Part shown: positions 1 through 64,000 of the stretch, one piece after another
Layout of the letters: every line of letters starts with the position of its first letter
Numbering within the stretch: position 1 is the first letter of the stretch
From: Streptomyces sp. NRRL F-5727
GTDB lineage: Bacteria; Actinomycetota; Actinomycetes; Streptomycetales; Streptomycetaceae
Assembly (NCBI RefSeq): GCF_000719555.1
Contig: NZ_JOGX01000019.1
Span: 1-64,000, forward strand
DNA length: 64,000 nt
Direction: 5' to 3'
Translations under genes and position numbers: made by a program
The notes under the pieces: generated by a model
Told to the model about the DNA's origin: nothing
Database searches by the model: none
Seen by the model: only the letters and a program-made list of their open reading frames with translations

Positions 1-26
1 GCGGTGGGTGGGGGACGCGGAGCAAA

Positions 27-49
27 ACATGGGGGCGTTGCCCCCATGT
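27..49 (+). terminator. Perfect hairpin upstream of the lanM reading frame
   Basis: A 10-bp arm ACATGGGGGC, a 3-nt loop and the exact inverse complement form a very stable hairpin. It covers the ATG at 29, which argues against that ATG as the lanM start. Hairpins of this kind often sit between a lanthipeptide precursor gene and its synthetase gene and limit expression of the second. A precursor gene could therefore lie just left of the window (inference). Confidence 0.6.
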
Positions 50-82
50 GGGTACGGTGCCCGCGCTGCCACCGTTGTCCAC

Positions 83-3000
83 GTGACCCTCACGACCTCC
101 ACACACGACACCGCGACGGGCCTGGCCCCGGGCTGGTGGGCGCCCGCCCTCCACCTGCGGGAGCGGCTCGCGGCACCCGGCGCGCCGGCCGCCGACCCGG
201 CCGGCGCCGCCGCGGCGCGGCTCGCGGACCGGGTGACGGCGCTGGGCCAGGACGACACGTTCCGGGCCCGGCTGGCCGCCCTCGGCACCGACCTGCCGAC
301 GGCCGCCGCGCTGGTGGCGGAGCCGGCCGAGCGCCTGGCGGCCCGGGCCGGGCACCCCGCGTGGGCGGAGTTCGTGGAGCGCGCCCTGGCGTCGGCGCCG
401 CCGCGCCCGGAGCCGTACGACGGCACCGGCGCACGGGAGGCCGGCCCGGACCCCGTACGGGAGCCGGAGCCCGATGCGTGGCGGGTGGCGTTCGCCGGGG
501 CGCTCGCTCCCCTGACGCGGGCGGCGGGCCGTGCGCTGGCCGAGCGGTCACGGGCGCTGCCGGGCCTGGCCGGCCTGATCGACGCCGAGTCCGTGCGGCG
601 GCGGTTCGAGCGGCGGCTCGGACTGCGGCTGGTGGGGACCGCGGCGCGCACCCTGGTCCTCGAACTGCACCGCGCCCGTGCCGAAGGCCGGCTGTCCGGT
701 GCCACGCCCGAGCGGCGGTTCGCCCGCTTCGCGGCGGAGCTGGGCACGCGCGACGGCCTGGCCGCGCTCTTCGGCCGGTATCCGGTCCTCGCGCGGCTGC
801 TCGGCACGGAGTGCGGGCACGCCGTCGCCGCCACGGCGGAACTGCTGGCGCGGTTCGCCGCCGACCGGGCCGCGCTCGTGGCGGACCTGCTCGACGGCGT
901 CGACCCCGGCGCGCTCGCCGTTCTCGACCTGGGCCAGGGGGACACCCATGAGCGGGGACGCGCGGTCGCGCTGCTCCGCTTCGCCGACGGCCGCACGGTG
1001 GTCTACAAGCCGCGCCCGCTGGACCAGCACGCCTCCTTCGACCGGCTCGTGGCCTGGCTCGGCGCCCGGCTGCCCGGGCTCGGGCCGCGGACGGCGCGGA
1101 CCGTGCGCCGGGACGGCTACGGCTGGCTGGAGTTCATCGCCGCCCGGCCCTGCCGGTCGGTCGCCGAACTGGACCGGTTCTACCGGCGACAGGGCGCCCT
1201 GCTGGCGCTGCTGTACGCGGTGGACGGGGTCGACATGCACCACGAGAACCTGGTGGCGTGCGGGGACCAGCCGGTGCCCGTCGACGTCGAGACGCTCATG
1301 CACCCCTCGGTCCCGGTGGCCGCCACGGCGGGCCCCGACCCGGCCGCGGCCGCCCTCGCCTCCTCCGTCCACCGGACGTGTCTGCTCCCGCAGTTGCTGA
1401 TCGGCGAGCACGGGGCGCTGGACATCTCGGCCGTCGGCGGCGGCCGGGCCGACCTCTCCCCCACCGACGTGGTCGGCTGGGCGGACGCGGGCACCGACAC
1501 GATGCGCCTGGTGCGCCGGCGGGTCCCGTACGCCGCGAGCCCCAACCGTCCGTCGCTGGACGGCCGCGAGGTGGACCCGGGCGCGTACGAGGCGGCGCTG
1601 CTCTCCGGATTCCGCGCCGGATACGACACCCTGGTCGCCCACCGTACGGAACTGCTCGCCCCGGACGGCCCGTTGGCCTCCTTCGGGGCGGCTCCGGCGC
1701 GCCTGGTGGGCCGGGCGACCCGGCTGTACGCGACGCTGCTCGACGAGGCGGCCCATCCCGAGGTGCTGGGCGACGCGCTCGACCGGGACGTGCTGTTCTC
1801 CCTGCTGTACGCCGAGTCCGCCGGGGACCCGGTGCGGCGGCGGCTGGTGGAGCACGAGATCGAGGACCTGTGGGACGGTGACGTCCCGGTCTTCACGCAC
1901 CGGCCCGACGGTGCCGACGTCTGGTCGTCGCGCGGGGTACGGCTGCCGGGCCTGCTGGCCGGGCCCGGGCTGGCCGCGGTCGAGCGGAAGGTCTCCGCCC
2001 TCGGCGAGGTCGACCGGCACCGGCAGGAGTGGCTGGTCACCGCCACGCTGGCGACCCGCCGGGCACCCCGCGTCACCCACCGCGCCGACGCCCCGCCGCT
2101 GCCGCCCGCACCGGCCGCGGTGCCCGAGCCCCGGCGGCTGCTCACGGCGGCCTGCGGCCTCGCCGACGAGATCGTGGGGCACGCGCTCCATGACGGCACC
2201 CGGGCCAACTGGATCGGCCTGGAGCTCGTCGACGGCAGCCACTGGGCGGTGTCCCCGATGGGGGCCGGGCTCGCCGACGGTTACACCGGAGTGGCGCTGT
2301 TCCTGGCCCAGTTGGGCCGCCTGACCGGGGTCGGCCGCTACACGGAGCTGGCGTCTCGGGCGGTCCGTCCGCTGCCGCGGCTGGTCCGCGCGCTCGCCGA
2401 CGCCCCCGAGCTGAGCCGGGCGGTCGGCCCCGGCGGCTTCCACGGCCTGGGCGGACTCTGTTACGCGCTCGCCCGGCTGTCCGCCCTGCTCGGCGACGAG
2501 CGGCTGGCCGAGTCGCTGCCGCCGGCGCTCCGGGCGCTGGCCGCCTCGGCCCGTACGGACGATCCGGCCGGCCCTCCGGCGGACGTCGCCACGGGACTGG
2601 CCGGCGGCCTGGCGGCGCTCCACGCGGTGCGCGCGGAGACCGGCCTGCCGCAGGCGGGCGCGCTGGCGGCCGAGTTCGCGGACCGGCTCCTCCCGGCCAC
2701 GGCCGCTCTTCCGGAGGGCTTCCTGCGGGGTCGGGCCGGGGCGGGCTGGGCCCTCCTCCGCCACGCGACGGCGACCGGCGACGCGTCGGACGGCCCGTAC
2801 GCCACCGCCGGGCGGGCGCTGCTCGGCCCGACGCCGGACGGGTCCGGCCGTGAGACGGGGCCGGGTTGGTGTACGGGACTCGCGGGAACGCTCCTCGCCA
2901 CGCTGGACGGCGTCGGGTCGGCGGGGGTCCCCGCCGGCCTGTGGGCGCGCCTCGCCGAAGAGCGTCCGGTTCCGGGCGACTTCAGCCTCTGCCACGGCGA

Positions 3001-3256
3001 GCTCGGCACGCTGGAGGCGCTGATCGTGGCCGCCGACCGGGGAGTGCCCGGGGCGGACGGCCGGCTCACCCACCGGGCGGGGCTGCTGCTCGGCGCCCTC
3101 GACCGGTACGGACCGCGCTGCGCCACCCCGGACGGGGTGTCCTCGCCCGGACTGCTCACCGGGCTGTCCGGGATCGGTCACACCCTGCTGCGGCTGGGAT
3201 ACCCCGACGCCGTCCCGTCCCTCCTCCTGCTCGATCCCTCACCGGGAGCGCGGTGA
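83..3256 (+). CDS. lanM: Class II lanthipeptide synthetase (LanM)
   Basis: Bifunctional enzyme that dehydrates Ser/Thr in a precursor peptide and adds Cys thiols to form lanthionine rings. About 1057 residues from GTG 83, the usual LanM size. The N-terminal DUF4135 dehydratase domain keeps the kinase-like active-site set: a Lys in VYKPRPLD, then DMHHEN (Asp, His, Asn), then VDVE (Asp, Glu). The C-terminal LanC cyclase domain has the zinc ligands in WCTGLAG (Cys about 930) and LCHGELG (Cys about 970 and the next His). The frame stays open to position 8, but the ATGs at 8 and 29 lie at or in the hairpin and family homology begins later. GTG 83 has no clear ribosome site, so the start is uncertain. 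Confidence 0.93.
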   Translation: MTLTTSTHDTATGLAPGWWAPALHLRERLAAPGAPAADPAGAAAARLADRVTALGQDDTFRARLAALGTDLPTAAALVAEPAERLAARAGHPAWAEFVERALASAPPRPEPYDGTGAREAGPDPVREPEPDAWRVAFAGALAPLTRAAGRALAERSRALPGLAGLIDAESVRRRFERRLGLRLVGTAARTLVLELHRARAEGRLSGATPERRFARFAAELGTRDGLAALFGRYPVLARLLGTECGHAVAATAELLARFAADRAALVADLLDGVDPGALAVLDLGQGDTHERGRAVALLRFADGRTVVYKPRPLDQHASFDRLVAWLGARLPGLGPRTARTVRRDGYGWLEFIAARPCRSVAELDRFYRRQGALLALLYAVDGVDMHHENLVACGDQPVPVDVETLMHPSVPVAATAGPDPAAAALASSVHRTCLLPQLLIGEHGALDISAVGGGRADLSPTDVVGWADAGTDTMRLVRRRVPYAASPNRPSLDGREVDPGAYEAALLSGFRAGYDTLVAHRTELLAPDGPLASFGAAPARLVGRATRLYATLLDEAAHPEVLGDALDRDVLFSLLYAESAGDPVRRRLVEHEIEDLWDGDVPVFTHRPDGADVWSSRGVRLPGLLAGPGLAAVERKVSALGEVDRHRQEWLVTATLATRRAPRVTHRADAPPLPPAPAAVPEPRRLLTAACGLADEIVGHALHDGTRANWIGLELVDGSHWAVSPMGAGLADGYTGVALFLAQLGRLTGVGRYTELASRAVRPLPRLVRALADAPELSRAVGPGGFHGLGGLCYALARLSALLGDERLAESLPPALRALAASARTDDPAGPPADVATGLAGGLAALHAVRAETGLPQAGALAAEFADRLLPATAALPEGFLRGRAGAGWALLRHATATGDASDGPYATAGRALLGPTPDGSGRETGPGWCTGLAGTLLATLDGVGSAGVPAGLWARLAEERPVPGDFSLCHGELGTLEALIVAADRGVPGADGRLTHRAGLLLGALDRYGPRCATPDGVSSPGLLTGLSGIGHTLLRLGYPDAVPSLLLLDPSPGAR

Positions 3257-3357
3257 CCGCCGCCCTCCCCGCACCGGCACGATCCGCACGGACCCGCACG
3301 ACCCGTGGGAAACGCACGGCACGCACCCCTTCGAACCGCACCCGCGAAAGGATCTTC

Positions 3358-3588
3358 ATGAACCCGCAGACGCCCTCCCGTGAGTCCATCGCCGCGCTCG
3401 ACGCCACGGCCGCCGACGCCCCGGAGGCCGGCGGTACGGCGGAGCCCGCCGGACGGATCACGCTCTCCGGGCGCGACCGGGCCACGGCCCGCGCCCGGGC
3501 CCTGGCGGGCCTCGCCCTCGGGACGGGTCTGGTGGCGATCCTCAGCGACATCGACACCACCGTGAGCATGCCGATCCTCCCCCTCTGA
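3358..3588 (+). CDS. 76-residue peptide behind lanM, candidate RiPP precursor without cysteine
   Basis: A short gene with a good ribosome site (GAAAGGA, about 6 nt before the ATG), 101 bp behind lanM on the same strand. The N-terminal part is Ala/Glu/Asp-rich and leader-like. An Arg-rich stretch and a hydrophobic segment follow (LAGLALGTGLVAIL), then a short tail with two Thr and two Ser ending in MPILPL. The peptide contains no Cys, so LanM could dehydrate it but could not make lanthionine within it. It may be a dehydrated non-lanthionine product, an unrelated small membrane-associated peptide, or the partner of a precursor located left of the window. I do not recognise the family. Confidence 0.6.
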   Translation: MNPQTPSRESIAALDATAADAPEAGGTAEPAGRITLSGRDRATARARALAGLALGTGLVAILSDIDTTVSMPILPL

Positions 3589-3604
3589 ACCCCTGCGCAC
3601 CCCC

Positions 3605-3638
3605 GCGGCCGCTCTCCGTCCCGACGGAGCGCGGCCGC
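3605..3638 (+). terminator. Terminator hairpin after the lanM/peptide unit
   Basis: A 16-bp inverted repeat (GCGGCCGCTCTCCGTC and its complement with one mismatch) begins 17 nt after the peptide stop. No T-run follows, which is normal for Streptomyces terminators. It closes the lanM unit before the luxR-type gene. Confidence 0.7.
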
Positions 3639-3696
3639 CGCCGTGACCGCGGCCCGGCCGGGGTGGCGCGTTCCTTTCGGGGCGTGACGCATACCT

Positions 3697-3707
3697 GACA
3701 CAGTGTC
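3697..3707. promoter_or_regulatory. Palindrome upstream of the LuxR-family regulator
   Basis: GACACAGTGTC is a perfect 11-bp palindrome located 37 bp before the regulator ATG. It is followed by the only AT-rich patch of the interval (TTATATGA). It is a candidate operator or promoter-proximal site; the binding protein is unknown. Confidence 0.35.
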
Positions 3708-3743
3708 GCTTATATGACCGCATGAACAGGTACATTCGCGGGC

Positions 3744-6665
3744 ATGCATCCCCGAGCCCCCCTCCTCGTCGGACGTGACGCGGAAATCGCCCAGTTGGAG
3801 CGTGCCCTCGACGTGGTACGCGAGCGGCGCGGCAGCACGGTCTTCCTGGTCGGCGACGGCGGCATCGGCAAATCGCGGCTGGCGGCCGAGGCGACGGGCA
3901 GGGCGTTCTCCGCCGGGATGCGGGTGCTGCGCGGCCGGGGCAGCACGATCGGCCCGATGGTCCCCTTCCGGCCGCTCACCGAGGCGCTGATGTCGCTCTT
4001 CCGCGGCGGCGAACCGTGGGACGAGGGCGAACTGGGCCCCTTCCGCCCGGTCTTGGGCCGACTGGTCCCCGACTGGGCCGGCGAGGCACAGCACGGCGGC
4101 TCGCTCGTCGTGCTGGCGGAGGCCGTCCTGCGCCTGCTGTCGGTGGTCTCCAGGGAGCGCGGCGCGCTGCTCGTCCTGGAGGACCTGCACGACGCCGACA
4201 CCGAGACGCTGGTGGTCCTGGAGTACCTGGTGGACAACCTGGAGCACCTGCCGGTGGTGCTGCTCGCCACCACCCGCGCCGAGCAGTGCGCCGCCCTGGA
4301 CCTGGCGCACTCGGTCACCCAGCGGCGCTCCGGCGTCCTGCTCGGCCTGGGGCCCCTCGACCGCTCCGAGGTCGCGCGGATGGTCGCCTCCTGCCTGGAC
4401 TGCGCGGTGGACCGGGTGCCCGGCGAGCTCGTGACCCGGCTGTGGGACACCAGCGCCGGCAACCCGTTCGTCGTCGAGGAACTGCTCCACGGCATGATCG
4501 GCCACGGCACGGTGGTCCACCGGGGCGACACCTGGGAGGTCGTCGGCCCGCTGCGCACCGAGGTGCCGAGCACACTGGTGCGCGGCATCGCGCACCGCAC
4601 CGACCGGCTCGGCCCGCAGGGCAGGACGCTCCTCTCTGCGGCGGCCGTGCTGGGCCGCCGCTTCCCGCTGTCCGTGCTCCAGCGGATGTCCGGCACCGAC
4701 GACCACGGCCTGCTCGGCCTGCTGCACGCGGGCGTCGCCGCCCAGCTGGTGGTGCCGGACGAACCGGCGCCCGACTGGTACGCCTTCCGGCATCCGCTCA
4801 CCGCCGAAGCACTGCTCGCCCAGCTCACCCCCACCGACCGGGCGAAGCTGTCCGGACGGGCGGCCGAGGTCGTCGAGGAGCTCCATCCGGGGCTGCCCGG
4901 GGAGTGGTGCCCGCTCGTCGCCGCGCTGCGCCGGGACGCGGGCGACGAGGTCGGGGCGGCCCGGCTCTTCTCGGAGGCGGGCCGGCGCGCGCTCGCGGAC
5001 GGCGCCGTGGGCTCGGGCGTGTCCCTGCTGCTGGGCGCCGACGAACTGCTGGCGAAGCGCCAGGACTGGGTGGCGCGGGCCGAGGTGCTGGAGTCGCTGC
5101 TGCCCGCGCTGGCCGAGAGCGGCGAGTTCGACCGCGCCTTCGAGCGCGCCGAGGGCCTGCACGAGCTGGTCGGCGCGGGCGTCGAGGCCGGGCGGCTCGC
5201 CGTGCTGCACACCCGGCTCGCCAAGGTGGCCCATCTGGCGGGCCGCTGGGCCGACGGCAACGCGCAGATCGCCGAGGCCCGCGCGCTCCTGGAGACCGTA
5301 CGGGATCCGGCGCAGACGGCCGCCGTCGACGTGGTGGCCGCCTATCTGGCGCTGGACACACCGGGCCCGGACCGCACGGAGACGGCGGAGAAGCTGGCCC
5401 GGGCCGCGGTGTCGGCGGCCGACGCCGGTGCCCTGCCGGCCGTGGCCTGCCAGGCGTGGGAGCTGCTCGGGGTGCTCGCGCGGGAGCGGGACCTGGAGGA
5501 GGCGCGGCTCTGCTTCGAGCGGGCCCGGCGGATCGCCGAACAGCACCGGATGCCCATCCCGCGGACGTACGCGATGGTGCGCATCGGCGGCAACCAGTGG
5601 CTGGCGGACGGGGAGACCCGCCCCCTGGAGCTGGCGCGGGACGAGGCGCTGCGGCTGGGCGCGGTCACCATCGCGTACTCGATCGACGCCATCCTCGTCC
5701 TCCAGGCGGTGCTGGTCGGCCGGTTCGAGGAGGCCGCGCGCCTCGGCGACGAGGTGCTGACGACCGCGGTCCGGCTCCGGCTGGCGCCGGTGGTCCGGTA
5801 CGTGCTGATGACCCGGGCGACGCTGGCGGCGCACCAGGGCGACCGGGCGACGATGGAGGAGGCGCTGCGGGAGTTCACCGGCTGGGACGGGGCCGGTTCC
5901 CAGGAGGAGCCGCTCTGCATCGGGCTGGCCCGGGCGTTCTGCGCGCTCCTGGAGGAGAACCGGCCGCTGGCGCTCGCCGAACTGGACCGGGCGCGGGCCC
6001 AGGAGCGGGACAGTCCGACGACCTTCCACCTCAGCGGCCTGCACGGGCTGCGGCTGCTGCTCGACGTGCTGGCGGGCGAGGCGGGCTGGGACGAGTACCG
6101 GCGCGCCGCGGCCACCTCGGCGGGCCGGATGCGGTGGAACCGGCAGTTCCTGCTGCTGGCCCACGCGGTGCTGCTGGGCCGGTCGGACCAGCCGGCGGCG
6201 GCCGCGGCGGCCGTCGCCGAGGCGGAGCAGCTGGCCGCCCCCTACCCGACCACGCTCCACCTCGGCCTGCGGCTGACCGCCGAGGCGGCCCTGGAGGACG
6301 GCTGGGGCGACCCGGCGGCCTGGCTCCGCCGCGCCGAGGAGCACTTCCACGCCGCGGCCGTCCCGGACGTGGCGGGCGCGTGCCGGGCGCTGCTGCGCCA
6401 GTCGGGCGCGCCGGTCCGGCAGCGGCGCAGCGGCGCGGACCGGATCCCGGCACCGCTGCGGACACTGGGCGTGACGGTCCGGGAGTACGAGGTCTTCCAG
6501 CTGCTGGCGGAACGCCTGAGCAACAAGGCCATCGCGGGCCGCCTCTACATCTCGCCCCGTACGGTCGAGAAGCACGTGGCGGCCCTGCTGACGAAGACGG
6601 CCCGCCCGGACCGCGAGGCCCTGTGCGACCTGTCCGCGTCGGAGACGGTGGCGGGCCACCGCTGA
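3744..6665 (+). CDS. Large LuxR-family regulator with N-terminal AAA ATPase (LAL type)
   Basis: 973 residues, typical of LAL regulators (Large ATP-binding LuxR). The N-terminus has the LVGRDAEI entry motif, then a Walker A loop GDGGIGKS near residue 40 and a Walker B-like strand LLVLEDLHDAD. The middle third is an alpha-helical TPR-like region. The C-terminal 65 residues form a GerE/LuxR helix-turn-helix (REYEVFQLLAERLSNKAIA, then SPRTVEKHV). Such proteins usually activate antibiotic or catabolic clusters in response to an inducer, so the adjacent lanM unit is the natural target (inference from position). Confidence 0.93.
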   Translation: MHPRAPLLVGRDAEIAQLERALDVVRERRGSTVFLVGDGGIGKSRLAAEATGRAFSAGMRVLRGRGSTIGPMVPFRPLTEALMSLFRGGEPWDEGELGPFRPVLGRLVPDWAGEAQHGGSLVVLAEAVLRLLSVVSRERGALLVLEDLHDADTETLVVLEYLVDNLEHLPVVLLATTRAEQCAALDLAHSVTQRRSGVLLGLGPLDRSEVARMVASCLDCAVDRVPGELVTRLWDTSAGNPFVVEELLHGMIGHGTVVHRGDTWEVVGPLRTEVPSTLVRGIAHRTDRLGPQGRTLLSAAAVLGRRFPLSVLQRMSGTDDHGLLGLLHAGVAAQLVVPDEPAPDWYAFRHPLTAEALLAQLTPTDRAKLSGRAAEVVEELHPGLPGEWCPLVAALRRDAGDEVGAARLFSEAGRRALADGAVGSGVSLLLGADELLAKRQDWVARAEVLESLLPALAESGEFDRAFERAEGLHELVGAGVEAGRLAVLHTRLAKVAHLAGRWADGNAQIAEARALLETVRDPAQTAAVDVVAAYLALDTPGPDRTETAEKLARAAVSAADAGALPAVACQAWELLGVLARERDLEEARLCFERARRIAEQHRMPIPRTYAMVRIGGNQWLADGETRPLELARDEALRLGAVTIAYSIDAILVLQAVLVGRFEEAARLGDEVLTTAVRLRLAPVVRYVLMTRATLAAHQGDRATMEEALREFTGWDGAGSQEEPLCIGLARAFCALLEENRPLALAELDRARAQERDSPTTFHLSGLHGLRLLLDVLAGEAGWDEYRRAAATSAGRMRWNRQFLLLAHAVLLGRSDQPAAAAAAVAEAEQLAAPYPTTLHLGLRLTAEAALEDGWGDPAAWLRRAEEHFHAAAVPDVAGACRALLRQSGAPVRQRRSGADRIPAPLRTLGVTVREYEVFQLLAERLSNKAIAGRLYISPRTVEKHVAALLTKTARPDREALCDLSASETVAGHR

Positions 6666-6705
6666 CCCGGCTCCGACGCGGCCGGTGGCCGTCCCGCCGG
6701 CGGCG

Positions 6706-8355
6706 TCAGGAGACGAGCCGGGTGTCCACCTCCCGCAGCTTCACCGTGCACAGCCCGCCGCGTTCGGCCTTCACGTCGGTGACCTCCAGCTGGGTGCCGG
6801 GGGCCAGGATGTACTCCTCCTCACCGGTGAAGGCGGAGAAGCTGCGGATGCCCACCGCGCGGGCCGGCGTCACCTCGAAGAGGGTCCGCTTGCCGCGGCT
6901 GCCGAGGAAGGAGCGGGCGACGCCCAGTTCGGAGGTGCAGGAGGAGACGCCCCACCAGGTGACCGTCTCTCCGACCGGGTACTGCCCGCGCAGGTCCAGG
7001 GCGACGCCGCGCCACAGCGGCTCGGTGCGGGACGGGAGCGCCTCCACCGCCGCGAAGAGCAGCCGCAGGTAGGGCAGGTAGGGCACGACGCGGGCGCGGT
7101 CCGGGGAGCGGAGGACGGCGTTGATGTTCCGGTAGAAGCCGGACTCGCAGGTGTAGAGGAAGAGCGCGGCGATGGCGTCGGCGGAGAGCCCGGCGCCGGC
7201 CGCCTCGTCGGCGCGCCGCTTGCCGAACTCGCGGGAGCGGTCGATGTGCCCGCCGAGCCCGCGCAGCACGCGGGTGACGGGGGCGACGGCCTCCTCGAAC
7301 GGCATCAGCGGGGTGTCGAAGACGCCGGTGAGCGGGGGCAGGACATGGCCCTCGTCGCGGACGCTGGTGAGCCGCTCCAGGTACAGCTGGTGCAGCTCCA
7401 TCGTCGAGGCGATGAAGGCGCCCATCCGGGCGGCGACGTCGGCGTCCGGCCCGCCGGCGCCGGTGGGGTCCGCGCCCTTCCCGGCGCCTGCCGGGGGCTG
7501 GTTCCAGCCCTTGCTGGGCAGCCAGTCGACGGGGTCGGCGCCGAGCGACAGCAGGGCGTCGTTGACGGTGGCGAGGTGGTCGCCGTCGCAGAAGACGTCG
7601 CCCTGAGCGGCCGGGTTGGCGTGGTCGATGTGGCGGACCTCGACGCCCGGGTACTTCTTCTCCAGCCGCTGCACCGTCCGCTTCAGGCTGCGGGCGTGCG
7701 CGCCCCACCAGGCGAAGACGACACCCCGGTCCTCGGGGTCCTCGGCGTCCTGCTTGGCGCGGAGGATCTCCTCGGCGATCCGCTCGGCGACGGGCCGCCA
7801 GAAGCCGGTGTGCTGGTCGGTGGCCATGGCGCCGTCGGCGCTGGCGGTCAGCGAGGCGTTGAGGAGGAGGACGCCCTGGGTGAGCATGGCCTGGAACCAC
7901 TCGGGCGGCTGGACCGTGTCCCGCTCCTTCAGCAGGGCGCGGACGTCGGCGATGGGCGTCTTCTTGACGATGCCGTACTTCCACATCGCCGCCGCCTTGA
8001 TGAGGCAGCGGATGCTGACGACCCGTCCGAACTGGCTGTCCTTCCAGTCGTTGAACGTGTTGTCGAACATGGCGATGCCGGTGGCGCTCTCCGGCCGCGG
8101 GTAGGGGTTCTGCCCGAAGACGACGACCTTCCACTTGTGCGGCGGGTGGGGCTTGAGCGCCTGGAAGGTGAGCTCGCGGACCGGGACGACCTGCGGGCTG
8201 CGGCCCGGTCCGATGAACCGGTCGGCGTCCGGGCGGGCCTCGATGACGGGCTTCAGCAGCGGCAGCCAGGGCTCGCCGCCGCCGGTGAAGAGGTCCGCGA
8301 GGGCGAGGGGGTCGTTCGGGTCGGGCTGGGCGGCGGGCGCGGTCGTGTCGCTCAT
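6706..8355 (-). CDS. UDG-like domain fused to R-S-E ADP-ribosyltransferase
   Basis: 549 residues from ATG 8355 (GGGAG precedes it; a GTG at 8445 would add 30 low-complexity residues and overlap the upstream gene). Residues about 10-280 resemble family 1 uracil-DNA glycosylase: motif A region VVVFGQNPYP, strand LLLNASLT, motif B region HANPAAQGDVF. The catalytic Asp of GQDPYH is Asn and the His is Pro, so ordinary uracil excision is doubtful. Residues about 310-549 form an arginine-type ADP-ribosyltransferase: Arg in LWRG, the Ser motif VSSCTS, and the ExE motif GEEEYILAPG. An NAD-dependent transferase steered to DNA or to a repair substrate is the simplest reading (inference). It lies directly downstream of a macrodomain gene, the usual eraser of ADP-ribose. 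Confidence 0.85.
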   Translation of the reverse strand: MSDTTAPAAQPDPNDPLALADLFTGGGEPWLPLLKPVIEARPDADRFIGPGRSPQVVPVRELTFQALKPHPPHKWKVVVFGQNPYPRPESATGIAMFDNTFNDWKDSQFGRVVSIRCLIKAAAMWKYGIVKKTPIADVRALLKERDTVQPPEWFQAMLTQGVLLLNASLTASADGAMATDQHTGFWRPVAERIAEEILRAKQDAEDPEDRGVVFAWWGAHARSLKRTVQRLEKKYPGVEVRHIDHANPAAQGDVFCDGDHLATVNDALLSLGADPVDWLPSKGWNQPPAGAGKGADPTGAGGPDADVAARMGAFIASTMELHQLYLERLTSVRDEGHVLPPLTGVFDTPLMPFEEAVAPVTRVLRGLGGHIDRSREFGKRRADEAAGAGLSADAIAALFLYTCESGFYRNINAVLRSPDRARVVPYLPYLRLLFAAVEALPSRTEPLWRGVALDLRGQYPVGETVTWWGVSSCTSELGVARSFLGSRGKRTLFEVTPARAVGIRSFSAFTGEEEYILAPGTQLEVTDVKAERGGLCTVKLREVDTRLVS

Positions 8356-8428
8356 GGCGGGGGAACTCCCGGTGGTCGTGCCTGCGGGGTCGGAGGAGGG
8401 CGTGGGGGCAGCGGCCGACTCGGCCTGC

Positions 8429-9196
8429 TCAGCCGCGAAAGCCACGCCCTTTGGCAGCGGCTCCTGCGGCGGCGCTCCCTTTGGCAGCGCCCCCTTTGCC
8501 AGCGGCTCCTTTGGCAGCGGCTCCTTTGGCCGGTGCTCCTTTGGGCGGCGTGATCCGTACCCGCGTCGTGTGCGGCGCCTGGTCGATGCCGGCCAGCTGG
8601 GCGGTGATGGTCGCGCGCAGCTCGTCGTCGTCCTCGAACCAGTGGTCGTGGAAGAGCGTGTAGCCGGTCCACATCAGGTTGGCGCAGACCCGGGCCGGCA
8701 CCCGGCCGGTCCGGGCGCCCATTCCGACCAGCGCCACGGAGCGGATGCTGCCCGGCGCCTTCCGGTTCTGCCGGTGGACGGCCTGGAAGGCCGCCGCGCA
8801 GGCCATGGCGACGTTGAGCGTGTCGCTCACGTTCTGCGACGAGGCGACCATGGTCGGCGTGGAGATCACGAAACGCGGCACGGTCGCCCCCGACGGGACG
8901 CAGACGGCGCTGCCGACCGGCATGCCGCCGGCGAACCGGTCGCGGATGGCCTGCTGCACGCGCAGCTGGATCCCGGCACCGAGGTGGCGCTTGATCGCCG
9001 CGTCGACGCCGCCGTCCATCCGCCCCGCCGCGTTCGTCGGCGTGACCCACGCGTCCACGTCCTCGTCGAGGATCGAACCCCGCCGGATCTCGATGCCGGG
9101 CACGTCGGCGAAGGCGGCGCGCCACGCCGCCACCACCCCCGCGCTGACATCGGTCAGTACCACCCGCAGTGCGGTGCCCGCATAGGCATGCGTCAT
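8429..9196 (-). CDS. Macrodomain protein with Lys/Ala/Gly-rich tail
   Basis: 255 residues. The first 180 fit a macrodomain: the ADP-ribose-binding loop appears as VTPTNAAGRMDGGVDAAI, and a later glycine loop as ALVGMGARTG. Macrodomains bind or hydrolyse ADP-ribose on protein or nucleic acid. The last 40 residues are a low-complexity tail of AKG/AAKG units, basic and like the H1-type tails of actinobacterial DNA-binding proteins. The gene is first in a two-gene unit with the UDG-ADP-ribosyltransferase fusion. The pair has the logic of a toxin with its antidote, or of a reversible modification system (inference, compare DarT-DarG). Confidence 0.87.
   Translation of the reverse strand: MTHAYAGTALRVVLTDVSAGVVAAWRAAFADVPGIEIRRGSILDEDVDAWVTPTNAAGRMDGGVDAAIKRHLGAGIQLRVQQAIRDRFAGGMPVGSAVCVPSGATVPRFVISTPTMVASSQNVSDTLNVAMACAAAFQAVHRQNRKAPGSIRSVALVGMGARTGRVPARVCANLMWTGYTLFHDHWFEDDDELRATITAQLAGIDQAPHTTRVRITPPKGAPAKGAAAKGAAGKGGAAKGSAAAGAAAKGRGFRG
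8447..8545. repeat. Tandem coding repeats for the AKG tail
   Basis: Imperfect repeats of about 15 bp built on GGCTCCTTTGGCAGC occur about six times at the 3' end of the macrodomain gene and encode the (A)AKG tail. They are prone to slippage, so tail length is expected to differ between strains. Confidence 0.65.
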
Positions 9197-9286
9197 CGAA
9201 GCCCCCTGTCGGAACGTCCTCCTGGAACACCTCCGAACCTACGGGGCACCACTGACAACGGCCCTCGGCCGCCGGCCGCCTGAGGC

Positions 9287-9955
9287 TCAGTCGGGCTTCC
9301 CGGCCATCACCACGACACCGGGCCCGGAGAACCGGTCGGCGGGGAGCCGGAGCTCGGCCACCGTGGTCAGTCCGGCCCGCTCGATCAGCTCCACGAACCC
9401 CTCGGGCCGCCACTTGTGCGTCGTCCACCGCACCGGCACGCCGCCGTACGCCTCGGTGCGGACCAGGTCCTCGTCGCCGACGTGCGTGGCGGTGAGGAGG
9501 AACCCGCCCGGCTTCAGCGCCCGCGCGAAGTGGGCGAGGACCTGGGGGAGGACGTCACGGGGCAGGTTGAAGAGCGACCACCAGCCGAGGACCCCGCCGA
9601 GGGTGGCCTCGCCGAGCGCGAGCTCGGTGGCGGAGGCGACCTCGAAGCGGCAGTCCGGGTACAGCCGGCGCGCGTTCCCGACCATCCGGGGCGAGAGGTC
9701 CACCCCGGAGACGTCGAGGCCGCGTTCCGCGAGGTAGCCGGTCACCGTGCCGGGTCCGCAGCCGACGTCGAGGACGGGCCCGAGGCCGCCCACGCTGTCG
9801 GCGAAGGCGTCGACCGACGCCTTCAGCCAGGGATGGACGCGGATGTCGCCCATGCCGGTGGTCCGCACCATCTCGGCGTAGGTGTCGGCCACCCGGTCGT
9901 AGGAGTCGCGCACGGCGTCGAGGTCGGCCGGGCGGTCGATGGGGTGTGAGCTCAT
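9287..9955 (-). CDS. Class I SAM-dependent methyltransferase
   Basis: 222 residues from ATG 9955. A Rossmann-fold methyltransferase with the glycine-rich SAM loop VLDVGCGPGTVTGYL near residue 60 and the acidic ligand in VSGVDLSPRM. The post-I motif region FEVASATEL and the WWSLFNLP block resemble ubiquinone/trehalose-lipid type small-molecule methyltransferases. The longer frame upstream to 10618 runs antisense to the roadblock gene and is not used. It stands alone, divergent from that gene, and its substrate cannot be inferred. Confidence 0.88.
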   Translation of the reverse strand: MSSHPIDRPADLDAVRDSYDRVADTYAEMVRTTGMGDIRVHPWLKASVDAFADSVGGLGPVLDVGCGPGTVTGYLAERGLDVSGVDLSPRMVGNARRLYPDCRFEVASATELALGEATLGGVLGWWSLFNLPRDVLPQVLAHFARALKPGGFLLTATHVGDEDLVRTEAYGGVPVRWTTHKWRPEGFVELIERAGLTTVAELRLPADRFSGPGVVVMAGKPD

Positions 9956-10180
9956 CGGCACACCATAGGACGGCGCACCGCCCCGGGGCCCGGCGGCTCC
10001 CGGCCGTGAGGAGTGCACCGCGGTGGCGCGCTGTCCTATGCCCGGGGCATCGTCTTCCGGCGAAAGCCCCTCATTCCCCGCCCACTTGGTGTCTAGTGGA
10101 GGACGTCCGCGATCACCGTCCGGACCGGCCGCGGACGCGCAGTCCTGCCCGGCCGTCGAGAACCGAGGGAGCACCGAGAG

Positions 10181-10555
10181 ATGGCGAGTGTGGAGACGTC
10201 TCTGAAAGAGGCGATGACCGCGATCGAGGGCAGTGTGGGGGCCGCGCTGGTCGACTACACCAGCGGCATGGCCCTGGGCACGTTGGGCGGGAGCAAGGAC
10301 CTCGACCTGACGGTCGCGGCGGCCGGCAACACCGACGTGATCCGGGCGAAGATCCGCACGATGGAGATGCTGGGGATCAACGAAGGCATCGAGGACGTGC
10401 TGATCACCCTGGACACCCAGTACCACCTGATCCGGCTGATCAAGGGCCGTGGCGGCAACGGCCTGTTCCTGTACATGGTCCTGGACAAGAGCCGGGCCAA
10501 CCTGGCCATGGCCAGGCACCAGCTCCGGCGCATCGAGGCGGATCTGGAGCTGTAG
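10181..10555 (+). CDS. Roadblock/LC7-domain protein
   Basis: 124 residues with the small alpha/beta fold of the Roadblock/LC7 family: helix ETSLKEAMTAIEGSVG, strand AALVDYTSGMALG, and later strands DVLITLDTQYHLIRLI and FLYMVLD. In Streptomyces such proteins often act with conservon (Cvn) sensor and GTPase modules, but no such partner is adjacent. The ATG follows GGAGCACCGAGAG. Likely a cytoplasmic regulator of a small GTPase or a signalling scaffold (family knowledge). Confidence 0.85.
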   Translation: MASVETSLKEAMTAIEGSVGAALVDYTSGMALGTLGGSKDLDLTVAAAGNTDVIRAKIRTMEMLGINEGIEDVLITLDTQYHLIRLIKGRGGNGLFLYMVLDKSRANLAMARHQLRRIEADLEL

Positions 10556-10588
10556 GTCCGCCTCCCGTCCCCCGGCTCCGCACGCCTT

Positions 10589-10612
10589 CGAGTTGAAGAA
10601 CTCTTCAACTCG
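10589..10612. promoter_or_regulatory. ArsR-type operator palindrome
   Basis: CGAGTTGAAGA, 2 nt, then its exact inverse complement: 11-bp arms carrying TTGAA/TTCAA, typical of ArsR-family operators. It lies 134 bp before the arsR-like ATG and just after the roadblock gene, so autoregulation of the arsR-thioredoxin unit is likely. Confidence 0.65.
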
Positions 10613-10745
10613 ACACATCCGAAAGTGATCAGTCGGAGGTGGGCGGGGCCGGGAGACGGGAGAATGACCGCCATCCGTGGATCAAGGATCCGGCACGTCG
10701 GACCGGAGTCGTCCGGGCAGCTCGATCCGGAGGGAGTGTCGTCGC

Positions 10746-11105
10746 ATGCAGGTGCCGCTGTACCAGGCCAAGGCGGAGTTCTTCCGCATGCTCGGGCACC
10801 CCGTCCGGATCCGCGTCCTGGAACTGCTCCAGCACGGCCCGCTCCCCGTCCGCGAACTCCTGAAGGACATCGAGGTGGAGCCGTCCAACCTCTCGCAGCA
10901 GCTCGCGGTGCTGCGCAGGTCGGGCATCGTGGTCTCCGTCCGGGAGGGCTCGACCGTCAGCTACGCCCTCGCCGGCGGCGACGTGGCGGACCTCCTGAAG
11001 GCCGCCCGCCGGATCCTCACCGAACTGCTGGTGGGCCAGAGCGAGCTCCTGGAGGAGCTGCGCCACGCCGACACCGGCGGCGTGGCGGTGCCGCGCGGGA
11101 GATGA
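10746..11105 (+). CDS. ArsR/SmtB-family transcriptional regulator
   Basis: 119 residues with a winged helix: KAEFFRMLGHPVRIRVLELL, then PVRELLKDI and recognition helix EPSNLSQQLAVLRRSGIV. There is no CxC metal motif in the recognition helix, so a classical alpha-3 arsenic site is absent. ATG 10746 was chosen because homology begins with QVPLYQAKAEFF; the frame is open further left without a convincing ribosome site. The thioredoxin-like gene follows after 37 bp, suggesting co-transcription and a redox or sulfur-related signal (inference). Confidence 0.88.
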   Translation: MQVPLYQAKAEFFRMLGHPVRIRVLELLQHGPLPVRELLKDIEVEPSNLSQQLAVLRRSGIVVSVREGSTVSYALAGGDVADLLKAARRILTELLVGQSELLEELRHADTGGVAVPRGR

Positions 11106-11142
11106 TGGGGCGGTACGACAGAACGCGAGGTCAGGAGCTTCC

Positions 11143-11481
11143 ATGGCGCGGCGGGTGCACCAGGCCCGTGAGGACGCGGAATTCGACTTCATCCTCCGGA
11201 TGAGCTCGGTCCCCGTCCTCGCCTACTTCGTCGGCACATGGCCGAAGGCGATCGAGCCGTGCCGGACGATGGACCCCGTCGTGGGTGCCGTCGCCGACGC
11301 GTACGCCGACCGCCTGACGGTGGTCCGCGCCGACATCACGCGCTGCCCGGAGGCGACCAGGCGCCACCAGGTCGCCGGAGCCCCGTCCTACGTCCTCCTG
11401 AAGGACGGGGAGGCGGTGGCGAGCGGTACGGGGGTCCTGACCGACGCCGGGATGCGGGACCTCCTGGACGACCACCTCTGA
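11143..11481 (+). CDS. Thioredoxin-fold protein with degenerate active site
   Basis: 112 residues with a thioredoxin-like order: VPVLAYFVGTWP strand and turn, LTVVRADITRCPE, then the cis-proline region VAGAPSYVLLKDGEAV. Where thioredoxins have WCGPC, this reads WPKAIEPCR: the N-terminal Cys is gone and only the later Cys remains. A classical dithiol exchange is therefore unlikely; a monothiol or binding role is possible. It is the second gene behind arsR. Confidence 0.75.
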   Translation: MARRVHQAREDAEFDFILRMSSVPVLAYFVGTWPKAIEPCRTMDPVVGAVADAYADRLTVVRADITRCPEATRRHQVAGAPSYVLLKDGEAVASGTGVLTDAGMRDLLDDHL

Positions 11482-11566
11482 CCGGACCCGCCGCCGTCCT
11501 CGGCGCCCCTTCCGCGTCGTCCTCCACGCGGCGCCCGCCCCGCCCGCGCGGGGACGGTGCACGCGC

Positions 11567-12031
11567 CTACCGCCGGGGCGCGGCGGGCCGGGGTTCCGGC
11601 GGGTAGGGCACCGCCGCCGCGGAGGGGTCGTCGGCCGCGGTCGGCATGCCGACGCCCCGGTAGAAGACGGACTCGTAGGCGATCGCGGGGTCCACGACGA
11701 GCGCGGGCCCGTACTCGCCGGAGAGGGGGTGGAGTCGTCGTTCGAGCGCGTAGCGCGCGACGATGACCTCCTCGCTCGGGTCGGCGTACTCGACGGTCCT
11801 GAAGCCCTCCCGGCCGGACTCCCCGCCGACCTCCCAGAAGCAGCGGAGCCGCAGCACCCCGGCGGACGGGGTGGACCAGCGGAAGCGCGAGACGGACAGC
11901 TGTCCGCTGACGCTGTCCAGCGTGCTCCAGCCCCAGCCGTCGGGCAGGAAGTCGATGTCGGTCGACTCCATCACGTTGACGACGGCGCCGAACCAGCTGC
12001 CGGCGAGTCGTCTGTCCAGATACATCACCAT
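11567..12031 (-). CDS. Hypothetical protein, about 154 residues
   Basis: Beta-rich soluble protein beginning MVMYLDRRLAGSWFG, rich in aromatics and with a proline-rich C-terminus. No signal peptide or membrane segment. Several ATG/GTG codons at 12025-12031 compete as starts. I do not recognise a domain. It lies divergent from the phospholipase C gene, with 214 bp between them holding both promoters. Confidence 0.6.
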   Translation of the reverse strand: MVMYLDRRLAGSWFGAVVNVMESTDIDFLPDGWGWSTLDSVSGQLSVSRFRWSTPSAGVLRLRCFWEVGGESGREGFRTVEYADPSEEVIVARYALERRLHPLSGEYGPALVVDPAIAYESVFYRGVGMPTAADDPSAAAVPYPPEPRPAAPRR

Positions 12032-12245
12032 CCCATCGTCCCCGACGTCCCCGGGCCACCCGACACCCGGGCCCCGGTCAGCTCCGGTTCCCGCGCCGCG
12101 GGGGATTTCGCCGGGCGTACAGCGGGAAGTCACGGGACGGTCGCGGGCCGGTGGCTCTCGGGCGCTCTTCTTGGGGCGCTCGCACGCCGGTTCTCCGGCC
12201 GCCGTTCCGTTTCCGTCCGCTCGACTACCGGAGGACTACTCCCCC

Positions 12246-14300
12246 ATGGCCGACCTCGATCGCCGCCGGTTCCTTCAGCTCGCCGGTGGCGCCGTCGCCT
12301 TCAGCGCGCTGTCCGAGTCCATCGCCCGCGCCGCCTCCATCCCCGCGCAGGGGTCCACCGGCACGCTCCAGGACGTCGAGCACATCGTCGTCCTCATGCA
12401 GGAGAACCGTTCCTTCGACCACTACTTCGGGGCGATGAAGGGCGTCCGCGGCTTCGGCGACCCGCGTCCGGTCACCCTGCCCAGCGGGAAGTCCGTGTGG
12501 AACCAGGCCGACGGCTCGAAGGTGACGCTGCCCTTCCGGCCGGAGAGCGCGCAGCTCGGCATGGAGTTCCTCCAGGGGCTCAACCACGACTGGGCGGGCG
12601 GCCAGAAGGCGTTCAACCAGGGCCGCTACGACCAGTGGATACCCGCCAAGACCAAGGCGACGATGGCGTACCTGACCCGGGACGACATCCCCTTCCACTA
12701 CGCGCTCGCCGACGCGTTCACGGTCTGCGACGCCTACCACTGCTCGTTCATCGGCTCGACCGACCCGAACCGCTACTACCTGTGGTCGGGCCACACCGGC
12801 AACGACGGCACGGGCGGCGGGCCGGTCCTCAACAACGCCGAGGCCGGCTACGGCTGGAAGACGTACCCCGAGCGCCTGGAGGCGGCCGGGATCTCCTGGC
12901 GGGTCTACCAGGACATCGGCGACGGGCTGAACGCGGCCGGTTCGTGGGGCTGGATCAACGACGCCTACCGCGGCAACTACGGCGACAACTCGCTGCTGTA
13001 CTTCAACACCTACCGCAACGCCCAGCCCGGCGACCCCCTCTACGAGAAGGCCCGCACCGGCACGAACGCCAAGGCGGGCGAGGGGTTCTTCGACCGGCTC
13101 CGCGCCGACGTGCAGGGCGGCCGGCTGCCGCAGGTCTCCTGGATCGCGGCGCCCGAGGCGTTCTCCGAGCACTCCAACTGGCCGTCCAACTACGGCGCCT
13201 GGTACATCGCGCAGGTCCTGGACGCGCTGACGTCCAACCCCGACGTGTGGGCCCGTACGGCGCTGTTCATCACGTACGACGAGAACGACGGCTTCTTCGA
13301 CCACGTCGTCCCGCCGTACGTGCCGGCCTCGGCCGCGCAGGGCCTGTCGACGGTCCCGACCGCCCTGGACCACTTCCCGGGGAAGACCGGGTACGTCGCC
13401 GGACCGTACGGCCTCGGGCCCCGCGTCCCCATGATCGTCGTGTCCCCGTGGTCCACCGGCGGCTACACCTGCTCCGAGACCTTCGACCACACCTCGGTGA
13501 TCCGTTTCATCGAGCGCCGCTTCGGCGTCCAGGAGCCGCAGATCTCGCCCTGGCGGCGGGCCGTCTGCGGCGACCTGACCTCGGCCTTCGACTTCACCCG
13601 CGCCCAGCCGCAGCCGGTCGCGCTGCCGCCGACGGCCGGCTACTACCCGCCCGACCGCGACCGCCACCCCGACTTCCCGGCCACCGCGCCGGCCGTCGGC
13701 TCGATGCCCCGCCAGGAGCCCGGGTCCAAGCCCACCCGCCCGCTGAAGTACGCCCCGTACGTGGACGGCACCGCCGACACCACCGCCGGCACCTTCCGGC
13801 TCGCCTTCAGCGGCGGACCGTCCGCCGGCGCCCAGTTCTACGTGACGTCGGCGAACCGCACCGACGCCCCCTGGACGTACACGGCGGCGGCCGGGACGTC
13901 GATCGCGGACACCTGGAACACCAAGTACTCCAAGGGCACCACCGACCTCACCGTGCACGGCCCGAACGGCTTCCTGCGCCGCTTCCGCTCCCCCGGCAAG
14001 ACCGCCGTCCCCGAGGTCACCGCCCGCCACAACGCCACCACCGGGAACCTGGACCTGACCTTCACCAACGCCGGCCCGACGACGACGGTGACCCTCACCC
14101 ACGCCTACGGAGGCGCCCCCCAGACGCTGACGGTGGCCCGCGGCGCGACCGTCACCCACTCGGTGCCGCTCACGGCGTCCGGCCGGTGGTACGACGTCAC
14201 CGTCACCTCCGCCGCGCACACCGACTTCGTGCGCCGCCTGGCCGGACACGTGGAGACGGGCGCGGAGGGAGTGACGGACCCCGGGATCCTGACGTACTGA
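12246..14300 (+). CDS. Tat-exported phosphocholine-type phospholipase C
   Basis: 684 residues, the usual size of phosphoesterase-family phospholipases C. The N-terminus is a twin-arginine signal (DRRRFLQLAGGAVAF, cleavage likely after SIARAAS). The catalytic core starts with HIVVLMQENRSFDHYFG, the hallmark metal/Thr-like nucleophile region of this family, and includes TYDENDGFFDHV and a VSPWSTGGY block. Two C-terminal beta-sandwich repeats (DUF756 type, about 500-680) follow. It hydrolyses the head group of phosphatidylcholine or sphingomyelin outside the cell, supplying phosphate or choline. It is monocistronic; a hairpin follows the stop. Confidence 0.93.
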   Translation: MADLDRRRFLQLAGGAVAFSALSESIARAASIPAQGSTGTLQDVEHIVVLMQENRSFDHYFGAMKGVRGFGDPRPVTLPSGKSVWNQADGSKVTLPFRPESAQLGMEFLQGLNHDWAGGQKAFNQGRYDQWIPAKTKATMAYLTRDDIPFHYALADAFTVCDAYHCSFIGSTDPNRYYLWSGHTGNDGTGGGPVLNNAEAGYGWKTYPERLEAAGISWRVYQDIGDGLNAAGSWGWINDAYRGNYGDNSLLYFNTYRNAQPGDPLYEKARTGTNAKAGEGFFDRLRADVQGGRLPQVSWIAAPEAFSEHSNWPSNYGAWYIAQVLDALTSNPDVWARTALFITYDENDGFFDHVVPPYVPASAAQGLSTVPTALDHFPGKTGYVAGPYGLGPRVPMIVVSPWSTGGYTCSETFDHTSVIRFIERRFGVQEPQISPWRRAVCGDLTSAFDFTRAQPQPVALPPTAGYYPPDRDRHPDFPATAPAVGSMPRQEPGSKPTRPLKYAPYVDGTADTTAGTFRLAFSGGPSAGAQFYVTSANRTDAPWTYTAAAGTSIADTWNTKYSKGTTDLTVHGPNGFLRRFRSPGKTAVPEVTARHNATTGNLDLTFTNAGPTTTVTLTHAYGGAPQTLTVARGATVTHSVPLTASGRWYDVTVTSAAHTDFVRRLAGHVETGAEGVTDPGILTY

Positions 14301-14325
14301 CGCACAGGCCCGACGCCGGTCACGG

Positions 14326-14368
14326 CCGGCGCCATGGCGACGTCACGGCGACGACGTCATGGCGCCGG
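14326..14368. terminator. Shared hairpin between convergent genes
   Basis: CCGGCGCCATG and its exact inverse complement are separated by 21 nt. The left arm lies in the gap after the phospholipase gene, the right arm in the last codons of the convergent GlxA gene. A bidirectional terminator is likely. Confidence 0.55.
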
Positions 14369-15326
14369 TGCGGGTGCGGAAGGTGCGGCGGTAGCTGTCC
14401 GGCGGGACTCCCAGGGTCCGGTTGAAGTGCCTGCGCAGGGTCGTGGCGGTGCCCATGCCGGTGGCCGTGGCGATGGCGTCGACGCTGTCGTCGGTGCGCT
14501 CCAGCAGTTCCTGGGCCCGGCGGATCCGCTGGGCGAGCAGCCACTGCAGCGGGGTGGTGCCGGTGGCCGCGCGGAAGCGGCGGGTCAGGTGGCGTGAGCT
14601 CATCCCGGCCCGCCGGGCCAGGTCCTCCACGGTCAGCGGCCGGTCGAGGCGCTCGACGACCCAGGGGAACAGGGCGGTGAGCGGGTGGTCGTCCTGGGCC
14701 GGCACCGGGGCGGTGACGAACTGGGCCTGTCCGCCGGACCGGTGCGGGGGCACGACGAGCCTGCGGGCGACGGTGTTGGCGATCGCCGAGCCGTGGTCGA
14801 GGCGTACCAGGTGCAGACAGAGGTCGAGCGCCGCGGCCTTGCCGGCGGAGGTGAGGACGCTGCCGCCGTCCACGTAGAGGACGTCCGGGTCGACCTCCAC
14901 CTCGGGGTGGCGGGCGGCCAGGACGTCGGTGTGGGCCCAGTGGGTGGTGGCGCGGCGGCCGTCGAGGAGTCCGGCGGCGGCGAGCACGAAGGCGCCGGTG
15001 CAGAGGGAGACGACGCGGGCGCCCGCCGCGTGGGCCGCGCGCACGGCGTCGACGAGTTCCGCGGGCGGGGCGACGTCGATGTCGGCCCAGCCGGGGACGA
15101 TGACGGTGTCGGCGTCCCGGAGCCGGTCGAGTCCGTGGTCGGGCTCCAGGCGGAACGGGCCGAAGGGGACGGGCTCGGGTCCGCAGACGGCGAGGTCGTA
15201 CCAGGGGACGGTCACGGCGTCCGGTGCGGAGGCGAACACCTCGTGGGCGATGGCCAGTTCGAAGTGGAGCATCCCGTCGGTGACGGCCAGCGCGACAGAG
15301 GTCATGTCCGGAAGTGTACGGGGCAT
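14343..15326 (-). CDS. GlxA-type regulator (DJ-1/PfpI domain plus AraC HTH)
   Basis: About 327 residues from ATG 15326 (ATG 15305 is an alternative). The N-terminal half is a DJ-1/PfpI-like domain with the nucleophile-elbow region VVSLCTGAFVLAAAGLL. The C-terminal 100 residues hold two AraC helix-turn-helix motifs (TVEDLARRAGMSSRHLTRRF and the DSVDAIATATGMG region). Such proteins sense small molecules or nitrogen compounds. It is divergent from the saccharopine-dehydrogenase-like gene, 96 bp away, a likely target. Confidence 0.9.
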   Translation of the reverse strand: MPRTLPDMTSVALAVTDGMLHFELAIAHEVFASAPDAVTVPWYDLAVCGPEPVPFGPFRLEPDHGLDRLRDADTVIVPGWADIDVAPPAELVDAVRAAHAAGARVVSLCTGAFVLAAAGLLDGRRATTHWAHTDVLAARHPEVEVDPDVLYVDGGSVLTSAGKAAALDLCLHLVRLDHGSAIANTVARRLVVPPHRSGGQAQFVTAPVPAQDDHPLTALFPWVVERLDRPLTVEDLARRAGMSSRHLTRRFRAATGTTPLQWLLAQRIRRAQELLERTDDSVDAIATATGMGTATTLRRHFNRTLGVPPDSYRRTFRTRTGAMTSSP

Positions 15327-15422
15327 GTCGTTTCCGACACTCACCGTTGCGCATTCAACCATTCCAGGATGGTCACACGAGCCGCAGTCGACCGGACGCG
15401 GCACAGCACGGGGAGTGACCTC

Positions 15423-16484
15423 ATGGCGGCAGGACAGACGGTGACGGTGTACGGCGCGTACGGACACACGGGCCGGTTCGTGGTGGCGCACCTGCGGGAG
15501 CGCGGGTTCGTCCCGGTCCTGGCGGGGCGGGACGACCGCAAGCTGCGCGCGCTGGCGGAGCGGTACCCCGGGCTCGACGTCCGCCCCGCGGCGGTCGGCG
15601 ATCCGGCGGCGCTCGACCGGGCGCTGGCCGGCGCCGACGCCGTCGTCAACTGCGCGGGGCCGTTCGCCACGACGGCCGGCCCGCTGATCGAGGCCGCGCT
15701 GCGGGCCGGGATCCCGTACGTCGACGTGGCGGCCGAGATCGAGGCCAACGCCGACACCTTCGCCCGGTACGCCGACCGCGCGCGGGCCGCGGGCACGGTG
15801 GTCCTCCCGGCGATGGCGTTCTACGGCGGCCTCGGCGACCTGCTGGCCACCGCCGCGATGGGCGACTGGACGGCGGCGGACGAGGCGCACGTCGCGTACG
15901 GGCTGAGCGGCTGGGAGCCCACGGAGGGGACCCGCCTCGCCGGGAAGGTGTCGGCGGAGCGGCGCGGCGGCCGGCGGGTCCGCTTCACGGACGGGCGCCT
16001 GGAGTACCACACCGACGAACTGCCCACGCTGACCTGGTCGTTCCCCGCCCCGATGGGACCGCGGCCGGTCGTGGGCGAGTTCACGATGGCCGACGTCGTG
16101 ACCATCCCGAGCCATCTCTCCGTCCCCACCGTGACCACCTACATGTCGACCGAGGCGGCCGGCGGCGTCACGGGCGCGGACACGCCGACCCCGACGGCGG
16201 TCGACGAGCGCGGCCGGTCCGCGCAGACCTTCCTCGTCGACGTCGTCGTACGCTCCGGCGGCGCCGAACGGCGGGCCACGGCCACCGGCCAGGACATCTA
16301 CGCCGTCACGGCGCCGCTCGCGGTCGAGGCGGTGCACCGCATCCTCACCGGCCGGACCCGTACGACCGGCGTGGCCTCCGCCGGCGAGCTGTTCGACGCG
16401 GCCGGCTTCCTCCGCTCCCTCGCCGCCTCCGCCCACCTCACCTGGGAGACGAGCGGGACGACGGGGCCGTCGGCGACGGCGTAG
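15423..16484 (+). CDS. Saccharopine dehydrogenase-like / trans-acting enoyl reductase family protein
   Basis: 353 residues with an N-terminal Rossmann fold (VTVYGAYGHTGRFVVAHL) and the VVNCAGPF loop typical of the saccharopine-dehydrogenase-like group. A conserved pocket follows (YVDVAAEIEAN, then VLPAMAFYGGLGD). NAD(P)H-dependent reduction is expected; the substrate is unknown. The ATG follows GGGGAGTGACCTC. Divergent regulator to the left, convergent MerR-HEAT gene to the right with only 15 bp between stops. Confidence 0.85.
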   Translation: MAAGQTVTVYGAYGHTGRFVVAHLRERGFVPVLAGRDDRKLRALAERYPGLDVRPAAVGDPAALDRALAGADAVVNCAGPFATTAGPLIEAALRAGIPYVDVAAEIEANADTFARYADRARAAGTVVLPAMAFYGGLGDLLATAAMGDWTAADEAHVAYGLSGWEPTEGTRLAGKVSAERRGGRRVRFTDGRLEYHTDELPTLTWSFPAPMGPRPVVGEFTMADVVTIPSHLSVPTVTTYMSTEAAGGVTGADTPTPTAVDERGRSAQTFLVDVVVRSGGAERRATATGQDIYAVTAPLAVEAVHRILTGRTRTTGVASAGELFDAAGFLRSLAASAHLTWETSGTTGPSATA

Positions 16485-16499
16485 CGGGACGGCGCGGCG

Positions 16500-17504
16500 T
16501 CAGGAGGTGTCGCGGAGTCCGCGGAGGTAGGCCGCGGTGAGGGCCACGGCGGGGTCCTCGTCGGCCGTGAGGTCGGTGAGGGCGCGGGAGGCCACGGGGC
16601 CGGGGACGTCGGCGAGGGCCTGGGTGAGGCGGCCCCGGGCCGGGGGGCCGGTGGCGGCGTCGGCGAGGCGGTCGACGAGCCGGGCCGCGATCGCGTCCGC
16701 CGCGCCGTCGTCGGTCGCGAGGGCGCCGAGCGCGTCCGCCGCGTCGGTGTCGTTCCTGCCGTCCACCACCATCTGCACCAGCTCCGGGATCGCGCCGGGC
16801 TCCCCGCGGCCGCCGAGTGCGAGGGCCGCCTGGCCGCGGACCACCGGGTCGGGGTGGCCGAGGCCGTCGCGGAGCCGGGCGGCCGCCTCGTCGCCGGGGA
16901 GCGCGGCGAGGGCCCGGACGGCCCGTTCGCGCACCGCCGCCGACGGGGAGCCGAGGGCCCGGGCCAGGAGGGCGGTGGAGCCGTCGCCGGAGCGGGCCAG
17001 CGCCCAGCGCAGGGCGCCGGCGACATTGGGCTCCGTCTCGCTGAGCGCCGCCTCGACCAGCGCCTCCACCGGGACCGGGACCTCGTCGCCCGAGGACAGC
17101 GCGGCGCGCTGCCGGGCGTCCTTGCTGCCCGAGCCGAGGGCCTGGAGGAGCGCGACGACCTGGAGGGCGTCGTCCCAGCTGGCGGGGCCGGTGGCGGCGA
17201 TCCGGCGGAGGCGGGTGAGCAGTTCGGTCTCGGCGGCGACGCGGGCCCGGGTCTGCTCGATGAGGTCGCCGACGAGCTGCGCGGGGGTGAAGCCGGGGTC
17301 GTCGAGCGCCCGGCCGATCTCCCGCAGCGACAGCCCCAGCGAGCGGAGGCTCTCGATGTGGAAGATCCGCCGGATGTCCTCGTCGCGGTACTCCCGGTAG
17401 CCCGAGCCGGTGCGGCCCGAGGGCCGCACCAGACCGAGCGACTCGTAATGCCTGAGCATGCGGGCACTGACGCCGGAGCGGCGTGCCACCTCACCGATCA
17501 ACAC
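16500..17504 (-). CDS. MerR regulator fused to HEAT repeats
   Basis: 334 residues. The first 75 are a MerR winged helix (MLIGEVARRSGVSARMLRHY, then SGRTGSGYREYRDEDI), followed by the dimerisation helix. Residues about 140-334 are at least five HEAT-like helical repeats such as DPVVRGQAALALGGRGEP. The usual ligand pocket is thus replaced by a protein-binding solenoid. It is second in a unit with another HEAT protein 28 bp upstream, and a MerR-style operator precedes the pair. The signal may be a partner protein rather than a drug or metal (inference). Confidence 0.88.
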   Translation of the reverse strand: MLIGEVARRSGVSARMLRHYESLGLVRPSGRTGSGYREYRDEDIRRIFHIESLRSLGLSLREIGRALDDPGFTPAQLVGDLIEQTRARVAAETELLTRLRRIAATGPASWDDALQVVALLQALGSGSKDARQRAALSSGDEVPVPVEALVEAALSETEPNVAGALRWALARSGDGSTALLARALGSPSAAVRERAVRALAALPGDEAAARLRDGLGHPDPVVRGQAALALGGRGEPGAIPELVQMVVDGRNDTDAADALGALATDDGAADAIAARLVDRLADAATGPPARGRLTQALADVPGPVASRALTDLTADEDPAVALTAAYLRGLRDTS

Positions 17505-17532
17505 GCCTGTGTGTCCCTCCCGTCGACAGGCC

Positions 17533-18207
17533 CTAGTCTCCCTGCCCCGGGGCCCCGTCCAGCGCCACGACGCGCTTCGCCTCCTCGATGGCGTACGCGA
17601 AGCCGGTCTCGGGGTCGCGCAGGATCCGCTCGGTGGCGAGGGCGTGCGCGCGGACGCCGGGGTCGGATGCGGTCGAGGCGGCGTTCAGGACCGGCAGGAT
17701 CACGTCGCCGAGCTCGATCAGCGCGCGGCTGAGGCTGAGCTGGGTGTCCCGGCCGCCGCGCCCGAGCTGCGCGCCCAGCACCTCGGCCAGGGCGGGCTCC
17801 TCGCCGTCCGGCACGAGCAGCACCGCCGTGCGCCACGCGGCCCGCGCCACCTCGTCGTCGGCGTCGGTGAGATGCCCGCGCGTGATCGCCGGCCACGCCC
17901 GCGGGTCCCCGAGCTTGGAGAGCGTGTGCAGCGCCTGGCTGCGCGCCTGCGGCCGCTCCGAGCCGAGCTCGCGGAGCGTCCTGGGCAGCGTCAGCTCGAC
18001 GGGGTGCCGGGTCAGGGCCCAGGTCAGCATGTCGCGGACGAAGAACTCGGGCTCGACCCCGCACCGCTCCACCAGCGCGTCCACGAACCGGGGGTCGGGA
18101 GCCGAGCCGACCGCCAGCGCGGCCCGCAGCCGCACCGACGGACGCCCGTCCTCCAGCGCCCGCAGAGCCCGTCCTACGACGTCGGCGTCCTGCTGTGTCA
18201 TGGTCAT
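17533..18207 (-). CDS. HEAT-repeat protein
   Basis: 224 residues of repeated helical pairs (SVRLRAALAVGSAPDPRFVD, QARSQALHTLSKLGDPRAW, EVARAAWRTAVLL), so the whole protein is a HEAT solenoid. Starts at 18216, 18207 and 18201 are possible; 18207 has GAGGAGG at the best distance. First gene of a unit with the MerR-HEAT fusion, whose C-terminal repeats resemble it. The two probably interact or share a partner, or arose by duplication (inference). Confidence 0.82.
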   Translation of the reverse strand: MTMTQQDADVVGRALRALEDGRPSVRLRAALAVGSAPDPRFVDALVERCGVEPEFFVRDMLTWALTRHPVELTLPRTLRELGSERPQARSQALHTLSKLGDPRAWPAITRGHLTDADDEVARAAWRTAVLLVPDGEEPALAEVLGAQLGRGGRDTQLSLSRALIELGDVILPVLNAASTASDPGVRAHALATERILRDPETGFAYAIEEAKRVVALDGAPGQGD

Positions 18208-18238
18208 CGTGACCACCTCCTCGCCCGGCAGTCAAAGG

Positions 18239-18255
18239 CTTGCCACCGTGTCAAG
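18239..18255. promoter_or_regulatory. MerR-type operator in front of the HEAT/merR unit
   Basis: CTTGCCACCGTGTCAAG is a 17-bp inverted repeat with one mismatch. Read toward the HEAT gene it contains TTGACA as a -35 element inside the dyad, the classic layout of MerR-controlled promoters. Autoregulation by the MerR-HEAT protein is the expected use. Confidence 0.7.
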
Positions 18256-18396
18256 GTCAAGCGGAACCCGGCGCGTGCCCCGGGTCCCCCGGGTCGGCGC
18301 CGCGGATCGCGACAGCGGTCCGGGAAGATCCGCCGGCCGGGGGCTGTTGACCTCGGTGCCGTCGCACGGAGCGACGGAGGAGAGACGGAGGCGGTC

Positions 18397-19041
18397 ATGG
18401 CGGGGGCGTTGATCATCGGGGCGGGGCCGGGGATCGGGCAGGCGGTGGCCCGGCGGTTCGCGCGGGAGGGACTGCCCATCGCGCTGGTCGCGCGCACGAA
18501 GGAGACCGTGACGGCGGGCGCCGGGTCCCTCGCCTCCCTGGGCGTACGGGCGCTGCCCCTCACCGCCGACGTCACCGACGAGACGGGGCTCCGGGCCGCC
18601 CTCGACACGGCCGTCGCCGAACTCGGCGTGCCGAACGCCGTGGTCTACAACGCGGCCGTGATCCGGCCCGACGCCGTCGGCGAACTCCCGCTCCGCGACC
18701 ACCTGGACACCTACGCGGTCAACGTCCTCGGCGCCCTCACCACCGCCGCGCACCTGCTGCCCGGCATGGCGGCGCGCGGCCGCGGGACCTTCGTCGTCAC
18801 CGGCGGGATGCCCGAGATGAAGCCGCCGTACGTCAGCCTGTCGCTCGGCAAGGCCGGGGTGCGGGCCCTGGTGGAGCTGCTCGACACGGAGTACGGCCCG
18901 TCCGGGGTGCACGTCGCCACGGTGACCGTGGGCGGCGCCGTCGCGCCCGGGACGGCGTACGACCCCGACGACATCGCCGACCACTACTGGCGGCTCCACA
19001 CCCAGCCCCGCGGGGAGTGGGAGCGCGAGGTGCTCCACTGA
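18397..19041 (+). CDS. Short-chain dehydrogenase/reductase family protein
   Basis: 214 residues. The nucleotide-binding loop GAGPGIGQAVARRF and the VYNAAVI region are SDR features. At the catalytic site the usual S-Y-K is altered: TGGMPEMKPPYVSLSLGKAG has Ser/Leu where the YxxxK tyrosine would be (LSLGK keeps the Lys). Catalysis may be atypical. The ATG follows GGAGGAGAGACGGAGG. Divergent from the HEAT/merR unit. Confidence 0.82.
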   Translation: MAGALIIGAGPGIGQAVARRFAREGLPIALVARTKETVTAGAGSLASLGVRALPLTADVTDETGLRAALDTAVAELGVPNAVVYNAAVIRPDAVGELPLRDHLDTYAVNVLGALTTAAHLLPGMAARGRGTFVVTGGMPEMKPPYVSLSLGKAGVRALVELLDTEYGPSGVHVATVTVGGAVAPGTAYDPDDIADHYWRLHTQPRGEWEREVLH

Positions 19042-19130
19042 CCGTGCGAGGATCCTCGGACAGTGGCGTGAGGGAGCACCGCGAGGAGGGCAGGGGCCGG
19101 GTCCTTCGGGGCGCCGGGTCCCGGAGGCGT

Positions 19131-19607
19131 ATGACGGAGGAACGGGGGCGCGCCCTGGGCGACGCCGAGGTCGTGCGGCTGGCGGAGGGGCTGCGGGCCC
19201 TGGAGTGGGTGCCGGCCGGGGACGGGGTGCCGCGGCGGGGGCTGTTCCGGCGCCGGCTGCTGGTGGTGCGGGCCGAGGGTGACTTCCTGGCGGCCGGGCT
19301 CGGGGCGGACGGCGCCGAACTGCACGGCCGCCACGGCACCGTCGAGAGCGTGGGGCTGCGGGTCGCGGAGACCGGCGGCGACTGGGCGGCGGGCGCGGAC
19401 GTGTTCGCGCGGCTGACCGGTGCGCTGTCGGGGCCGCTCGGCGCCCCCACCGACCGTCGGCCCGGCGCGGACGCCGAGGTCCGGTGGGAGCGGCGGGACA
19501 CGGCCCTCGTGCTGAGCCGGGTGTCCGGCTCGGTCCGGCTGACGCTGGCCTCCCGGGCCTGGCTGGCCGCCCAGGACGGACGCCACGCGACGGAGGAGGG
19601 CCGATGA
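19131..19607 (+). CDS. Hypothetical protein upstream of the TY-Chap gene
   Basis: 158 residues from ATG 19131 (GGAGG just before it; a GTG at 19068 would lengthen it). It contains LAEGLRALEWVP near the start and a beta-rich remainder without signal or membrane segment. It may belong to the DUF6301-like group of actinobacterial small proteins, but I cannot confirm this. Its stop overlaps the ATG of the next gene (ATGA), so the two are translationally coupled. Confidence 0.6.
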   Translation: MTEERGRALGDAEVVRLAEGLRALEWVPAGDGVPRRGLFRRRLLVVRAEGDFLAAGLGADGAELHGRHGTVESVGLRVAETGGDWAAGADVFARLTGALSGPLGAPTDRRPGADAEVRWERRDTALVLSRVSGSVRLTLASRAWLAAQDGRHATEEGR

Positions 19608-20071
19608 CCGGCTGGGACGGCTTCCAGGAGCGGCTGGCCGCGCAGTTGGCCACCCTGCCGGCCGGGGCGGTCGTCATCGTCTCCGAGACCGGCGCCGCCC
19701 CGCCGACGAAGACGGCGAAGGGCTCGCGGTACGCCCAGTTCCGCCAGGACCCCGAGTCGCTGTACGCGGAACTCTCCGGCGACCGGCACCTCGAAGGCGC
19801 CGCGCGGGCCGGCGACGAGGGCGGCCGGCTGCTCGTCGCGGCGGGCTGGCGCGCTCCGGACGCCGACGACCGCGTCGGCAACTGGTGCGCCGAACTCCCC
19901 TGGCCGTCCCCGTCCGTCGCCTACCGTCGGCTGGCGTCGATGGTGGTGACCGGACTGCACGTGGTCTTCCGCGTCCCCGCACCCTCCTCCCTGGCGTACA
20001 CCGCCTGGGACGCGGAGGACGGCAACAGGCCGCTGGAGCTTCCCCTGCTGGGCCTGGCGCGGGAGGGCTGA
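19604..20071 (+). CDS. TY-Chap domain protein (peptide-binding chaperone fold)
   Basis: 155 residues matching the pattern of TY-Chap proteins (type III secretion chaperone/YbjN-like fold): WDGFQERLAAQLATLPAGAV at the start, then SRYAQF, LYAELSGD, GWRAPD and the RLASMVVTGLHVVFRV helix. In actinobacteria such domains accompany polymorphic-toxin or secretion loci as binding chaperones. It is coupled to the preceding small gene, which may encode its client or partner (inference). Confidence 0.7.
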   Translation: MTGWDGFQERLAAQLATLPAGAVVIVSETGAAPPTKTAKGSRYAQFRQDPESLYAELSGDRHLEGAARAGDEGGRLLVAAGWRAPDADDRVGNWCAELPWPSPSVAYRRLASMVVTGLHVVFRVPAPSSLAYTAWDAEDGNRPLELPLLGLAREG

Positions 20072-20100
20072 ACCCGCCGATCTCCCCAGCTCCCGAGCCC

Positions 20101-20138
20101 CGCACGGCCGTTGCCGCCCCTGAGCGAGCGGCCGTGCG
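20101..20138 (+). terminator. Hairpin after the TY-Chap gene
   Basis: CGCACGGCCG and its exact inverse complement, separated by 18 nt, begin 30 bp after the TY-Chap stop. It separates that unit from the class IV lanthipeptide cluster. Confidence 0.55.
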
Positions 20139-20282
20139 CCCTTCTGCGCCAGGCGCGCCTCACGGTGGGACGACGACGGCGCGCGCTCGCCGAATCCGGT
20201 GAACAAGGGGGTCGGTATGTGGGCTCGGCACGTGCGCCGGGCACGTTCCCGCCAGCGGTTCTCGCCGTTGAGAGGGATGGGC

Positions 20283-22970
20283 ATGACGAGCCACACCACC
20301 GAAGCCGTACTGGAAGACCTCCTCCACCGAGCGCTGCACGCCACGGGTACGGGCGGGCGCTGGACGACCGAGTCGGACGACATGTGGTGCCGGGTGGCAC
20401 CCCGCTCCGGGGAGCAGCGCCCGCAGGGGTGGAAGCTGCACGTGTCCGCGACGGCCGGCTCCGCGCCGGCGGTCCTCGCGCGGTCCCTCGAGGTGCTGCT
20501 GCCGGACGCGTCGGGGTTCAAGTTCGCCCGCTCCCTGGAGCAGGTGAGCGCGCTCAACTCCCGTGCCACGCCCCGGGGAAGCTCCGGGAAGTTCGTCACC
20601 GTCTATCCGCGGTCGGACGCCGACGCGGCCCGGCTGGCGGCCGAGCTGCACCGGGCGACGGCGGGCCTGGCCGGACCGCGGATCCTGTCCGACCAGCAGT
20701 ACGCCGTGAACAGCCTCGTGCACTACCGGTACGGCGCCTTCGTCGGCCGGCGCCGGCTGTCCGGCGACGGACTCCTCGTCTGGTACGTCGAGGACCCCGA
20801 CGGGAATCCGGTCGAGGACCGGCGGACCGGCCGGTACACACCGCCGGAGTGGGCGGTCAGCCCGTTCCCCGCCCCGGCGGCGCCGGCCGCGCCGCGCCCC
20901 TCGGGGGCGGAGAGCCGTCCGCTGGTGCTCGGCGGCCGGTTCGCGGTGCGCGAGGCGATCCGGCACACCAACAAGGGCGGGGTCTACCGGGGCAGCGACG
21001 TCCGCACGGGCGCGCCGGTGGTCGTCAAGGAGACCCGGCCGCACGTGGAGGCGGACGCCTCCGGTTTCGACGTCCGCGACTGGCTGCGCGCCGAGGCCCG
21101 GGCGCTGGAGAAGCTCAGGGGCACGGGCCTCGCGCCGGAACCGCTCGCGCTGTTCGAGCACGGCGGGCACCTGTTCCTGGCCCAGGAGGAGGTGCCGGGC
21201 GTCCCGCTGCGCACCTGGGTCGCCGAGCACTTCCGCGACGTCGGCGGCGAGCGGTACCGGGCCGCCGCGACCGCGCAGGTCGGACGGCTGATCGAGCTGG
21301 TGGCCGCGGCCCACGCCCACGGGTGCGTGCTGCGGGACTTCACGCCGGGCAACGTAATGGTCCGCCCGGACGGCGAACTCCGCCTCATCGACCTGGAGCT
21401 CGCCGTCCTGGCCGAGGACGCCCCGCTCCCGACGCGGGTGGGCACGCCCGGCTTCAGCGCCCCCGAGCGGCTGGTGGACGCGCCGGTCTCCCCGACGGCC
21501 GACGCCTACAGCCTCGGCGCCACCGTGTGCTTCGTCCTGACGGGCAAGGTGCCCAACCTGCTGGCCGAGGAGCCGGCGGACCGGCCCGCGGAGGAGCGGC
21601 TGGCCGACTGGCTGACCGCCTGCACCGCCGTCGTACCACTTCCGGACGGCATGCGGGAGTTGATCCTCGGGCTCATGCGGGACGACCCGGCGGCACGCTG
21701 GGACCCGGCCCGCGCCCGCGAGGCCCTGGCGGCGGCGTGCCCGCCGAAGCCCGTCAGCGCCGCTGCCTCTGCCGCTGCCGACCGCGCTCCTTCCCGTCCC
21801 GACGACGCGATCGACGCCGCCGTCGCAGGGATCGTGCGTCACCTCGTCGACACCATGACGCCCGGCGACGACCGGCGGCTCTGGCCCGTCTCCACGCGGG
21901 CCGGCGAGACCGACCCCTGCACGGTGCAGCAGGGCGCGGCCGGTGTCCTGGCGGTGCTGACGCGGCACTTCGAGCTCACCGGCGATCCGCGGCTGCCGGC
22001 CACACTCGCCGCCGCCGGCCGCTGGATCGCCGACCGCACCGACCTCGGCTCCGCCCGTCCCGGCCTGCACTTCGGCGCGCGGGGCACCGCCTGGGCGCTG
22101 TACGAGGCCGGGCGGGTCCTCGGCGACCGGAAGCTGACCGACCACGCGCTGGCCCTGGCGCTGGCGCCGCAGGAGCCGACGCCCAGTCACGACATCACGC
22201 ACGGCACGGCGGGCGGCGGGCTCGCCGCCGTCCACCTGTGGCGGCGCACCGGCGACCCGCGCCTCGCCGCCCTCGTCGCGGAGGCGGCCGACCGGCTGGC
22301 CGCCGCCGCGGACCGCGAGGGGCCGGGGGCGAGCTGGCCGGTCCCGGCGGAGGCCGTGCCGGAGGAGGCGGGCAAGCGGTATCTCGGCTTCGCCCACGGC
22401 ACGTCCGGCATCGGCTGCTTCCTCCTCGCCGCCGCGTCCGTCACGGGTCGCGCGGACCACCGCGACCTGGCCGTGGCGGCCGGCGAGCACCTGGTGGCGC
22501 ACGCCGTGGACGTGGGCGGCGCGGCGCAGTGGCCCGCGCAGACCGGGGACGTCCCCACGGCCCCGTACTGGTGCCACGGCTCGGCCGGCATCGGCTCGTT
22601 CCTGGTCCGGCTGTGGCGGGCGACCGGCGACGACCGGTACGGCGACCTCGCCCGCCGGTCGGCGCCGGCCGTCGTGGAGCGGGCCTCCCGCGCCGCGCTC
22701 ACCCAGTGCCACGGCCTGGCCGGCAACGGCGACCTGCTCCTCGACCTGGCCGAGGCGACCGGCGATCCCGCCCACCGGGCGAGCGCCGAGGCCCTGGCCC
22801 GCCTCCTCGTCTCCGAAGGGTCCCGCCGCGGAGCCCATGTCGTCTTCCCCAACGAGTACGGGGACGTCTCGACGGGCTGGAGCGACGGGTCCGCCGGAAT
22901 CCTGGCGTTCCTCATCCGGGTCCGCCACCCCACAGAGCCCCGGCACTGGATGGTCCAGCAGCCGGTCTGA
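20283..22970 (+). CDS. venL: Class IV lanthipeptide synthetase (LanL, venezuelin type)
   Basis: 895 residues in three modules: an N-terminal phospho-Ser/Thr lyase (about 1-210), a Ser/Thr kinase-like domain (about 215-500: VVVKETRP Lys, CVLRDFTPGNVMV catalytic loop, LIDLEL metal site), and a LanC cyclase (about 520-880). The cyclase keeps zinc ligands in YWCHGSAG (Cys about 764) and TQCHGLAG (Cys about 809, His about 810), which separates class IV LanL from class III LanKC. It phosphorylates and eliminates Ser/Thr of the precursor, then closes lanthionine rings. ATG 20283 follows GAGAGGGA. The precursor gene lies 43 bp downstream. Confidence 0.95.
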   Translation: MTSHTTEAVLEDLLHRALHATGTGGRWTTESDDMWCRVAPRSGEQRPQGWKLHVSATAGSAPAVLARSLEVLLPDASGFKFARSLEQVSALNSRATPRGSSGKFVTVYPRSDADAARLAAELHRATAGLAGPRILSDQQYAVNSLVHYRYGAFVGRRRLSGDGLLVWYVEDPDGNPVEDRRTGRYTPPEWAVSPFPAPAAPAAPRPSGAESRPLVLGGRFAVREAIRHTNKGGVYRGSDVRTGAPVVVKETRPHVEADASGFDVRDWLRAEARALEKLRGTGLAPEPLALFEHGGHLFLAQEEVPGVPLRTWVAEHFRDVGGERYRAAATAQVGRLIELVAAAHAHGCVLRDFTPGNVMVRPDGELRLIDLELAVLAEDAPLPTRVGTPGFSAPERLVDAPVSPTADAYSLGATVCFVLTGKVPNLLAEEPADRPAEERLADWLTACTAVVPLPDGMRELILGLMRDDPAARWDPARAREALAAACPPKPVSAAASAAADRAPSRPDDAIDAAVAGIVRHLVDTMTPGDDRRLWPVSTRAGETDPCTVQQGAAGVLAVLTRHFELTGDPRLPATLAAAGRWIADRTDLGSARPGLHFGARGTAWALYEAGRVLGDRKLTDHALALALAPQEPTPSHDITHGTAGGGLAAVHLWRRTGDPRLAALVAEAADRLAAAADREGPGASWPVPAEAVPEEAGKRYLGFAHGTSGIGCFLLAAASVTGRADHRDLAVAAGEHLVAHAVDVGGAAQWPAQTGDVPTAPYWCHGSAGIGSFLVRLWRATGDDRYGDLARRSAPAVVERASRAALTQCHGLAGNGDLLLDLAEATGDPAHRASAEALARLLVSEGSRRGAHVVFPNEYGDVSTGWSDGSAGILAFLIRVRHPTEPRHWMVQQPV

Positions 22971-23013
22971 GCGGCAGAAAGCCTGCCGCCGCCGCACAGA
23001 GAAGGAGAATGCC

Positions 23014-23169
23014 ATGGAGAACCAGGACCTCGAACTGCTCGCCCGCCTGCACGCCCTTCCGGAGACCGACCCGGTCGGCGTCGACGGAGCGCCGTTCGCG
23101 GCGACGTGCGAGTGCGTCGGCCTGCTCACGCTCCTCAACACCGTCTGTATCGGTGTGAGCTGCGCGTAG
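23014..23169 (+). CDS. venA: Class IV lanthipeptide precursor, venezuelin-like (VenA family)
   Basis: 51 residues with a strong ribosome site (GAAGGAG). The leader carries ELLARLHALPETDPVG, and the C-terminal core holds ATCECVGLLTLL and TVCIGVSCA. Four Cys (32, 34, 45, 50) and four candidate Ser/Thr (31, 39, 43, 49) suit a globular multi-ring peptide. From memory it is nearly the venezuelin precursor of Streptomyces venezuelae. The synthetase precedes it; export genes follow after three hairpins. Confidence 0.95.
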   Translation: MENQDLELLARLHALPETDPVGVDGAPFAATCECVGLLTLLNTVCIGVSCA

Positions 23170-23178
23170 CCCGTACCG

Positions 23179-23226
23179 CCTCCCCCGGCCGGCGGCTGTC
23201 CCGGGGCAGCCGCCGGCCGGGGGAGG
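23179..23226 (+). terminator. 20-bp perfect hairpin after the precursor
   Basis: A perfect 20-bp stem (left arm 23179-23198, right arm 23207-23226) with an 8-nt loop starts 10 nt after the precursor stop. It should stabilise or terminate the short precursor transcript while letting less through to the transporter. Confidence 0.8.
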
Positions 23227-23233
23227 CCCCGCA

Positions 23234-23294
23234 CCGTCCGCACCGCCGGGCGGTGCGGACGGCCGGCCGGGCGCGCCGGAGAGCATCGCTCTCC
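23234..23294 (+). repeat. Two further hairpins before the ABC transporter genes
   Basis: Arms CCGTCCGCACCGCC / its complement (23234-23247 and 23249-23262) form a second hairpin; GGAGAGC and GCTCTCC (23278-23284, 23288-23294) form a third. With the 20-bp stem they make a tandem array in the 192-bp gap before the transporter ATPase. Confidence 0.6.
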
Positions 23295-23361
23295 CCTCCC
23301 GGCGCCCGCCGGCGCATCCCGCCGTCCACCGACGGCGACCCCCTCGACGAGGACCGGACCC

Positions 23362-24420
23362 ATGCAGCTGCACGCCCGTGACCACGAGCCCGCCCGCACC
23401 GGCGTCCCCGACGCCGCTGCCGACCCGTCCGACCACGCCGAGACCGCGCCCGCCGCCATCAGCACCCGCGGGCTGGTCAAGAGCTACCCCGGCCCGGACG
23501 GCTCCCTCACCCACGCGGTGCGCGGCCTGGACCTGGACGTGCGCCGGGGCGAGACCTTCGCCTTCCTCGGCCCCAACGGCGCCGGCAAGTCCACCACCAT
23601 CGCGATGCTGTGCGCCCTCGCCCGCCCGACCTCGGGCCGCGCCGTCGTGGCGGGTGCCGACGTCGTGACCGAGCCCGAGCGGGTACGGCGCCGGGTCGGC
23701 CTGCTGTTCCAGCACAGCGCCCTCGACCCGGACCTGACGGCCGAGCAGAACCTCCGCGTCCACGCCCGCCTGTACGGGCTCCGCCGCGCCGACGTCCGCC
23801 GGCGTACCGCCGAGGTGCTCGACCTGGCTGGCCTGGCCGACCGGCGGCGCTCTCCCGTCCGCACCCTGTCGGGGGGCATGCGGCGCCGCCTGGAGATCGC
23901 CCGGCAGCTGCTGCACGAGCCCGGCGTGCTGTTCCTGGACGAGCCGACGACGGGGCTCGACCCGCACGCGCGGGCCCAGATCTGGGAGCATCTGCGGGCG
24001 CTGCGCGACCGGCAGGGCAGCACGCTCTTCGTCACCACCCACTATCTGGAGGAGGCGGAGCACTGCGACCGTCTCGCGATCATCGACCGGGGGCGGCTGG
24101 TGGCGCGGGGGACGCCGTCGGAGGTGAAGGCGGCGATCGGGGACGACCGGGTGGTGCTGCGCACGAGCGACGACGCGGCGGCCCGCCGGGTCGCCCTGCT
24201 GCTGGTGCCTCCGGAGCGGACGGTCCACGTGGACGCGGACGGCGTCTGGCTGCGGGTGCCCGACGGGAGCGCCTGGATTCCGCGTCTGTGCGCGGCGCTG
24301 GAGGTCCACGGCGTCGCCGTGCACGCCGCCTCCGCGACCCCGCCCACCCTCGACGACGTCTTCTTCCACCACACCGGCCGCAGCATGGCCGGCCCGGCGG
24401 GGACGGGAGGCGGCCGATGA
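23362..24420 (+). CDS. ABC transporter ATPase (DrrA-like, VenT/VenH type)
   Basis: 352 residues. Walker A GPNGAGKSTT, signature LSGGMRRRLEIA and Walker B VLFLDEPTTGLDP are intact, followed by the DrrA-type C-terminal extension (about 240-350). With the permease encoded by the next gene (ATGA overlap) it should export the mature lanthipeptide or confer self-protection. Part of the class IV cluster. Confidence 0.92.
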   Translation: MQLHARDHEPARTGVPDAAADPSDHAETAPAAISTRGLVKSYPGPDGSLTHAVRGLDLDVRRGETFAFLGPNGAGKSTTIAMLCALARPTSGRAVVAGADVVTEPERVRRRVGLLFQHSALDPDLTAEQNLRVHARLYGLRRADVRRRTAEVLDLAGLADRRRSPVRTLSGGMRRRLEIARQLLHEPGVLFLDEPTTGLDPHARAQIWEHLRALRDRQGSTLFVTTHYLEEAEHCDRLAIIDRGRLVARGTPSEVKAAIGDDRVVLRTSDDAAARRVALLLVPPERTVHVDADGVWLRVPDGSAWIPRLCAALEVHGVAVHAASATPPTLDDVFFHHTGRSMAGPAGTGGGR

Positions 24421-25271
24421 CGACGCTCACCCTGCCGGGCCGGGGCGACGCCGTGCCGGCCCCGGCGTCCCGCCTCCGGCGCGAGCTGCGCGCGGTGCAC
24501 GCCCTGGTCCATCGCGATCTGCTGAGGCTCGCCCGGCAGCGCGTCCCCACCGCGCTGATGCTGCTGCACCCGGTGCTGTACCTGTTCATCCTGGGCGGCG
24601 GTCTCGCCGCGCTGATCCCGGCCGGGTCGCTGGGGGTCGGCTACCGGACGTACCTCTTCCCCGGCATGCTGATGATGACCGTGCAGACCCCGGCCATCAT
24701 GGTCGGCATCCGCCTGATCACCGACCGTCAGAGCGGCTACCTCCGCGAGCTCCTGATGGCCCCCGTCGGTCGCACCACCCTGCTGCTCGGCAGCTGCGCC
24801 GGCGGCACCCTGGTGGCGACGGTCCAGGGCGCGGTCCTCCTCGCCCTGGCCGGTACGGTCGGCCTGCCGTACGACCCGGTCCTGCTGGCGCTGCTGCTCG
24901 GCGGCATGGTCCTCGCCTCGTTCACCCTCACCGCGCTGTCCCTGGCGCTGGCGGTGGGCCTGCGCAGCCCCGAGACGTTCCACACGCTGCTCGGCCTGGT
25001 GATGATGCCGCTGCTCTTCCTCTCCGGCGGCTTCTTCCCCCTCGCGTCCCTGCCCGGCTGGGCGCAGACGCTGACCGCCGTGAACCCGCTCGCGTACGCC
25101 GTGGACATCCTGCGCCGCTCCATCGCCCTCCGCGTCCCCGGCCAGGCCCCCGGCACCACCGTCGCGTGGGCCGGCCACCAGCCGCCCCTCCTCCTGGAAG
25201 CGGCCCTCCTCCTGACCGCCGGAGCGCTCGCCCTCCTCTGGGCGTCGCGGCGCTTCGGCCGCCCGGAGTAG
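24417..25271 (+). CDS. ABC-2 type permease
   Basis: 284 residues with six hydrophobic segments typical of DrrB/ABC-2 permeases (ALMLLHPVLYLFILGGGLAA, VLLALLLGGMVLASF, LLGLVMMPLLFLSGGFF and others) and the family stretch ITDRQSGYLRELLMAPV. No cytoplasmic ATPase domain; it partners with the preceding ATPase, with which its start overlaps. Likely exporter of the venezuelin-like peptide. Confidence 0.92.
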   Translation: MTTLTLPGRGDAVPAPASRLRRELRAVHALVHRDLLRLARQRVPTALMLLHPVLYLFILGGGLAALIPAGSLGVGYRTYLFPGMLMMTVQTPAIMVGIRLITDRQSGYLRELLMAPVGRTTLLLGSCAGGTLVATVQGAVLLALAGTVGLPYDPVLLALLLGGMVLASFTLTALSLALAVGLRSPETFHTLLGLVMMPLLFLSGGFFPLASLPGWAQTLTAVNPLAYAVDILRRSIALRVPGQAPGTTVAWAGHQPPLLLEAALLLTAGALALLWASRRFGRPE

Positions 25272-25276
25272 CCGGC

Positions 25277-26233
25277 TCAGGCGTACCGCCGCGCGAGCGT
25301 CCGGACCGTGGCCGCGACGCGGTCGCGCAGCTCCCGGGGGGCGAGGACCTCCACTTCGGTGCCGAGGGCGAGGAGGGTGGCGTGGGCGTGGTCGGGGGTC
25401 TCCACGGGGAGGGTGGCGCGGGTCCAGCCGTCGGGTTCGGGGACGCCGGTGTCGGCCACGGCGCGGGCGGCGGCGCCGGTCAGGCGGGCGGCGCCCTCGG
25501 GGGAGATACGGACGACGGCCTCGCCCTGGTGGAGGCGGGCGTGAAACTCCCGCTGGCTCTCCCGCCAGTGCGCGGCCAGGTCGAAGCCGGGCGGGGCGGT
25601 CGCCTCCTCGTCGGTGACGGTGAGGGAGATGATCTGGTCGACCCGGTACGTGCGCGGGCCGGGCCCGGCGACCAGGTACCAGCGGCCGGCCTTGAGCACC
25701 AGGCCGTACGGTGCGAGCCGGCGGTCGACCTCGGCCGGCTCCTGCCAGCGCCGGTAGCGGACGGCGAGCACCCGTCCGGCGCGGACGGCCTCGGCGACCT
25801 GCGGCAGGAACGGGGCCTCGGTGGACTCCGCGTACCAGCCGGGCGCGTCGATGTGGAAGCGGGTGCGGAGCCGGTCGACGTGCTCGCGCAGCGGGGCGGG
25901 CAGGGCGGCGCGCAGTTTCAGCTGGGCGTCGGCGAAGTGGCCGCCGAGGCCGAGTTCGTCGGCGGCGACGGGCAGTCCGGCGAGGACCAGCGCCTCGGCC
26001 TCGCGCGCGTACAGGCCGGTGAGCCGCGAGCGGTGGCCGGCGAGCAGCTGGTAGCCGCCGCGGTGTCCGGCGTCGCCGTAGAGCGGCACTCCGGCGGCGT
26101 GCAGCGACTCGACGTCCCGGTAGACGGTGCGGACGGAGACCTCCAGCTCCGCGGCGAGCTCGGCGGCGGTCATCCGCCCGCGGGTCTCCAGGAGCAGCAG
26201 GATCGACAGAAGACGGCTGGACTTCACTGACAC
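25277..26233 (-). CDS. YafY-type WYL-domain transcriptional regulator
   Basis: 318 residues: an N-terminal winged helix (SRLLSILLLLETRGRMTAAE, then VSVRTVYRDVESLHAAG), a WYL ligand domain (about 130-215, including GLVLKAGRWYLVAG) and a C-terminal WCX region. Its GTG start lies inside a perfect palindrome, so autorepression by blocking its own start and the divergent promoter is expected. It ends 5 bp from the permease stop, but the divergent small genes are its more likely targets. Confidence 0.9.
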   Translation of the reverse strand: MSVKSSRLLSILLLLETRGRMTAAELAAELEVSVRTVYRDVESLHAAGVPLYGDAGHRGGYQLLAGHRSRLTGLYAREAEALVLAGLPVAADELGLGGHFADAQLKLRAALPAPLREHVDRLRTRFHIDAPGWYAESTEAPFLPQVAEAVRAGRVLAVRYRRWQEPAEVDRRLAPYGLVLKAGRWYLVAGPGPRTYRVDQIISLTVTDEEATAPPGFDLAAHWRESQREFHARLHQGEAVVRISPEGAARLTGAAARAVADTGVPEPDGWTRATLPVETPDHAHATLLALGTEVEVLAPRELRDRVAATVRTLARRYA

Positions 26234-26249
26234 ACCGTGTCAGTGAAGT
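26221..26249. promoter_or_regulatory. 13-bp-arm palindrome over the WYL regulator start
   Basis: ACTTCACTGACAC, 3 nt, then the exact inverse complement. The left arm encodes the first codons of the regulator (GTG TCA GTG AAG), the right arm the mirror image toward the divergent gene. It is the obvious operator of the 33-bp divergent control region. Confidence 0.8.
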
Positions 26250-26266
26250 CCTCGTACGGTCCAGCC

Positions 26267-26548
26267 ATGGCTTTCACGGAGAAGATCCTCACCGTGCCGG
26301 AGCCCGTCGGGATCGGCGGCCGGCACGTCAAGCGCTGTCACGTCACGTCCGACCAGGCCGGCATCGAACCGGAGGTGGCGAAGGCGGCGTACGCCCTGCT
26401 CCCCGAGCTGCTTCCGGAGCCGGACGGCACGCCGGCCGCGGGTTTCGCCGTCCTGCACCGGGGCACCGACCTGCCGGGCCGTCTCGCGGACTCGCTGCGC
26501 ACCGGGACGACGGCGACGAGCGCCGGGAGCGGGGGTCCGGCCGCATGA
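26267..26548 (+). CDS. Small hypothetical protein, possibly internally shortened
   Basis: 93 residues beginning MAFTEKILTVPEPVGIGG. The first 70 residues read like a longer family of actinobacterial proteins encoded beside WYL regulators (from memory about 160-170 residues). Here the strand GFAVLHRGTD runs straight into GRLADSLRTG, which looks like that family's C-terminal end, so an in-frame deletion is suspected. The stop overlaps the next ATG. Controlled through the shared palindrome. Function unknown. Confidence 0.6.
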   Translation: MAFTEKILTVPEPVGIGGRHVKRCHVTSDQAGIEPEVAKAAYALLPELLPEPDGTPAAGFAVLHRGTDLPGRLADSLRTGTTATSAGSGGPAA

Positions 26549-27039
26549 CCGTCCACGGCTTCGGTTTCCTCGTCGGCGAGTGGACCGTGCGCAACCGCGC
26601 CCTCACCGACTTCCTCGACCCGTCCTCCGGCTGGGAGGAGTTCGACGGCCACACCTCCGGCCGCCTCTTCTGGGACGGCCGCGCCCACGTCGACGAGATC
26701 GTCTTCCCGTCGAAGGGCTTCAGCGGCCTGACCCTGCGTCTGTACGAGCCGGACACCGGCGAGTGGACGCTCAACTGGTCGAGCACCCGCACCGGCCGCC
26801 TGCTGCCGCCGGTCCGGGGGCGGTTCTCGGCGGACGGGGGCACGGGCGAGTTCCACGGCGACGACCACCACGGCGACACGCCGGTCCGCGTGCGGTTCCG
26901 CTGGTCGGGGATCACGGCGGGGACGGCCCGCTGGGAGCAGGCGTTCGCCCCCGCCGGGACGGAGGAGTGGGTGGTGAACTGGGTGATGGACTTCCGCCGC
27001 GCGGGCGCCGCCGACGCCGGCCCGACGGCCGGCCGGTAG
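26545..27039 (+). CDS. Hypothetical beta-barrel-like protein
   Basis: 164 residues, rich in beta strands and Trp (FLVGEWTVRNR, LYEPDTGEWTLNW, EWVVNWVMDFR), resembling lipocalin-like/DUF1579-type ligand-binding barrels. No signal peptide. Translationally coupled to the preceding small gene and probably repressed by the WYL regulator. Confidence 0.7.
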   Translation: MTVHGFGFLVGEWTVRNRALTDFLDPSSGWEEFDGHTSGRLFWDGRAHVDEIVFPSKGFSGLTLRLYEPDTGEWTLNWSSTRTGRLLPPVRGRFSADGGTGEFHGDDHHGDTPVRVRFRWSGITAGTARWEQAFAPAGTEEWVVNWVMDFRRAGAADAGPTAGR

Positions 27040-27099
27040 GGAGGGACGCGGCGCCTCGCCCTCCCTCCGCCAGGGGTGCCCGCGGCGGCCGGCTCCGGT

Positions 27100-27945
27100 C
27101 TACCGGAAGGCCGGGAGGTTGCGTGCCACCCACGCGCCGAAGGGGGCGGCCGGCCGGCCGAGGACCGACTCCACGTCGGGGCTGACCTTCTGCTCCTCCG
27201 GGAGGGGGAGGCCGAGGACGTCCAGGGTGCCGGTGACGACGTCCTCCGGCATGAAGGTCGCGAGGTGGGCGTGGGCGTCGGCGCGGGACAGCTCCACGAA
27301 CGCGACCTCCTCCCCCAGGGCCTCCGCGAGGACCTCGGTCTGCCGGCGCGGGCTGATCGCCTCGGGTCCGGTCAGCTCGTACGTACGGCCCGCGTGCCCG
27401 TCCTCGCGCAGCGCGGCCGCCGCGACCGCGGCGATGTCCGCCGGGTCGACGACCGGCAGGGCCACGTCGGCGAAGGGGGCGAGGACCGTACGCCGGGCGC
27501 GGACCGTCTCGGCCCAGGCGAAGGCGTTGGAGGCGAAGCCGCCGGGGCGCAGGACGGTGACGTCCCGCCCGGTGGCGCGGACGGCGGCCTCGAACGCGCG
27601 CAGGCGGGCGTGCGAGGCGGCCTCCGGGCGGGTGGCGCTGACCTGCGACGAGACCAGGACGATCCGCTCGACGCCGGAGTCCTCGACGCTGTCGAGGAGG
27701 ACGGCCGGGTCCTCGCCGTGGCTGTTGAGCTCGCCGCCCACGAGGAGGAAGAGGGCGCGGGCCCCGTCGAGGCCGGACCGCAGTCCGTCCGGGGTGCCCA
27801 TGTCGGCCTGGACCCACCGGACTCCGGCGGCGGGCTCCACGGGCCGCGGCCGGCGCGAGACGGCGACGACCTCCTCGCCCGCGCCGGTCAGCAGCTCCAC
27901 CAGCGTCCGGCCGATGTTGCCGGTCGCACCCGTGACAGTGATCAT
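27100..27945 (-). CDS. NmrA-like NAD(P)H-binding reductase
   Basis: 281 residues with the Rossmann entry MITVTGATGNIGRTLVELL, the atypical-SDR segment VTVLRPGGFASNAFAW and the GPEAISPRRQ block common in NmrA/quinone-reductase-like (QOR2) proteins. Likely an NADPH-dependent reductase or redox sensor. The start at 27945 is supported by homology; the longer frame has no ribosome site. Divergent from a TetR regulator across an 84-bp control region. Confidence 0.88.
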   Translation of the reverse strand: MITVTGATGNIGRTLVELLTGAGEEVVAVSRRPRPVEPAAGVRWVQADMGTPDGLRSGLDGARALFLLVGGELNSHGEDPAVLLDSVEDSGVERIVLVSSQVSATRPEAASHARLRAFEAAVRATGRDVTVLRPGGFASNAFAWAETVRARRTVLAPFADVALPVVDPADIAAVAAAALREDGHAGRTYELTGPEAISPRRQTEVLAEALGEEVAFVELSRADAHAHLATFMPEDVVTGTLDVLGLPLPEEQKVSPDVESVLGRPAAPFGAWVARNLPAFR

Positions 27946-27962
27946 CTCGAACCCCCGAAGTA

Positions 27963-27986
27963 AGTGAGTTAGTTGACTGACTGACT
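27963..27986. promoter_or_regulatory. Putative TetR operator
   Basis: AGTGAGTTAGTT followed by GACTGACTGACT gives an imperfect 24-bp dyad (9 of 12 pairs) with repeated GACT/AGTT units. It sits between the divergent reductase and tetR starts and is the best operator candidate. Confidence 0.5.
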
Positions 27987-28029
27987 GAACGGGACGACCG
28001 TAGCACGCCCCCACCCCGGGCTGTCTATA

Positions 28030-28656
28030 GTGAGTCGGGTGACCAACTCAGTGAACCGGCGGGAGCTGGCGTCCCAGAAGCGGCGACGGCTGACGGCCGC
28101 GGCGGCGAAGGTCCTGCACGAGCAGGGAGTCGAGCGCACCACGCTCGCCGACATCGCGCGCGAGGCGGACGTCCCCGTGGGGAACGTCTACTACTACTTC
28201 AAGACCAAGGACGAACTGGTCCGGGCCGCGCTCGCCGAGCACTCGGCCCACCTGGACGAACTCGCCGTACACCTCGACGCGTTGACGGACCCGCGCGAGC
28301 GCCTCAAGGCGCTGATCGAGGGGTGGATCGCCCAGCGCGACACGGCCGCGCGCTACGGCTGCCCGACCGGCACGCTCGCCGTCGAGCTCGACAAGCGCGC
28401 CGACGGAACCCTCGACGCCGAGGCCGGCGCGGTCATCCGCCGCCTCCTCGACTGGGCCGCGCACCAGTTCCGCGCGCTGGGCCTCCCCGACCCCGACGGC
28501 CTGGCCCTCACCCTCGTCTCCGGCTACCAGGGCATGTCCCTCATGGCCAACGCCCTCCGCGACCCGGAGATCATGACCCGCGAGGGCAACCGCCTCCTCG
28601 ACTGGCTCGACTCCCTCCCGACGACTCCGGACACACAGGAACGGAACCCGTCATGA
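28030..28656 (+). CDS. TetR-family regulator
   Basis: 208 residues. N-terminal HTH: LTAAAAKVLHEQGVERTTLA, DIAREADVPVGNVYYYFKTK. The C-terminal domain is of the TetR_C type found in repressors of reductases and short-chain enzymes. GTG 28030. It most likely represses the divergent NmrA-like gene in response to an electrophile or quinone (inference from arrangement). Confidence 0.92.
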   Translation: MSRVTNSVNRRELASQKRRRLTAAAAKVLHEQGVERTTLADIAREADVPVGNVYYYFKTKDELVRAALAEHSAHLDELAVHLDALTDPRERLKALIEGWIAQRDTAARYGCPTGTLAVELDKRADGTLDAEAGAVIRRLLDWAAHQFRALGLPDPDGLALTLVSGYQGMSLMANALRDPEIMTREGNRLLDWLDSLPTTPDTQERNPS

Positions 28657-28760
28657 CGGCCGGCCAGAGTCCCGGCACCGCCGACACCCTGCCCCCGGAC
28701 GGCTCCTTCGCAGCCACCTGGCTCCGGGGCGGGTCACCGGTCCCGGTGCCGGCGACCTGA
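28653..28760 (+). CDS. Possible 35-codon ORF coupled to tetR
   Basis: The ATG overlaps the tetR stop (ATGA). The 35-residue product has no recognisable domain and ends in a proline/valine-rich tail. It may be the cut-off start of a former second gene, because the next 230 bp also hold a broken gene on the other strand. Confidence 0.25.
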   Translation: MTAGQSPGTADTLPPDGSFAATWLRGGSPVPVPAT

Positions 28761-28971
28761 CCGGTCGGCCCTCGCCGGCGCGGGCGTCGCCGCAGAAGAG
28801 GTACGCACCTCCGGCGCCGCCGCCGGCGAAGCCTTCCAGCTCCGCCCCGGAGGCCGGCCGGACGTCCTCGACGTGGTCGACCCGGTCCAGATCGACCATT
28901 CCCGGCCAGGCCGGGAATCCAGCGGCTTCCTCGCTCTCGCGCACGGCGGTGATCAGCGATCGCGTGCGGGC
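28753..28971 (-). pseudogene. Remnant of a small conserved protein gene
   Basis: The segment reads RSLITAVRESEEAAGFPAW, then MVDLDRVDHVEDVRP and FAGGGAGGAYLFCGD, a coherent protein segment with normal codon use. It has no convincing start codon upstream and turns into low-quality sequence after ERPV-like residues. It resembles the N-terminal half of a family of actinobacterial SMI1-like hypothetical proteins, cut at both ends. The rest of the 28657-28997 gap holds nothing else I can support. Confidence 0.5.
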
Positions 28972-28997
28972 GCCGCACCCGGGGCCCCGGCGTCGGG

Positions 28998-29759
28998 TCA
29001 GGCCGTGGGCAGGGTGCGGGTGAGGAGGGACAGGAGGCGGGTCCAGTGGAGGTGGAGGCCGGCGGGGTGGAGGGCGTCGGTGTCGGACATGGTGAAGCCG
29101 TGGACCGTGCCGGGGTAGGTCTCGACGGTGTGGCGGACGCCCGCCGCGGCGAGGGCCGCTTCGAGGGTGGCGAGTTCCTCGGGGGTCATGTCGTTGCCGG
29201 AGAGGCCGAGGTGCACCTCGGCGCTGAGGGTGGCGACGAGGCGGTGCGGGCTGTCGGGCTCGTCGGTGACGAGGAAGCCGGGGTGGAAGCCGGCGACGGC
29301 GGCGACCGTGTCGGGGTGGGCCGCCCCGGCCCGCAGGGCCAGCGCGCCGCCGATGCAGTAGCCGATCACGCCCACCGGTCCGGGACGGGTCTCGGGCCGG
29401 CCGGTGAGGAACGCGAGGTACGCCTCGGCGTCGGTGAGGATGCGCTCGCCGACCAGCACCTCCTCCAGGAACGGCATCAGTCGCTCGATGACCGCGGGCC
29501 GGAGCTCCGCGCTGATGTGCGCGGGCAGTTCGACCACGGGAGCGGGCCCGGTCCGGTAGTACAGGTTCGGGACGAGGACGTGGTAGCCGTGGGCGGCGAG
29601 GTCGAGGGCTCGCCGCTCCAGCTCGGGGCGCAGGCCGAAGGCATCGCTGTAGAGCAGCACGCCGGGGTGGCGCTCGCCGTCGTCGGGGCGGGCGGCGAAG
29701 GCGTCGGCCTCGCCGTCGGGGGTGGGGATGCGCAGGGTGGTGGATGAGAGGGCGGGAAT
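28998..29759 (-). CDS. Dienelactone hydrolase family protein, probable ATT start
   Basis: About 253 residues if started at ATT 29759. The alpha/beta-hydrolase core has the Cys nucleophile in GYCIGG (dienelactone-hydrolase type), an acid residue near SGNDMTPEE, and His in GTVHGF. The frame's first ATG/GTG is at 29660, but the 33 codons before it encode the family's N-terminal strands (TTLRIPTPDGEADAFAA), and AGGAAGGA lies 9 nt before the ATT. Hydrolyses enol-lactones or similar esters. Divergent from marR across two identical palindromes. Confidence 0.85.
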   Translation of the reverse strand: MPALSSTTLRIPTPDGEADAFAARPDDGERHPGVLLYSDAFGLRPELERRALDLAAHGYHVLVPNLYYRTGPAPVVELPAHISAELRPAVIERLMPFLEEVLVGERILTDAEAYLAFLTGRPETRPGPVGVIGYCIGGALALRAGAAHPDTVAAVAGFHPGFLVTDEPDSPHRLVATLSAEVHLGLSGNDMTPEELATLEAALAAAGVRHTVETYPGTVHGFTMSDTDALHPAGLHLHWTRLLSLLTRTLPTA

Positions 29760-29800
29760 GACGGGTGTTCCTTCCTGTTCGCGGCCACGGCCGACGTCGG

Positions 29801-29843
29801 CGTTAGTGGCACTAACGAAACTATGGCGTTAGTGCCACTAACG
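29801..29843. promoter_or_regulatory. Twin MarR operators
   Basis: Two copies of the 17-bp palindrome CGTTAGTGNCACTAACG (29801-29817 and 29827-29843, centres 26 bp apart) fill the space between the hydrolase and marR genes. The paired, near-perfect dyads are typical MarR-family operators controlling both divergent genes. Confidence 0.85.
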
Positions 29844-29862
29844 CAATGGATAGGATCCCGCC

Positions 29863-30333
29863 ATGACCAGGCCAGAAACACACGACAGCTCCCCCGATCG
29901 GCTCCGGCGGCGGGCGAGTCGGCTGCTGTCGCAGCTCACCACCCGTTCGGACCGTCTGGTCGGCGAGGGACTGGCCGGGGCCGACGCGCGCAAGTGGCAC
30001 TACGCCGTGCTCGCCTCCCTGGCGGACGGCGGTCCGGCCAGCCAGGCGACGCTGAGCCGGCGCACCGGCATCTACCGCAGCGACATGGTCCGCGTCCTCG
30101 ACGAACTGACCGACCGCCGCCTCGTCGACCGGTCGCCCGACCCCGCCGACCAGCGCCGCAACATCGTCACGCTCTCCCCCGAGGGCAGCCGCCGGCTGCG
30201 CCGCCTCGACGAGGTCCTCGACGACGTCCACGAGGTCCTTCTCGCCCCGCTGGACCAGGACGAGCGGGACCAGTTCCTCCGGCTCCTCACCCGCCTGGTG
30301 GACCACCACACGGAGCCCGGCCCCCTCGCGTGA
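29863..30333 (+). CDS. MarR-family regulator
   Basis: 156 residues with the winged helix GGPASQATLSRRTGIYRSDM, VRVLDELTDRRLVDRSPDPA and the wing DQRRNIVTLSPEG. ATG 29863 is 20 bp after the second palindrome. It should repress itself and the divergent dienelactone hydrolase until a phenolic or electrophilic ligand appears. Confidence 0.92.
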   Translation: MTRPETHDSSPDRLRRRASRLLSQLTTRSDRLVGEGLAGADARKWHYAVLASLADGGPASQATLSRRTGIYRSDMVRVLDELTDRRLVDRSPDPADQRRNIVTLSPEGSRRLRRLDEVLDDVHEVLLAPLDQDERDQFLRLLTRLVDHHTEPGPLA

Positions 30334-30430
30334 CGCACCCGTCCGGCCGGGCCCGTCGCGTACGCCGGCGGGGGTGCCATCGCCTGGTCGCGGCACACGC
30401 GTACGGCCCCCGGTGACCTACGCTGGCGGC

Positions 30431-30808
30431 GTGATCGCCAAACTGCAGTGTGTGGTGCTGGACTGTCCGGACGCCGGGGAGCTCGCCCGGTTCTACGGGG
30501 CCCTGCTCGGTGGCGAGGTGAACCGCCCCGATCCCCGCTGGTCGCTCGACGACGACTGGTCGACGCTGCACACCGACGGCGGGCTGGTGCTGGCCTTCCA
30601 GCGGGTGGCCGATCACCGCCCGCCGCGCTGGCCGGACCCGGCCCGCCCCCAGCAGTTCCACCTGGACCTGGGTGTCGAGGACCTCGACAGCGCCCAGGAA
30701 CAGGCGCTCGCGCTGGGCGCCACCCTGCTCGACGGCGGTGACGGGCAGCGCAGTTGGCGCGTCTTCGCCGACCCGGCGGGCCACCCCTTCTGCCTGGTCC
30801 GGGACTGA
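30431..30808 (+). CDS. VOC superfamily (glyoxalase-like) protein
   Basis: 125 residues with paired beta-alpha-beta-beta-beta modules: KLQCVVLDCPDAGELARFY at the start, FHLDLGVEDLDSAQ in the middle, and RVFADPAGHPFCLV at the end. Typical Glyoxalase_6-type small protein; roles in this group include drug binding and isomer metabolism. GTG 30431. Single gene. Confidence 0.85.
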   Translation: MIAKLQCVVLDCPDAGELARFYGALLGGEVNRPDPRWSLDDDWSTLHTDGGLVLAFQRVADHRPPRWPDPARPQQFHLDLGVEDLDSAQEQALALGATLLDGGDGQRSWRVFADPAGHPFCLVRD

Positions 30809-30836
30809 GACCCGGGGGGCCGCCCGTCTGTTCCGT

Positions 30837-31376
30837 TCACGGGGCGGCGGCCCGCTCGACCAGCTCGCCCAGCGCGGCGGCGGACCCGGGGGCCAGGCGG
30901 TAGAAGCCCTGGAGGCTGATGGACCTCTCCAGGCGACCGTCGACCACGTACTTCGCCTGTCGGGTCCGGCCGCGGCGATTGCGCCACGTCAGCACGGTCA
31001 GCAGCTCGCCCGGTATCGGCACGTCGAAGCGGACGGGCGTCGCGTCCACGTGGACCGCCGTCGCCCCGCAGCCGTGGGCACCGAGCATCGCCCAGTCCTC
31101 GTGGCCGGGGTGGGACGGGTCGCCCCAGGCCGCCGGCTCCGCGCCACAGCACGCGCTCCGCTCCGTGTCGAGGACCCGCATCCGGGAGACGACGAACACC
31201 TCCCGCTGACGCACGTGCAGCGCGTACACGTCGTCCCCGGTCTTCGCCCCCGCCCAGGACGGCAGGGACTGGTGCACTCCGGAGAAGGCGACGGGCGGCC
31301 GGCGGCCCACGCGCCCGGCCGTGCGCAGCGCACGGCAGGTGTCGTGGGTCCACAGGACGGTGTAGGCGTCGGTCAT
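30837..31376 (-). CDS. Hypothetical protein, 179 residues
   Basis: Soluble, no signal peptide; contains LHVRQREVFVVSRMRV strands and a Cys/His-bearing loop (RSACCGAEPAAW, GAHGCGA) that could bind metal. C-terminus QGFYRLAPGSAAALGELV. Not recognised. Codon use is normal and the start ATG 31376 is clear. Confidence 0.65.
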   Translation of the reverse strand: MTDAYTVLWTHDTCRALRTAGRVGRRPPVAFSGVHQSLPSWAGAKTGDDVYALHVRQREVFVVSRMRVLDTERSACCGAEPAAWGDPSHPGHEDWAMLGAHGCGATAVHVDATPVRFDVPIPGELLTVLTWRNRRGRTRQAKYVVDGRLERSISLQGFYRLAPGSAAALGELVERAAAP

Positions 31377-31578
31377 GCGGCGATCGTAGGGACCGGCACT
31401 GACAACGGGCCTCCGAGGACGGCACGTTCACGGAGGCGACCGCCAGCCCGTGACGAGTTCTCGCCAGGGAGGCGAGGGTTCCGCATGTGCGGGGCGGGAC
31501 GCGGGGAGCCATGCAGTGCCCCTTGTCGACCACCCGCCCCCGCTCGCCCGTTCGCCGCCTGCACCGTGAGGAGCCGCC

Positions 31579-32250
31579 ATGGCCGTGCCACCCCTCCCCG
31601 ACGATCCGGTCCTCACCGCCGACTTCGGGTCGCCCGCGCAGTGGGTCGCCGGGCGGTCGTGGGCCTATCCCGACGGCGGTCCCGTCAATCCGCTCGACAA
31701 CAAGCTCGACCACCTGGTGGAGGATCCCGCGTACAGCCGCTCCGGGGTCTTCCGTGCGACCCGGCGCCCGGACGGGTTGTGGGACAGCGGCCTGCTCACC
31801 ACGGAGGGGAGCGCCGAGGGCTTCGAGGTGCGGACCGGTGACGTCCTGGAAGCGCGGGTCCGGCTGCCGGAGGAGACGGGCGCCTGGCCGGCGATCTGGA
31901 CCTGGCGCGACGGCGGCCAGGAGGTCGACGTCTTCGAGTACCACCCGGACAACCCGGACCTGCTCGAACTCTCCAACCGGGTACGGGGCGCCCACCGCTA
32001 CTACCGCTCCCCCGCCGTGCGTCCCGGCGGCTGGGTGGACCTGCGGACCGAGTTCGGGGCGCGGTCCGTGCGGTGGTGGGTGAACGGCTCCGAGGTGTTC
32101 GCCGACGGGCGGGGGGTCGGGCGGTCCTGGCACGCCTGCCTGATCGTCAACCTCTCGGTGTGCGCGGGCCGTTACCACCCGGCGCCCGATCCCGCGACGG
32201 ACGAGATGTCCTTCGAGGTGTCCGGCCTGCGCGTCTTCCGCCCCGGCTGA
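31579..32250 (+). CDS. GH16-like glycoside hydrolase family protein
   Basis: 223 residues with a concanavalin-type jelly roll. The GH16 catalytic signature ExDxxE appears as EVDVFEYH, preceded by GAWPAIWTW as in laminarinases and lichenases. No signal peptide is seen, so it is either cytoplasmic, exported by another route, or mis-started; the ribosome site GAGGAG before ATG 31579 supports this start. Acts on beta-1,3/1,4-glucans in characterised relatives. Confidence 0.8.
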   Translation: MAVPPLPDDPVLTADFGSPAQWVAGRSWAYPDGGPVNPLDNKLDHLVEDPAYSRSGVFRATRRPDGLWDSGLLTTEGSAEGFEVRTGDVLEARVRLPEETGAWPAIWTWRDGGQEVDVFEYHPDNPDLLELSNRVRGAHRYYRSPAVRPGGWVDLRTEFGARSVRWWVNGSEVFADGRGVGRSWHACLIVNLSVCAGRYHPAPDPATDEMSFEVSGLRVFRPG

Positions 32251-32262
32251 TCCCAGTCACCG

Positions 32263-32318
32263 GCGCGGGTCCGCCGGCGCGGGTCCGCCGCTGTGGGTCC
32301 GCCGCTGTGGGTCCGCCG
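32263..32318. repeat. Four tandem 14-bp repeats
   Basis: Two copies of GCGCGGGTCCGCCG are followed by two of CTGTGGGTCCGCCG, in the 74-bp gap between the GH16-like gene and the end of tpg. All share GGGTCCGCCG. Likely slippage-generated; a transcription-termination or strain-marker role is possible. Confidence 0.85.
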
Positions 32319-32324
32319 GTGCGG

Positions 32325-32882
32325 TCAGAGGTCGAACTCGATGTGTTCGACGTCGATCATGCGGACCTCCTCCAGGCTCGCCGCGCGGGTCCCGCGCTGC
32401 TGGAAGTAGACGTCCTTCAGGGCGTCTTCGACCGCCCTGCGCATCTCCTGCTCGCCACGCTCCTGCGCGGCGAAGATCCGCTCGGCGTGCTGCGGCGGCA
32501 GCGCGAGGGTGAGGTGGCGTTCGCGGGCCTCGTCCGTGGTGCCGGCGGGCGCGTCGTAGCCGAGGCTGGCGCGGACGTCGATCATCAGGCCGGCCGTGGT
32601 GCCGGCCGTCCTCCGCGCCTGCGCCTTCACCCTCGGCTGCCAGCGCCTGCGCGTCTCCTCCCGCATCCGGGCGGCCAGCTCCGGCCGGGGCCGCTTGATC
32701 TCGCCCTTCACATACCGCTCGACCGTGCGCTGGGAGATCCCCAGCAGCCGGGCGACCGCCCCGGTGCCCTTGAGGCGCTTCACCAGGAACCGCATCTGCG
32801 CTCCGGCCGACTGCGGCGGCTTACGGGTCATCGCCTTGTCCAGGACCCGGTCCAGACCCTCGCCGACCGACCTCACCGCCAT
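32325..32882 (-). CDS. tpg: Telomere terminal protein Tpg
   Basis: 185 residues, the standard Tpg length. It keeps the family opening (GLDRVLDKAMTRKPPQSAGA), an HTH-like segment (AVARLLGISQRTVERYVKGE), RRRWQPRVKAQARR, and the C-terminal end VYFQQRGTR to HIEFDL. Tpg is covalently joined to the 5' ends of linear Streptomyces replicons and primes end-patching DNA synthesis. Encoded directly behind tap, 91 bp apart. Confidence 0.97.
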   Translation of the reverse strand: MAVRSVGEGLDRVLDKAMTRKPPQSAGAQMRFLVKRLKGTGAVARLLGISQRTVERYVKGEIKRPRPELAARMREETRRRWQPRVKAQARRTAGTTAGLMIDVRASLGYDAPAGTTDEARERHLTLALPPQHAERIFAAQERGEQEMRRAVEDALKDVYFQQRGTRAASLEEVRMIDVEHIEFDL

Positions 32883-32973
32883 GCTGCCACTCTCCTGTCT
32901 TTCCGCCGGTGCCGTCGCCGGTCTCGATGGTGATGCCGTGTCCCCGTCACCACGGGGGTGCCGCCGGCCGCGG

Positions 32974-35130
32974 CTACGCGATGTAGCGGGCCAGGTTGAG
33001 CAGCGGGTCGCCGGTCTCCTCGCGGAGTTGCTCGGCCCAGAGCGGGGTCCTGGTCCCCTGGTGCTTGACCATGCCCGGGGAGACCCCGATGCGGAACGAG
33101 CCCGGCACCGTCTTGCCGTCGGGCGTGTACGGCAGGACGTCGAGCGGGGAGGGGCCGTCGGCGGCGTACACCGCGCAGTCGGACAGGACCGCGATGGGGT
33201 AGCTGCCGGTGGCGGCGGCGAGCGCGACCATCTTGCGGTGCATGCCGATCCGCGCCCGGGAGATGACGACGGCGCGGATGTCCGGCCGCCAGGTCGGCCG
33301 GGCGAGCGCGGTCCACGGCAGTCCGGGCCGCCATCCGCCGCCGCGCGCCTTCTCCTGGAGCTTGCCGATGCCGCCCTTGACGGTGTTCTTGATCGCGTCG
33401 AGGACGATCGCCGCCTCGGGGTCGCGCTCCTTGTACCGCTCCATCGCCCTCAGGTAGTCGGCGGCGGGCAGTCCGTCGCCGACACCGAGGTCCGCCATCG
33501 TCGCCACGTACGCGTCCCGCAGGCGCTTGTACCAGCCGTCCAGGTAGCGTCCCGCCTCCGGGCGCAGCCAGCCCTCCAGGGGGGCGACGTCGTAGCCGAG
33601 TTCGACGGCGTAGGCGACGGTCGGGGTGGCGTACCAGGCCGGTCCGGTGGGGGTCTCGCCGGTCGGCGTGAAGGGGCTGGGCAGCAGGTCACCGCGGAGC
33701 CGCGTCCACTCCTTGCCGACCCGGACGCGGGAGAGGTCCACGTGGGACAGGTCGACCAGCCACGCGCCCGGCACCTTCGGGTCGAAGACGGGCGAGGCGG
33801 TGTGGACGGGCGGTGCGGCGAGGCCGACGACGGCGCCGTTCGCGGCGGCGCCGAACGCCATGTTGACGTCGATGCCGACCAGGTGCGGCTTCAGGCACTC
33901 CTCGTCGGTCAGCTCCCGCGCCCAGTCGTACGCCTCCTCCAGGATCCGCTCCCCCGGCCCCCGTACGTGGAAGCGGGGCAGGTCCGCGAGGACCGGGTGG
34001 CCGTCGACCGCCTCGCAGGGCGGCGGGTCCATCGGGTCCTTGCCGAGCGAGCCGGGGCGGTGGACGCTGTGCCGGCGCCCCTCGGCGTCCGGTTCGGAGG
34101 CGCGGGTCGGCGGGTGCAGCGCGGTCATCAGCTCCAGTCCGGTGACGGCCGTCGAACCGCGGGGGGTCATCACCCGGGACGCGTACAGCCCGAGGACGCG
34201 GGCGAGTTCGGCCGGCGGCAGGTCGGCGGCGGCGCCCCAGGAGCGGGTGTCGAGCGCCCGCCACGACGGGATGCACAACTGCACGCAGACGCGGCGGCCA
34301 CCCTGGGCGGGCCGGTAGATCCGGGCCCACGGGCCGAAGCCGCGCCGGGTCAGCCGCCAGTCGGCCCGCTCGACCTCCTCGACGGCGGGGTGGCCGGCGG
34401 GGAGGCGGCCCGCGACCCGCTCGTCGTCGGTGAGTTCGACCGGCAGGCCGTACCGCTCCAGGGCGGCGGGGGTCAGCACGAGCAGCGGGTCCGCGTCCCA
34501 GCCGGAGCCGTCCAGCCGCGGCGCGCCCAGGCGCGCCTCGGTCAGCGCCCACTCGACGAGCTCGGGCAGCGATCGCGCGGGGACGTCGAGGACGAGACCG
34601 CCGACGCAGTAGGCGGACATGCCGCCCGCGCCGTCGGGATCGGCGTCGGCGTCGACGACGGCGAGCGGGCCGTTGGCGAAGCGGGAGTCGTCGTCGTACG
34701 GAGCGGGCTTGGCGACGCGCCTGACCCTGGCCGCGCCTGCGCGTGCGACGGCCTTCACCGGTTCCGGTGCCGGCGTCGGTTCCGGTTCCGGTTCCGGCGC
34801 GGGCTCCGGCGCGGGCTCCGGCTCCGGCTCCGGTTGAAGCTCAAGCTCAAGCTCCGGTGTCGCGTGGGCGTCTCCCTTCGCCGCCGGGTAGCGCTCCGCC
34901 CATCCCTCCAGCAGAGCCAGGTACGGCGCGCGGCGGGGCGGGCGGGGCTCGCTGCGCCCGGCCTCCCAGTTCTTGATCGTCTGCGGGGTGGTGTCCAGGG
35001 CGCGGGCCAGCGCGGCCTGGGTGACACCCGCCGCCTCGCGCAGCCGGGCGCGCTCGGCGGGCGCGGGGAACCGCGGACCGCCCGCCAGCAGCGCCTCGAC
35101 GGCCTTGAACAGGTCCTCTTCCTTGGACAC
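32974..35130 (-). CDS. tap: Telomere-associated protein Tap
   Basis: 718 residues, close to the usual Tap size. The N-terminus has an XRE HTH (RLREAAGVTQAALARALDTT, then IKNWEAGRSEPRPP, typical of Tap). A Glu-Pro/Ala-Pro linker spans about 94-124. The rest is the conserved Tap body. Tap binds 3' telomeric single-strand overhangs and recruits Tpg. GTG 35130 follows GGAGG. Its presence marks a linear replicon. Confidence 0.97.
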   Translation of the reverse strand: MSKEEDLFKAVEALLAGGPRFPAPAERARLREAAGVTQAALARALDTTPQTIKNWEAGRSEPRPPRRAPYLALLEGWAERYPAAKGDAHATPELELELQPEPEPEPAPEPAPEPEPEPTPAPEPVKAVARAGAARVRRVAKPAPYDDDSRFANGPLAVVDADADPDGAGGMSAYCVGGLVLDVPARSLPELVEWALTEARLGAPRLDGSGWDADPLLVLTPAALERYGLPVELTDDERVAGRLPAGHPAVEEVERADWRLTRRGFGPWARIYRPAQGGRRVCVQLCIPSWRALDTRSWGAAADLPPAELARVLGLYASRVMTPRGSTAVTGLELMTALHPPTRASEPDAEGRRHSVHRPGSLGKDPMDPPPCEAVDGHPVLADLPRFHVRGPGERILEEAYDWARELTDEECLKPHLVGIDVNMAFGAAANGAVVGLAAPPVHTASPVFDPKVPGAWLVDLSHVDLSRVRVGKEWTRLRGDLLPSPFTPTGETPTGPAWYATPTVAYAVELGYDVAPLEGWLRPEAGRYLDGWYKRLRDAYVATMADLGVGDGLPAADYLRAMERYKERDPEAAIVLDAIKNTVKGGIGKLQEKARGGGWRPGLPWTALARPTWRPDIRAVVISRARIGMHRKMVALAAATGSYPIAVLSDCAVYAADGPSPLDVLPYTPDGKTVPGSFRIGVSPGMVKHQGTRTPLWAEQLREETGDPLLNLARYIA

Positions 35131-35176
35131 GAGCCACCTCCACTCCGACCCTATCGAATCCGAGTGAAGTCGCAGT

Positions 35177-35869
35177 TCAGAGCGCTGGTGTCATCCCCCG
35201 GGCGCCGGCGAGCCGCGACGCCTCCCGCGAGCCGAGGAGGCCGAGGACGGCGAGGGCCCGCTCGGGGTCGGCGGCGGAGCCGAGGACGCCGCCGCCGAAG
35301 ACCGAGGTGATGGCCGTGTCGCCGGGCAGCGGGCCGAGGACCGTGACGCCCGGAAGGTCCATCAGTTCGCTGTGCTGCTGGAAGGCCAGGTCGGCGGCGC
35401 CGGTGGACAGGAGGCTGCCGGCCGGGACCCCGGGCGGGGCCTGGACGAGGCGGCCGGCGAGGGTGCCGGCCAGGCCGAGGCGGTCGAGCAGGTCGAGCAG
35501 GGCGGTGCCGCTGGGTCCGGTGGAGTAGGCGACGCCCCGCGCCGAGGTGAGGGCGGCCCGGAGGTCGCCGACGGTGTCGAGGGCGGGGGCCGGGGCGCCG
35601 GCCGGTACCGCGGCGACGACCTGGGAGATCCACAGCGGGCGGACGGATCCGGGGCGCACATGGCCCTCCCGCTCCAGGGCGGTCAGGGCTCCGGCGGCGA
35701 GGACGAGGAGGTCCGCCTCGGCGCCCTCGCGCACGCGGCGGGCGATCTCCACGCCGCCGGCGGACTCGAAGCGCACCGGCGTGCCATGGGCGAGCCGGAG
35801 GTGCTCGGACAGGTCGGCGAGTATCGGGCGGGTCGCCATCGAGGACAGCCCCACGAGTTCACGGTGCAC
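35177..35869 (-). CDS. ModA-like substrate-binding protein without signal peptide
   Basis: 230 residues from GTG 35869 (GAGGAG 5 nt before). It has the two-lobed ModA/SBP pattern: ILADLSEHLRLAHGTPVRFE, EADLLVLAAGALTALE, GVAYSTGPSGTAL, ADLAFQQHSELMDLPGV. No signal or lipobox exists, so it is cytoplasmic, and no ABC partners are near. It is divergent from the IclR gene of the protocatechuate cluster. It may bind an aromatic acid or pathway intermediate, or have become an enzyme (speculative). Confidence 0.8.
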   Translation of the reverse strand: MHRELVGLSSMATRPILADLSEHLRLAHGTPVRFESAGGVEIARRVREGAEADLLVLAAGALTALEREGHVRPGSVRPLWISQVVAAVPAGAPAPALDTVGDLRAALTSARGVAYSTGPSGTALLDLLDRLGLAGTLAGRLVQAPPGVPAGSLLSTGAADLAFQQHSELMDLPGVTVLGPLPGDTAITSVFGGGVLGSAADPERALAVLGLLGSREASRLAGARGMTPAL

Positions 35870-36031
35870 GTCGACTCCTCGGTCGTGATGTCTGCGAAAC
35901 GCCTGCGGGAGGCGGAAGGCGGAAGGGGGGAGCGGGAAAGTGGGAGACGGAAGGGAGAGGGAAGCGGTAGGCGGAGGGGGTGGTCGGCACGCTCGCCCGG
36001 TGGCTCGACACCCGTCTGCGAGACTGGCGAC

Positions 36032-36799
36032 GTGAGCACGACCCGGAGCACGGCGGCAGGAAAGGTACTGGAGGTCCTGGCGGCCTTCGACCGCGAGCAC
36101 CCCGCCCAGACACTATCCGAGATCGCCCAGCGGACCGGTCTGGCCCTGAGCACCACGCACCGGGTGGTGAGCGAACTGGCGGCCTGGGGGGCGCTGGAGC
36201 GGGGCGAGGACGGGTCGTGGCACGTGGGGCTGCGGCTGTGGGAGATCGCCGCGGGCTGCCCCCGGACGCAGATCCTGCGGGACGCCGCGCTGCCGTTCAT
36301 GCAGGACCTGTACGAGGCGACCCACGAGAACGTGCAGCTGGCGGTGCGGGAGGGCACCGAACTCGTCTTCGTGGAGCGGATCGCCGGGCACCGCTCGGTG
36401 GAGCTCCTGACGGGGGTCGGGACCCGGTTCCCGGTGGGGTCCACCGGGATGGGGCGGGTGCTGCTGGCGCACGCGCCGCCGGACATCCAGGAGGAGGTCC
36501 TCGGCTCGCCGCAGCGGGCGTGGACCCCGCACACCGTCACCGATCCGAAGACGCTGCGGACGCAGCTGGACCGGATCCGGCGCGAGCAGGTCTTCGTCAG
36601 CGACCGGCAGTTGTCGGAGAGCACGGTGGCGGTGGCCGCGCCGGTGCGGATCGGGCGGACGGGGCCGGTGAGCGCGGCACTGGGGATCGTGATCACGGCG
36701 CGCGGCGCGAGCAGGGCGCGTGCGCTGCGCGAACCGCTGCTGCGGGCCGCGTACGGCATCTCCGACGAGCTCGGCAGGCGTACCCGGACGACGGACTGA
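36032..36799 (+). CDS. IclR-family regulator of the aromatic operon
   Basis: 255 residues. N-terminal HTH (KVLEVLAAFDREHPAQTLSE, IAQRTGLALSTTHRVVSEL), then the IclR effector domain (about 75-250: VQLAVREGTELVFVERIAG, TGMGRVLLAHAPP). IclR proteins such as PcaR and PobR control 4-hydroxybenzoate and protocatechuate genes. GTG 36032 has no strong ribosome site. The pobA start is 114 bp downstream, with an inverted repeat between. Confidence 0.9.
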   Translation: MSTTRSTAAGKVLEVLAAFDREHPAQTLSEIAQRTGLALSTTHRVVSELAAWGALERGEDGSWHVGLRLWEIAAGCPRTQILRDAALPFMQDLYEATHENVQLAVREGTELVFVERIAGHRSVELLTGVGTRFPVGSTGMGRVLLAHAPPDIQEEVLGSPQRAWTPHTVTDPKTLRTQLDRIRREQVFVSDRQLSESTVAVAAPVRIGRTGPVSAALGIVITARGASRARALREPLLRAAYGISDELGRRTRTTD

Positions 36800-36872
36800 G
36801 TTCGGGACCGGCTTCCGCCTGACGGAAACACCGCAGACCGGGGGCTGGGCAGGCTGGCAGCGTTCGGGCCGT

Positions 36873-36887
36873 TCCGAACTGTTCGGA
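36873..36887. promoter_or_regulatory. Candidate IclR operator before pobA
   Basis: TCCGAACTGTTCGGA: perfect 6-bp arms around a 3-nt centre, ending 26 bp before the pobA ATG, with a further TTCGG half-site just to the left. The form resembles PcaR/PobR-type IclR boxes. Confidence 0.6.
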
Positions 36888-36913
36888 TCGCTCACAGCTG
36901 CTTGGGAGATGCC

Positions 36914-38128
36914 ATGGCCGACGCCCCCGTCGACTCCGTCGTCTCGGTTCCGGTCGCGGTGGTCGGTGCGGGGCCGGCGGGCCTCATGCTGGCGCACCTG
37001 CTGGGCCGCGCCGGGGTCGGGACGGTCGCCCTCGACACCCGCACGCGTCACGAGATCGAGACGACCCAGCGGGCCGGCATCCTGGAGGCCGACGTCGCCC
37101 GCGACCTGGTCGAGACGGGGGTCTCGGACCGGATCCTGCGGGACGGGTACGAACACGAGGGCATCGAGGTGCGCTCGGCCGGGCGGCCGCACCGGATCGA
37201 CTTCAAGAGGCTCGCCGGTGCCTCCACCTGGCTGTATCCGCAGACGGACGTCTTCGTGGACCTCGCGGACGCCCGCGAACGCGACGGCGGCACCGTCCAC
37301 TTCGGGATCCGCGACACCGAGGTCCTCGACCTCACGACCGACGCCCCGCGGGTCCGCTACACGGCACCCGACGGGACCCGGCACGAGATCCGGGCGCGGT
37401 ACGTGGTCGGCGCGGACGGCTCGCGGAGCATGTGCCGCGACCTGGTGCCGGAGGACCGGCGGGTGCGGTACGGCACGGAGTACCCCTTCGCGTGGTTCGG
37501 GATCCTCGCCGAGGCGCCGAGGAGCGCGCCCGAACTGGTCTACGCGCACTCCGCGCACGGCTTCGCCCTGATCAGCCAGCGCACCGAGGCGGTGCAGCGG
37601 ATGTACTTCCAGTGCGCGCCGGACGAGTCCGTCGACGCCTGGTCCGACGACCGGATCTGGGAGACGCTGCAGGCGCGGGTGGCGGGCGAGGACGGCTTCC
37701 GGCTCACGGAGGGGCCGATCACCGAGAAGACGGTGCTGCGGTTCCGCTCCTTCGTGCAGGAGCCGATGCGCTGGGGCTCGCTGCTGCTCGCCGGCGACGC
37801 CGCGCACACGGTGCCGCCGACCGGTGCCCGCGGGCTCAACCTGGCGCTGCACGACGTGAAGGTGCTCGCCGACGTGCTGCTGAAGGCGCTCGGCGGGGCG
37901 GGCGAGGCCGCGCTGGAGGAGTACGAGCCGCGGGCCCTCCAGCGGATCTGGCGGGCGCAGAACTTCTCGTACTGGTTGACCCGGCTGCTCCACACCGCGC
38001 CCGGCGCCTCCGCCTTCGACCTGCGTCGTCAGCTCGGCGAGCTCGACAACGTGGTCGGGACGCGCACCGGACGCGCCTACCTGGCCGAGCAGTACACGGG
38101 CTGGCCCACCCGCGACCACGCCCACTGA
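36914..38128 (+). CDS. pobA: 4-hydroxybenzoate 3-monooxygenase
   Basis: 404 residues of a flavin-dependent aromatic hydroxylase. The FAD loop is VAVVGAGPAGLMLAHLLGRA, the NADPH/FAD motif YVVGADGSRSMCR, and the second FAD motif LLLAGDAAHTVPPTGARG. ETTQRAGILE and the substrate-loop region match PobA rather than phenol hydroxylases. Converts 4-hydroxybenzoate to protocatechuate with NAD(P)H and O2. ATG 36914 preceded by GGGAG. First structural gene of the lig operon. Confidence 0.95.
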   Translation: MADAPVDSVVSVPVAVVGAGPAGLMLAHLLGRAGVGTVALDTRTRHEIETTQRAGILEADVARDLVETGVSDRILRDGYEHEGIEVRSAGRPHRIDFKRLAGASTWLYPQTDVFVDLADARERDGGTVHFGIRDTEVLDLTTDAPRVRYTAPDGTRHEIRARYVVGADGSRSMCRDLVPEDRRVRYGTEYPFAWFGILAEAPRSAPELVYAHSAHGFALISQRTEAVQRMYFQCAPDESVDAWSDDRIWETLQARVAGEDGFRLTEGPITEKTVLRFRSFVQEPMRWGSLLLAGDAAHTVPPTGARGLNLALHDVKVLADVLLKALGGAGEAALEEYEPRALQRIWRAQNFSYWLTRLLHTAPGASAFDLRRQLGELDNVVGTRTGRAYLAEQYTGWPTRDHAH

Positions 38129-38189
38129 CCCGGGACGCCCACGGACCCGGATCCCCCGCACTGCCCCGGACGCCCACGAGGACGATTTC

Positions 38190-39215
38190 ATGATCATCGA
38201 TTGTCACGGTCACTTCACCACCGCCCCGCCGCAGCTGGCGGCGTGGCGCGACCGGCAGATCGCCGCCGCCGAGGGCCGCGGCCCCGCCCCCGACCCCGCA
38301 GACCTGGTCGTCTCCGACGACGACCTGCGCGCTGCGATCGAGTCCAACCAGCTGCGGCTGATGGACGAGCGCGGCAGCGACCTCACGGTCTTCTCGCCGC
38401 GGGCCAGCTTCATGGCCCACCACATCGGCGACTTCGCCGTCTCCTCGGCGTGGGCGCGGATCTGCAACGACCTGGTCCACCGGGTGAGCACCCTCTACCC
38501 CGGCCGGTTCGCCATGGGCGCCATGCTGCCGCAGTCGCCCGGCGTCGACCCGGCGACCTGCCTGCCCGAGCTGACCCGCGCCGTCGAGGAGCTGGGCGCG
38601 GTCACGGTGAACCTCAACCCCGACCCGTCGGGCGGGCGCTGGACCGCGCCGCCGCTGACCGACCGCAGCTGGTACCCGCTGTACGAGGCGATGGTCGCGT
38701 ACGACATCCCGGCGATGATCCACGTCAGCACCTCGTGCAACCCGGCCTTCCACACGACCGGCGCGCACTACCTCAACGCCGACACGACGGCGTTCATGCA
38801 GCTCGTGCAGGGCGATCTGTTCGCCGACTTCCCGACGCTGCGGTTCGTGATCCCGCACGGCGGCGGCGCGGTGCCGTACCACTGGGGCCGCTTCCGCGGC
38901 CTGGCGATGGCCCTGGGCAGGCCGGATCCGGAGGCGCTGCTCGACAACGTCTTCTTCGACACCTGCGTCTACCACCAGCCCGGCGTCGACCTGCTCACGC
39001 GGGTGATCCCCAGCCGGTCCGTCCTCTTCGCCAGCGAGATGATCGGCGCGGTCCGCGACGTCGACCCGCGCACCGGCCACCACTTCGACGACACCAAGCG
39101 GTACGTGGACGCCACCCCGCACCTGTCGGACGAGGAGCGGGCCGCCGTCTACTCCGGCAACGCCCTGCGCGTCTACCCCCGTCTCGCCGCCCGCCTCGCC
39201 GCGGCCGGCCGCTGA
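38190..39215 (+). CDS. ligJ: 4-oxalomesaconate hydratase (amidohydrolase type)
   Basis: 341 residues, exactly the LigJ size. Metal-binding IDCHGHF at the N-terminus, a His in MIHVSTS, the block FVIPHGGGAVPYHWGRFRG, and the acid in FASEMIGAVR place it in the LigJ branch of the amidohydrolase superfamily. It adds water to 4-oxalomesaconate/its isomer to form 4-carboxy-4-hydroxy-2-oxoadipate. Follows pobA by 61 bp. Confidence 0.93.
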   Translation: MIIDCHGHFTTAPPQLAAWRDRQIAAAEGRGPAPDPADLVVSDDDLRAAIESNQLRLMDERGSDLTVFSPRASFMAHHIGDFAVSSAWARICNDLVHRVSTLYPGRFAMGAMLPQSPGVDPATCLPELTRAVEELGAVTVNLNPDPSGGRWTAPPLTDRSWYPLYEAMVAYDIPAMIHVSTSCNPAFHTTGAHYLNADTTAFMQLVQGDLFADFPTLRFVIPHGGGAVPYHWGRFRGLAMALGRPDPEALLDNVFFDTCVYHQPGVDLLTRVIPSRSVLFASEMIGAVRDVDPRTGHHFDDTKRYVDATPHLSDEERAAVYSGNALRVYPRLAARLAAAGR

Positions 39216-39241
39216 CCCCCGTCTCCAGGAGAACAGCACCC

Positions 39242-39931
39242 ATGGAACACACCGAGATAGGCGTCGTCCACACGAAGGTCGACCGGGCCGACCCGGCGGC
39301 CGTCGCCGCGCTGTCGGCGTTCGGCGTCGCGACCGTCCACGAGGCCATGGGCCGGGTCGGGCTGATGCGCCCCTACCTGCGGCCCGTCTACCCGAAGGCG
39401 CGGATGTGCGGCACGGCCGTGACCGTGCTGCTCCAGCCCGGCGACAACTGGATGCTGCACGTCGCCGCCGAGCAGATCCAGGACGGGGACGTCGTCGTCG
39501 CGGCCTGCACGACGGAGAGCGAGGACGGCTTCTTCGGCGAGCTGCTCGCCACCTCCTTCCGCGCCCGCGGCTGCCGCGGCCTGGTCATCGACGGCGGCGT
39601 CCGGGACGTCGCCGACCTGGAGGGGATGGACTTCCCCGTCTTCTCCCGCGCCGTCAACGCCAAGGGCACGGTCAAGGCCACCCTCGGCTCGGTCAACGTG
39701 CCCGTGGTCTGCGGGAACGCCCTGGTGCGCCCCGGTGACGTGGTCCTCGCGGACGCCGACGGCGTCGTCGTGGTGCCGCGCGAGCGGGCCGCCGAGGTCG
39801 CCGCCGCGTCGGCGGCCCGCGAGGCGAACGAGGAGGGCAAGCGGGCGCAGTTCCGCGCGGGGAGGCTCGGCCTGGACCTGTACGGCATGCGCGGCCCGCT
39901 GGCCGAGCTCGGGCTGCGGTACGAGGACTGA
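39242..39931 (+). CDS. ligK: 4-carboxy-4-hydroxy-2-oxoadipate aldolase/oxaloacetate decarboxylase
   Basis: 229 residues of the RraA/HMG aldolase fold. The active-site block RGLVIDGGVRDVADL (Arg and Asp) and the PGDVVLADADGVVVVP loop are intact. It cleaves the six-carbon hydroxy-acid to pyruvate and oxaloacetate and can decarboxylate oxaloacetate. ATG 39242 preceded by AGGAG. Third gene of the operon. Confidence 0.93.
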   Translation: MEHTEIGVVHTKVDRADPAAVAALSAFGVATVHEAMGRVGLMRPYLRPVYPKARMCGTAVTVLLQPGDNWMLHVAAEQIQDGDVVVAACTTESEDGFFGELLATSFRARGCRGLVIDGGVRDVADLEGMDFPVFSRAVNAKGTVKATLGSVNVPVVCGNALVRPGDVVLADADGVVVVPRERAAEVAAASAAREANEEGKRAQFRAGRLGLDLYGMRGPLAELGLRYED

Positions 39932-39933
39932 CG

Positions 39934-40851
39934 ATGACCGGTTTCGAGAAGACCCCCGGCTGGCTGGACTGGTACGCCGGTCCGAGCCGCCCGGAGTTCC
40001 GGCTCCCGGAGGGCGCCGTCGACGCGCACTGCCACGTCTTCGGCCCGGGCGCCGTGTTCCCGTACGCCCCCGAGCGCAAGTACACGCCGTGCGACGCCTC
40101 CAAGGAGCAGCTCTTCGCGCTCCGCGACCACCTCGGTCTCGCCCGTAACGTCGTGGTGCAGGCGACCTGTCACGGCGCCGACAACCGCGCCATGGTCGAC
40201 GCGCTGCGGGCCTCCGGCGGGCTGGCCCGGGGCGTGGCGACGCTGCGGCCGGACGTCACCGACGCCGAGGTGCGGGAGCTGCACGAGGCGGGCGTGCGCG
40301 GGGTGCGGTTCAACTTCGTCAGGCGGCTCGTCGACGCGGCGCCGCAGCGGGACCTGCTGGACATCGTGCAGAGGATCGCGCCGTACGGCTGGCACGTCGT
40401 CGTCTACTTCGAGGCCGCCGACCTCGCCGACCTGCGGGACTTCCTCCTGTCGATCCCGGTGCCGCTGGTCGTCGACCACATGGGTCGGCCGGACACCGCC
40501 AAGGACCCGGAAGGGCCCGACTTCGAGGCGTTCCTGGACTTCCTGCGGGCCCGCACCGACATCTGGTGCAAGGTGACGTGTCCGGAGCGGCTCTCGGTGA
40601 GCGGCCCGCCGGCCCTCGACGGGGAGCGGGCGGCCTACCGCGACGTGGTGCCGTTCGCCCGGCGGGTGGTCGAGGAGTTCCCCGACCGGGTGCTGTGGGG
40701 CACCGACTGGCCTCACCCCAACCTCACCGACCACATGCCCGACGACGGGCTGCTCGTCGACTTCGTCCCGCACATCGCGCCGACGCCCGAGCTGCGGCGC
40801 AGGCTCCTCGTGGACAACCCGACCCGCCTGTACTGGCCCGACACCGACTGA
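39934..40851 (+). CDS. ligI: 2-pyrone-4,6-dicarboxylate lactonase
   Basis: 305 residues, amidohydrolase superfamily but metal-independent as in LigI. VDAHCHVFGPG begins the barrel, VRFNFVRR is present, LVVDHMGRPD carries the His/Asp pair, and LWGTDWPHPN ends it. Hydrolyses the lactone to 4-oxalomesaconate. Starts 2 bp after the ligK stop. Confidence 0.95.
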   Translation: MTGFEKTPGWLDWYAGPSRPEFRLPEGAVDAHCHVFGPGAVFPYAPERKYTPCDASKEQLFALRDHLGLARNVVVQATCHGADNRAMVDALRASGGLARGVATLRPDVTDAEVRELHEAGVRGVRFNFVRRLVDAAPQRDLLDIVQRIAPYGWHVVVYFEAADLADLRDFLLSIPVPLVVDHMGRPDTAKDPEGPDFEAFLDFLRARTDIWCKVTCPERLSVSGPPALDGERAAYRDVVPFARRVVEEFPDRVLWGTDWPHPNLTDHMPDDGLLVDFVPHIAPTPELRRRLLVDNPTRLYWPDTD

Positions 40852-40874
40852 CCTGCCCCGATTGGAGTGCCGGC

Positions 40875-42179
40875 ATGGCGCTGGACAAGACCTACAAGCT
40901 GGTTCCGGGGACGACCATCTTCGACTCCGAGCAGTCGGCGAAGGGGTACCACCTCAACCAGTTCTGCATGTCGCTGATGACGGCGGAGAACCGGGCGGCG
41001 TACCTGGCCGACGAGCGCGCCTACCTGGACGCGTGGCCGCTGCGGGAGGAGCAGAAGCAGGCGCTCCTCGCTCGTGACCTCAACGCCGCCATGCGCGAGG
41101 GCGGCAACATCTACTTCCTCGCCAAGTGGGGTGCCACGCTGGGCTTCTCGTTCCAGCAGATGGCGGGATCGATGACCGGCATGACCGAGGAGGAGTACCG
41201 CGCCATGATGGTCGGCGGCGGCCGCTCCGTCGAGGGCAACCGCATCGACCACGCCGTCCTGGAGGCCGCGCACGCGCCGGCGGCGCCGGCCGAGCACGCC
41301 ACGGTCACCGGCGCCGTCTTCACCTCGCACGTCCCGGCGATCGGCGCGGCGCTCGACCACGGCAAGACCGACGAGCCGTACTGGCGGCCGGTCTTCGAGG
41401 GGTACGCGTACTCCAGGGCGTGGCAGCGGGAGAACGTCCCCGACGTGGTCTTCCTGGTCTACAACGACCACGCCAGCGCCTTCGACCAGTCGCTGGTGCC
41501 GACCTTCGTCCTCGGCACCGGCGCCTCCTACCCCGTCGCCGACGAGGGGTACGGGCCCCGCCCCGTCCCCGCCGTCGAGGGCGACCCGGACCTGGCCGCG
41601 CACATCGCGCACGCGCTGATCCGGGAGGACTTCGACCTCACCCTCGCCCACGAGATGGCCGTCGACCACGGGCTGACGGTGCCGCTGTCGCTGATGTTCG
41701 GCGACGTCGAGCGGTGGCCGTGCAAGGTCATCCCGTTCCACGTCAACGTGGTGCAGTACCCGGTGCCCTCCGGCGCCCGCTGCTTCCGACTCGGCCAGGC
41801 CCTGCGCAGGGCCATCGAGTCGTACGAGCGGCCGCTGAACGTGCAGGTCTGGGGCACCGGCGGCATGAGCCACCAGCTCCAGGGCCCGCGGGCCGGTCTG
41901 ATCAACCGGGAGTGGGACAACGCCTTCCTGGACCGGCTGGTCGAGGACCCGGCCGGGCTGGCCGAGGTGCCCCACCTGGAGTACGTCGAGGAGGCCGGCT
42001 CCGAGGGCATCGAGCTGGTCATGTGGCTGATCGCCCGCGGCGCGATGAGTGACGTGGACGGCGGCGGCGAGGTCGAGGTCAGGCACCGCTTCTACCACGT
42101 GCCCGCGTCCAACACCGCCGTCGGACACCTGATCCTGGAAAACCGCCCCCGGGCCGCAGCGCCCGCCGAGAAGGAGTGA
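40875..42179 (+). CDS. ligAB: Fused protocatechuate 4,5-dioxygenase (LigA-LigB)
   Basis: 434 residues. Residues 1-125 are a LigA-type subunit (KGYHLNQFCMSLM, EGGNIYFLAKWG, SMTGMTEEEY). Residues about 140-425 are LigB-type catalytic: iron ligands in FTSHVPAIGA (His), YNDHASAFD (His) and AGSEGIELV (Glu), plus GTGGMSHQLQGPRAG. Opens protocatechuate between C4 and C5. Sphingomonads encode the two as separate genes; here one chain carries LigA then LigB, the reverse of the order in gallate dioxygenases DesB/GalA. Confidence 0.95.
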   Translation: MALDKTYKLVPGTTIFDSEQSAKGYHLNQFCMSLMTAENRAAYLADERAYLDAWPLREEQKQALLARDLNAAMREGGNIYFLAKWGATLGFSFQQMAGSMTGMTEEEYRAMMVGGGRSVEGNRIDHAVLEAAHAPAAPAEHATVTGAVFTSHVPAIGAALDHGKTDEPYWRPVFEGYAYSRAWQRENVPDVVFLVYNDHASAFDQSLVPTFVLGTGASYPVADEGYGPRPVPAVEGDPDLAAHIAHALIREDFDLTLAHEMAVDHGLTVPLSLMFGDVERWPCKVIPFHVNVVQYPVPSGARCFRLGQALRRAIESYERPLNVQVWGTGGMSHQLQGPRAGLINREWDNAFLDRLVEDPAGLAEVPHLEYVEEAGSEGIELVMWLIARGAMSDVDGGGEVEVRHRFYHVPASNTAVGHLILENRPRAAAPAEKE

Positions 42180-42180
42180 C

Positions 42181-43155
42181 ATGACTGACGACCGGACCCT
42201 GCGGATCGCCCTGGCCGGCGGCGGCGCCTTCGGCGCCAAGCACGCGGCCGCGCTCCGCCGCATCGAGGGCGTCGAGGTCGCCGCCGTCGTGAGCAGCAGC
42301 CTCGAACGCGCCCGGAAGTTCGCCGCCGACCAGGGCGTGGGGCGTGCCGTCGCCTCCCTGGACGAGGTGCTCGCGATGGACGACGTCGACGCCGTCGTCC
42401 TCGCCACCCCCACCCAGCTGCACGCCGCGCAGACCCTGGCCTGCCTGGAGGCCGGCAAGCACGTGCAGGTCGAGATCCCGCTCGCCGACTCGCTCGGCGA
42501 CGCCGAGGCGTGCCGGGCGGCGCAGGAGCGCACCGGGCTCGTCGCGATGGTGGGGCACACCCGCCGCTTCAACCCCAGCCACCAGTGGGTGCGGCGGCGG
42601 ATCGACGCGGGCGAGTTCTCGATCCAGCAGATGGACGTGCAGACGTACTTCTTCCGCCGGCAGAACCTCAACGCGCTCGGGCAGCCCCGCTCCTGGACCG
42701 ACCACCTGCTGTGGCACCACGCCGCGCACACCGTCGACCTGTTCGCCTACCAGACCGGGTCGCCGATCGTGCAGGCGAACGCGGTCCAGGGTCCGATCCA
42801 CCCCGAGCTGGGCATCGCGATGGACATGTCGATCCAGCTGCGGGCGGCGAACGGCGCGATCTGCACGCTGTCGCTGTCGTTCAACAACGACGGTCCGCTG
42901 GGCACGTTCTTCCGCTACATCGGCGACACGGGCACGTACATCGCCCGCTACGACGACCTGTTCACCGGCAGGGACGAGCCGATCGACGTGAGCGGTGTCG
43001 ACGTGTCGATGGACGGCATCGAGCTCCAGGACCGCGAGTTCGTCGCCGCGATCCGCGAGGGCCGCGAGCCGAACTCCTCGATCGCCCAGGTCCTGGCCTG
43101 CTACCGGACGCTGGCGGGCCTGGAGGAGCAGGTGAACGCAGTCGCGGGTCCGTGA
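42181..43155 (+). CDS. ligC: 4-carboxy-2-hydroxymuconate-6-semialdehyde dehydrogenase
   Basis: 324 residues, Gfo/Idh/MocA family. The NADP loop is RIALAGGGAFGAKH. LigC-specific blocks are very well kept: MVGHTRRFNPSHQ, QQMDVQTYFFRRQNLNA, SWTDHLLWHHAAHTVDLF, ANAVQGPIHPELGIAMDM. Oxidises the ring-cleavage semialdehyde, whose hemiacetal becomes 2-pyrone-4,6-dicarboxylate. Begins 1 bp after ligAB and ends the operon. Confidence 0.96.
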   Translation: MTDDRTLRIALAGGGAFGAKHAAALRRIEGVEVAAVVSSSLERARKFAADQGVGRAVASLDEVLAMDDVDAVVLATPTQLHAAQTLACLEAGKHVQVEIPLADSLGDAEACRAAQERTGLVAMVGHTRRFNPSHQWVRRRIDAGEFSIQQMDVQTYFFRRQNLNALGQPRSWTDHLLWHHAAHTVDLFAYQTGSPIVQANAVQGPIHPELGIAMDMSIQLRAANGAICTLSLSFNNDGPLGTFFRYIGDTGTYIARYDDLFTGRDEPIDVSGVDVSMDGIELQDREFVAAIREGREPNSSIAQVLACYRTLAGLEEQVNAVAGP

Positions 43156-43262
43156 GCGCGCCCGGGTCCCTCAGAAGACGCTCAAGTCGCTTGCCGGGGA
43201 CGTCCGGTGAGGTGCAGGGTCGGTAGTGCCATCGACCCATGGCGTTACGGGGGATCATCACC

Positions 43263-43916
43263 ATGAAGACCAGGAAGAGCGTGAGCCGCTGGACGGCGGC
43301 GGGCGCCGTGGCCGCCCTACTCGGCGGCACGGCCGCCTGCTCGTCCGACGGCGGCACCGAGGCCGCCGTGTCCCAGCGGCCCGCCGCGGCGGCGAGGGGC
43401 GCGGCGACCACGGCGTGCGCGTCCGGCACGTACGTGTGGTTCAACGTCGTTCAGCGGGACGTCCTCACCGGCGTCGCCGAGAAGCAGGTCCTGGGCAAGG
43501 GCGGCGGCGACCTGACGCGGCCGCTCACCCGGCTGCACACCCCACGGACCGGGGTGACGACGGAGACGGGCCCGAAGGTCGACGCGGCGGCCGCCCTGCG
43601 CTCGCTGGGCAGCCACATCGGGGGCGCGGGCGAGGACTCCGTGTTCTCCGAGACCGGCCGGCCCGCGCCGGACCTCGACGGGAACCCGACCCACGTCGAC
43701 GGCCCGGGCGCGATCGTGGAGTACACGTACGTACGGGAGGTCGTCGGCGACTTCCGCCTCACCTGCCCCGGCGGCGAGCCGTCCACCGGTCGTGCCGTCG
43801 GCTGGTCCGTCGACGGCATGGGCATCCTCGACTGCGCCGAGCCGCCGCGGGCCCTCAAGGACGGCGAGGCGGCCCAGGCGGCGGCCCGCCTGTCCTGCGG
43901 AGCCGCGAAGGTCTGA
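43263..43916 (+). CDS. Putative lipoprotein, function unknown
   Basis: 217 residues: Lys/Arg-rich start (KTRKSVSRW), hydrophobic core AAGAVAALLGG, then TAAC as a plausible lipobox. The mature part has three further Cys and no recognised domain. ATG 43263 is favoured over the GTG/ATG to the left because it begins a proper signal sequence. Same strand as the lig genes but about 100 bp away and not obviously related. Confidence 0.7.
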   Translation: MKTRKSVSRWTAAGAVAALLGGTAACSSDGGTEAAVSQRPAAAARGAATTACASGTYVWFNVVQRDVLTGVAEKQVLGKGGGDLTRPLTRLHTPRTGVTTETGPKVDAAAALRSLGSHIGGAGEDSVFSETGRPAPDLDGNPTHVDGPGAIVEYTYVREVVGDFRLTCPGGEPSTGRAVGWSVDGMGILDCAEPPRALKDGEAAQAAARLSCGAAKV

Positions 43917-43932
43917 CCGGCCGGCCGCCGGG

Positions 43933-44256
43933 CTAGCCGTTCGGGCGGGGGCAGGCGAGCGGCCGGACGTGCCGCTTCGCGGCCCAGCCCGCCGTGTCGG
44001 CGCGCAGTCCCGAGCGGGAGCGCCGGTCGAGGCTCACCCGGTACCAGTCGCCGGACTCGCGGAGGACCGTGAGCTCGTCGCCGGCCCGGAGCAGGCCCAG
44101 GGACGGGCGGGAGGCGCCGGGTCCGGTGTGGAGCCGGGCCGTGCCGGTGGCCTCGTGGCCGCACGGCTGGAACCGCTCGGGGGCGGCGGGGGCGGGGGCG
44201 ACCGCCGCCAGGAACACGGCGGTGAGTGCCACCCCGAGCATCGACGTCATGCGCAT
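43933..44256 (-). CDS. Secreted SH3b-like small protein
   Basis: 107 residues: Sec signal peptide (LGVALTAVFLAAVAPAPAA), then a single bacterial SH3-like fold (TARLHTGPGASRPSLGLLRAGDELTVL, WYRVSL, GWAAKRHV). Such domains bind cell-wall peptides or mediate extracellular contacts. One Cys near each end may pair. Convergent with the lipoprotein gene. Confidence 0.8.
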   Translation of the reverse strand: MRMTSMLGVALTAVFLAAVAPAPAAPERFQPCGHEATGTARLHTGPGASRPSLGLLRAGDELTVLRESGDWYRVSLDRRSRSGLRADTAGWAAKRHVRPLACPRPNG

Positions 44257-44307
44257 GCCGAAGCAACGGCCCGCCCCTGGGCGGGTGTTACGGGTGGGGC
44301 GCCACTG

Positions 44308-45006
44308 TCACCCGTCTGGCGGACACTCCCGGGCCGGCTGTCCGAGCAGGAGCCGGATCTGCCTGGCCGCCGCCGGGATCGGTCCGACGACCGGGACCGG
44401 GAGACGGTGGCGGAGGGCCTCGGCGGCTTCGCCGAGCGGGCCGCCTCCGATGATCACGGCTTCGGCGCCGTCCTCGCGTACGCAGAGGTCGACCGCCGAC
44501 GCCAGACGGTCCGTCATATCGCCTGTCCTTGCCGCCAGTTCACGGGGATCGCCGGTGGTGAGGCGGATGCCGGTGTACTGGGGAGACCAGCCCAGGGCGG
44601 TGACGCGTGCGTCGATCGCGGCGGCCAGATCCGGCGTGGTGGTGGCGATGCCGAAGCGGCGGGCGCCCGCGCCGGCCTCCCGCATGGCGGCCTCGGCGAG
44701 GCCGACGACCGGGAGGGGGGTGCGGGCACGGAGCTCCTCGACGCCCGGGTCGCCGAAGGCGCCGACGACGAGCGCGGCCACGCGGGCGCCGTCCGGGCCG
44801 GCGAGGAGGCGGGCGGCCGCGTCGAGGACGTGGCCGGCCGAGGCGCGCAGGGCCTCCTCGTCGACGAGCATCGGCGGGCCCGCCGCGACGGTGACGCCGC
44901 GGACCTCGTAGCCGTGCTCCGCGCGCAGGGTGCGGCGGGCGATGGCCGCCATCATCGCCGTGGTGGCCCGGTCGGTGTTGGGGTTGACGAGCGCCACGAG
45001 GGTCAC
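44308..45006 (-). CDS. Asp/Glu/hydantoin racemase-fold protein lacking both catalytic cysteines
   Basis: 232 residues with the racemase layout: VALVNPNTDRATTAMM, VVGAFGDPGVEELR, PVVGLAEAA, AVIIGGGPLG. In racemases of this group the two catalytic Cys occupy the A of GAFGDPG and the second G of IGGGP. Both are replaced here (Ala and Gly), so ordinary two-base racemisation looks impossible. Either another reaction (for example maleate isomerase- or decarboxylase-like) or a binding role. Monocistronic. Confidence 0.8.
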   Translation of the reverse strand: MTLVALVNPNTDRATTAMMAAIARRTLRAEHGYEVRGVTVAAGPPMLVDEEALRASAGHVLDAAARLLAGPDGARVAALVVGAFGDPGVEELRARTPLPVVGLAEAAMREAGAGARRFGIATTTPDLAAAIDARVTALGWSPQYTGIRLTTGDPRELAARTGDMTDRLASAVDLCVREDGAEAVIIGGGPLGEAAEALRHRLPVPVVGPIPAAARQIRLLLGQPARECPPDG

Positions 45007-45063
45007 GCGTCGGCCCCCTTCCCGGAGGGTGACACCGCTCGCCCGGGGGCGCGGTCGCCGTCC

Positions 45064-45384
45064 TCAGCCACGGGTGCGGCCGGGGAGGCGCGCGCCGTCC
45101 AGGAAGGCGCGGTACGCGTCGGCGGCGGCCGGTTCGACCTGCGTCACCGCGGGGCCGTAACGGGTGTCGGTGCGGTCTCGCTTGGGGCCCGAGACCCAGA
45201 ACTCCTCGCCGGAGTCGACGTCGTAGAAGTTGGCGTCGAACATCCCGCCCGCCCGGCGGAGGGTGCGGCCCTGGAAGTACGCGGTGCTCCAGGTCTTGGA
45301 GAAGTCGACCCAGCCGATCCAGGACGGCCCCCGGTCGGTGTCGTGACCGGTCTTGAGCTGGACGAACATGATGCGTCGGGACAT
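45064..45384 (-). CDS. Small conserved hypothetical protein
   Basis: 106 residues, Trp/Phe-rich with a beta-strand pattern (IMFVQLKTGHDTDRGPSWIGW, STAYFQGRTLRR, NFYDVDSGEEFWVSGPKRD). Relatives are sometimes labelled as deoxyxylulose-phosphate synthase in databases, which the size rules out. No signal peptide. Function unknown. Confidence 0.7.
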   Translation of the reverse strand: MSRRIMFVQLKTGHDTDRGPSWIGWVDFSKTWSTAYFQGRTLRRAGGMFDANFYDVDSGEEFWVSGPKRDRTDTRYGPAVTQVEPAAADAYRAFLDGARLPGRTRG

Positions 45385-45388
45385 GGGG

Positions 45389-46834
45389 TCAGGGTGCCGG
45401 ACTCGTGGTGGCGCCGCGAGCGGTTTTCGCCGGGGCGCTCCGGGCGACGAGGGTGAGGGCGGCGGCCGCGGCGGCGAGGGCGGCGCACAGGAGCCAGACC
45501 GTGACGTACGCGGACTCGCCCGGGGTGGCGCCGGCGTGCGGGGCCGAGGCGGTGAGGACGGCCGCCATCACGCCGCCGGCCACCGCGCCGCCGAGCGTCT
45601 TGACGTTGTTGTAGAGGGCGGTGGTCACGCCCGTCCGGGAGGGGTCGCTGGCCTCCGCGATCACCGTGGGCATGGCGCCGAGGGCGACGCCCAGGCCGAG
45701 CCCGGCGAGGATCTTCGCGGCGACGAGCTGCCAGATCGCGGTGTGCAGGGCGGCGGTGGTCAGGAAGCTGGCCGCGACGAGCGCGAAGGAGACGGCGAGG
45801 GCGGGGACGTAGCCGGTCCGGCCGGCGATGCGGGCGGTGAGGGAGGAGGTGACGACGGCGGTCGCCGCCGCCGGGAGCGCGACGAGGGAGATCGACAGGG
45901 CGGAGAGCCCGAAGCCGTAGCCGGTGGCGGCGGGGTCGGCGGCGAGGAAGGTGGCGTCGGGCGCCTGGCCGCCGAAGTAGACGACGCCGAAGGCGAAGGC
46001 GCAGAGGAAGAAGGGGGCGACCCGGCGGTCGGCGAGGGCGCGGACGTCCACGAGGGGTTCCGCGGTGCGCAGTTCGACGCGGGTCCAGACGGCGCCGAGG
46101 ACGGCGGCGAGGGCGGGCAGGCCGGGTCCGTCGTCCTTGGCGGCGGCGACGCCGGAGAGGAGCAGCAGCATCGTGGCGCTGAGGAGGACGGCGCCGGGCA
46201 GGTCGAGGCGGCCGCGGGCGAGGCGCCGGGTCTCGGGGATGGCGAGGAAGGAGACGGGGACGCAGGCGGCGGCGAGGGCGGCGGGGACGAGGAGGGTGAG
46301 GCGTATGTCGTCGGTGAGTTCGTGGACGGCGCCGGTGAGGACGCCGCCGAGGAGGGTGCCGAGGGCGAGGGCGCCGACCAGGCGGGCGATGGCCGAGCGG
46401 GCGAGGGCGAGCGGCAGCCGGTCGCGTACGAGGGCGATCTCCAGGGGCAGCAGGGCGGCGAGCGGGCCGGTGAGCACGCGGCCGGCGAGCAGCACCGGCA
46501 GGTTGGGGGCGAGGGCGACGAGGAGGGTGCCGAGGGCGACGGCGGCGAGCGCCCATCGCAGGACCTTGCGGTGGCCGTGGAGGTCGCCGAGACGGCCGAG
46601 GACGGGGACGCTCACGGCGGCGGCGAGGAGCTGGGCGGAGATCACCCAGGTGAGGTCGGCGTCGGGGACGGAGAGCTCGCGGCCGATCTCCGGCAGCAGG
46701 GGCGCGATGCCGCCCTGGAGGAAGCCGCTGGTCAGCTCGAAGAGGACGAGGAGTCCGACGGCGGCGCGGACGGATCCGGCCCCGGTCTCCCGGGAGGCGG
46801 CGTCGGGGGCGTCGGGGCGTTCGGTGGTGGTCAT
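45389..46834 (-). CDS. MFS transporter (DHA2-like)
   Basis: 481 residues with about 12-14 hydrophobic segments and the motif-A loop GRLGDLHGHRKVL after helix 2. The start overlaps the stop of the M20 amidohydrolase gene (ATGA), so the pair is co-translated and the substrate is probably linked to that enzyme's acyl-amino acid or its product. It probably acts as an exporter. Confidence 0.9.
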   Translation of the reverse strand: MTTTERPDAPDAASRETGAGSVRAAVGLLVLFELTSGFLQGGIAPLLPEIGRELSVPDADLTWVISAQLLAAAVSVPVLGRLGDLHGHRKVLRWALAAVALGTLLVALAPNLPVLLAGRVLTGPLAALLPLEIALVRDRLPLALARSAIARLVGALALGTLLGGVLTGAVHELTDDIRLTLLVPAALAAACVPVSFLAIPETRRLARGRLDLPGAVLLSATMLLLLSGVAAAKDDGPGLPALAAVLGAVWTRVELRTAEPLVDVRALADRRVAPFFLCAFAFGVVYFGGQAPDATFLAADPAATGYGFGLSALSISLVALPAAATAVVTSSLTARIAGRTGYVPALAVSFALVAASFLTTAALHTAIWQLVAAKILAGLGLGVALGAMPTVIAEASDPSRTGVTTALYNNVKTLGGAVAGGVMAAVLTASAPHAGATPGESAYVTVWLLCAALAAAAAALTLVARSAPAKTARGATTSPAP

Positions 46835-48039
46835 GCGGGCTCCTCGGCGGATTCCTGGAGGCGGCGGGCGGCGAGTTCGGCGAGCAGGACGGCGGCGTCG
46901 AGGACGGCGCGGTCGTCGAAGACGGCCTGGGGCGAGTGGTTCATGGGGGATGTGGCCGGGTCGCGGTCGGGCGGGCAGGCGCCGATGCCGAGGTACGCGC
47001 CGGGGACCTCGCGCAGGACGAGGGAGAAGTCCTCGGAGCCGGTGAGCGGGCGCGGTGCCTCGAAGGCGCGGTCGGCGCCGAGGAGTCCGCGGGCGGTGCG
47101 GAGTGCGAACGCGGCTTCGGCGGGGTCGTTCTCGGTGACCGGGTAGTTCTCCCGGTAGTCGAGGTCGGCGTCGACGCCGTGGGCGGCGGCGATGCCGTGG
47201 ACGACGCGCTCGACGCCGGCGCGGACGGCGGCCTGGGTGGCGGTGGAGAAGGAGCGGACGGTCGCCTCCAGGACGGCCTGCTCCGGGATGACGTTGCCGG
47301 CGGAGCCGGCGTGCAGGGAGCCGACGGTCAGGACGGCCGGGTCGAAGACGTCGACGGTGCGGGTGACCATCGTCTGGAGGGCGGTGACCATCTCGCAGAC
47401 GGCGGGCACGGGGTCCTTCGCGGCGTGCGGCGAGGAGCCGTGGCCGCCGGCGCCGCGGACGGTGACGGTGACCGCGTCGGAGGCGGCGAGCATCGGGCCG
47501 GGGCGGACGGCCGCGTAGCCGGTGGGCAGCAGGGTCGAGGTGACGTGGAGGGCGTAGGCGGCGACGACCCGGCGGCCCGCCGCGTCGAGGACGCCCTCCT
47601 CGATCATCAGTCCGGCGCCGCCCATGCCCTCCTCGCCGGGCTGGAACATGAACACCACGTCGCCGGGGAGTTCGTCGCGGCGGGCGGCGAGCAGCCGGGC
47701 GGCGCCGACCAGTCCGGCGGTGTGCAGGTCGTGGCCGCAGGCGTGCATCCGGCCGGGGGTGCCGGAGGCGTACGGGACGCCGGTGTCCTCCTGGACGGGG
47801 AGGGCGTCCATGTCGCCGCGGAGCAGGACGGCGGGCCCGGGGCGGCCGCCGCGCAGGACGGCGGTGACGGAGGTGAGCCGCTTGCCGAGGGTCAGCTCCA
47901 GGGGGAGGCCGGCGAGGGCGTCGAGGACCTTGCGCTGGGTGTGCGGCAGGTCGAGGCCGAGTTCGGGCTCGTGGTGGAGGTCGTGGCGCAGGGCGATGAG
48001 GGTGTCGGCGTGAGCCAGGGCGTCGCTGTGCGTGAACAT
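46831..48039 (-). CDS. M20 family amidohydrolase (hippurate hydrolase type)
   Basis: 402 residues. Metal-site motifs are RGDMDALPVQED, HACGHDLHTA, and QPGEEGMGGA; the dimerisation domain is inserted at about 185-300. Cleaves N-acyl amino acids such as hippurate or N-acetyl compounds. First gene of an operon with an MFS transporter, divergent from a tandem Lrp regulator. Confidence 0.92.
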   Translation of the reverse strand: MFTHSDALAHADTLIALRHDLHHEPELGLDLPHTQRKVLDALAGLPLELTLGKRLTSVTAVLRGGRPGPAVLLRGDMDALPVQEDTGVPYASGTPGRMHACGHDLHTAGLVGAARLLAARRDELPGDVVFMFQPGEEGMGGAGLMIEEGVLDAAGRRVVAAYALHVTSTLLPTGYAAVRPGPMLAASDAVTVTVRGAGGHGSSPHAAKDPVPAVCEMVTALQTMVTRTVDVFDPAVLTVGSLHAGSAGNVIPEQAVLEATVRSFSTATQAAVRAGVERVVHGIAAAHGVDADLDYRENYPVTENDPAEAAFALRTARGLLGADRAFEAPRPLTGSEDFSLVLREVPGAYLGIGACPPDRDPATSPMNHSPQAVFDDRAVLDAAVLLAELAARRLQESAEEPA

Positions 48040-48054
48040 GCCGGGTATAGTGCC

Positions 48055-48100
48055 GATCCGGCGGATGAACGGCGTCCGCTTGCAGGGATCCGCCGCTTGT
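48055..48100. promoter_or_regulatory. Inverted repeats in the M20/Lrp control region
   Basis: CGGCGGAT and ATCCGCCG face each other about 24 bp apart in the 79-bp gap between the divergent genes, with related GCGGAT/ATCCG pieces between them. Lrp-type regulators bind such spaced elements. Confidence 0.4.
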
Positions 48101-48118
48101 GAGTGATCGTTTGCGCGA

Positions 48119-49243
48119 ATGAGCCGTTTCGGGAGCAGGGTGGTCGGCGTGCTCGACGAACTGGACTATCTGCTGGTGACGGCCCTCCAGGTCGCTCCGC
48201 GCGCCGACTGGCAGACCGTCGGCGAGGCCCTGGGACTCGACGCCTCGACCGTGGCCCGCCGGTGGGCGCGGCTGACCCGGGCGGGGAACGCCTGGATCAG
48301 CGTCCATCCGGCGGTCCGGGCGCAGGCGCCGGCCGTGATCGCCTACATCGAGGTGGACTGCGCGGCCGGCCGGCTGCACGAGGTCGCGGCGGAGATCGCC
48401 GAGGATCCGCACGTGTTCAACCTGGAGCACGTCAGCGGCGGCCGGGACCTCCTGGTCACCGCCGTCTTCGCCGACCAGGCCGAACTGGCCCGGTACGTGG
48501 GCTTCCGGCTGGGCGCGCTGGACGGGGTGGCCGCGTCCCGGACCCAGGTGGCGACCACCCTGCACACGGAGGGGAGCCGCTGGCGGCTCGACCGGCTGAC
48601 CGAGGAGCAGCGGCGCAGGCTCGCGGGCCCCGGCCGGCCGGCTGCGGCCCGGCCCGCGGGCGGGCGGCTCCTGGAGGAGCGCGATCTGGAGCTCGTACGG
48701 GTGCTGAGCGAGGATCCGCGGCAGTCGGCGGCGCGGCTGGCGGAGCGGACCGGGCTCAGCCCGACTACCGTGCGGCGGCGGCTGGACCGGCTGGAGGCCG
48801 AGCAGGCGCTGGTGTACCGCTGCGAGGTGGCGCGGGCGCTGTCCGGGTGGCCGGTGTCGGTGTCGCTGTGGGCGACGGTGCCGCAGAGCCGGGCGCCACG
48901 CCTCGCGGAGCGGATCAGCGCGTTGCGGGAGATCCGGATGTGCGCCTCGCTGTCGGGGCCGTACAACCTGCTGCTCGCGGCGTGGCTGCGGTCGGTCGAC
49001 GACATCGCGCCGTTCGAGTCGCGGCTCACCGAGCGGTTCCCCGAACTGGTGGTCGCGGACCGGGCGCTGACGCTCTGGCCGATGAAGCTGGGCGGCCATC
49101 TCCTCGACCCCCGGGGCCGTCACCTGCGGGCGGTCCCGCTCGGCCGGTGGAGCGACGACCACTCGGAGGCGGCCGAGGCGGCCCTCCTGGACCGGCTCCG
49201 TACGCCGCGCCGGCCGGCGCCGGGGTCACCGGGCCGCGGCTGA
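48119..49243 (+). CDS. Double-length Lrp/AsnC-family regulator
   Basis: 374 residues with two HTH-RAM units in tandem. The first is LDYLLVTALQVAPRADWQTV to about 150. The second begins LEERDLELVRVLSEDPRQSA, with HTH SAARLAERTGLSPTTVRRRL and a second RAM domain. Single Lrp proteins are about 150 residues. Divergent from the M20/MFS operon, its likely target. The 3' end overlaps the convergent ankyrin gene by 18 bp. Confidence 0.9.
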   Translation: MSRFGSRVVGVLDELDYLLVTALQVAPRADWQTVGEALGLDASTVARRWARLTRAGNAWISVHPAVRAQAPAVIAYIEVDCAAGRLHEVAAEIAEDPHVFNLEHVSGGRDLLVTAVFADQAELARYVGFRLGALDGVAASRTQVATTLHTEGSRWRLDRLTEEQRRRLAGPGRPAAARPAGGRLLEERDLELVRVLSEDPRQSAARLAERTGLSPTTVRRRLDRLEAEQALVYRCEVARALSGWPVSVSLWATVPQSRAPRLAERISALREIRMCASLSGPYNLLLAAWLRSVDDIAPFESRLTERFPELVVADRALTLWPMKLGGHLLDPRGRHLRAVPLGRWSDDHSEAAEAALLDRLRTPRRPAPGSPGRG

Positions 49244-49849
49244 GGCGGCGAGGGCTGCGACGATCTCCCGGAAGACGTCGACCTGCTCCGGGTGCTGCCG
49301 GGCGCCCCAGTACACGGCGCGAGCCCGGGCCTTCAGGGTCGGGACGGCACCGCGGGCGAGGAGGTGGCGGACCATCTCGGGGCGGGGCAGGCCGCAGGCC
49401 CATTCGAGCGGGGTCAGGCCCCGCTGCCGTTCCTCGAGGTCCGCGCCGTACTCCAGGAGCAGGTCCACGAGGGCGAGGGGGTCGCCGTGGGTGCCGGTGG
49501 CGGCGTGGACGAGGGGCAGCCAGCCGAAGCGGGTCTGGGGGCCGGTGGGGGCTCCGGCGGCGAGCAGCAGCCGGACCACGTCGGCGTGTCCCCATCCCAC
49601 GGCCGCGGTGAGCGGGGTCTGGTCGCCGCCGTACTCGCCGATGGGCTGCCCGGGGTCCGCGCCGGCCCGCAGCAGCAGGTCGACGACCTCGGCGTGCCCC
49701 GCGCACGCGGCACGGTCGAGGGCGGTGCGCCGCTCGCCGTCCGGGGCGTCGGCCGCGACGCCCTCGACCAGCAGCCGTCCCACCTCCGCCGTGTCGCCGC
49801 TCGACGCCGCCCCGACCAGTCGCTCCGCCGGCCCGTTCCGCTCTCCCAT
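49226..49849 (-). CDS. Ankyrin-repeat protein
   Basis: 207 residues from ATG 49849, built of about four to five ankyrin repeats (RRTALDRAACAGHAEVVDLL, QTPLTAAVGWGHADVVRLLL, FGWLPLVHAATGTHGDP, RGLTPLEWACGLPRPEMV). A protein-interaction solenoid in the cytoplasm; partner unknown. Convergent overlap with the Lrp gene. Confidence 0.88.
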   Translation of the reverse strand: MGERNGPAERLVGAASSGDTAEVGRLLVEGVAADAPDGERRTALDRAACAGHAEVVDLLLRAGADPGQPIGEYGGDQTPLTAAVGWGHADVVRLLLAAGAPTGPQTRFGWLPLVHAATGTHGDPLALVDLLLEYGADLEERQRGLTPLEWACGLPRPEMVRHLLARGAVPTLKARARAVYWGARQHPEQVDVFREIVAALAASAAAR

Positions 49850-49977
49850 GCGGATGATCATGCCCGAGGGGCGGCTCCCGGGACAGTGCCCGGTCGTGAG
49901 GTGCGGACGGACTTCTGTCGCCCGCGAGCTACCCGGCGGTAATGTGCGGGCCCGTCCACAGCTTTGGGGGAGAACGC

Positions 49978-50847
49978 ATGGGTGCAGTCACGGCCTACGA
50001 TCCGGCGGCCGAGCACGAGCGGACGCGTGTCGCGCTGGCGGCCGCGCTCGCACGGCTGGTGGAACTGGTGGGCGGGATCGACGACTTGGAGGCGCCGTCC
50101 GGGGTTCCGGTGTGGTCCGTCGGGGACGTCGGCGCGCACCTCGCGGCGGCATACCTGGCCTTCGGCGCCGCGGTCCCCGGCGGGCCGGCCGGGGAGGCCA
50201 TCGACTGGGAGGCCGTACTGGCCGGGCAGGAGGGGACGTTCGGCGAGCGGATCGCCGCCGTGAACGCCCTGTCCGTCGGGCTGATCACCGGGGCGGAGCG
50301 GAAGCGGCTGGGCGCCGTCCTGGCCGAGCGCGGCGCGGCCTTCCTGCGCGGTTCGGCGGGGCTCGCGCCCGACACCCCGGTCCCCGCGCCCTGGTACGGG
50401 CCGGGCCGGACCGTACCGCTGGCGGCGGCCACGGGACTGATGCTCAACGAGACCCTGCTCCACGGCCTCGACATGGCACGGGGCGCGCGCCGGCCCTGGC
50501 CCCTCGGGCCCGAAGAGGCGTCGCTGGTGATCCGCCAGGCGATGGTCACGATGATGCCGCTCGCCCTCGACACCGAGAAGGCGCAGGGCGTGCGCCTCGC
50601 CTTCGACCTGGTCCTCAGGGGCGGCCCACGGCTCGCCGTCGTGATCGAGGACGGCGCCGCCACCGTGACCAGGGACGCGCCGCCGCGCCCGTACGACTGC
50701 CGGATCACGGCGGCGCCGACGGCGTTCCTGCTCGTCTCCTTCGGCCGCATGCCGATCTGGAAGGCGATCGCCCTGGGCCGCATGCGCGCCGGCGGCCGCA
50801 AGCCGTGGCTCGCGCCCCGCCTGAGCGAGCTGATCACGGCGCCCTGA
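49978..50847 (+). CDS. Maleylpyruvate isomerase N-terminal domain (DinB-like) protein
   Basis: 289 residues. The N-terminal four-helix bundle carries VPVWSVGDVGAHLAAAY (first metal His) and the later LNETLLHGLDMARG (second His), typical of mycothiol-dependent maleylpyruvate isomerase/DinB_2 proteins; an SCP2-like C-terminal part follows. Many relatives are mycothiol transferases. GGGGGAGAACGC precedes ATG. Confidence 0.85.
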   Translation: MGAVTAYDPAAEHERTRVALAAALARLVELVGGIDDLEAPSGVPVWSVGDVGAHLAAAYLAFGAAVPGGPAGEAIDWEAVLAGQEGTFGERIAAVNALSVGLITGAERKRLGAVLAERGAAFLRGSAGLAPDTPVPAPWYGPGRTVPLAAATGLMLNETLLHGLDMARGARRPWPLGPEEASLVIRQAMVTMMPLALDTEKAQGVRLAFDLVLRGGPRLAVVIEDGAATVTRDAPPRPYDCRITAAPTAFLLVSFGRMPIWKAIALGRMRAGGRKPWLAPRLSELITAP

Positions 50848-50861
50848 ACCACCGCCCGGGA

Positions 50862-51443
50862 TCAGGCCCCGGTGAACGGCCAGGAGACGATGTCCTGGTA
50901 GCGGACCGGGGCCGGGCCGCGGGCGTCGTCGCTGCCGACGAGGTGGAGGCGGGCGGTCGGCCAGGCGCGGCCGTCGAAGCCGTCGAGGACGGCGGCGGCT
51001 TCCGGGACGCTGGTGAGGTCGCCGCGGCGGGCGCGGGCCAGGGTCAGGTGGGGGCGCAGCGGGCGGCCCTCGTAGGGGATGCCCGCCTCCTTCACCACGG
51101 TCCGGACGTCGTCGGCGAGGCGGTGCAGGCCGGGCAGGTCGCCGGTGATGCCGCTCCACAGGACCCGGGAGTCGAAGTGGCCGCCGCCCCGGAGGGCGAG
51201 TCCGAGGGGGCGGCGGGCGGCCGCCAGCTCCGCCAGGGGGGCGTGGAGGCCGGGGACGGCGGAGACGGGCAGTTCGCCGAGGAAGGCGAGGGTGATGTGC
51301 CAGTCCTCGATGCGGTTCCAGCGCATGCCGGGGTGGGCCGCGTAGGCGGGGGCCAGGGCGCGGGCGAGTTCGTCCTTGGCGTCGTCGGGCGGTGCCAGGG
51401 CGATGAAGACGCGGATGGTGGCGGGCTGGATCGAGTCGTTCAC
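50862..51443 (-). CDS. thpR: RNA 2',3'-cyclic phosphodiesterase
   Basis: 193 residues, 2H phosphoesterase family (LigT/ThpR). The two catalytic motifs HxTx are HITLAFLG and HLTLARAR, with N-terminal RVFIALAPPDDAK. Opens 2',3'-cyclic phosphates on RNA to 2'-phosphates. GTG 51443. Stands alone, 14 bp after the convergent gene. Confidence 0.93.
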   Translation of the reverse strand: MNDSIQPATIRVFIALAPPDDAKDELARALAPAYAAHPGMRWNRIEDWHITLAFLGELPVSAVPGLHAPLAELAAARRPLGLALRGGGHFDSRVLWSGITGDLPGLHRLADDVRTVVKEAGIPYEGRPLRPHLTLARARRGDLTSVPEAAAVLDGFDGRAWPTARLHLVGSDDARGPAPVRYQDIVSWPFTGA

Positions 51444-51516
51444 GATGTCTTCGTACCGTGCCGGGGACGCGGCCGTGCGGGCGGGGTCCCGGTAGGACGT
51501 GCCTACCGGGACCGGG

Positions 51517-52461
51517 TCACCAGTCGCCGTCCGCGATCGGGGCGCCGGGCGGGGCCGGCGGCGGGCCGAGCGGCGTGATCTGGTGCGGGGCCGGCGGGGT
51601 CCACGGGTCGAGGTCGTCGCCCAGCCACTCCCCCACGGGCTTGACGTCGGCCAGGGTGCCGGAGGGGTCGAGGTCGGTGCCGTCGGCGTCGAAGTAGTCG
51701 TACCAGGGCAGGCCCGCCCGCGTGTACGCGGCGCGGTCGACGGGGGACGGCGGGGGCGCCTCACCCGTGATGCGGCGCCACTCGGGCGGGGTCACCAGGT
51801 GGACGAAGACCCGCGCGTCGGCGGTGTCCGACCAGTCGCGGGACGGCCGGTCGTCCTGGTACACCTCCTGGCGCATGGTGCCGCCGGCGCCGATGCCCAT
51901 CGCCGCGGCGGCCGGCGGCGGGCCCGCCGGGGCGGCCATCGGCATCGGCGGCGGGCCGCCGTAGCCGCCGAGCTGGAGGCCGCCGACGGTCTCCTCGCCG
52001 GTGACCTGGCCCTCGACGGTGGCGCCCATGCCGAGCGGGACGGCGACGAACTGGCGCACGGTGCCCTTGCCGGAGTTGATGCCGTCGAGCCACGGCTGGC
52101 GGGGCAGTACGACGTAGTTCTGCGGGCGGCGGGAGAGCTTTCCGGTCCACTTCCTGCCGGAGATCGCGCAGACCTTGCCGACGCCGACCTGGAGCGCCGT
52201 GGGTTCGGGGCTGCCGGCGAAGCTGAGCCACATCGCCTCGCGGAGATAGACCGGCATCATCACGCCGCCCTTGGCACGCCACGCGTCGGGCACGGTGTCG
52301 GGGTAGTCCTCGACCCGGCGGAGCGGGAAGGTGCCGAGCCCCGGGGGCAGCCGGTGGGTGCCGGTCTCGGGCAGCCGGAGCGTGCGCATGAATCGCACCC
52401 GCACCCCGTCGCCCAACAGCAGGGTGTCCCCCTCGATCCTCGCCTCGTTGCCGCCCACCAC
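51517..52461 (-). CDS. Hypothetical protein with proline/alanine linker
   Basis: About 314 residues from GTG 52461 (GGGGA before it). An N-terminal beta-rich domain, about 190 residues long, starts GGNEARIEGDTLLLGD. A low-complexity linker (GGPPPMPMAAPAGPPP) leads to a C-terminal part with DARVFVHLVTPPEWRRITGE. The integrity of codon use is good. Second gene of a unit with a 56-residue protein. I do not recognise the domains. Confidence 0.7.
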   Translation of the reverse strand: MVGGNEARIEGDTLLLGDGVRVRFMRTLRLPETGTHRLPPGLGTFPLRRVEDYPDTVPDAWRAKGGVMMPVYLREAMWLSFAGSPEPTALQVGVGKVCAISGRKWTGKLSRRPQNYVVLPRQPWLDGINSGKGTVRQFVAVPLGMGATVEGQVTGEETVGGLQLGGYGGPPPMPMAAPAGPPPAAAAMGIGAGGTMRQEVYQDDRPSRDWSDTADARVFVHLVTPPEWRRITGEAPPPSPVDRAAYTRAGLPWYDYFDADGTDLDPSGTLADVKPVGEWLGDDLDPWTPPAPHQITPLGPPPAPPGAPIADGDW

Positions 52462-52556
52462 GTCTCCCCTCGCCTCGGCGTGTCCGTCCCCCCGTAACAC
52501 GACCGAGCGGAGCGGCCGGTTCCCGCCGGCCGCCGCGAGGGGCCGACGGGTGTCGG

Positions 52557-52727
52557 CTACTCCTCGCGCTGGAACTCGACTTCGGCGCGCTCCTCGTCGA
52601 GCGCGGCCTGCGCGTGGGTGTAGAGGTCGTGGACGAACGCCCTGGCGTCCTCCGGCGAGATGCCGGTCCCGAGGGCGAGCAGTCGTTCGGTCCAGGCGGC
52701 GAGCGGGTCGCCCTGCTCTTCGGCCAT
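52557..52727 (-). CDS. 56-residue acidic protein
   Basis: Short gene with GGAGGAGACGTC before the ATG at 52727. The product begins MAEEQGDPLAAW and is largely helical and acidic (EDARAFVHDLYTHAQAALDE). It lies 95 bp upstream of the hypothetical gene on the same strand, so the two may form a pair, such as a subunit or antitoxin-like partner. No function can be assigned. Confidence 0.6.
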   Translation of the reverse strand: MAEEQGDPLAAWTERLLALGTGISPEDARAFVHDLYTHAQAALDEERAEVEFQREE

Positions 52728-52803
52728 GACGTCTCCTCCGGTCCTTCTCGGCCCGCCCTTCTCCCATCGTCCGCCGGGCCGGGGCCGCCCGCAATCGCCG
52801 GGT

Positions 52804-54210
52804 TCAGGCCCCGCCGCGCACCCGGGCGGCCGTGTCGCGGAGCCACCGGGCGCTGCGCTTGGGGACGCGCGCCTGGGTCGCGTAGTCGACGCGGACGAGG
52901 CCGAAGCGCTGGGCGTAGCCGTACGCCCACTCGAAGTTGTCGAGGAGCGACCAGGCGAGGTAGCCGCGGACGTCGGCGCCGGCCTCGCGGGCGCGGGCGA
53001 CGGCGGCGAGGTGGGCGGAGAGGTAGGCGGTGCGGTCCCGGTCGTCGACGTACCCGTCGGCGTCCGGGACGTCGTCGTAGGCGGCGCCGTTCTCGGTGAC
53101 GACCATGGGGGTGCCGGGGTAGTCGCGGGCGATGCGGACCAGCAGGTCGGTGAGGTCGTGGGGCATGACCTCCCAGCCGAGGCCGGTGACGGGCAGCCCG
53201 CCGTGCGGGAGGGCGCGGGTGACCGGGCGGCCCTGGGCGTCCGAGTCCGCGCCGCTCTCGTCCCGGCCCGAACTCCGCATCGAGCGGTAGTAGTTGACGC
53301 CGAGCGTGTCGATCGGGGTGGCGATGGCCGCGAGGTCGCCGTCGTGGACCGGGATCTCGACGCCGTGTGCGGCGAGGTCGGCGACGAGGTCGTCCGGGTA
53401 GCCGCCGCGCAGGATCGGGTCGAGGTAGAAGCGGAAGCCGAAGGCGTCGGCGCGGCGGGCGGCCTCGCGGTCGGCGGGGCTGTCGGTGGCCGGGGCGCTG
53501 GTGCCGAGGAGGTGGGTGACGGCGAGGTCGAGGGGGCGGCGGGCGGCGGCGCGCAGCGTGCGGGCGGCGAGGCCGTGGGCGAGGTGGAGGTGGTGCACGG
53601 CGGCGACGCCGTCGGCGAGGGACCGCCCGCCGGGCGCGTGGACGCCTTCGACGTGCCCGAGGACCGCCGAGCAGAACGGCTCGTTGAGCGTGGTCCAGTG
53701 GGTGACGCGGTCGCCGAGCCGGTCGTGGACGAGGGCGGCGTAGTCGGCGAAGCGGTGGGCGGTGTCCCGCGCGGGCCAGCCGCCGGCGTCCTGGAGCTCC
53801 TGGGGCAGGTCCCAGTGGTAGAGGGTGAGCCACGGGGTGATGTTCCGGCCGAGGAGTTCGTCGACGAGCCGGTCGTAGAAGGCGAGCCCCTTCGGGTGGG
53901 CGGGCCCGCGGCCGCCGGGCTGGACGCGCGGCCAGGAGACGGAGAAGCGGTACGTGTCGAGGCCGAGGTCCGCCATCAGCGCGACGTCCTCGGGCATCCG
54001 GTGGTAGTGGTCGCAGGCGGTGTCCCCGGTGTCGCCGTTGTCGACGGCTCCGGGCACGCGGCAGAAGGTGTCCCAGATGGAGGCGGTCCTGCCGTCCTCG
54101 GCCGCCGCGCCCTCGATCTGGTAGGCGGAGGTGGCGGCGCCGATGCGGAAGCTCGGCGGGAGGCGGGCGATCAGGGCGTCGTCGGCGGGGAAACGGGCGT
54201 CGGCGGACAT
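52804..54210 (-). CDS. GH1 beta-glucosidase
   Basis: 468 residues, standard GH1 length, cytoplasmic. Family start [16 protein letters not shown], acid/base glutamate in TTLNEPFCS, nucleophile glutamate in VVTENGAAYDD, and the C-terminal [13 protein letters not shown]. Cleaves cellobiose or other beta-glucosides after import. Close relative of the second GH1 gene at 60.6-62.0 kb. Intracellular degrader for the ABC system at the window end. Confidence 0.94.
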   Translation of the reverse strand: MSADARFPADDALIARLPPSFRIGAATSAYQIEGAAAEDGRTASIWDTFCRVPGAVDNGDTGDTACDHYHRMPEDVALMADLGLDTYRFSVSWPRVQPGGRGPAHPKGLAFYDRLVDELLGRNITPWLTLYHWDLPQELQDAGGWPARDTAHRFADYAALVHDRLGDRVTHWTTLNEPFCSAVLGHVEGVHAPGGRSLADGVAAVHHLHLAHGLAARTLRAAARRPLDLAVTHLLGTSAPATDSPADREAARRADAFGFRFYLDPILRGGYPDDLVADLAAHGVEIPVHDGDLAAIATPIDTLGVNYYRSMRSSGRDESGADSDAQGRPVTRALPHGGLPVTGLGWEVMPHDLTDLLVRIARDYPGTPMVVTENGAAYDDVPDADGYVDDRDRTAYLSAHLAAVARAREAGADVRGYLAWSLLDNFEWAYGYAQRFGLVRVDYATQARVPKRSARWLRDTAARVRGGA

Positions 54211-54297
54211 GGCCGGGTGGTCTCCGGTGGCAGCGGTACGGGGGCGGCCCGGGTGCCGCGACGGGCGTCCGGGCCGCCCCGTACGGAGGGGGACGGG

Positions 54298-55389
54298 TCA
54301 GGGCAGGACGTGGTCGGCGTTCAGCACCGCGCCGCGCTCGGGGCGGTACAGGTCGAAGCCCCGGGTGTCGCACTGGAGGCCGCCGTTGATGCAGTGGTCG
54401 ACGAGGGCCTTGAGGGTGCGCTCCTCCCACGCGTTGAAGAAGTCGTAGTGGAAGGAGTAGCCGCGGCCGCTGGCCAGGCGGACCCGGCTCATGTCGCCGT
54501 TGACCGGCCACGCCATCTTGAACTCGATCATCGGCAGGGCGACCGGGTGGGAGGCCGGGCACATGTTGTCGTTGGTGCCGGGCTTGACGACCGGGTACGC
54601 CATGTGGCTCTGGTGGTCGGGGGTGTCGAGGTGCAGCCCGTTCCAGCAACTGGGTGCCTGCATGCGGATGTTGAGCTGGACGTCGGGCCGGCTCGGACAG
54701 CTCGCCGGGAAGTCGGTGTTGAAGAAGCTGTCACCGCACTCCCAGCCCTCGACGAAGCCCTTGTGGCTGCGGAACTCCTGCTCGGTCTGCGTCGGTCTGC
54801 CGACGACGAAGCGCAGTCCCCTGGGGAAGGGCCGCACGCTCCGGTAGTCGGTCACGCCCGCCTTGTAGTAGATGACCTGCGGGCCCACCGGAAGGATCTT
54901 CTGGTCCCCGTCGTAGAGCGAGGGCATCCAGTAGGCGGAGGCGTCCGCGGGCGCCTTGCAGGTGGTGCGGCCTCCGTAGAGCGTGCCGGTGGTGCTGGAG
55001 GCGTCGGTGGAGGTGTTGCCCATGAACGTGTGGTCGTGGGACTTGCCGTACTGGCCGGGGTAGACGATCGGGTCGTCCGGCGCGGTGTGGGAGACGGCGC
55101 AGCCGGCCTGGAACTCGTGGTGGTAGGCCGGCGGCGGGGTGGCCGTGGACGGGGTGACGCCGGTGACCGGCGGGTTCGCGGGGATGTACCCGTCCCCGTC
55201 GGGGTCGTCGCCGGACGCCTGGGTGGAGGCGGCCATCTGGTGCCCGGTGTGGTGGACGGCCGCGGCGGCGGCGGGCGGGACGCCGTCGTCCGGGTCGGTG
55301 GCCTGCGCCACCGTTCCGACGCCGAGGACGCCGGCGATGAGGGCCGTACCGACGAGAAGTACCGAGAGCCGCTGGGGACTCGATCTCAT
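54298..55389 (-). CDS. Secreted DUF1996 protein
   Basis: 363 residues: Sec signal peptide (LSVLLVGTALIAGVLGVG), Pro/Thr-rich linker, then the DUF1996 domain with YHHEFQAGC, GKSHDHTFMGN, TTCKAPADASAYWMPSLYDG, and conserved Cys and His residues. The family is common in fungi and actinobacteria; biochemical role unknown, often near polysaccharide enzymes. Secreted by Sec. Confidence 0.87.
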   Translation of the reverse strand: MRSSPQRLSVLLVGTALIAGVLGVGTVAQATDPDDGVPPAAAAAVHHTGHQMAASTQASGDDPDGDGYIPANPPVTGVTPSTATPPPAYHHEFQAGCAVSHTAPDDPIVYPGQYGKSHDHTFMGNTSTDASSTTGTLYGGRTTCKAPADASAYWMPSLYDGDQKILPVGPQVIYYKAGVTDYRSVRPFPRGLRFVVGRPTQTEQEFRSHKGFVEGWECGDSFFNTDFPASCPSRPDVQLNIRMQAPSCWNGLHLDTPDHQSHMAYPVVKPGTNDNMCPASHPVALPMIEFKMAWPVNGDMSRVRLASGRGYSFHYDFFNAWEERTLKALVDHCINGGLQCDTRGFDLYRPERGAVLNADHVLP

Positions 55390-55428
55390 GGGGATCTCCT
55401 CAGTGGGATGGGGGGTCGTGCGGGCCGG

Positions 55429-57600
55429 TCAGCCGAAGACGCCGAACTCGTGGAGGGAGTAGCCCCAGCCGGTGCCGCGGGCGGTCATGTGCACGCGCAC
55501 GTGGCGGGCGGTGGCCCCGGCCTGGACGGTGTCGACGTCTCCGTCACCGGCGGTCTGGGTGTGGATCGTCCGCCAGTTCTGACCGTCGTCCGAGACCTGG
55601 ACCTCGTAGGCGCGGGCGTAGGCCGGGTCCCAGACGAGCTGGAGGCGGGAGAAGGTCCGGACGGAGCCGAGGTCGACCTGGATCCACTGGGGGTCGGACC
55701 AGTCGCTGGCCCAGCGGGTGGCGGGGTTGCCGTCGGTGGCGTGGGCCGCCGGGCAGGGGCAGTCGCCGTAGGACGCCTGGAAGGAGGAGGCGCTGGTGCG
55801 TCGGCCCTGGGCGAGGTCGGTCCCGGTGACCGGCGGGGCGACGACCTTGACGGACCTGGTCTCGATGCCCGCGTTGCCGCGGCCGTCCTCGGCCTGGACG
55901 TACACCTTCCAGACGCCGAGCTTCGCGGGGGCGGTGACGGTGAGGGAGCCGTCGGCGTTGCGGCGGTACGGGGTCTCGATCAGCCGCTTGTCGCCGTTGG
56001 CGTAGGTGCCGCTGAGGTAGACCTTCGTGGTGACGGGGTCGCCGTCGGGGTCGCGGACGTCGGCGCGGACGGTGAACTCGCCGCCGGCCGGGGCGGATCC
56101 GGACGGGGTGACGGTCATGTTCGTGATGACGGGCGGGGTGTTGTCGCCGGCGGTGCTCCCCGTGTACGCCTTCTTCACGGCGTAGTACGAGAGCCGCTTG
56201 AGGCCGTCGGGCAGCAGGTTGAACCAGACGCCGCCGAAGTCGTGCTCGGTGCCGTAGTGGAAGACGGTGGCGCCCAGTGCGACGCCCCGGTGGCCCGTCA
56301 CGCAGTTCCAGGCGCGGGTGTAGCCCTCGGCCTTCTGGACGTCGGTGGGCTCCTCGGCGACGCCGTTGGCGTCCTTGGGAGTCTCCCACTCGCCCGCGGG
56401 GCCGGTCTCGGTGATGAGGTACGGCTTGGTGTAGCCGCCCTGCTCCCAGCCCTCGCGCACTCCGCACAGGTCGCCGTAGGCGTTCATCGCGTACAGGTCG
56501 AGGTCGGGGGCGTTGCGCTTGTAGTAGGGCCAGGCGCCGGTCCAGGCGTCGGTGGAGGTCACCGGGTGGTCCGGGTCGATGGAGTGGATCTTCCTGGCGA
56601 CGTCGTTGACGAAGGTCGTGTAGGCGTTGCGCTGGGCTTCGAGCGCGGTGCCGGAGTAGCAGTTCTGGAGGCCGAGGACGGATTCGTTGCCGACGTTCCA
56701 CATGAGGGTGGCGGGGTGGGACCTGTACTCCTGGACCCACTTCGCGAACTCGTCGAGCATGTTCGTCTTGTACGTGGTGTCGTTGACGTAGTCGGCGCAG
56801 CCGCCGGAGCCGGGGCCGCCGCCGGGCTGGAGCCAGAAGCCGTTCATGACGCGGATGCCCTGGGCGGCCGCCGCGTCCAGGAGCGGCTTGGTCGAGCCGT
56901 CGGTGCCCCAGGTGCGGATGGTGTTGGCGCCCAGCGCCCTCACGTCGGGCAGGTACCGGCCGGCGTCGGCGACGGAGGGGCCCCAGGTGACGCCCTTGAC
57001 GGTGTACGGCTGGCCGCCGACGGTGAGCTGCCAGTTCCCCTGGCTTCCGGTGACGCGGACGGCGCCGCCGGGCTGGGGCGGGGCGCCGCCCTCCTCGCCG
57101 TACACCTTGAACTCCCAGAGGGAGAGGCCGTATCCGCCGGAGCGGGTGACGCCCTGGAGGCGGACGTGTCGGCCGGTGCCGGAGACGGCGATCTCGTCGG
57201 TGCCGCCGTCGGCACCGGTCACGGACCGCACGGTCCGCCAGGTGGTGCCGTCGTCGGAGAGCTGGATGTCGTACGCGGTGGCGTGGGCGGGCTCCCAGTC
57301 CAGCACGATCCGGCTGACGCCGGCGGTGCGGCCCAGGTCGACCTGGAGCCACTGGCCGTCGGTCCACTGGCTGGCCCAGCGGGTGCCGGGGTCGCCGTCG
57401 ACGGCGGCGGAGGCGGGGAAGGCGGGGCCCTCGGTGGAGGAGGCGGTGGCCGGCCTGCCCTGGGAGAGCAGGGTCTCGGCGGCGGAGGCGGGGGCGGCCG
57501 CGAGGGCGGTGAGGGAGGTGGCGAGCAGGGCGCCGAGGGAGACGAGGGAGGCGGCGGTACGGGTGCGCCGGAAGGGCGCCCGGACGGTGCGCGGAGGCAT
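55429..57600 (-). CDS. Secreted glycoside hydrolase with two F5/8C (CBM32) modules
   Basis: 723 residues: signal peptide (ending APASAAE), F5/8C module (about 40-180), a TIM-barrel glycosidase (about 195-465), an Ig-like domain and a second F5/8C module (about 590-723). The barrel shows LGANTIRTWGTDG, acid/base LMWNVGNESVLG and nucleophile LITETGPAGEW, closest to GH2/GH72-like barrels on beta-1,3-glucan or related sugars. The two discoidin modules bind polysaccharide. Followed by the DUF1996 gene. Confidence 0.85.
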   Translation of the reverse strand: MPPRTVRAPFRRTRTAASLVSLGALLATSLTALAAAPASAAETLLSQGRPATASSTEGPAFPASAAVDGDPGTRWASQWTDGQWLQVDLGRTAGVSRIVLDWEPAHATAYDIQLSDDGTTWRTVRSVTGADGGTDEIAVSGTGRHVRLQGVTRSGGYGLSLWEFKVYGEEGGAPPQPGGAVRVTGSQGNWQLTVGGQPYTVKGVTWGPSVADAGRYLPDVRALGANTIRTWGTDGSTKPLLDAAAAQGIRVMNGFWLQPGGGPGSGGCADYVNDTTYKTNMLDEFAKWVQEYRSHPATLMWNVGNESVLGLQNCYSGTALEAQRNAYTTFVNDVARKIHSIDPDHPVTSTDAWTGAWPYYKRNAPDLDLYAMNAYGDLCGVREGWEQGGYTKPYLITETGPAGEWETPKDANGVAEEPTDVQKAEGYTRAWNCVTGHRGVALGATVFHYGTEHDFGGVWFNLLPDGLKRLSYYAVKKAYTGSTAGDNTPPVITNMTVTPSGSAPAGGEFTVRADVRDPDGDPVTTKVYLSGTYANGDKRLIETPYRRNADGSLTVTAPAKLGVWKVYVQAEDGRGNAGIETRSVKVVAPPVTGTDLAQGRRTSASSFQASYGDCPCPAAHATDGNPATRWASDWSDPQWIQVDLGSVRTFSRLQLVWDPAYARAYEVQVSDDGQNWRTIHTQTAGDGDVDTVQAGATARHVRVHMTARGTGWGYSLHEFGVFG

Positions 57601-57686
57601 GGCGGCTCCAGGAGGGGAGGGGGTTCCGGGCGGTACGCGGACGGGGCCGGGGCGCGGCGGGGAGGCGCCGCGCCCCGGCCGGGGCG

Positions 57687-59873
57687 TCACGGGAAGTGGA
57701 CGACGGTGGAGGGGATGGTGGAGGTGCCCTGGGTGGGGGCGCCGACGTCGTTGATGACGTGGTCGAAGTGGCCGTTGCCGCCGAGCGAGACGGTCAGCAG
57801 GCTGTGGAACCTCACGCCGGGCTTGACCGGGGCCTTGAAGCCGTGGTCCTGCCGGATGGTGGGGTCGACGTTGTAGTAGCAGTAGCTGCCGAGGCCCCAG
57901 CCCTCGTGGGTGTTCACCGAGTCGTCGACGCGGTAGGCGGCGTACCCCTTGGTGGTGCCGTTCTGGATGGCGGCCTGGTTCGGGGCGTCGTACGCCTTCT
58001 CGTTCTGGAAGAAGATGGTGCGGCCGCGCTCGCCGTACCACTCGACGTCGTACTTGTTGAAGTGCTCGACGAAGAGGCCCGTGGCGAGGACGTCGTCGCC
58101 GTTGACGCGGACGCCGTAGTCGGCGCGGTTGGTCTCCCAGCCGACGCCCTCGCCGTGGTCGGCGCGCCAGACCCAGGTGTGGTCGACGATGACGTCGTCG
58201 CTGTTGACGACCATGCTGGTGGTGGCCTTGCCGGGGCCGGCGCCGCCGATGCGGAGGTAGACGTCCTGGACGGTCGTCGGGTCGGCGGAGTGGTCGGCGC
58301 CGGAGCCCTGCGGGCCGAGCTCCAGGAGGACCGGGGAGTTGACCGGTCCGGCGTCGACGAGGAAGCCGGCGAGGCGGACGCCGTCGACGTCGGCGACCTT
58401 CATCGCGGCGACGCCGTTGTCCGGGATGATCGTGGCGAGGCCGAGGCCGAGCACGATGGTGCCGGCGCGGTCGATCTCGATGGGCCGGTCGACGTGGTAG
58501 ACGCCGGGCGTGATGAGCAGGTGCAGGCCCTGGCGGACGGCCTGGTTCATGGTCTCGGCGGTGGTGCCGGGCTTGACGACGTAGAACCGGCTGAGCGGGA
58601 TCGTCTCGCCCTGCGGGGTGCCGTTGGCCCAGGTGGTGCCGCGGGCGTTGGTGCGCTTGGCCGGGGAGAAGACCTTGTACTGGTTGTCCTGCCAGATCAG
58701 GTAGGGCTTCTCGCGGGAGATCGGGGTGGTGTCGAGGGTGGTGTACCTCGGCTCGGGGAAGGCGGTGGCGGGCGCGCCCTCGGTGCCGGAGAAGACCTGG
58801 TTCCAGACGCTGTTGGACCAGCCGCCGATCGAGCTGTCGCGGGTGTACCACTGCTGCTGCGAGTAGTTGCCGACCTGGCCGTCGATCTTGGAGTCGGCGA
58901 TGTAGCCGCCGGAGGCCCAGCCGTAGCCGTTCGGGGCGAGGTTGAGGCCGCCCTTGACGTGCATCCGGCGGAAGGAGGACGCCTGGGAGACGGCCCAGCG
59001 GTCGGTGCCGTTCACCGGGTTGAGGGCGAGTCCTTCGGCGCCGCGCCAGAAGTTCTGGGTGGCGTTGCCGTCGAACCAGCCGGCGTCGACCGTGACGTCG
59101 CCGTTGACGGTGGTGTCGTCGGGGCGGACGCCGAGGCCGGCGATCTGGGTGTAGAAGCCCAGCTGGGCGTTGAGGCCGTTGTACGTGCCGGGCTTCAGGA
59201 GGAAGGCGTGGCGGCCGGCGCCGAACTGGGCCGACTCCTGCTCCTTGAAGACGGCGTCCAGTTTGGCCTGGAGGCCGGGCGTGGACGGGTCGAAGACGTG
59301 CACGTTCGGGCCGAGGTCGCCGCCGCCGGGCAGCTGCGGGCCGGTGGAGTCGGTGGAGCCGTACACCTGGAACTCCCAGAGGGAGTAGCCGTATCCGGTG
59401 CCCCGGGTGAGGCCGTTCAGGCGGACGTAGCGGCCGGAGCCGGAGAGGGCGACCTCGTCGGTGCCGCCGTCGCCCGCGGTGACGGCGGTGACGGTGCGCC
59501 AGGTGGTGCCGTCGTCGGACGCCTGGATCTCGTAGCTCTTGCCGTAGGCGGCTTCCCAGCTGAGGACGGCCCTGCTGAGCTGCCGGCCGGCGCCGAGGTC
59601 GACCTGGAGCCACTGGGGGTCGGCCCACTGGCTTGACCAGCGGGTGCCGAAGTCGCCGTCGACGGCGGCGGAGGCGGGGAAGACGGCGCCTTCGAGGGTG
59701 GAGGCGGTGGCCGGCCTGCCCTGGGAGAGCAGGGTCTCGGCGGCCTGGGCCGAGGTGGTGGGGACGACCGCGAGCAGGGTGCCGGCCAGGGCGGCGACGA
59801 GGCCGCCGGCGGTGGGGCGGCGGAGTGCCGAGGCGGGGCGGCGGCGTGCGGGTGGGGACCCGGCGGAGGACAT
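57687..59873 (-). CDS. Secreted beta-helix protein with F5/8C module (GH55-like)
   Basis: 728 residues: signal peptide, an F5/8C module (about 45-185) almost the same as that of the neighbour, then a right-handed beta-helix (about 200-728) with GRHAFLLKPGTYNG, GGYIADSKIDGQVGNY, and GLHLLITPGVYHVDRPIEI. The layout is like GH55 exo-beta-1,3-glucanase relatives, although catalytic residues cannot be fixed by eye. ATG 59873. A CebR-like palindrome lies 37 bp upstream. Confidence 0.82.
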   Translation of the reverse strand: MSSAGSPPARRRPASALRRPTAGGLVAALAGTLLAVVPTTSAQAAETLLSQGRPATASTLEGAVFPASAAVDGDFGTRWSSQWADPQWLQVDLGAGRQLSRAVLSWEAAYGKSYEIQASDDGTTWRTVTAVTAGDGGTDEVALSGSGRYVRLNGLTRGTGYGYSLWEFQVYGSTDSTGPQLPGGGDLGPNVHVFDPSTPGLQAKLDAVFKEQESAQFGAGRHAFLLKPGTYNGLNAQLGFYTQIAGLGVRPDDTTVNGDVTVDAGWFDGNATQNFWRGAEGLALNPVNGTDRWAVSQASSFRRMHVKGGLNLAPNGYGWASGGYIADSKIDGQVGNYSQQQWYTRDSSIGGWSNSVWNQVFSGTEGAPATAFPEPRYTTLDTTPISREKPYLIWQDNQYKVFSPAKRTNARGTTWANGTPQGETIPLSRFYVVKPGTTAETMNQAVRQGLHLLITPGVYHVDRPIEIDRAGTIVLGLGLATIIPDNGVAAMKVADVDGVRLAGFLVDAGPVNSPVLLELGPQGSGADHSADPTTVQDVYLRIGGAGPGKATTSMVVNSDDVIVDHTWVWRADHGEGVGWETNRADYGVRVNGDDVLATGLFVEHFNKYDVEWYGERGRTIFFQNEKAYDAPNQAAIQNGTTKGYAAYRVDDSVNTHEGWGLGSYCYYNVDPTIRQDHGFKAPVKPGVRFHSLLTVSLGGNGHFDHVINDVGAPTQGTSTIPSTVVHFP

Positions 59874-59909
59874 GGGGATCTCCTCGGTGCGAGGGGTGGG
59901 CGGACACGG

Positions 59910-59923
59910 GGGGAGCGCTCGCC
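59910..59923. promoter_or_regulatory. CebR-like palindrome
   Basis: GGGGAGCGCTCGCC (or its complement GGCGAGCGCTCCCC) matches the CebR box TGGGAGCGCTCCCA at 11 of 14 positions around the perfect AGCGCT core. CebR is the LacI-type cellobiose-responsive repressor of Streptomyces. It would place this secreted enzyme under cello-oligosaccharide control. Confidence 0.55.
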
Positions 59924-59961
59924 GAAACCTTGCATGCGCCGCGAGTTGACGGTCAAGGCAT

Positions 59962-60001
59962 GTGACACGACTTTTCTTTTGACTTGCATTAAGCATCGAT
60001 C
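59962..60001. promoter_or_regulatory. AT-rich promoter-like block before the GH55-like gene
   Basis: The 38 bp including TTTTCTTTTGACTTGCATTAAGC are far more AT-rich than anything near. Read toward the GH55-like gene, TTGACC sits further downstream as a possible -35 element. Likely the promoter/activator region of that gene. Confidence 0.4.
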
Positions 60002-60018
60002 GAGCTGTCGGCCGGCTC

Positions 60019-60484
60019 TCACGCTTCGCGGAAGTCGGCGATGTGGTCGGCGGCCCAGGCCGTGAAGGGGCGGGCGGGGTGACCGGTGAGCTCCTCGACC
60101 GCGGTCGTGAGGGCGGCGGGCCTGCCGTCGTGGGCCTCCCACCAGTCGAGCAGGGCGTCGGCGTAGGGGCCGGGCACGTACGCGGCCGTCTCCCGCTTCC
60201 AGGCGTCACGGGTGACGTGGTCGACCGCGATCGGGCGGCCGAGGACGGCGGCGAGCTGGTCGACCTGCTGGGCGAAGGTCAGGGACCGGGGTCCGGTGAG
60301 GGTGAACAGCCCGCCGCGGTGGCGGGGTTCGAGGAGGACGGCGCGGGCCGCCTCGGCGACGTCGTGCTCGTGGACGGGGTCGTTGTGTGCACCGGGATAC
60401 GGCAGACTGACGGGCCGCCCGGCCTTGACGGCCCACGCCCAGGCGCCGGCGTTGGAGGCGAAGGCGCCGGGCCGCAGGATCGTG
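60019..60484 (-). pseudogene. Truncated NmrA-like reductase gene
   Basis: Only the C-terminal half of an NAD(P)H-binding NmrA-like protein is present, from TILRPGAFASNAGAWAWA to the end HIADFREA. The Rossmann N-terminal half (about 120-150 residues) is missing, and upstream of TILRP the frame has no family sequence. The cut lies near 60484, where a fragment of another gene on the plus strand begins. Non-functional as a reductase. Confidence 0.75.
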
Positions 60485-60565
60485 GTCCTCTTCTCCCCCG
60501 GCGACCGCGACTCCTGGGCGCTGGACGTCCTGATCAACGGCATCCTCCACACGCCCGTGCGGTGA
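60482..60565 (+). pseudogene. C-terminal fragment of an unknown gene
   Basis: About 27 codons (VVLFSPGDRDSWALDVLINGI, then LHTPVR and stop) read like the true C-terminal end of a protein, in good codon use and followed by a terminator hairpin. No upstream part exists because the sequence passes into the truncated reductase. It marks a recombination junction with the reductase remnant. Confidence 0.5.
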
Positions 60566-60582
60566 GGTCCCCGCGGGCACGG

Positions 60583-60615
60583 GAGCGCCGCCCCGCGGTC
60601 GGCGGGGCGGCGCTC
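60583..60615 (-). terminator. 14-bp perfect hairpin
   Basis: GAGCGCCGCCCCGC, a 5-nt loop and the exact inverse complement, located 30 bp after the GH1 stop (minus strand) and 18 bp after the plus-strand fragment. Strong bidirectional terminator. Confidence 0.75.
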
Positions 60616-60644
60616 GGGGACGGTGTGGGGTCCACGGCCGCGGC

Positions 60645-62012
<1,368 letters not shown>

Positions 62013-62077
62013 GGGATGCCTTTCTGCGGTACGGAGCGGGGGGTGGGGGCGGAAACGGCCCTGGCGCCGGGGGGTCG

Positions 62078-62962
62078 TCACTTGACCGCGCCCGCGGTGA
62101 GGCCGGCGACGAGGTAGCGCTGGAGGAGCAGGAAGCCGGCGACGACGGGGACGCTCACCACGAGGGACGCGGCCATCACCTGGTTCCAGTAGACGTCGTT
62201 CTGGGTGGCGTAGCCCTGGAGGCCGACGGCGAGCGTGCGGGTGGTGTCGTTGGTCATGACGGAGGCGAAGAGGACCTCGCCCCAGGCGGTCATGAAGGCG
62301 TAGACGGCGACGGCGACGATGCCGGGCCGGGCGGCCGGCACGATGACCCGGAAGAGCGCCCGGATCGGGCCGCAGCCGTCCACCTTGGCCGCCTCGTCCA
62401 GCTCGCGCGGGATCGAGTCGAAGTAGCCGGTGAGCATCCAGATGGAGAAGGGCAGCGAGAAGGTCAGATAGGTGAGGACCAGGCCCTCGCGGGAGCCGAA
62501 GAGGGCGATCCCGGTGGCGTTGCCGATGTTGACGTAGATGAGGAAGAGCGGCAGCAGGAAGAGGATGCCGGGGAACATCTGCGTCGACAGGACGGTGACG
62601 GTGAAGACGCGCTTGCCGCGGAAGGCGTACCGGCTGACCGCGTACGCGGCGAAGACGGCGACGGCCACGGAGAGGACGGTCGCGGCGCCGGAGACGACGA
62701 TCGAGTTCACGAAGTAGTCGGCGAGCGGGACCGTCTCCCAGATGTCCGCGTACGGGCGCAGGGTGAACCCGGAGGGGATCCACTCGAACTTCCCGGAGAC
62801 GTCCTCCAGCGGCTTCAGCGAGCCGGACACCATCACGTACACGGGCAGCAGGACGAAGCCGGTGAGGAGGGTGAGGACGATCCGCCGGGTCCACAGGAAG
62901 GAGCGGGGCGGGGCCATCGGGGAGCGCGGCCGGGCCGCGCGCGGGGTGGCGGTGTCAGACAT
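62078..62962 (-). CDS. Carbohydrate ABC transporter permease (MalG type)
   Basis: 294 residues, six membrane segments ([18 protein letters not shown] at the start). The cytoplasmic EAA loop reads [17 protein letters not shown] followed by [10 protein letters not shown]. Couples to a shared ATPase (MsiK in Streptomyces) not encoded here. Its start overlaps the end of the MalF-type gene by 8 bp. Confidence 0.95.
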
Positions 62963-63947
62963 CGGAGGTCTTCCTTCCGCGGGTGGTGAGCAGGAGGTAG
63001 ACGCCCGTGACGAGGAGGAGGAAGAGCAGCAGGAGCGCGGACATGGCCGAGCCGGTGCCGAAGTTCCAGGTCTGGAAGGACGACTGGTAGATGTGGAGCG
63101 AGATGAGGTCCGCCGCCTCCGGGGCAGCCTTGCCGAAGAGCACGAACGGCGTGTTGAAGTCGTTGAAGGTCCACAGGAAGAGGACGAGGACGAGGACCTG
63201 GTTGACCGGCCGCAGCGACGGCAGGGTGATGTGCCGGATCTGCTTCCAGACGCCGGCGCCGTCGAGGGCGGCGGCCTCGTACATGTCCCGGGGGATGTTC
63301 TGGAGTCCGGCCATGACGGTGAGGAAGGCGAACGGCCAGCCCTTCCAGACGGAGACGGCGAGCAGGGCCCAGAAGCTGTTGTCGCCGATGAGCCAGAAGG
63401 CGGGGCTGTCGCCGATGCCGAGCTGGTCGTGGAGGACGTGGTTGATGAGGCCGTTGTCGCGCTGGAACATGAAGGCCCAGGTGATGACGGCGGCGTAGAC
63501 GGGCAGCGCGTACGGGACGAGGAAGAGGGTGCGCAGGACGCCCCGGCCGCGGAAGTTCTCCTGGAGGAGGACCGCGGCGGCGGTGCCGAGGAGCCAGCAC
63601 AGTCCCACGGAGACCACGGTGAACTGGCAGGTGGTCAGGAAGGACTTCAGCAGGGACCGGCCCACGGCCGCGTCGAAGTCGAGCGCGACCGAGAAGTTGT
63701 CGAGTCCCGACCAGGGGGCGGCGGCCCAGTCGCGGATGTAGAACTGGGTGAGCTCCTTGAAGCTCATGGCGAGGCCCATGAGCATCGGCACGAGGTGGAC
63801 GAGGAGTTCGAGGAGCAGGGCGGGCAGGAGCAGCAGGTACGGCAGTGCGAGGCGGCGACGCCCGGAGCGGCGTGCGGTGCGCGCCCCTCCGGGTGTGGCC
63901 TTGCGCACCGCCGGCTCCCGTGCGGGGGTGACGGCGGTCTGGGTCAT
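62955..63947 (-). CDS. Carbohydrate ABC transporter permease (MalF type)
   Basis: 330 residues with six membrane segments (LPYLLLLPALLLELLVHLV, AMSALLLLFLLLVTGVYLLL) and the EAA loop MYEAAALDGAGVWKQIRHI. Second subunit of the channel formed with the MalG-type protein. Starts 12 bp after the binding protein's stop. Confidence 0.95.
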   Translation of the reverse strand: MTQTAVTPAREPAVRKATPGGARTARRSGRRRLALPYLLLLPALLLELLVHLVPMLMGLAMSFKELTQFYIRDWAAAPWSGLDNFSVALDFDAAVGRSLLKSFLTTCQFTVVSVGLCWLLGTAAAVLLQENFRGRGVLRTLFLVPYALPVYAAVITWAFMFQRDNGLINHVLHDQLGIGDSPAFWLIGDNSFWALLAVSVWKGWPFAFLTVMAGLQNIPRDMYEAAALDGAGVWKQIRHITLPSLRPVNQVLVLVLFLWTFNDFNTPFVLFGKAAPEAADLISLHIYQSSFQTWNFGTGSAMSALLLLFLLLVTGVYLLLTTRGRKTSDV

Positions 63948-63958
63948 GGGCGCGGTGC

Positions 63959-64000
63959 CTACTTCTTCGGCATCTGCTGCTGGGCCTTGTCGAGCTTGGC
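63959..64000 (-). CDS. C-terminal end of sugar-binding protein (cut by window)
   Basis: Thirteen codons ending AKLDKAQQQMPKK and stop, directly before malF. The position, the Lys-rich helix and the operon order fit an extracellular solute-binding lipoprotein of the CUT1 family. The rest lies beyond the window. Confidence 0.7.
   Translation of the reverse strand, partial: AKLDKAQQQMPKK

Follow-up and report, generated by a model that had tools for sequence, protein, structure and literature searches.

What would a bacterium gain by encoding an ADP-ribosyltransferase (ART) joined to a uracil-DNA glycosylase (UDG)-like domain, with a macrodomain gene directly upstream? The question is raised by a locus of the soil bacterium Streptomyces sp. 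NRRL F-5727, analyzed here in a window, i.e., the whole stretch of DNA under study, of 64,000 nt (NZ_JOGX01000019.1 positions 1 to 64,000; GCF_000719555.1). The macrodomain ORF (9196-8429, minus strand; 255 aa), a predicted ADP-ribose hydrolase or reader, overlaps the UDG-ART ORF (8445-6706, minus strand; 579 aa, start GTG) by 17 nt, and the two reading frames are offset by +1. UDG-ART has a probable start of its own at 8370-8353 (minus strand), where an SD-like GGGAG (8370-8366) precedes an ATG (8355-8353). Both ORFs and the motifs GQNPYP, HANPAA, LWRG, SSCTS, and EEEY, which an initial annotation of this DNA had listed, are present in the window. The reading that we prefer, and that we consider about evenly balanced between right and wrong, is that the pair would be a damage-inducible, reversible ADP-ribosylation module with a catalytically silent glycosylase fold as its guide.

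Distribution and gene arrangements

Of 295 Streptomyces genomes, 49 encode the writer, and it is these 49 that also encode the macrodomain; Streptomyces lavendulae CCM 3239 is one carrier. The 114 locus rows collected comprise 47 in-frame macro-UDG-ART fusions, 43 split pairs with overlapping frames, and 24 divergent pairs. Because the same genomes carry both genes and many rows have them fused, the macrodomain and UDG-ART form one unit, which bears out the pairing of writer and eraser proposed in the initial annotation. Homologues never adjacent to each other would have spoken against this pairing, and adjacent genes were found. Nine of the 114 rows stem from loci already counted, leaving 105 (41 fused, 40 split, and 24 divergent), of which 95 differ in sequence; the identical ones probably come from one species present in two collections. 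Along the tree, the label switches between fused and split 8 times, and strongly supported branches force 3 of these switches.

The protein matches considered were 120 of 1101 for fusion architectures and 117 of 117 plus 120 of 548 for eukaryote-labelled relatives, and alignment A1 contains the window sequence and 97 of 237 proteins. Among the matches listed are alga-labelled relatives whose N-tails are rich in Lys, and a WWE-UDG fusion protein was also found; both features appear to fit nuclear and ADP-ribose settings. Further homologues belong to Sandaracinus and Planctomycetota.

Neighboring ORFs of at least 130 aa, in flanks of up to 8 kb, were clustered for the loci of the best 80 of 105 relatives. 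No neighbor is widely shared as a third gene: clusters reach at most 13 of these 80 loci, at scattered positions, and a stricter first pass gave zero clusters of 6 or more. In a plasmid collection, 8 records match the query, 4 of them over most of its length: two Streptomyces replicons (0.33 and 1.5 Mb), one of Embleya (5.7 Mb), and one of Nonomuraea (11.9 Mb). The unit is thus able to sit on large replicons. An origin from a phage or plasmid was considered and rejected: phage records other than IMG/VR viral contigs gave no match, and there is no mark of a mobile element.

A putative +1 frameshift in split loci

Where the two window frames meet there is an AKG-repeat inter-domain linker (about 8542-8429, minus strand), whose expanded form the window shares with a few close relatives. 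In most split relatives the macrodomain ORF ends short, with SFR[RHP] before the stop, and in fused relatives the linker is mostly Pro/Ala-rich. The basic AKG tail that the initial annotation thought suited to DNA is therefore a variable linker, and we rejected it as a DNA-binding feature.

Within the linker lies a putative +1 frameshift site, TTT CGC (8440-8435, minus strand), in the context GGC_UUU_CGC; one further codon, GGC, separates it from the macrodomain stop TGA (8431-8429). With TTTC read as one step, a +1 shift at F253 yields a predicted trans-frame product, macro-linker-UDG-ART, of 829 aa (9196-6706, minus strand), the architecture of which equals that of the natural in-frame fusions; its predicted junction reads GRGF-AAEQ. 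The second frame is offset by +1 in 43 of 43 split rows, whose macrodomain ORF usually ends UUU_CGY_NNN_UGA. TTT makes up 13 of the 1815 Phe codons in the cores (0.7%), yet it stands at codon -4 in 35 of the 40 split rows kept (31 of 36 when four identical pairs are merged), being absent from the other 5, and it is retained in both deep clades. TTT-CGN is found in 34/40 split rows, 0/41 fused rows, and 0/24 divergent rows, one of the divergent macrodomain ends (L008) being cut by a contig end.

The split loci have the two features of the UUU_CGN +1 frameshift class, a conserved UUU_CGN and an overlapping +1 ORF, and share with it the UCC_UUU_CGY context and the +1 direction. Counting against a frameshift are the 5 split rows lacking TTT and, in the window, a GGC rather than a UCC ahead of the site. 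For UCC_UUU_CGU, the +1 site and direction have been demonstrated by mass spectrometry in another system (PMC3498833). The UUU_CGN sites named in that 2012 paper are viral, in eukaryotes, whereas the putative site described here is cellular and bacterial. At the bacterial RF2 site, the slippery codons put to the test included UUU, according to the available part of a further report (PMC10885494).

Could the split arrangement be ordinary translational coupling, with TTT-CGY an accident of descent or some other RNA signal? Such coupling would have to accommodate a rare codon kept over both deep clades, the absence of TTT-CGN from fused linkers and divergent ends, an offset that is always +1, and a motif equal to a demonstrated +1 site, and we regard it as an unlikely, if substantial, alternative. 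Several observations suit it. An SD-like start for UDG-ART is present in 39/40 split rows (and in 22/41 fused rows), so that a frameshift is not needed for making UDG-ART. The UDG frame is open in 40/40 split rows (32.6 expected from shuffles), and so is another frame; openness this near chance proves little, and neither it nor the linker, which has no codon third-position bias, was used as frameshift evidence. One clade can form a small hairpin at the site. RNA structure was rejected as the cause of the conserved TTT, however, as the two clades fold differently, with z from -1.0 to 2.25 for 16 sequences and no structure common to both folded clades. The frameshift signature in the split loci is a new observation, and we conclude that the pair is probably often made as one protein through +1 ribosomal frameshifting.

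A DNA-damage-type promoter motif before the macrodomain

A promoter motif, TTGTCAGTG-N8-TAGGTT (9258-9236, minus strand), begins 62 nt before the macrodomain ATG, and the exact promoter 20-mer (9258-9239, minus strand) is expected 0.01 times per 64 kb. With no more than 2 mismatches in 14 positions, the motif is found 50-73 nt before the macrodomain start in 88/89 co-directional rows, or 80/81 without 8 duplicates, against a background of 4 hits at up to 2 mismatches per 2.28 million positions; the lone miss (L061) is a contig edge with 63 nt. An exact 19-mer occurs 11 times in the 7.95-Mb genome, and its reversed pattern 0 times. One occurrence, serving as a control, lies 69 nt before the recA match, and another precedes a ruvC-like frame that is followed by ruvA. 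We take the consensus letters to be those of RecA-NDp, as the recA control supports, and the steady upstream position of the motif agrees with membership in the RecA-NDp/PafBC regulon.

The divergent rows are less uniform: with up to 3 mismatches, the motif points toward the macrodomain in 16 of the 24 and toward UDG-ART in 7, and the 8 without a good motif toward the macrodomain count against a damage module. Judged by its motif, the unit sits behind a RecA-NDp/PafBC-type DNA-damage promoter, a new observation for the macrodomain, and it would be induced by damage; because of this promoter, a link of the writer-macrodomain unit to DNA is likely. The genome has six WYL matches, two of them about 1 kb apart on contig C70. 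Also counting against a damage module, the available part of one study states that in S. venezuelae the PafBC motif of mycobacteria did not emerge as conserved from an initial search (PMC9380542).

The ART and the macrodomain

Both partner domains pass curated Pfam cut-offs. The macrodomain matches Macro PF01661 (E 5.4e-11; 42.9 bits, cut-off 22), and N55, G62, G63, D65, and K69 are invariant in 29 aligned sequences, so that profile, conserved Asn, and GGxD loop are all in place. The ART domain (7233-6724, minus strand) matches PF01129 (E 4.5e-11; 42.9 bits, cut-off 22.3). Its R-S-ExE residues are R479 (7011-7009), the Ser of SSCTS, and E542/E544 (6822-6814), and in the family alignment R is kept in 64/65, S502 in 60/62, and E542 and E544 each in 60/60, which upholds the intact R-S-E transferase described initially. 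The ExE motif of ARTs makes arginine the most likely target residue. Macrodomains are better known for ADP-ribose on acidic residues and nucleic acids than on this residue; the mark may therefore lie elsewhere, or the macrodomain may act only as a reader.

In the PDB, the ART family profile comes closest to Vis (4xzj; 7.2e-9), the PAAR-repeat protein 6dre (2.7e-7), which we take to be Tre1, and T-cell ART2 (2.1e-5). All share the R-S-ExE motif with the window ART, which, unlike them, is joined to UDG-like and macro domains and presumably acts in an intracellular setting. These neighbors would suit a damage-triggered toxin with an immunity macrodomain, following DarTG-like logic, in which the ART would ADP-ribosylate an essential target and halt growth and the macrodomain would reverse the mark; so would the patchy presence of the genes and their joint occurrence in the same 49 genomes. 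We nevertheless consider a toxin improbable, since in the 47 of 114 rows with a single polypeptide the loss of a labile antidote cannot free it, conservation is high (best-segment identities of 73-93% across the best 80 of 105 relatives), and eukaryote-labelled relatives exist among the matches listed. Membership in DarTG itself was rejected: the writer is a PF01129 ART, and PADLOC gave no hit for the ART protein, DarT included. The macrodomain drew a weak DarG hit (E 0.046). The initial annotation was right in placing the writer in another class than DarT.

A UDG fold without its catalytic Asp

The UDG part of the window protein (8307-7516, minus strand) has no Pfam report at E 1. It matches NCBIfam UDG models (best 5.9e-18), under their equivalog cut-offs, and the UDG structure 5x3g by sequence (1.5e-11), and the family profile matches 3tr7 in the PDB (4.9e-18). 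Sequence profiles thus support a UDG fold, in agreement with the family-1 UDG-like domain first proposed. Shared with family-1 UDG (5x3g) are this fold, the GQxPYPRPESA block, and LLLN. In contrast, neither the catalytic Asp of GQDPYH nor the HPSPLS combination of His and Leu finger is found: the window has GQNPYP (8115-8098) and HANPAA (7623-7606), and the domain also differs in its fusion to an ART.

Asn in place of Asp is the MUG/TDG type. With the pocket G, Q, P, and Y kept in 59/59 aligned sequences, the pocket Asn in 85/86, and the catalytic His in 71/82, the domain might still be an enzyme of altered chemistry. It would free a base that is damaged or ADP-ribosylated, and the ART and macrodomain would act at that lesion too. 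We hold this to be quite improbable, since the Asp position holds Asn in 49 of 59, Ser in 8, Thr in 1, Cys in 1, and Asp in none, the His becomes Trp or another residue in 11/82, Met or His stands at the Phe-77 equivalent in 68/71, and the intercalating Leu position is Ala in 77/83. We infer that the domain is a catalytically silent glycosylase fold with a docking role, although the Ala counts against docking on DNA by the fold. Least probable is a phage-defense guard or decoy, in which the dead UDG would switch on the ART upon sensing a UDG inhibitor of a phage or a DNA mimic: a pseudo-enzyme joined to an effector and an accessory distribution are in keeping with it, but neither PADLOC, for this protein, nor phage records other than viral contigs gave a match, a damage promoter rather than a widely shared third gene accompanies the unit, and the Leu position, used by known UDG inhibitors, is Ala.

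From the initial hypothesis of reversible ADP-ribosylation, the link to DNA survives as likely. Phage defense is left without positive evidence by the same PADLOC, phage-record (other than viral contigs), and 80-locus neighbor results, and the classical toxin-antidote role loses ground, many species having writer and macrodomain joined in a single polypeptide. The damage promoter, the +1 frameshift signature, the general loss of the catalytic Asp, and the eukaryote-labelled relatives are additions to the initial annotation.

Proposed mechanism and implications

In the damage-inducible module that we prefer, DNA damage would turn on the unit via the RecA-NDp/PafBC-type promoter. Split loci would then give three products. 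Two would be separate proteins, the macrodomain and a UDG-ART translated from its own start; the third would be the complete macro-UDG-ART chain, produced when tRNA-Phe slips by +1 on UUU_C immediately ahead of the macrodomain stop. Many species carry an in-frame fusion in place of this arrangement. The UDG fold, lacking the catalytic Asp, would not cut bases and may instead dock on a DNA lesion, a base, or a DNA-bound partner, carrying the ART to its target. The ART would move ADP-ribose from NAD+ onto a protein side chain, most likely arginine if the ExE is a guide, or onto DNA, and the linked macrodomain would read or remove the mark. Signaling would then stay local and limit itself, and the module would resemble a small bacterial PARP circuit.

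With DarT-DarG the unit has in common a likely DNA link and the genetic association of a macrodomain protein with a writer of ADP-ribosylation; it differs in its PF01129 R-S-ExE writer, its UDG fold, its frequent production as one polypeptide, and its RecA-NDp-type promoter. SCO6735 of S. coelicolor, likened here by description, is also a macrodomain under a RecA-NDp promoter; the available parts of two reports describe it as UV-inducible (PMC5087735) and as cleaving thymidine-linked ADP-ribose, its endogenous transferase being called unknown in 2022 (PMC9411070). Here, writer and macrodomain are in one unit. The likeness to PARP-type signaling is an analogy: a damage-linked writer, a nucleic-acid-type targeting domain, and a macrodomain are shared, but the ART is of another class, and Pfam, searched with the window proteins to E 1, gave no PARP catalytic domain.

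A bolder picture, which we offer tentatively and think somewhat less than evenly balanced, is a bacterial PARP-like signaling enzyme, damage-induced, in which a single chain would combine a macrodomain, a retired UDG as lesion sensor, and an ART; in many Streptomyces a UUU_CGN +1 frameshift would put it together, and the UDG-ART core would also work in the nucleus of several algae. A +1-frameshifted macro-UDG-ART would, if true, give bacteria a PARP-like damage response. The carrier species now supply a candidate writer with its own macrodomain, set against the transferase of SCO6735 that is called unknown in the available part of PMC9411070. The three arrangements (fused, frameshift-split, and divergent) are ready-made experiments on the need for a writer-macrodomain link, and a reversible ADP-ribosylation unit tied to an actinobacterial DNA-damage promoter would make a bacterial PARP-like circuit directly testable.

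Domain composition and active-site residues

Two overlapping open reading frames on the minus strand make up the unit, one encoding a macrodomain protein of 255 aa (9196-8429) and the other a protein of 579 aa (8445-6706), here called UDG-ART, which has a uracil-DNA glycosylase (UDG)-like N-terminal half and an ADP-ribosyltransferase (ART) C-terminal half. Pfam searches of the window proteins recovered the macrodomain at 5.4e-11 and the ART at 4.5e-11, both exceeding the curated cut-offs. Pfam gave no report for the UDG half of the window protein; its best match among the NCBIfam uracil-DNA glycosylase models was 5.9e-18, under the model cut-offs, and as a family profile it matched uracil-DNA glycosylases in the PDB at 4.9e-18. 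A family profile of the ART half matched Vis (7.2e-9), 6dre (2.7e-7; a deposition titled PAAR-repeat protein, which we take to be Tre1) and T-cell ART2 (2.1e-5). The motifs and coordinates that the initial annotation gave for the pair hold. That observation can be extended: we consider it close to certain that macrodomain, silent UDG fold and ART form one conserved, self-contained module.

Residues were counted in an alignment of 98 sequences, i.e., the window protein and 97 of 237 homologous proteins. None of the 59 sequences that cover the position of the UDG catalytic Asp has Asp there (Asn in 49, Ser in 8, Thr in 1 and Cys in 1), a change of a kind that cripples classical UNG, and the flanking G, Q, P, Y, P and R never vary. 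LLLN keeps its pocket Asn in 85/86 sequences, and motif B its His in 71/82. At positions set by alignments to UDGs, the uracil-stacking Phe is Met in 63 and His in 5 of 71 sequences, and 77/83 have Ala in place of the HPSPLS Leu. Because the catalytic Asp is absent, the flanking and pocket residues are conserved, and the Phe and Leu are replaced, the UDG-like domain has kept its pocket and has most likely lost uracil-excising chemistry. The host genome has four UDG-family matches besides UDG-ART. The ART is intact (Arg in 64/65, each Glu of ExE in 60/60), and N55, G62, G63, D65 and K69 of the macrodomain are invariant in 29 aligned sequences.

Pairing and gene arrangement

Among 295 sampled Streptomyces genomes, the macrodomain and UDG-ART were each found in 49, and these are the same genomes; 47 of the pairs lie within ~0.5 kb by coordinates, and of the other two, one has its genes 2.3 kb apart and one straddles two contigs. 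Across 394 genomes drawn from the class, UDG-ART occurs in 13, from 3 of 137 genera (E 1e-12). The best 120 of 1101 homologues include 51 that are at least 750 aa long and carry both Macro and ART labels. Three arrangements were seen in the 114 entries with both anchors, repeats included: in-frame fusion (47), split genes with overlapping frames (43) and divergent genes (24). On a tree of the 105 loci left after removal of repeats (95 different), one branch with a support of 81 sets the divergent loci apart, and the fused label requires 8 changes, whose directions are not fixed; branches with strong support force 3 of them. No third gene widely common to the neighborhoods was found, the best being present at 13/80 loci.

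A +1 frameshift signature

In all 43 split entries the UDG frame is +1 relative to the macrodomain frame. With the stop codon included in the count, TTT stands at codon -4 of the macrodomain ORF in 35/40 non-repeat split loci (31/36 with identical pairs merged), CGC or CGT directly follows that TTT in 34/40, and 31/40 have exactly TCC TTT CGY; the exceptions are five loci without TTT and one further without CGN. The window macrodomain ends in GGC TTT CGC GGC TGA. TTT is otherwise rare, accounting for 13 of the 1815 Phe codons of the conserved cores. TTT-CGN was found in 0/41 fusion linkers and 0/24 divergent macrodomain ends, one of which (L033) has Phe-Arg at this place, but with TTC for the Phe. 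UCC_UUU_CGU has been demonstrated to be a +1 site by mass spectrometry, although the authors left open whether it is used in cells (PMC3498833). For bacteria, published passages list UUU with the codons next in slipperiness at the RF2 site (PMC10885494) and note UUU_U at that site in a few species (PMC5009743). UDG-ART has a start of its own with a Shine-Dalgarno-like sequence in 39/40 split loci, versus any such start in 22/41 fused loci, a difference that would follow if fused species could dispense with it. Weak points for frameshifting are that the openness of the UDG frame is near chance, that codon bias was looked for in the linker and none was found, and that no RNA structure common to both folded clades was found. 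Probably, +1 frameshifting joins the split units; the trans-frame product predicted for the window is 829 aa.

A probable DNA-damage promoter

An exact match to TTGTCAGTG-N8-TAG, whose consensus letters we take to be those of the RecA-NDp promoter, lies at 9239-9258 (minus), where 0.01 matches are expected in the window even with one mismatch. As a control, we counted the exact 19-mer across the 7.95-Mb genome: it is present 11 times, compared to 0 for the reversed pattern. One copy is 69 nt upstream of the recA match, and another precedes what by eye is a ruvC-like frame, ruvA following 589 nt further on. With ≤2/14 mismatches, the motif lies 50-73 nt upstream of the macrodomain start in 88 of 89 co-directional entries, against a background of 4 in 2,277,669 positions. 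In the 24 divergent loci, with ≤3 mismatches, it points towards the macrodomain in 16 and towards UDG-ART in 7. According to passages in the cited papers, PafBC acts via the RecA-NDp motif (PMC8223512, PMC6789036), and this motif precedes SCO6735, a UV-inducible macrodomain gene of S. coelicolor (PMC5087735, PMC9411070); as counter-evidence, a passage in PMC9380542 reports that an initial search saw no conservation of the mycobacterial PafBC motif in S. venezuelae. A DNA-damage promoter very probably heads the unit and would place the module in the damage regulon.

A second motif of this type, at 31386-31405 (minus), is followed after ~10 nt by an ORF whose start is at 31376 (MTDAYTVLWTHDTCRALR...); the ORF resembles a leaderless gene under damage control. 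At loci L131, L134 and L138, Pfam identifies TerD and SWIM zinc-finger proteins behind the same motif, and inspection by eye a transporter-like protein, so the regulon seems to extend past repair genes. At locus L132 (G000:C5:48310) in the host genome it precedes a protein with a beta-propeller and a WGR domain, a domain that occurs in PARPs. Two WYL-domain matches ~1 kb apart (G000 C70:22610 and C70:23571) are likely PafB-PafC.

Distribution and distant relatives

The best 80 of 105 relatives, with best-segment identities of 73-93%, come from Streptomyces, Kitasatospora, Nonomuraea, Microtetraspora, Streptosporangium, Dactylosporangium, Catellatospora and one unclassified actinobacterium. Remoter relatives among the matches listed are, by source name, from Planctomycetota, Acidobacteria, Sandaracinaceae, the red alga Gracilaria domingensis, Prymnesium and eukaryote transcript collections; several have Lys-rich N-terminal tails, which presumably resemble nuclear signals. 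In a midpoint-rooted tree, the five proteins labeled eukaryotic by source name and six unlabeled ones make up a single group of 11 with a support of 94. In two proteins from unlabeled assemblies, the UDG-like domain is preceded by a WWE domain (P0178; Pfam) or a WWE-like segment (P0208; by eye), which suggests ADP-ribose reading beside this fold in other settings. Three others (P0239, P0194 and P0219) have a common N-terminal segment before the UDG-like domain; that of P0239 and P0194 has no Pfam match, and P0194 comes from a symbB-labeled eukaryote set.

Two plus-strand ORFs beside the unit, identified by eye as LanM-like (8-3256) and as a large LuxR-type ATPase regulator (3744-6665), have no evident link to it. 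By title or start of abstract, with preprints and most subscription papers outside the scope, no paper was found on a system of UDG, ART and macrodomain or on WWE with UDG; among the matches listed for macrodomains with RecA-NDp or PafBC, and for bacterial or UUU_CGN frameshifting, none by title or abstract start was on this system. The words uracil, UDG and glycosylase are absent from the survey PMC9503650, as are ADP-ribos and macro from the frame-transition survey PMC3711429. Our overall reading, which we hold in even balance, is that the module may carry out lesion-directed reversible ADP-ribosylation; we infer both its action on DNA lesions and the target of the modification.
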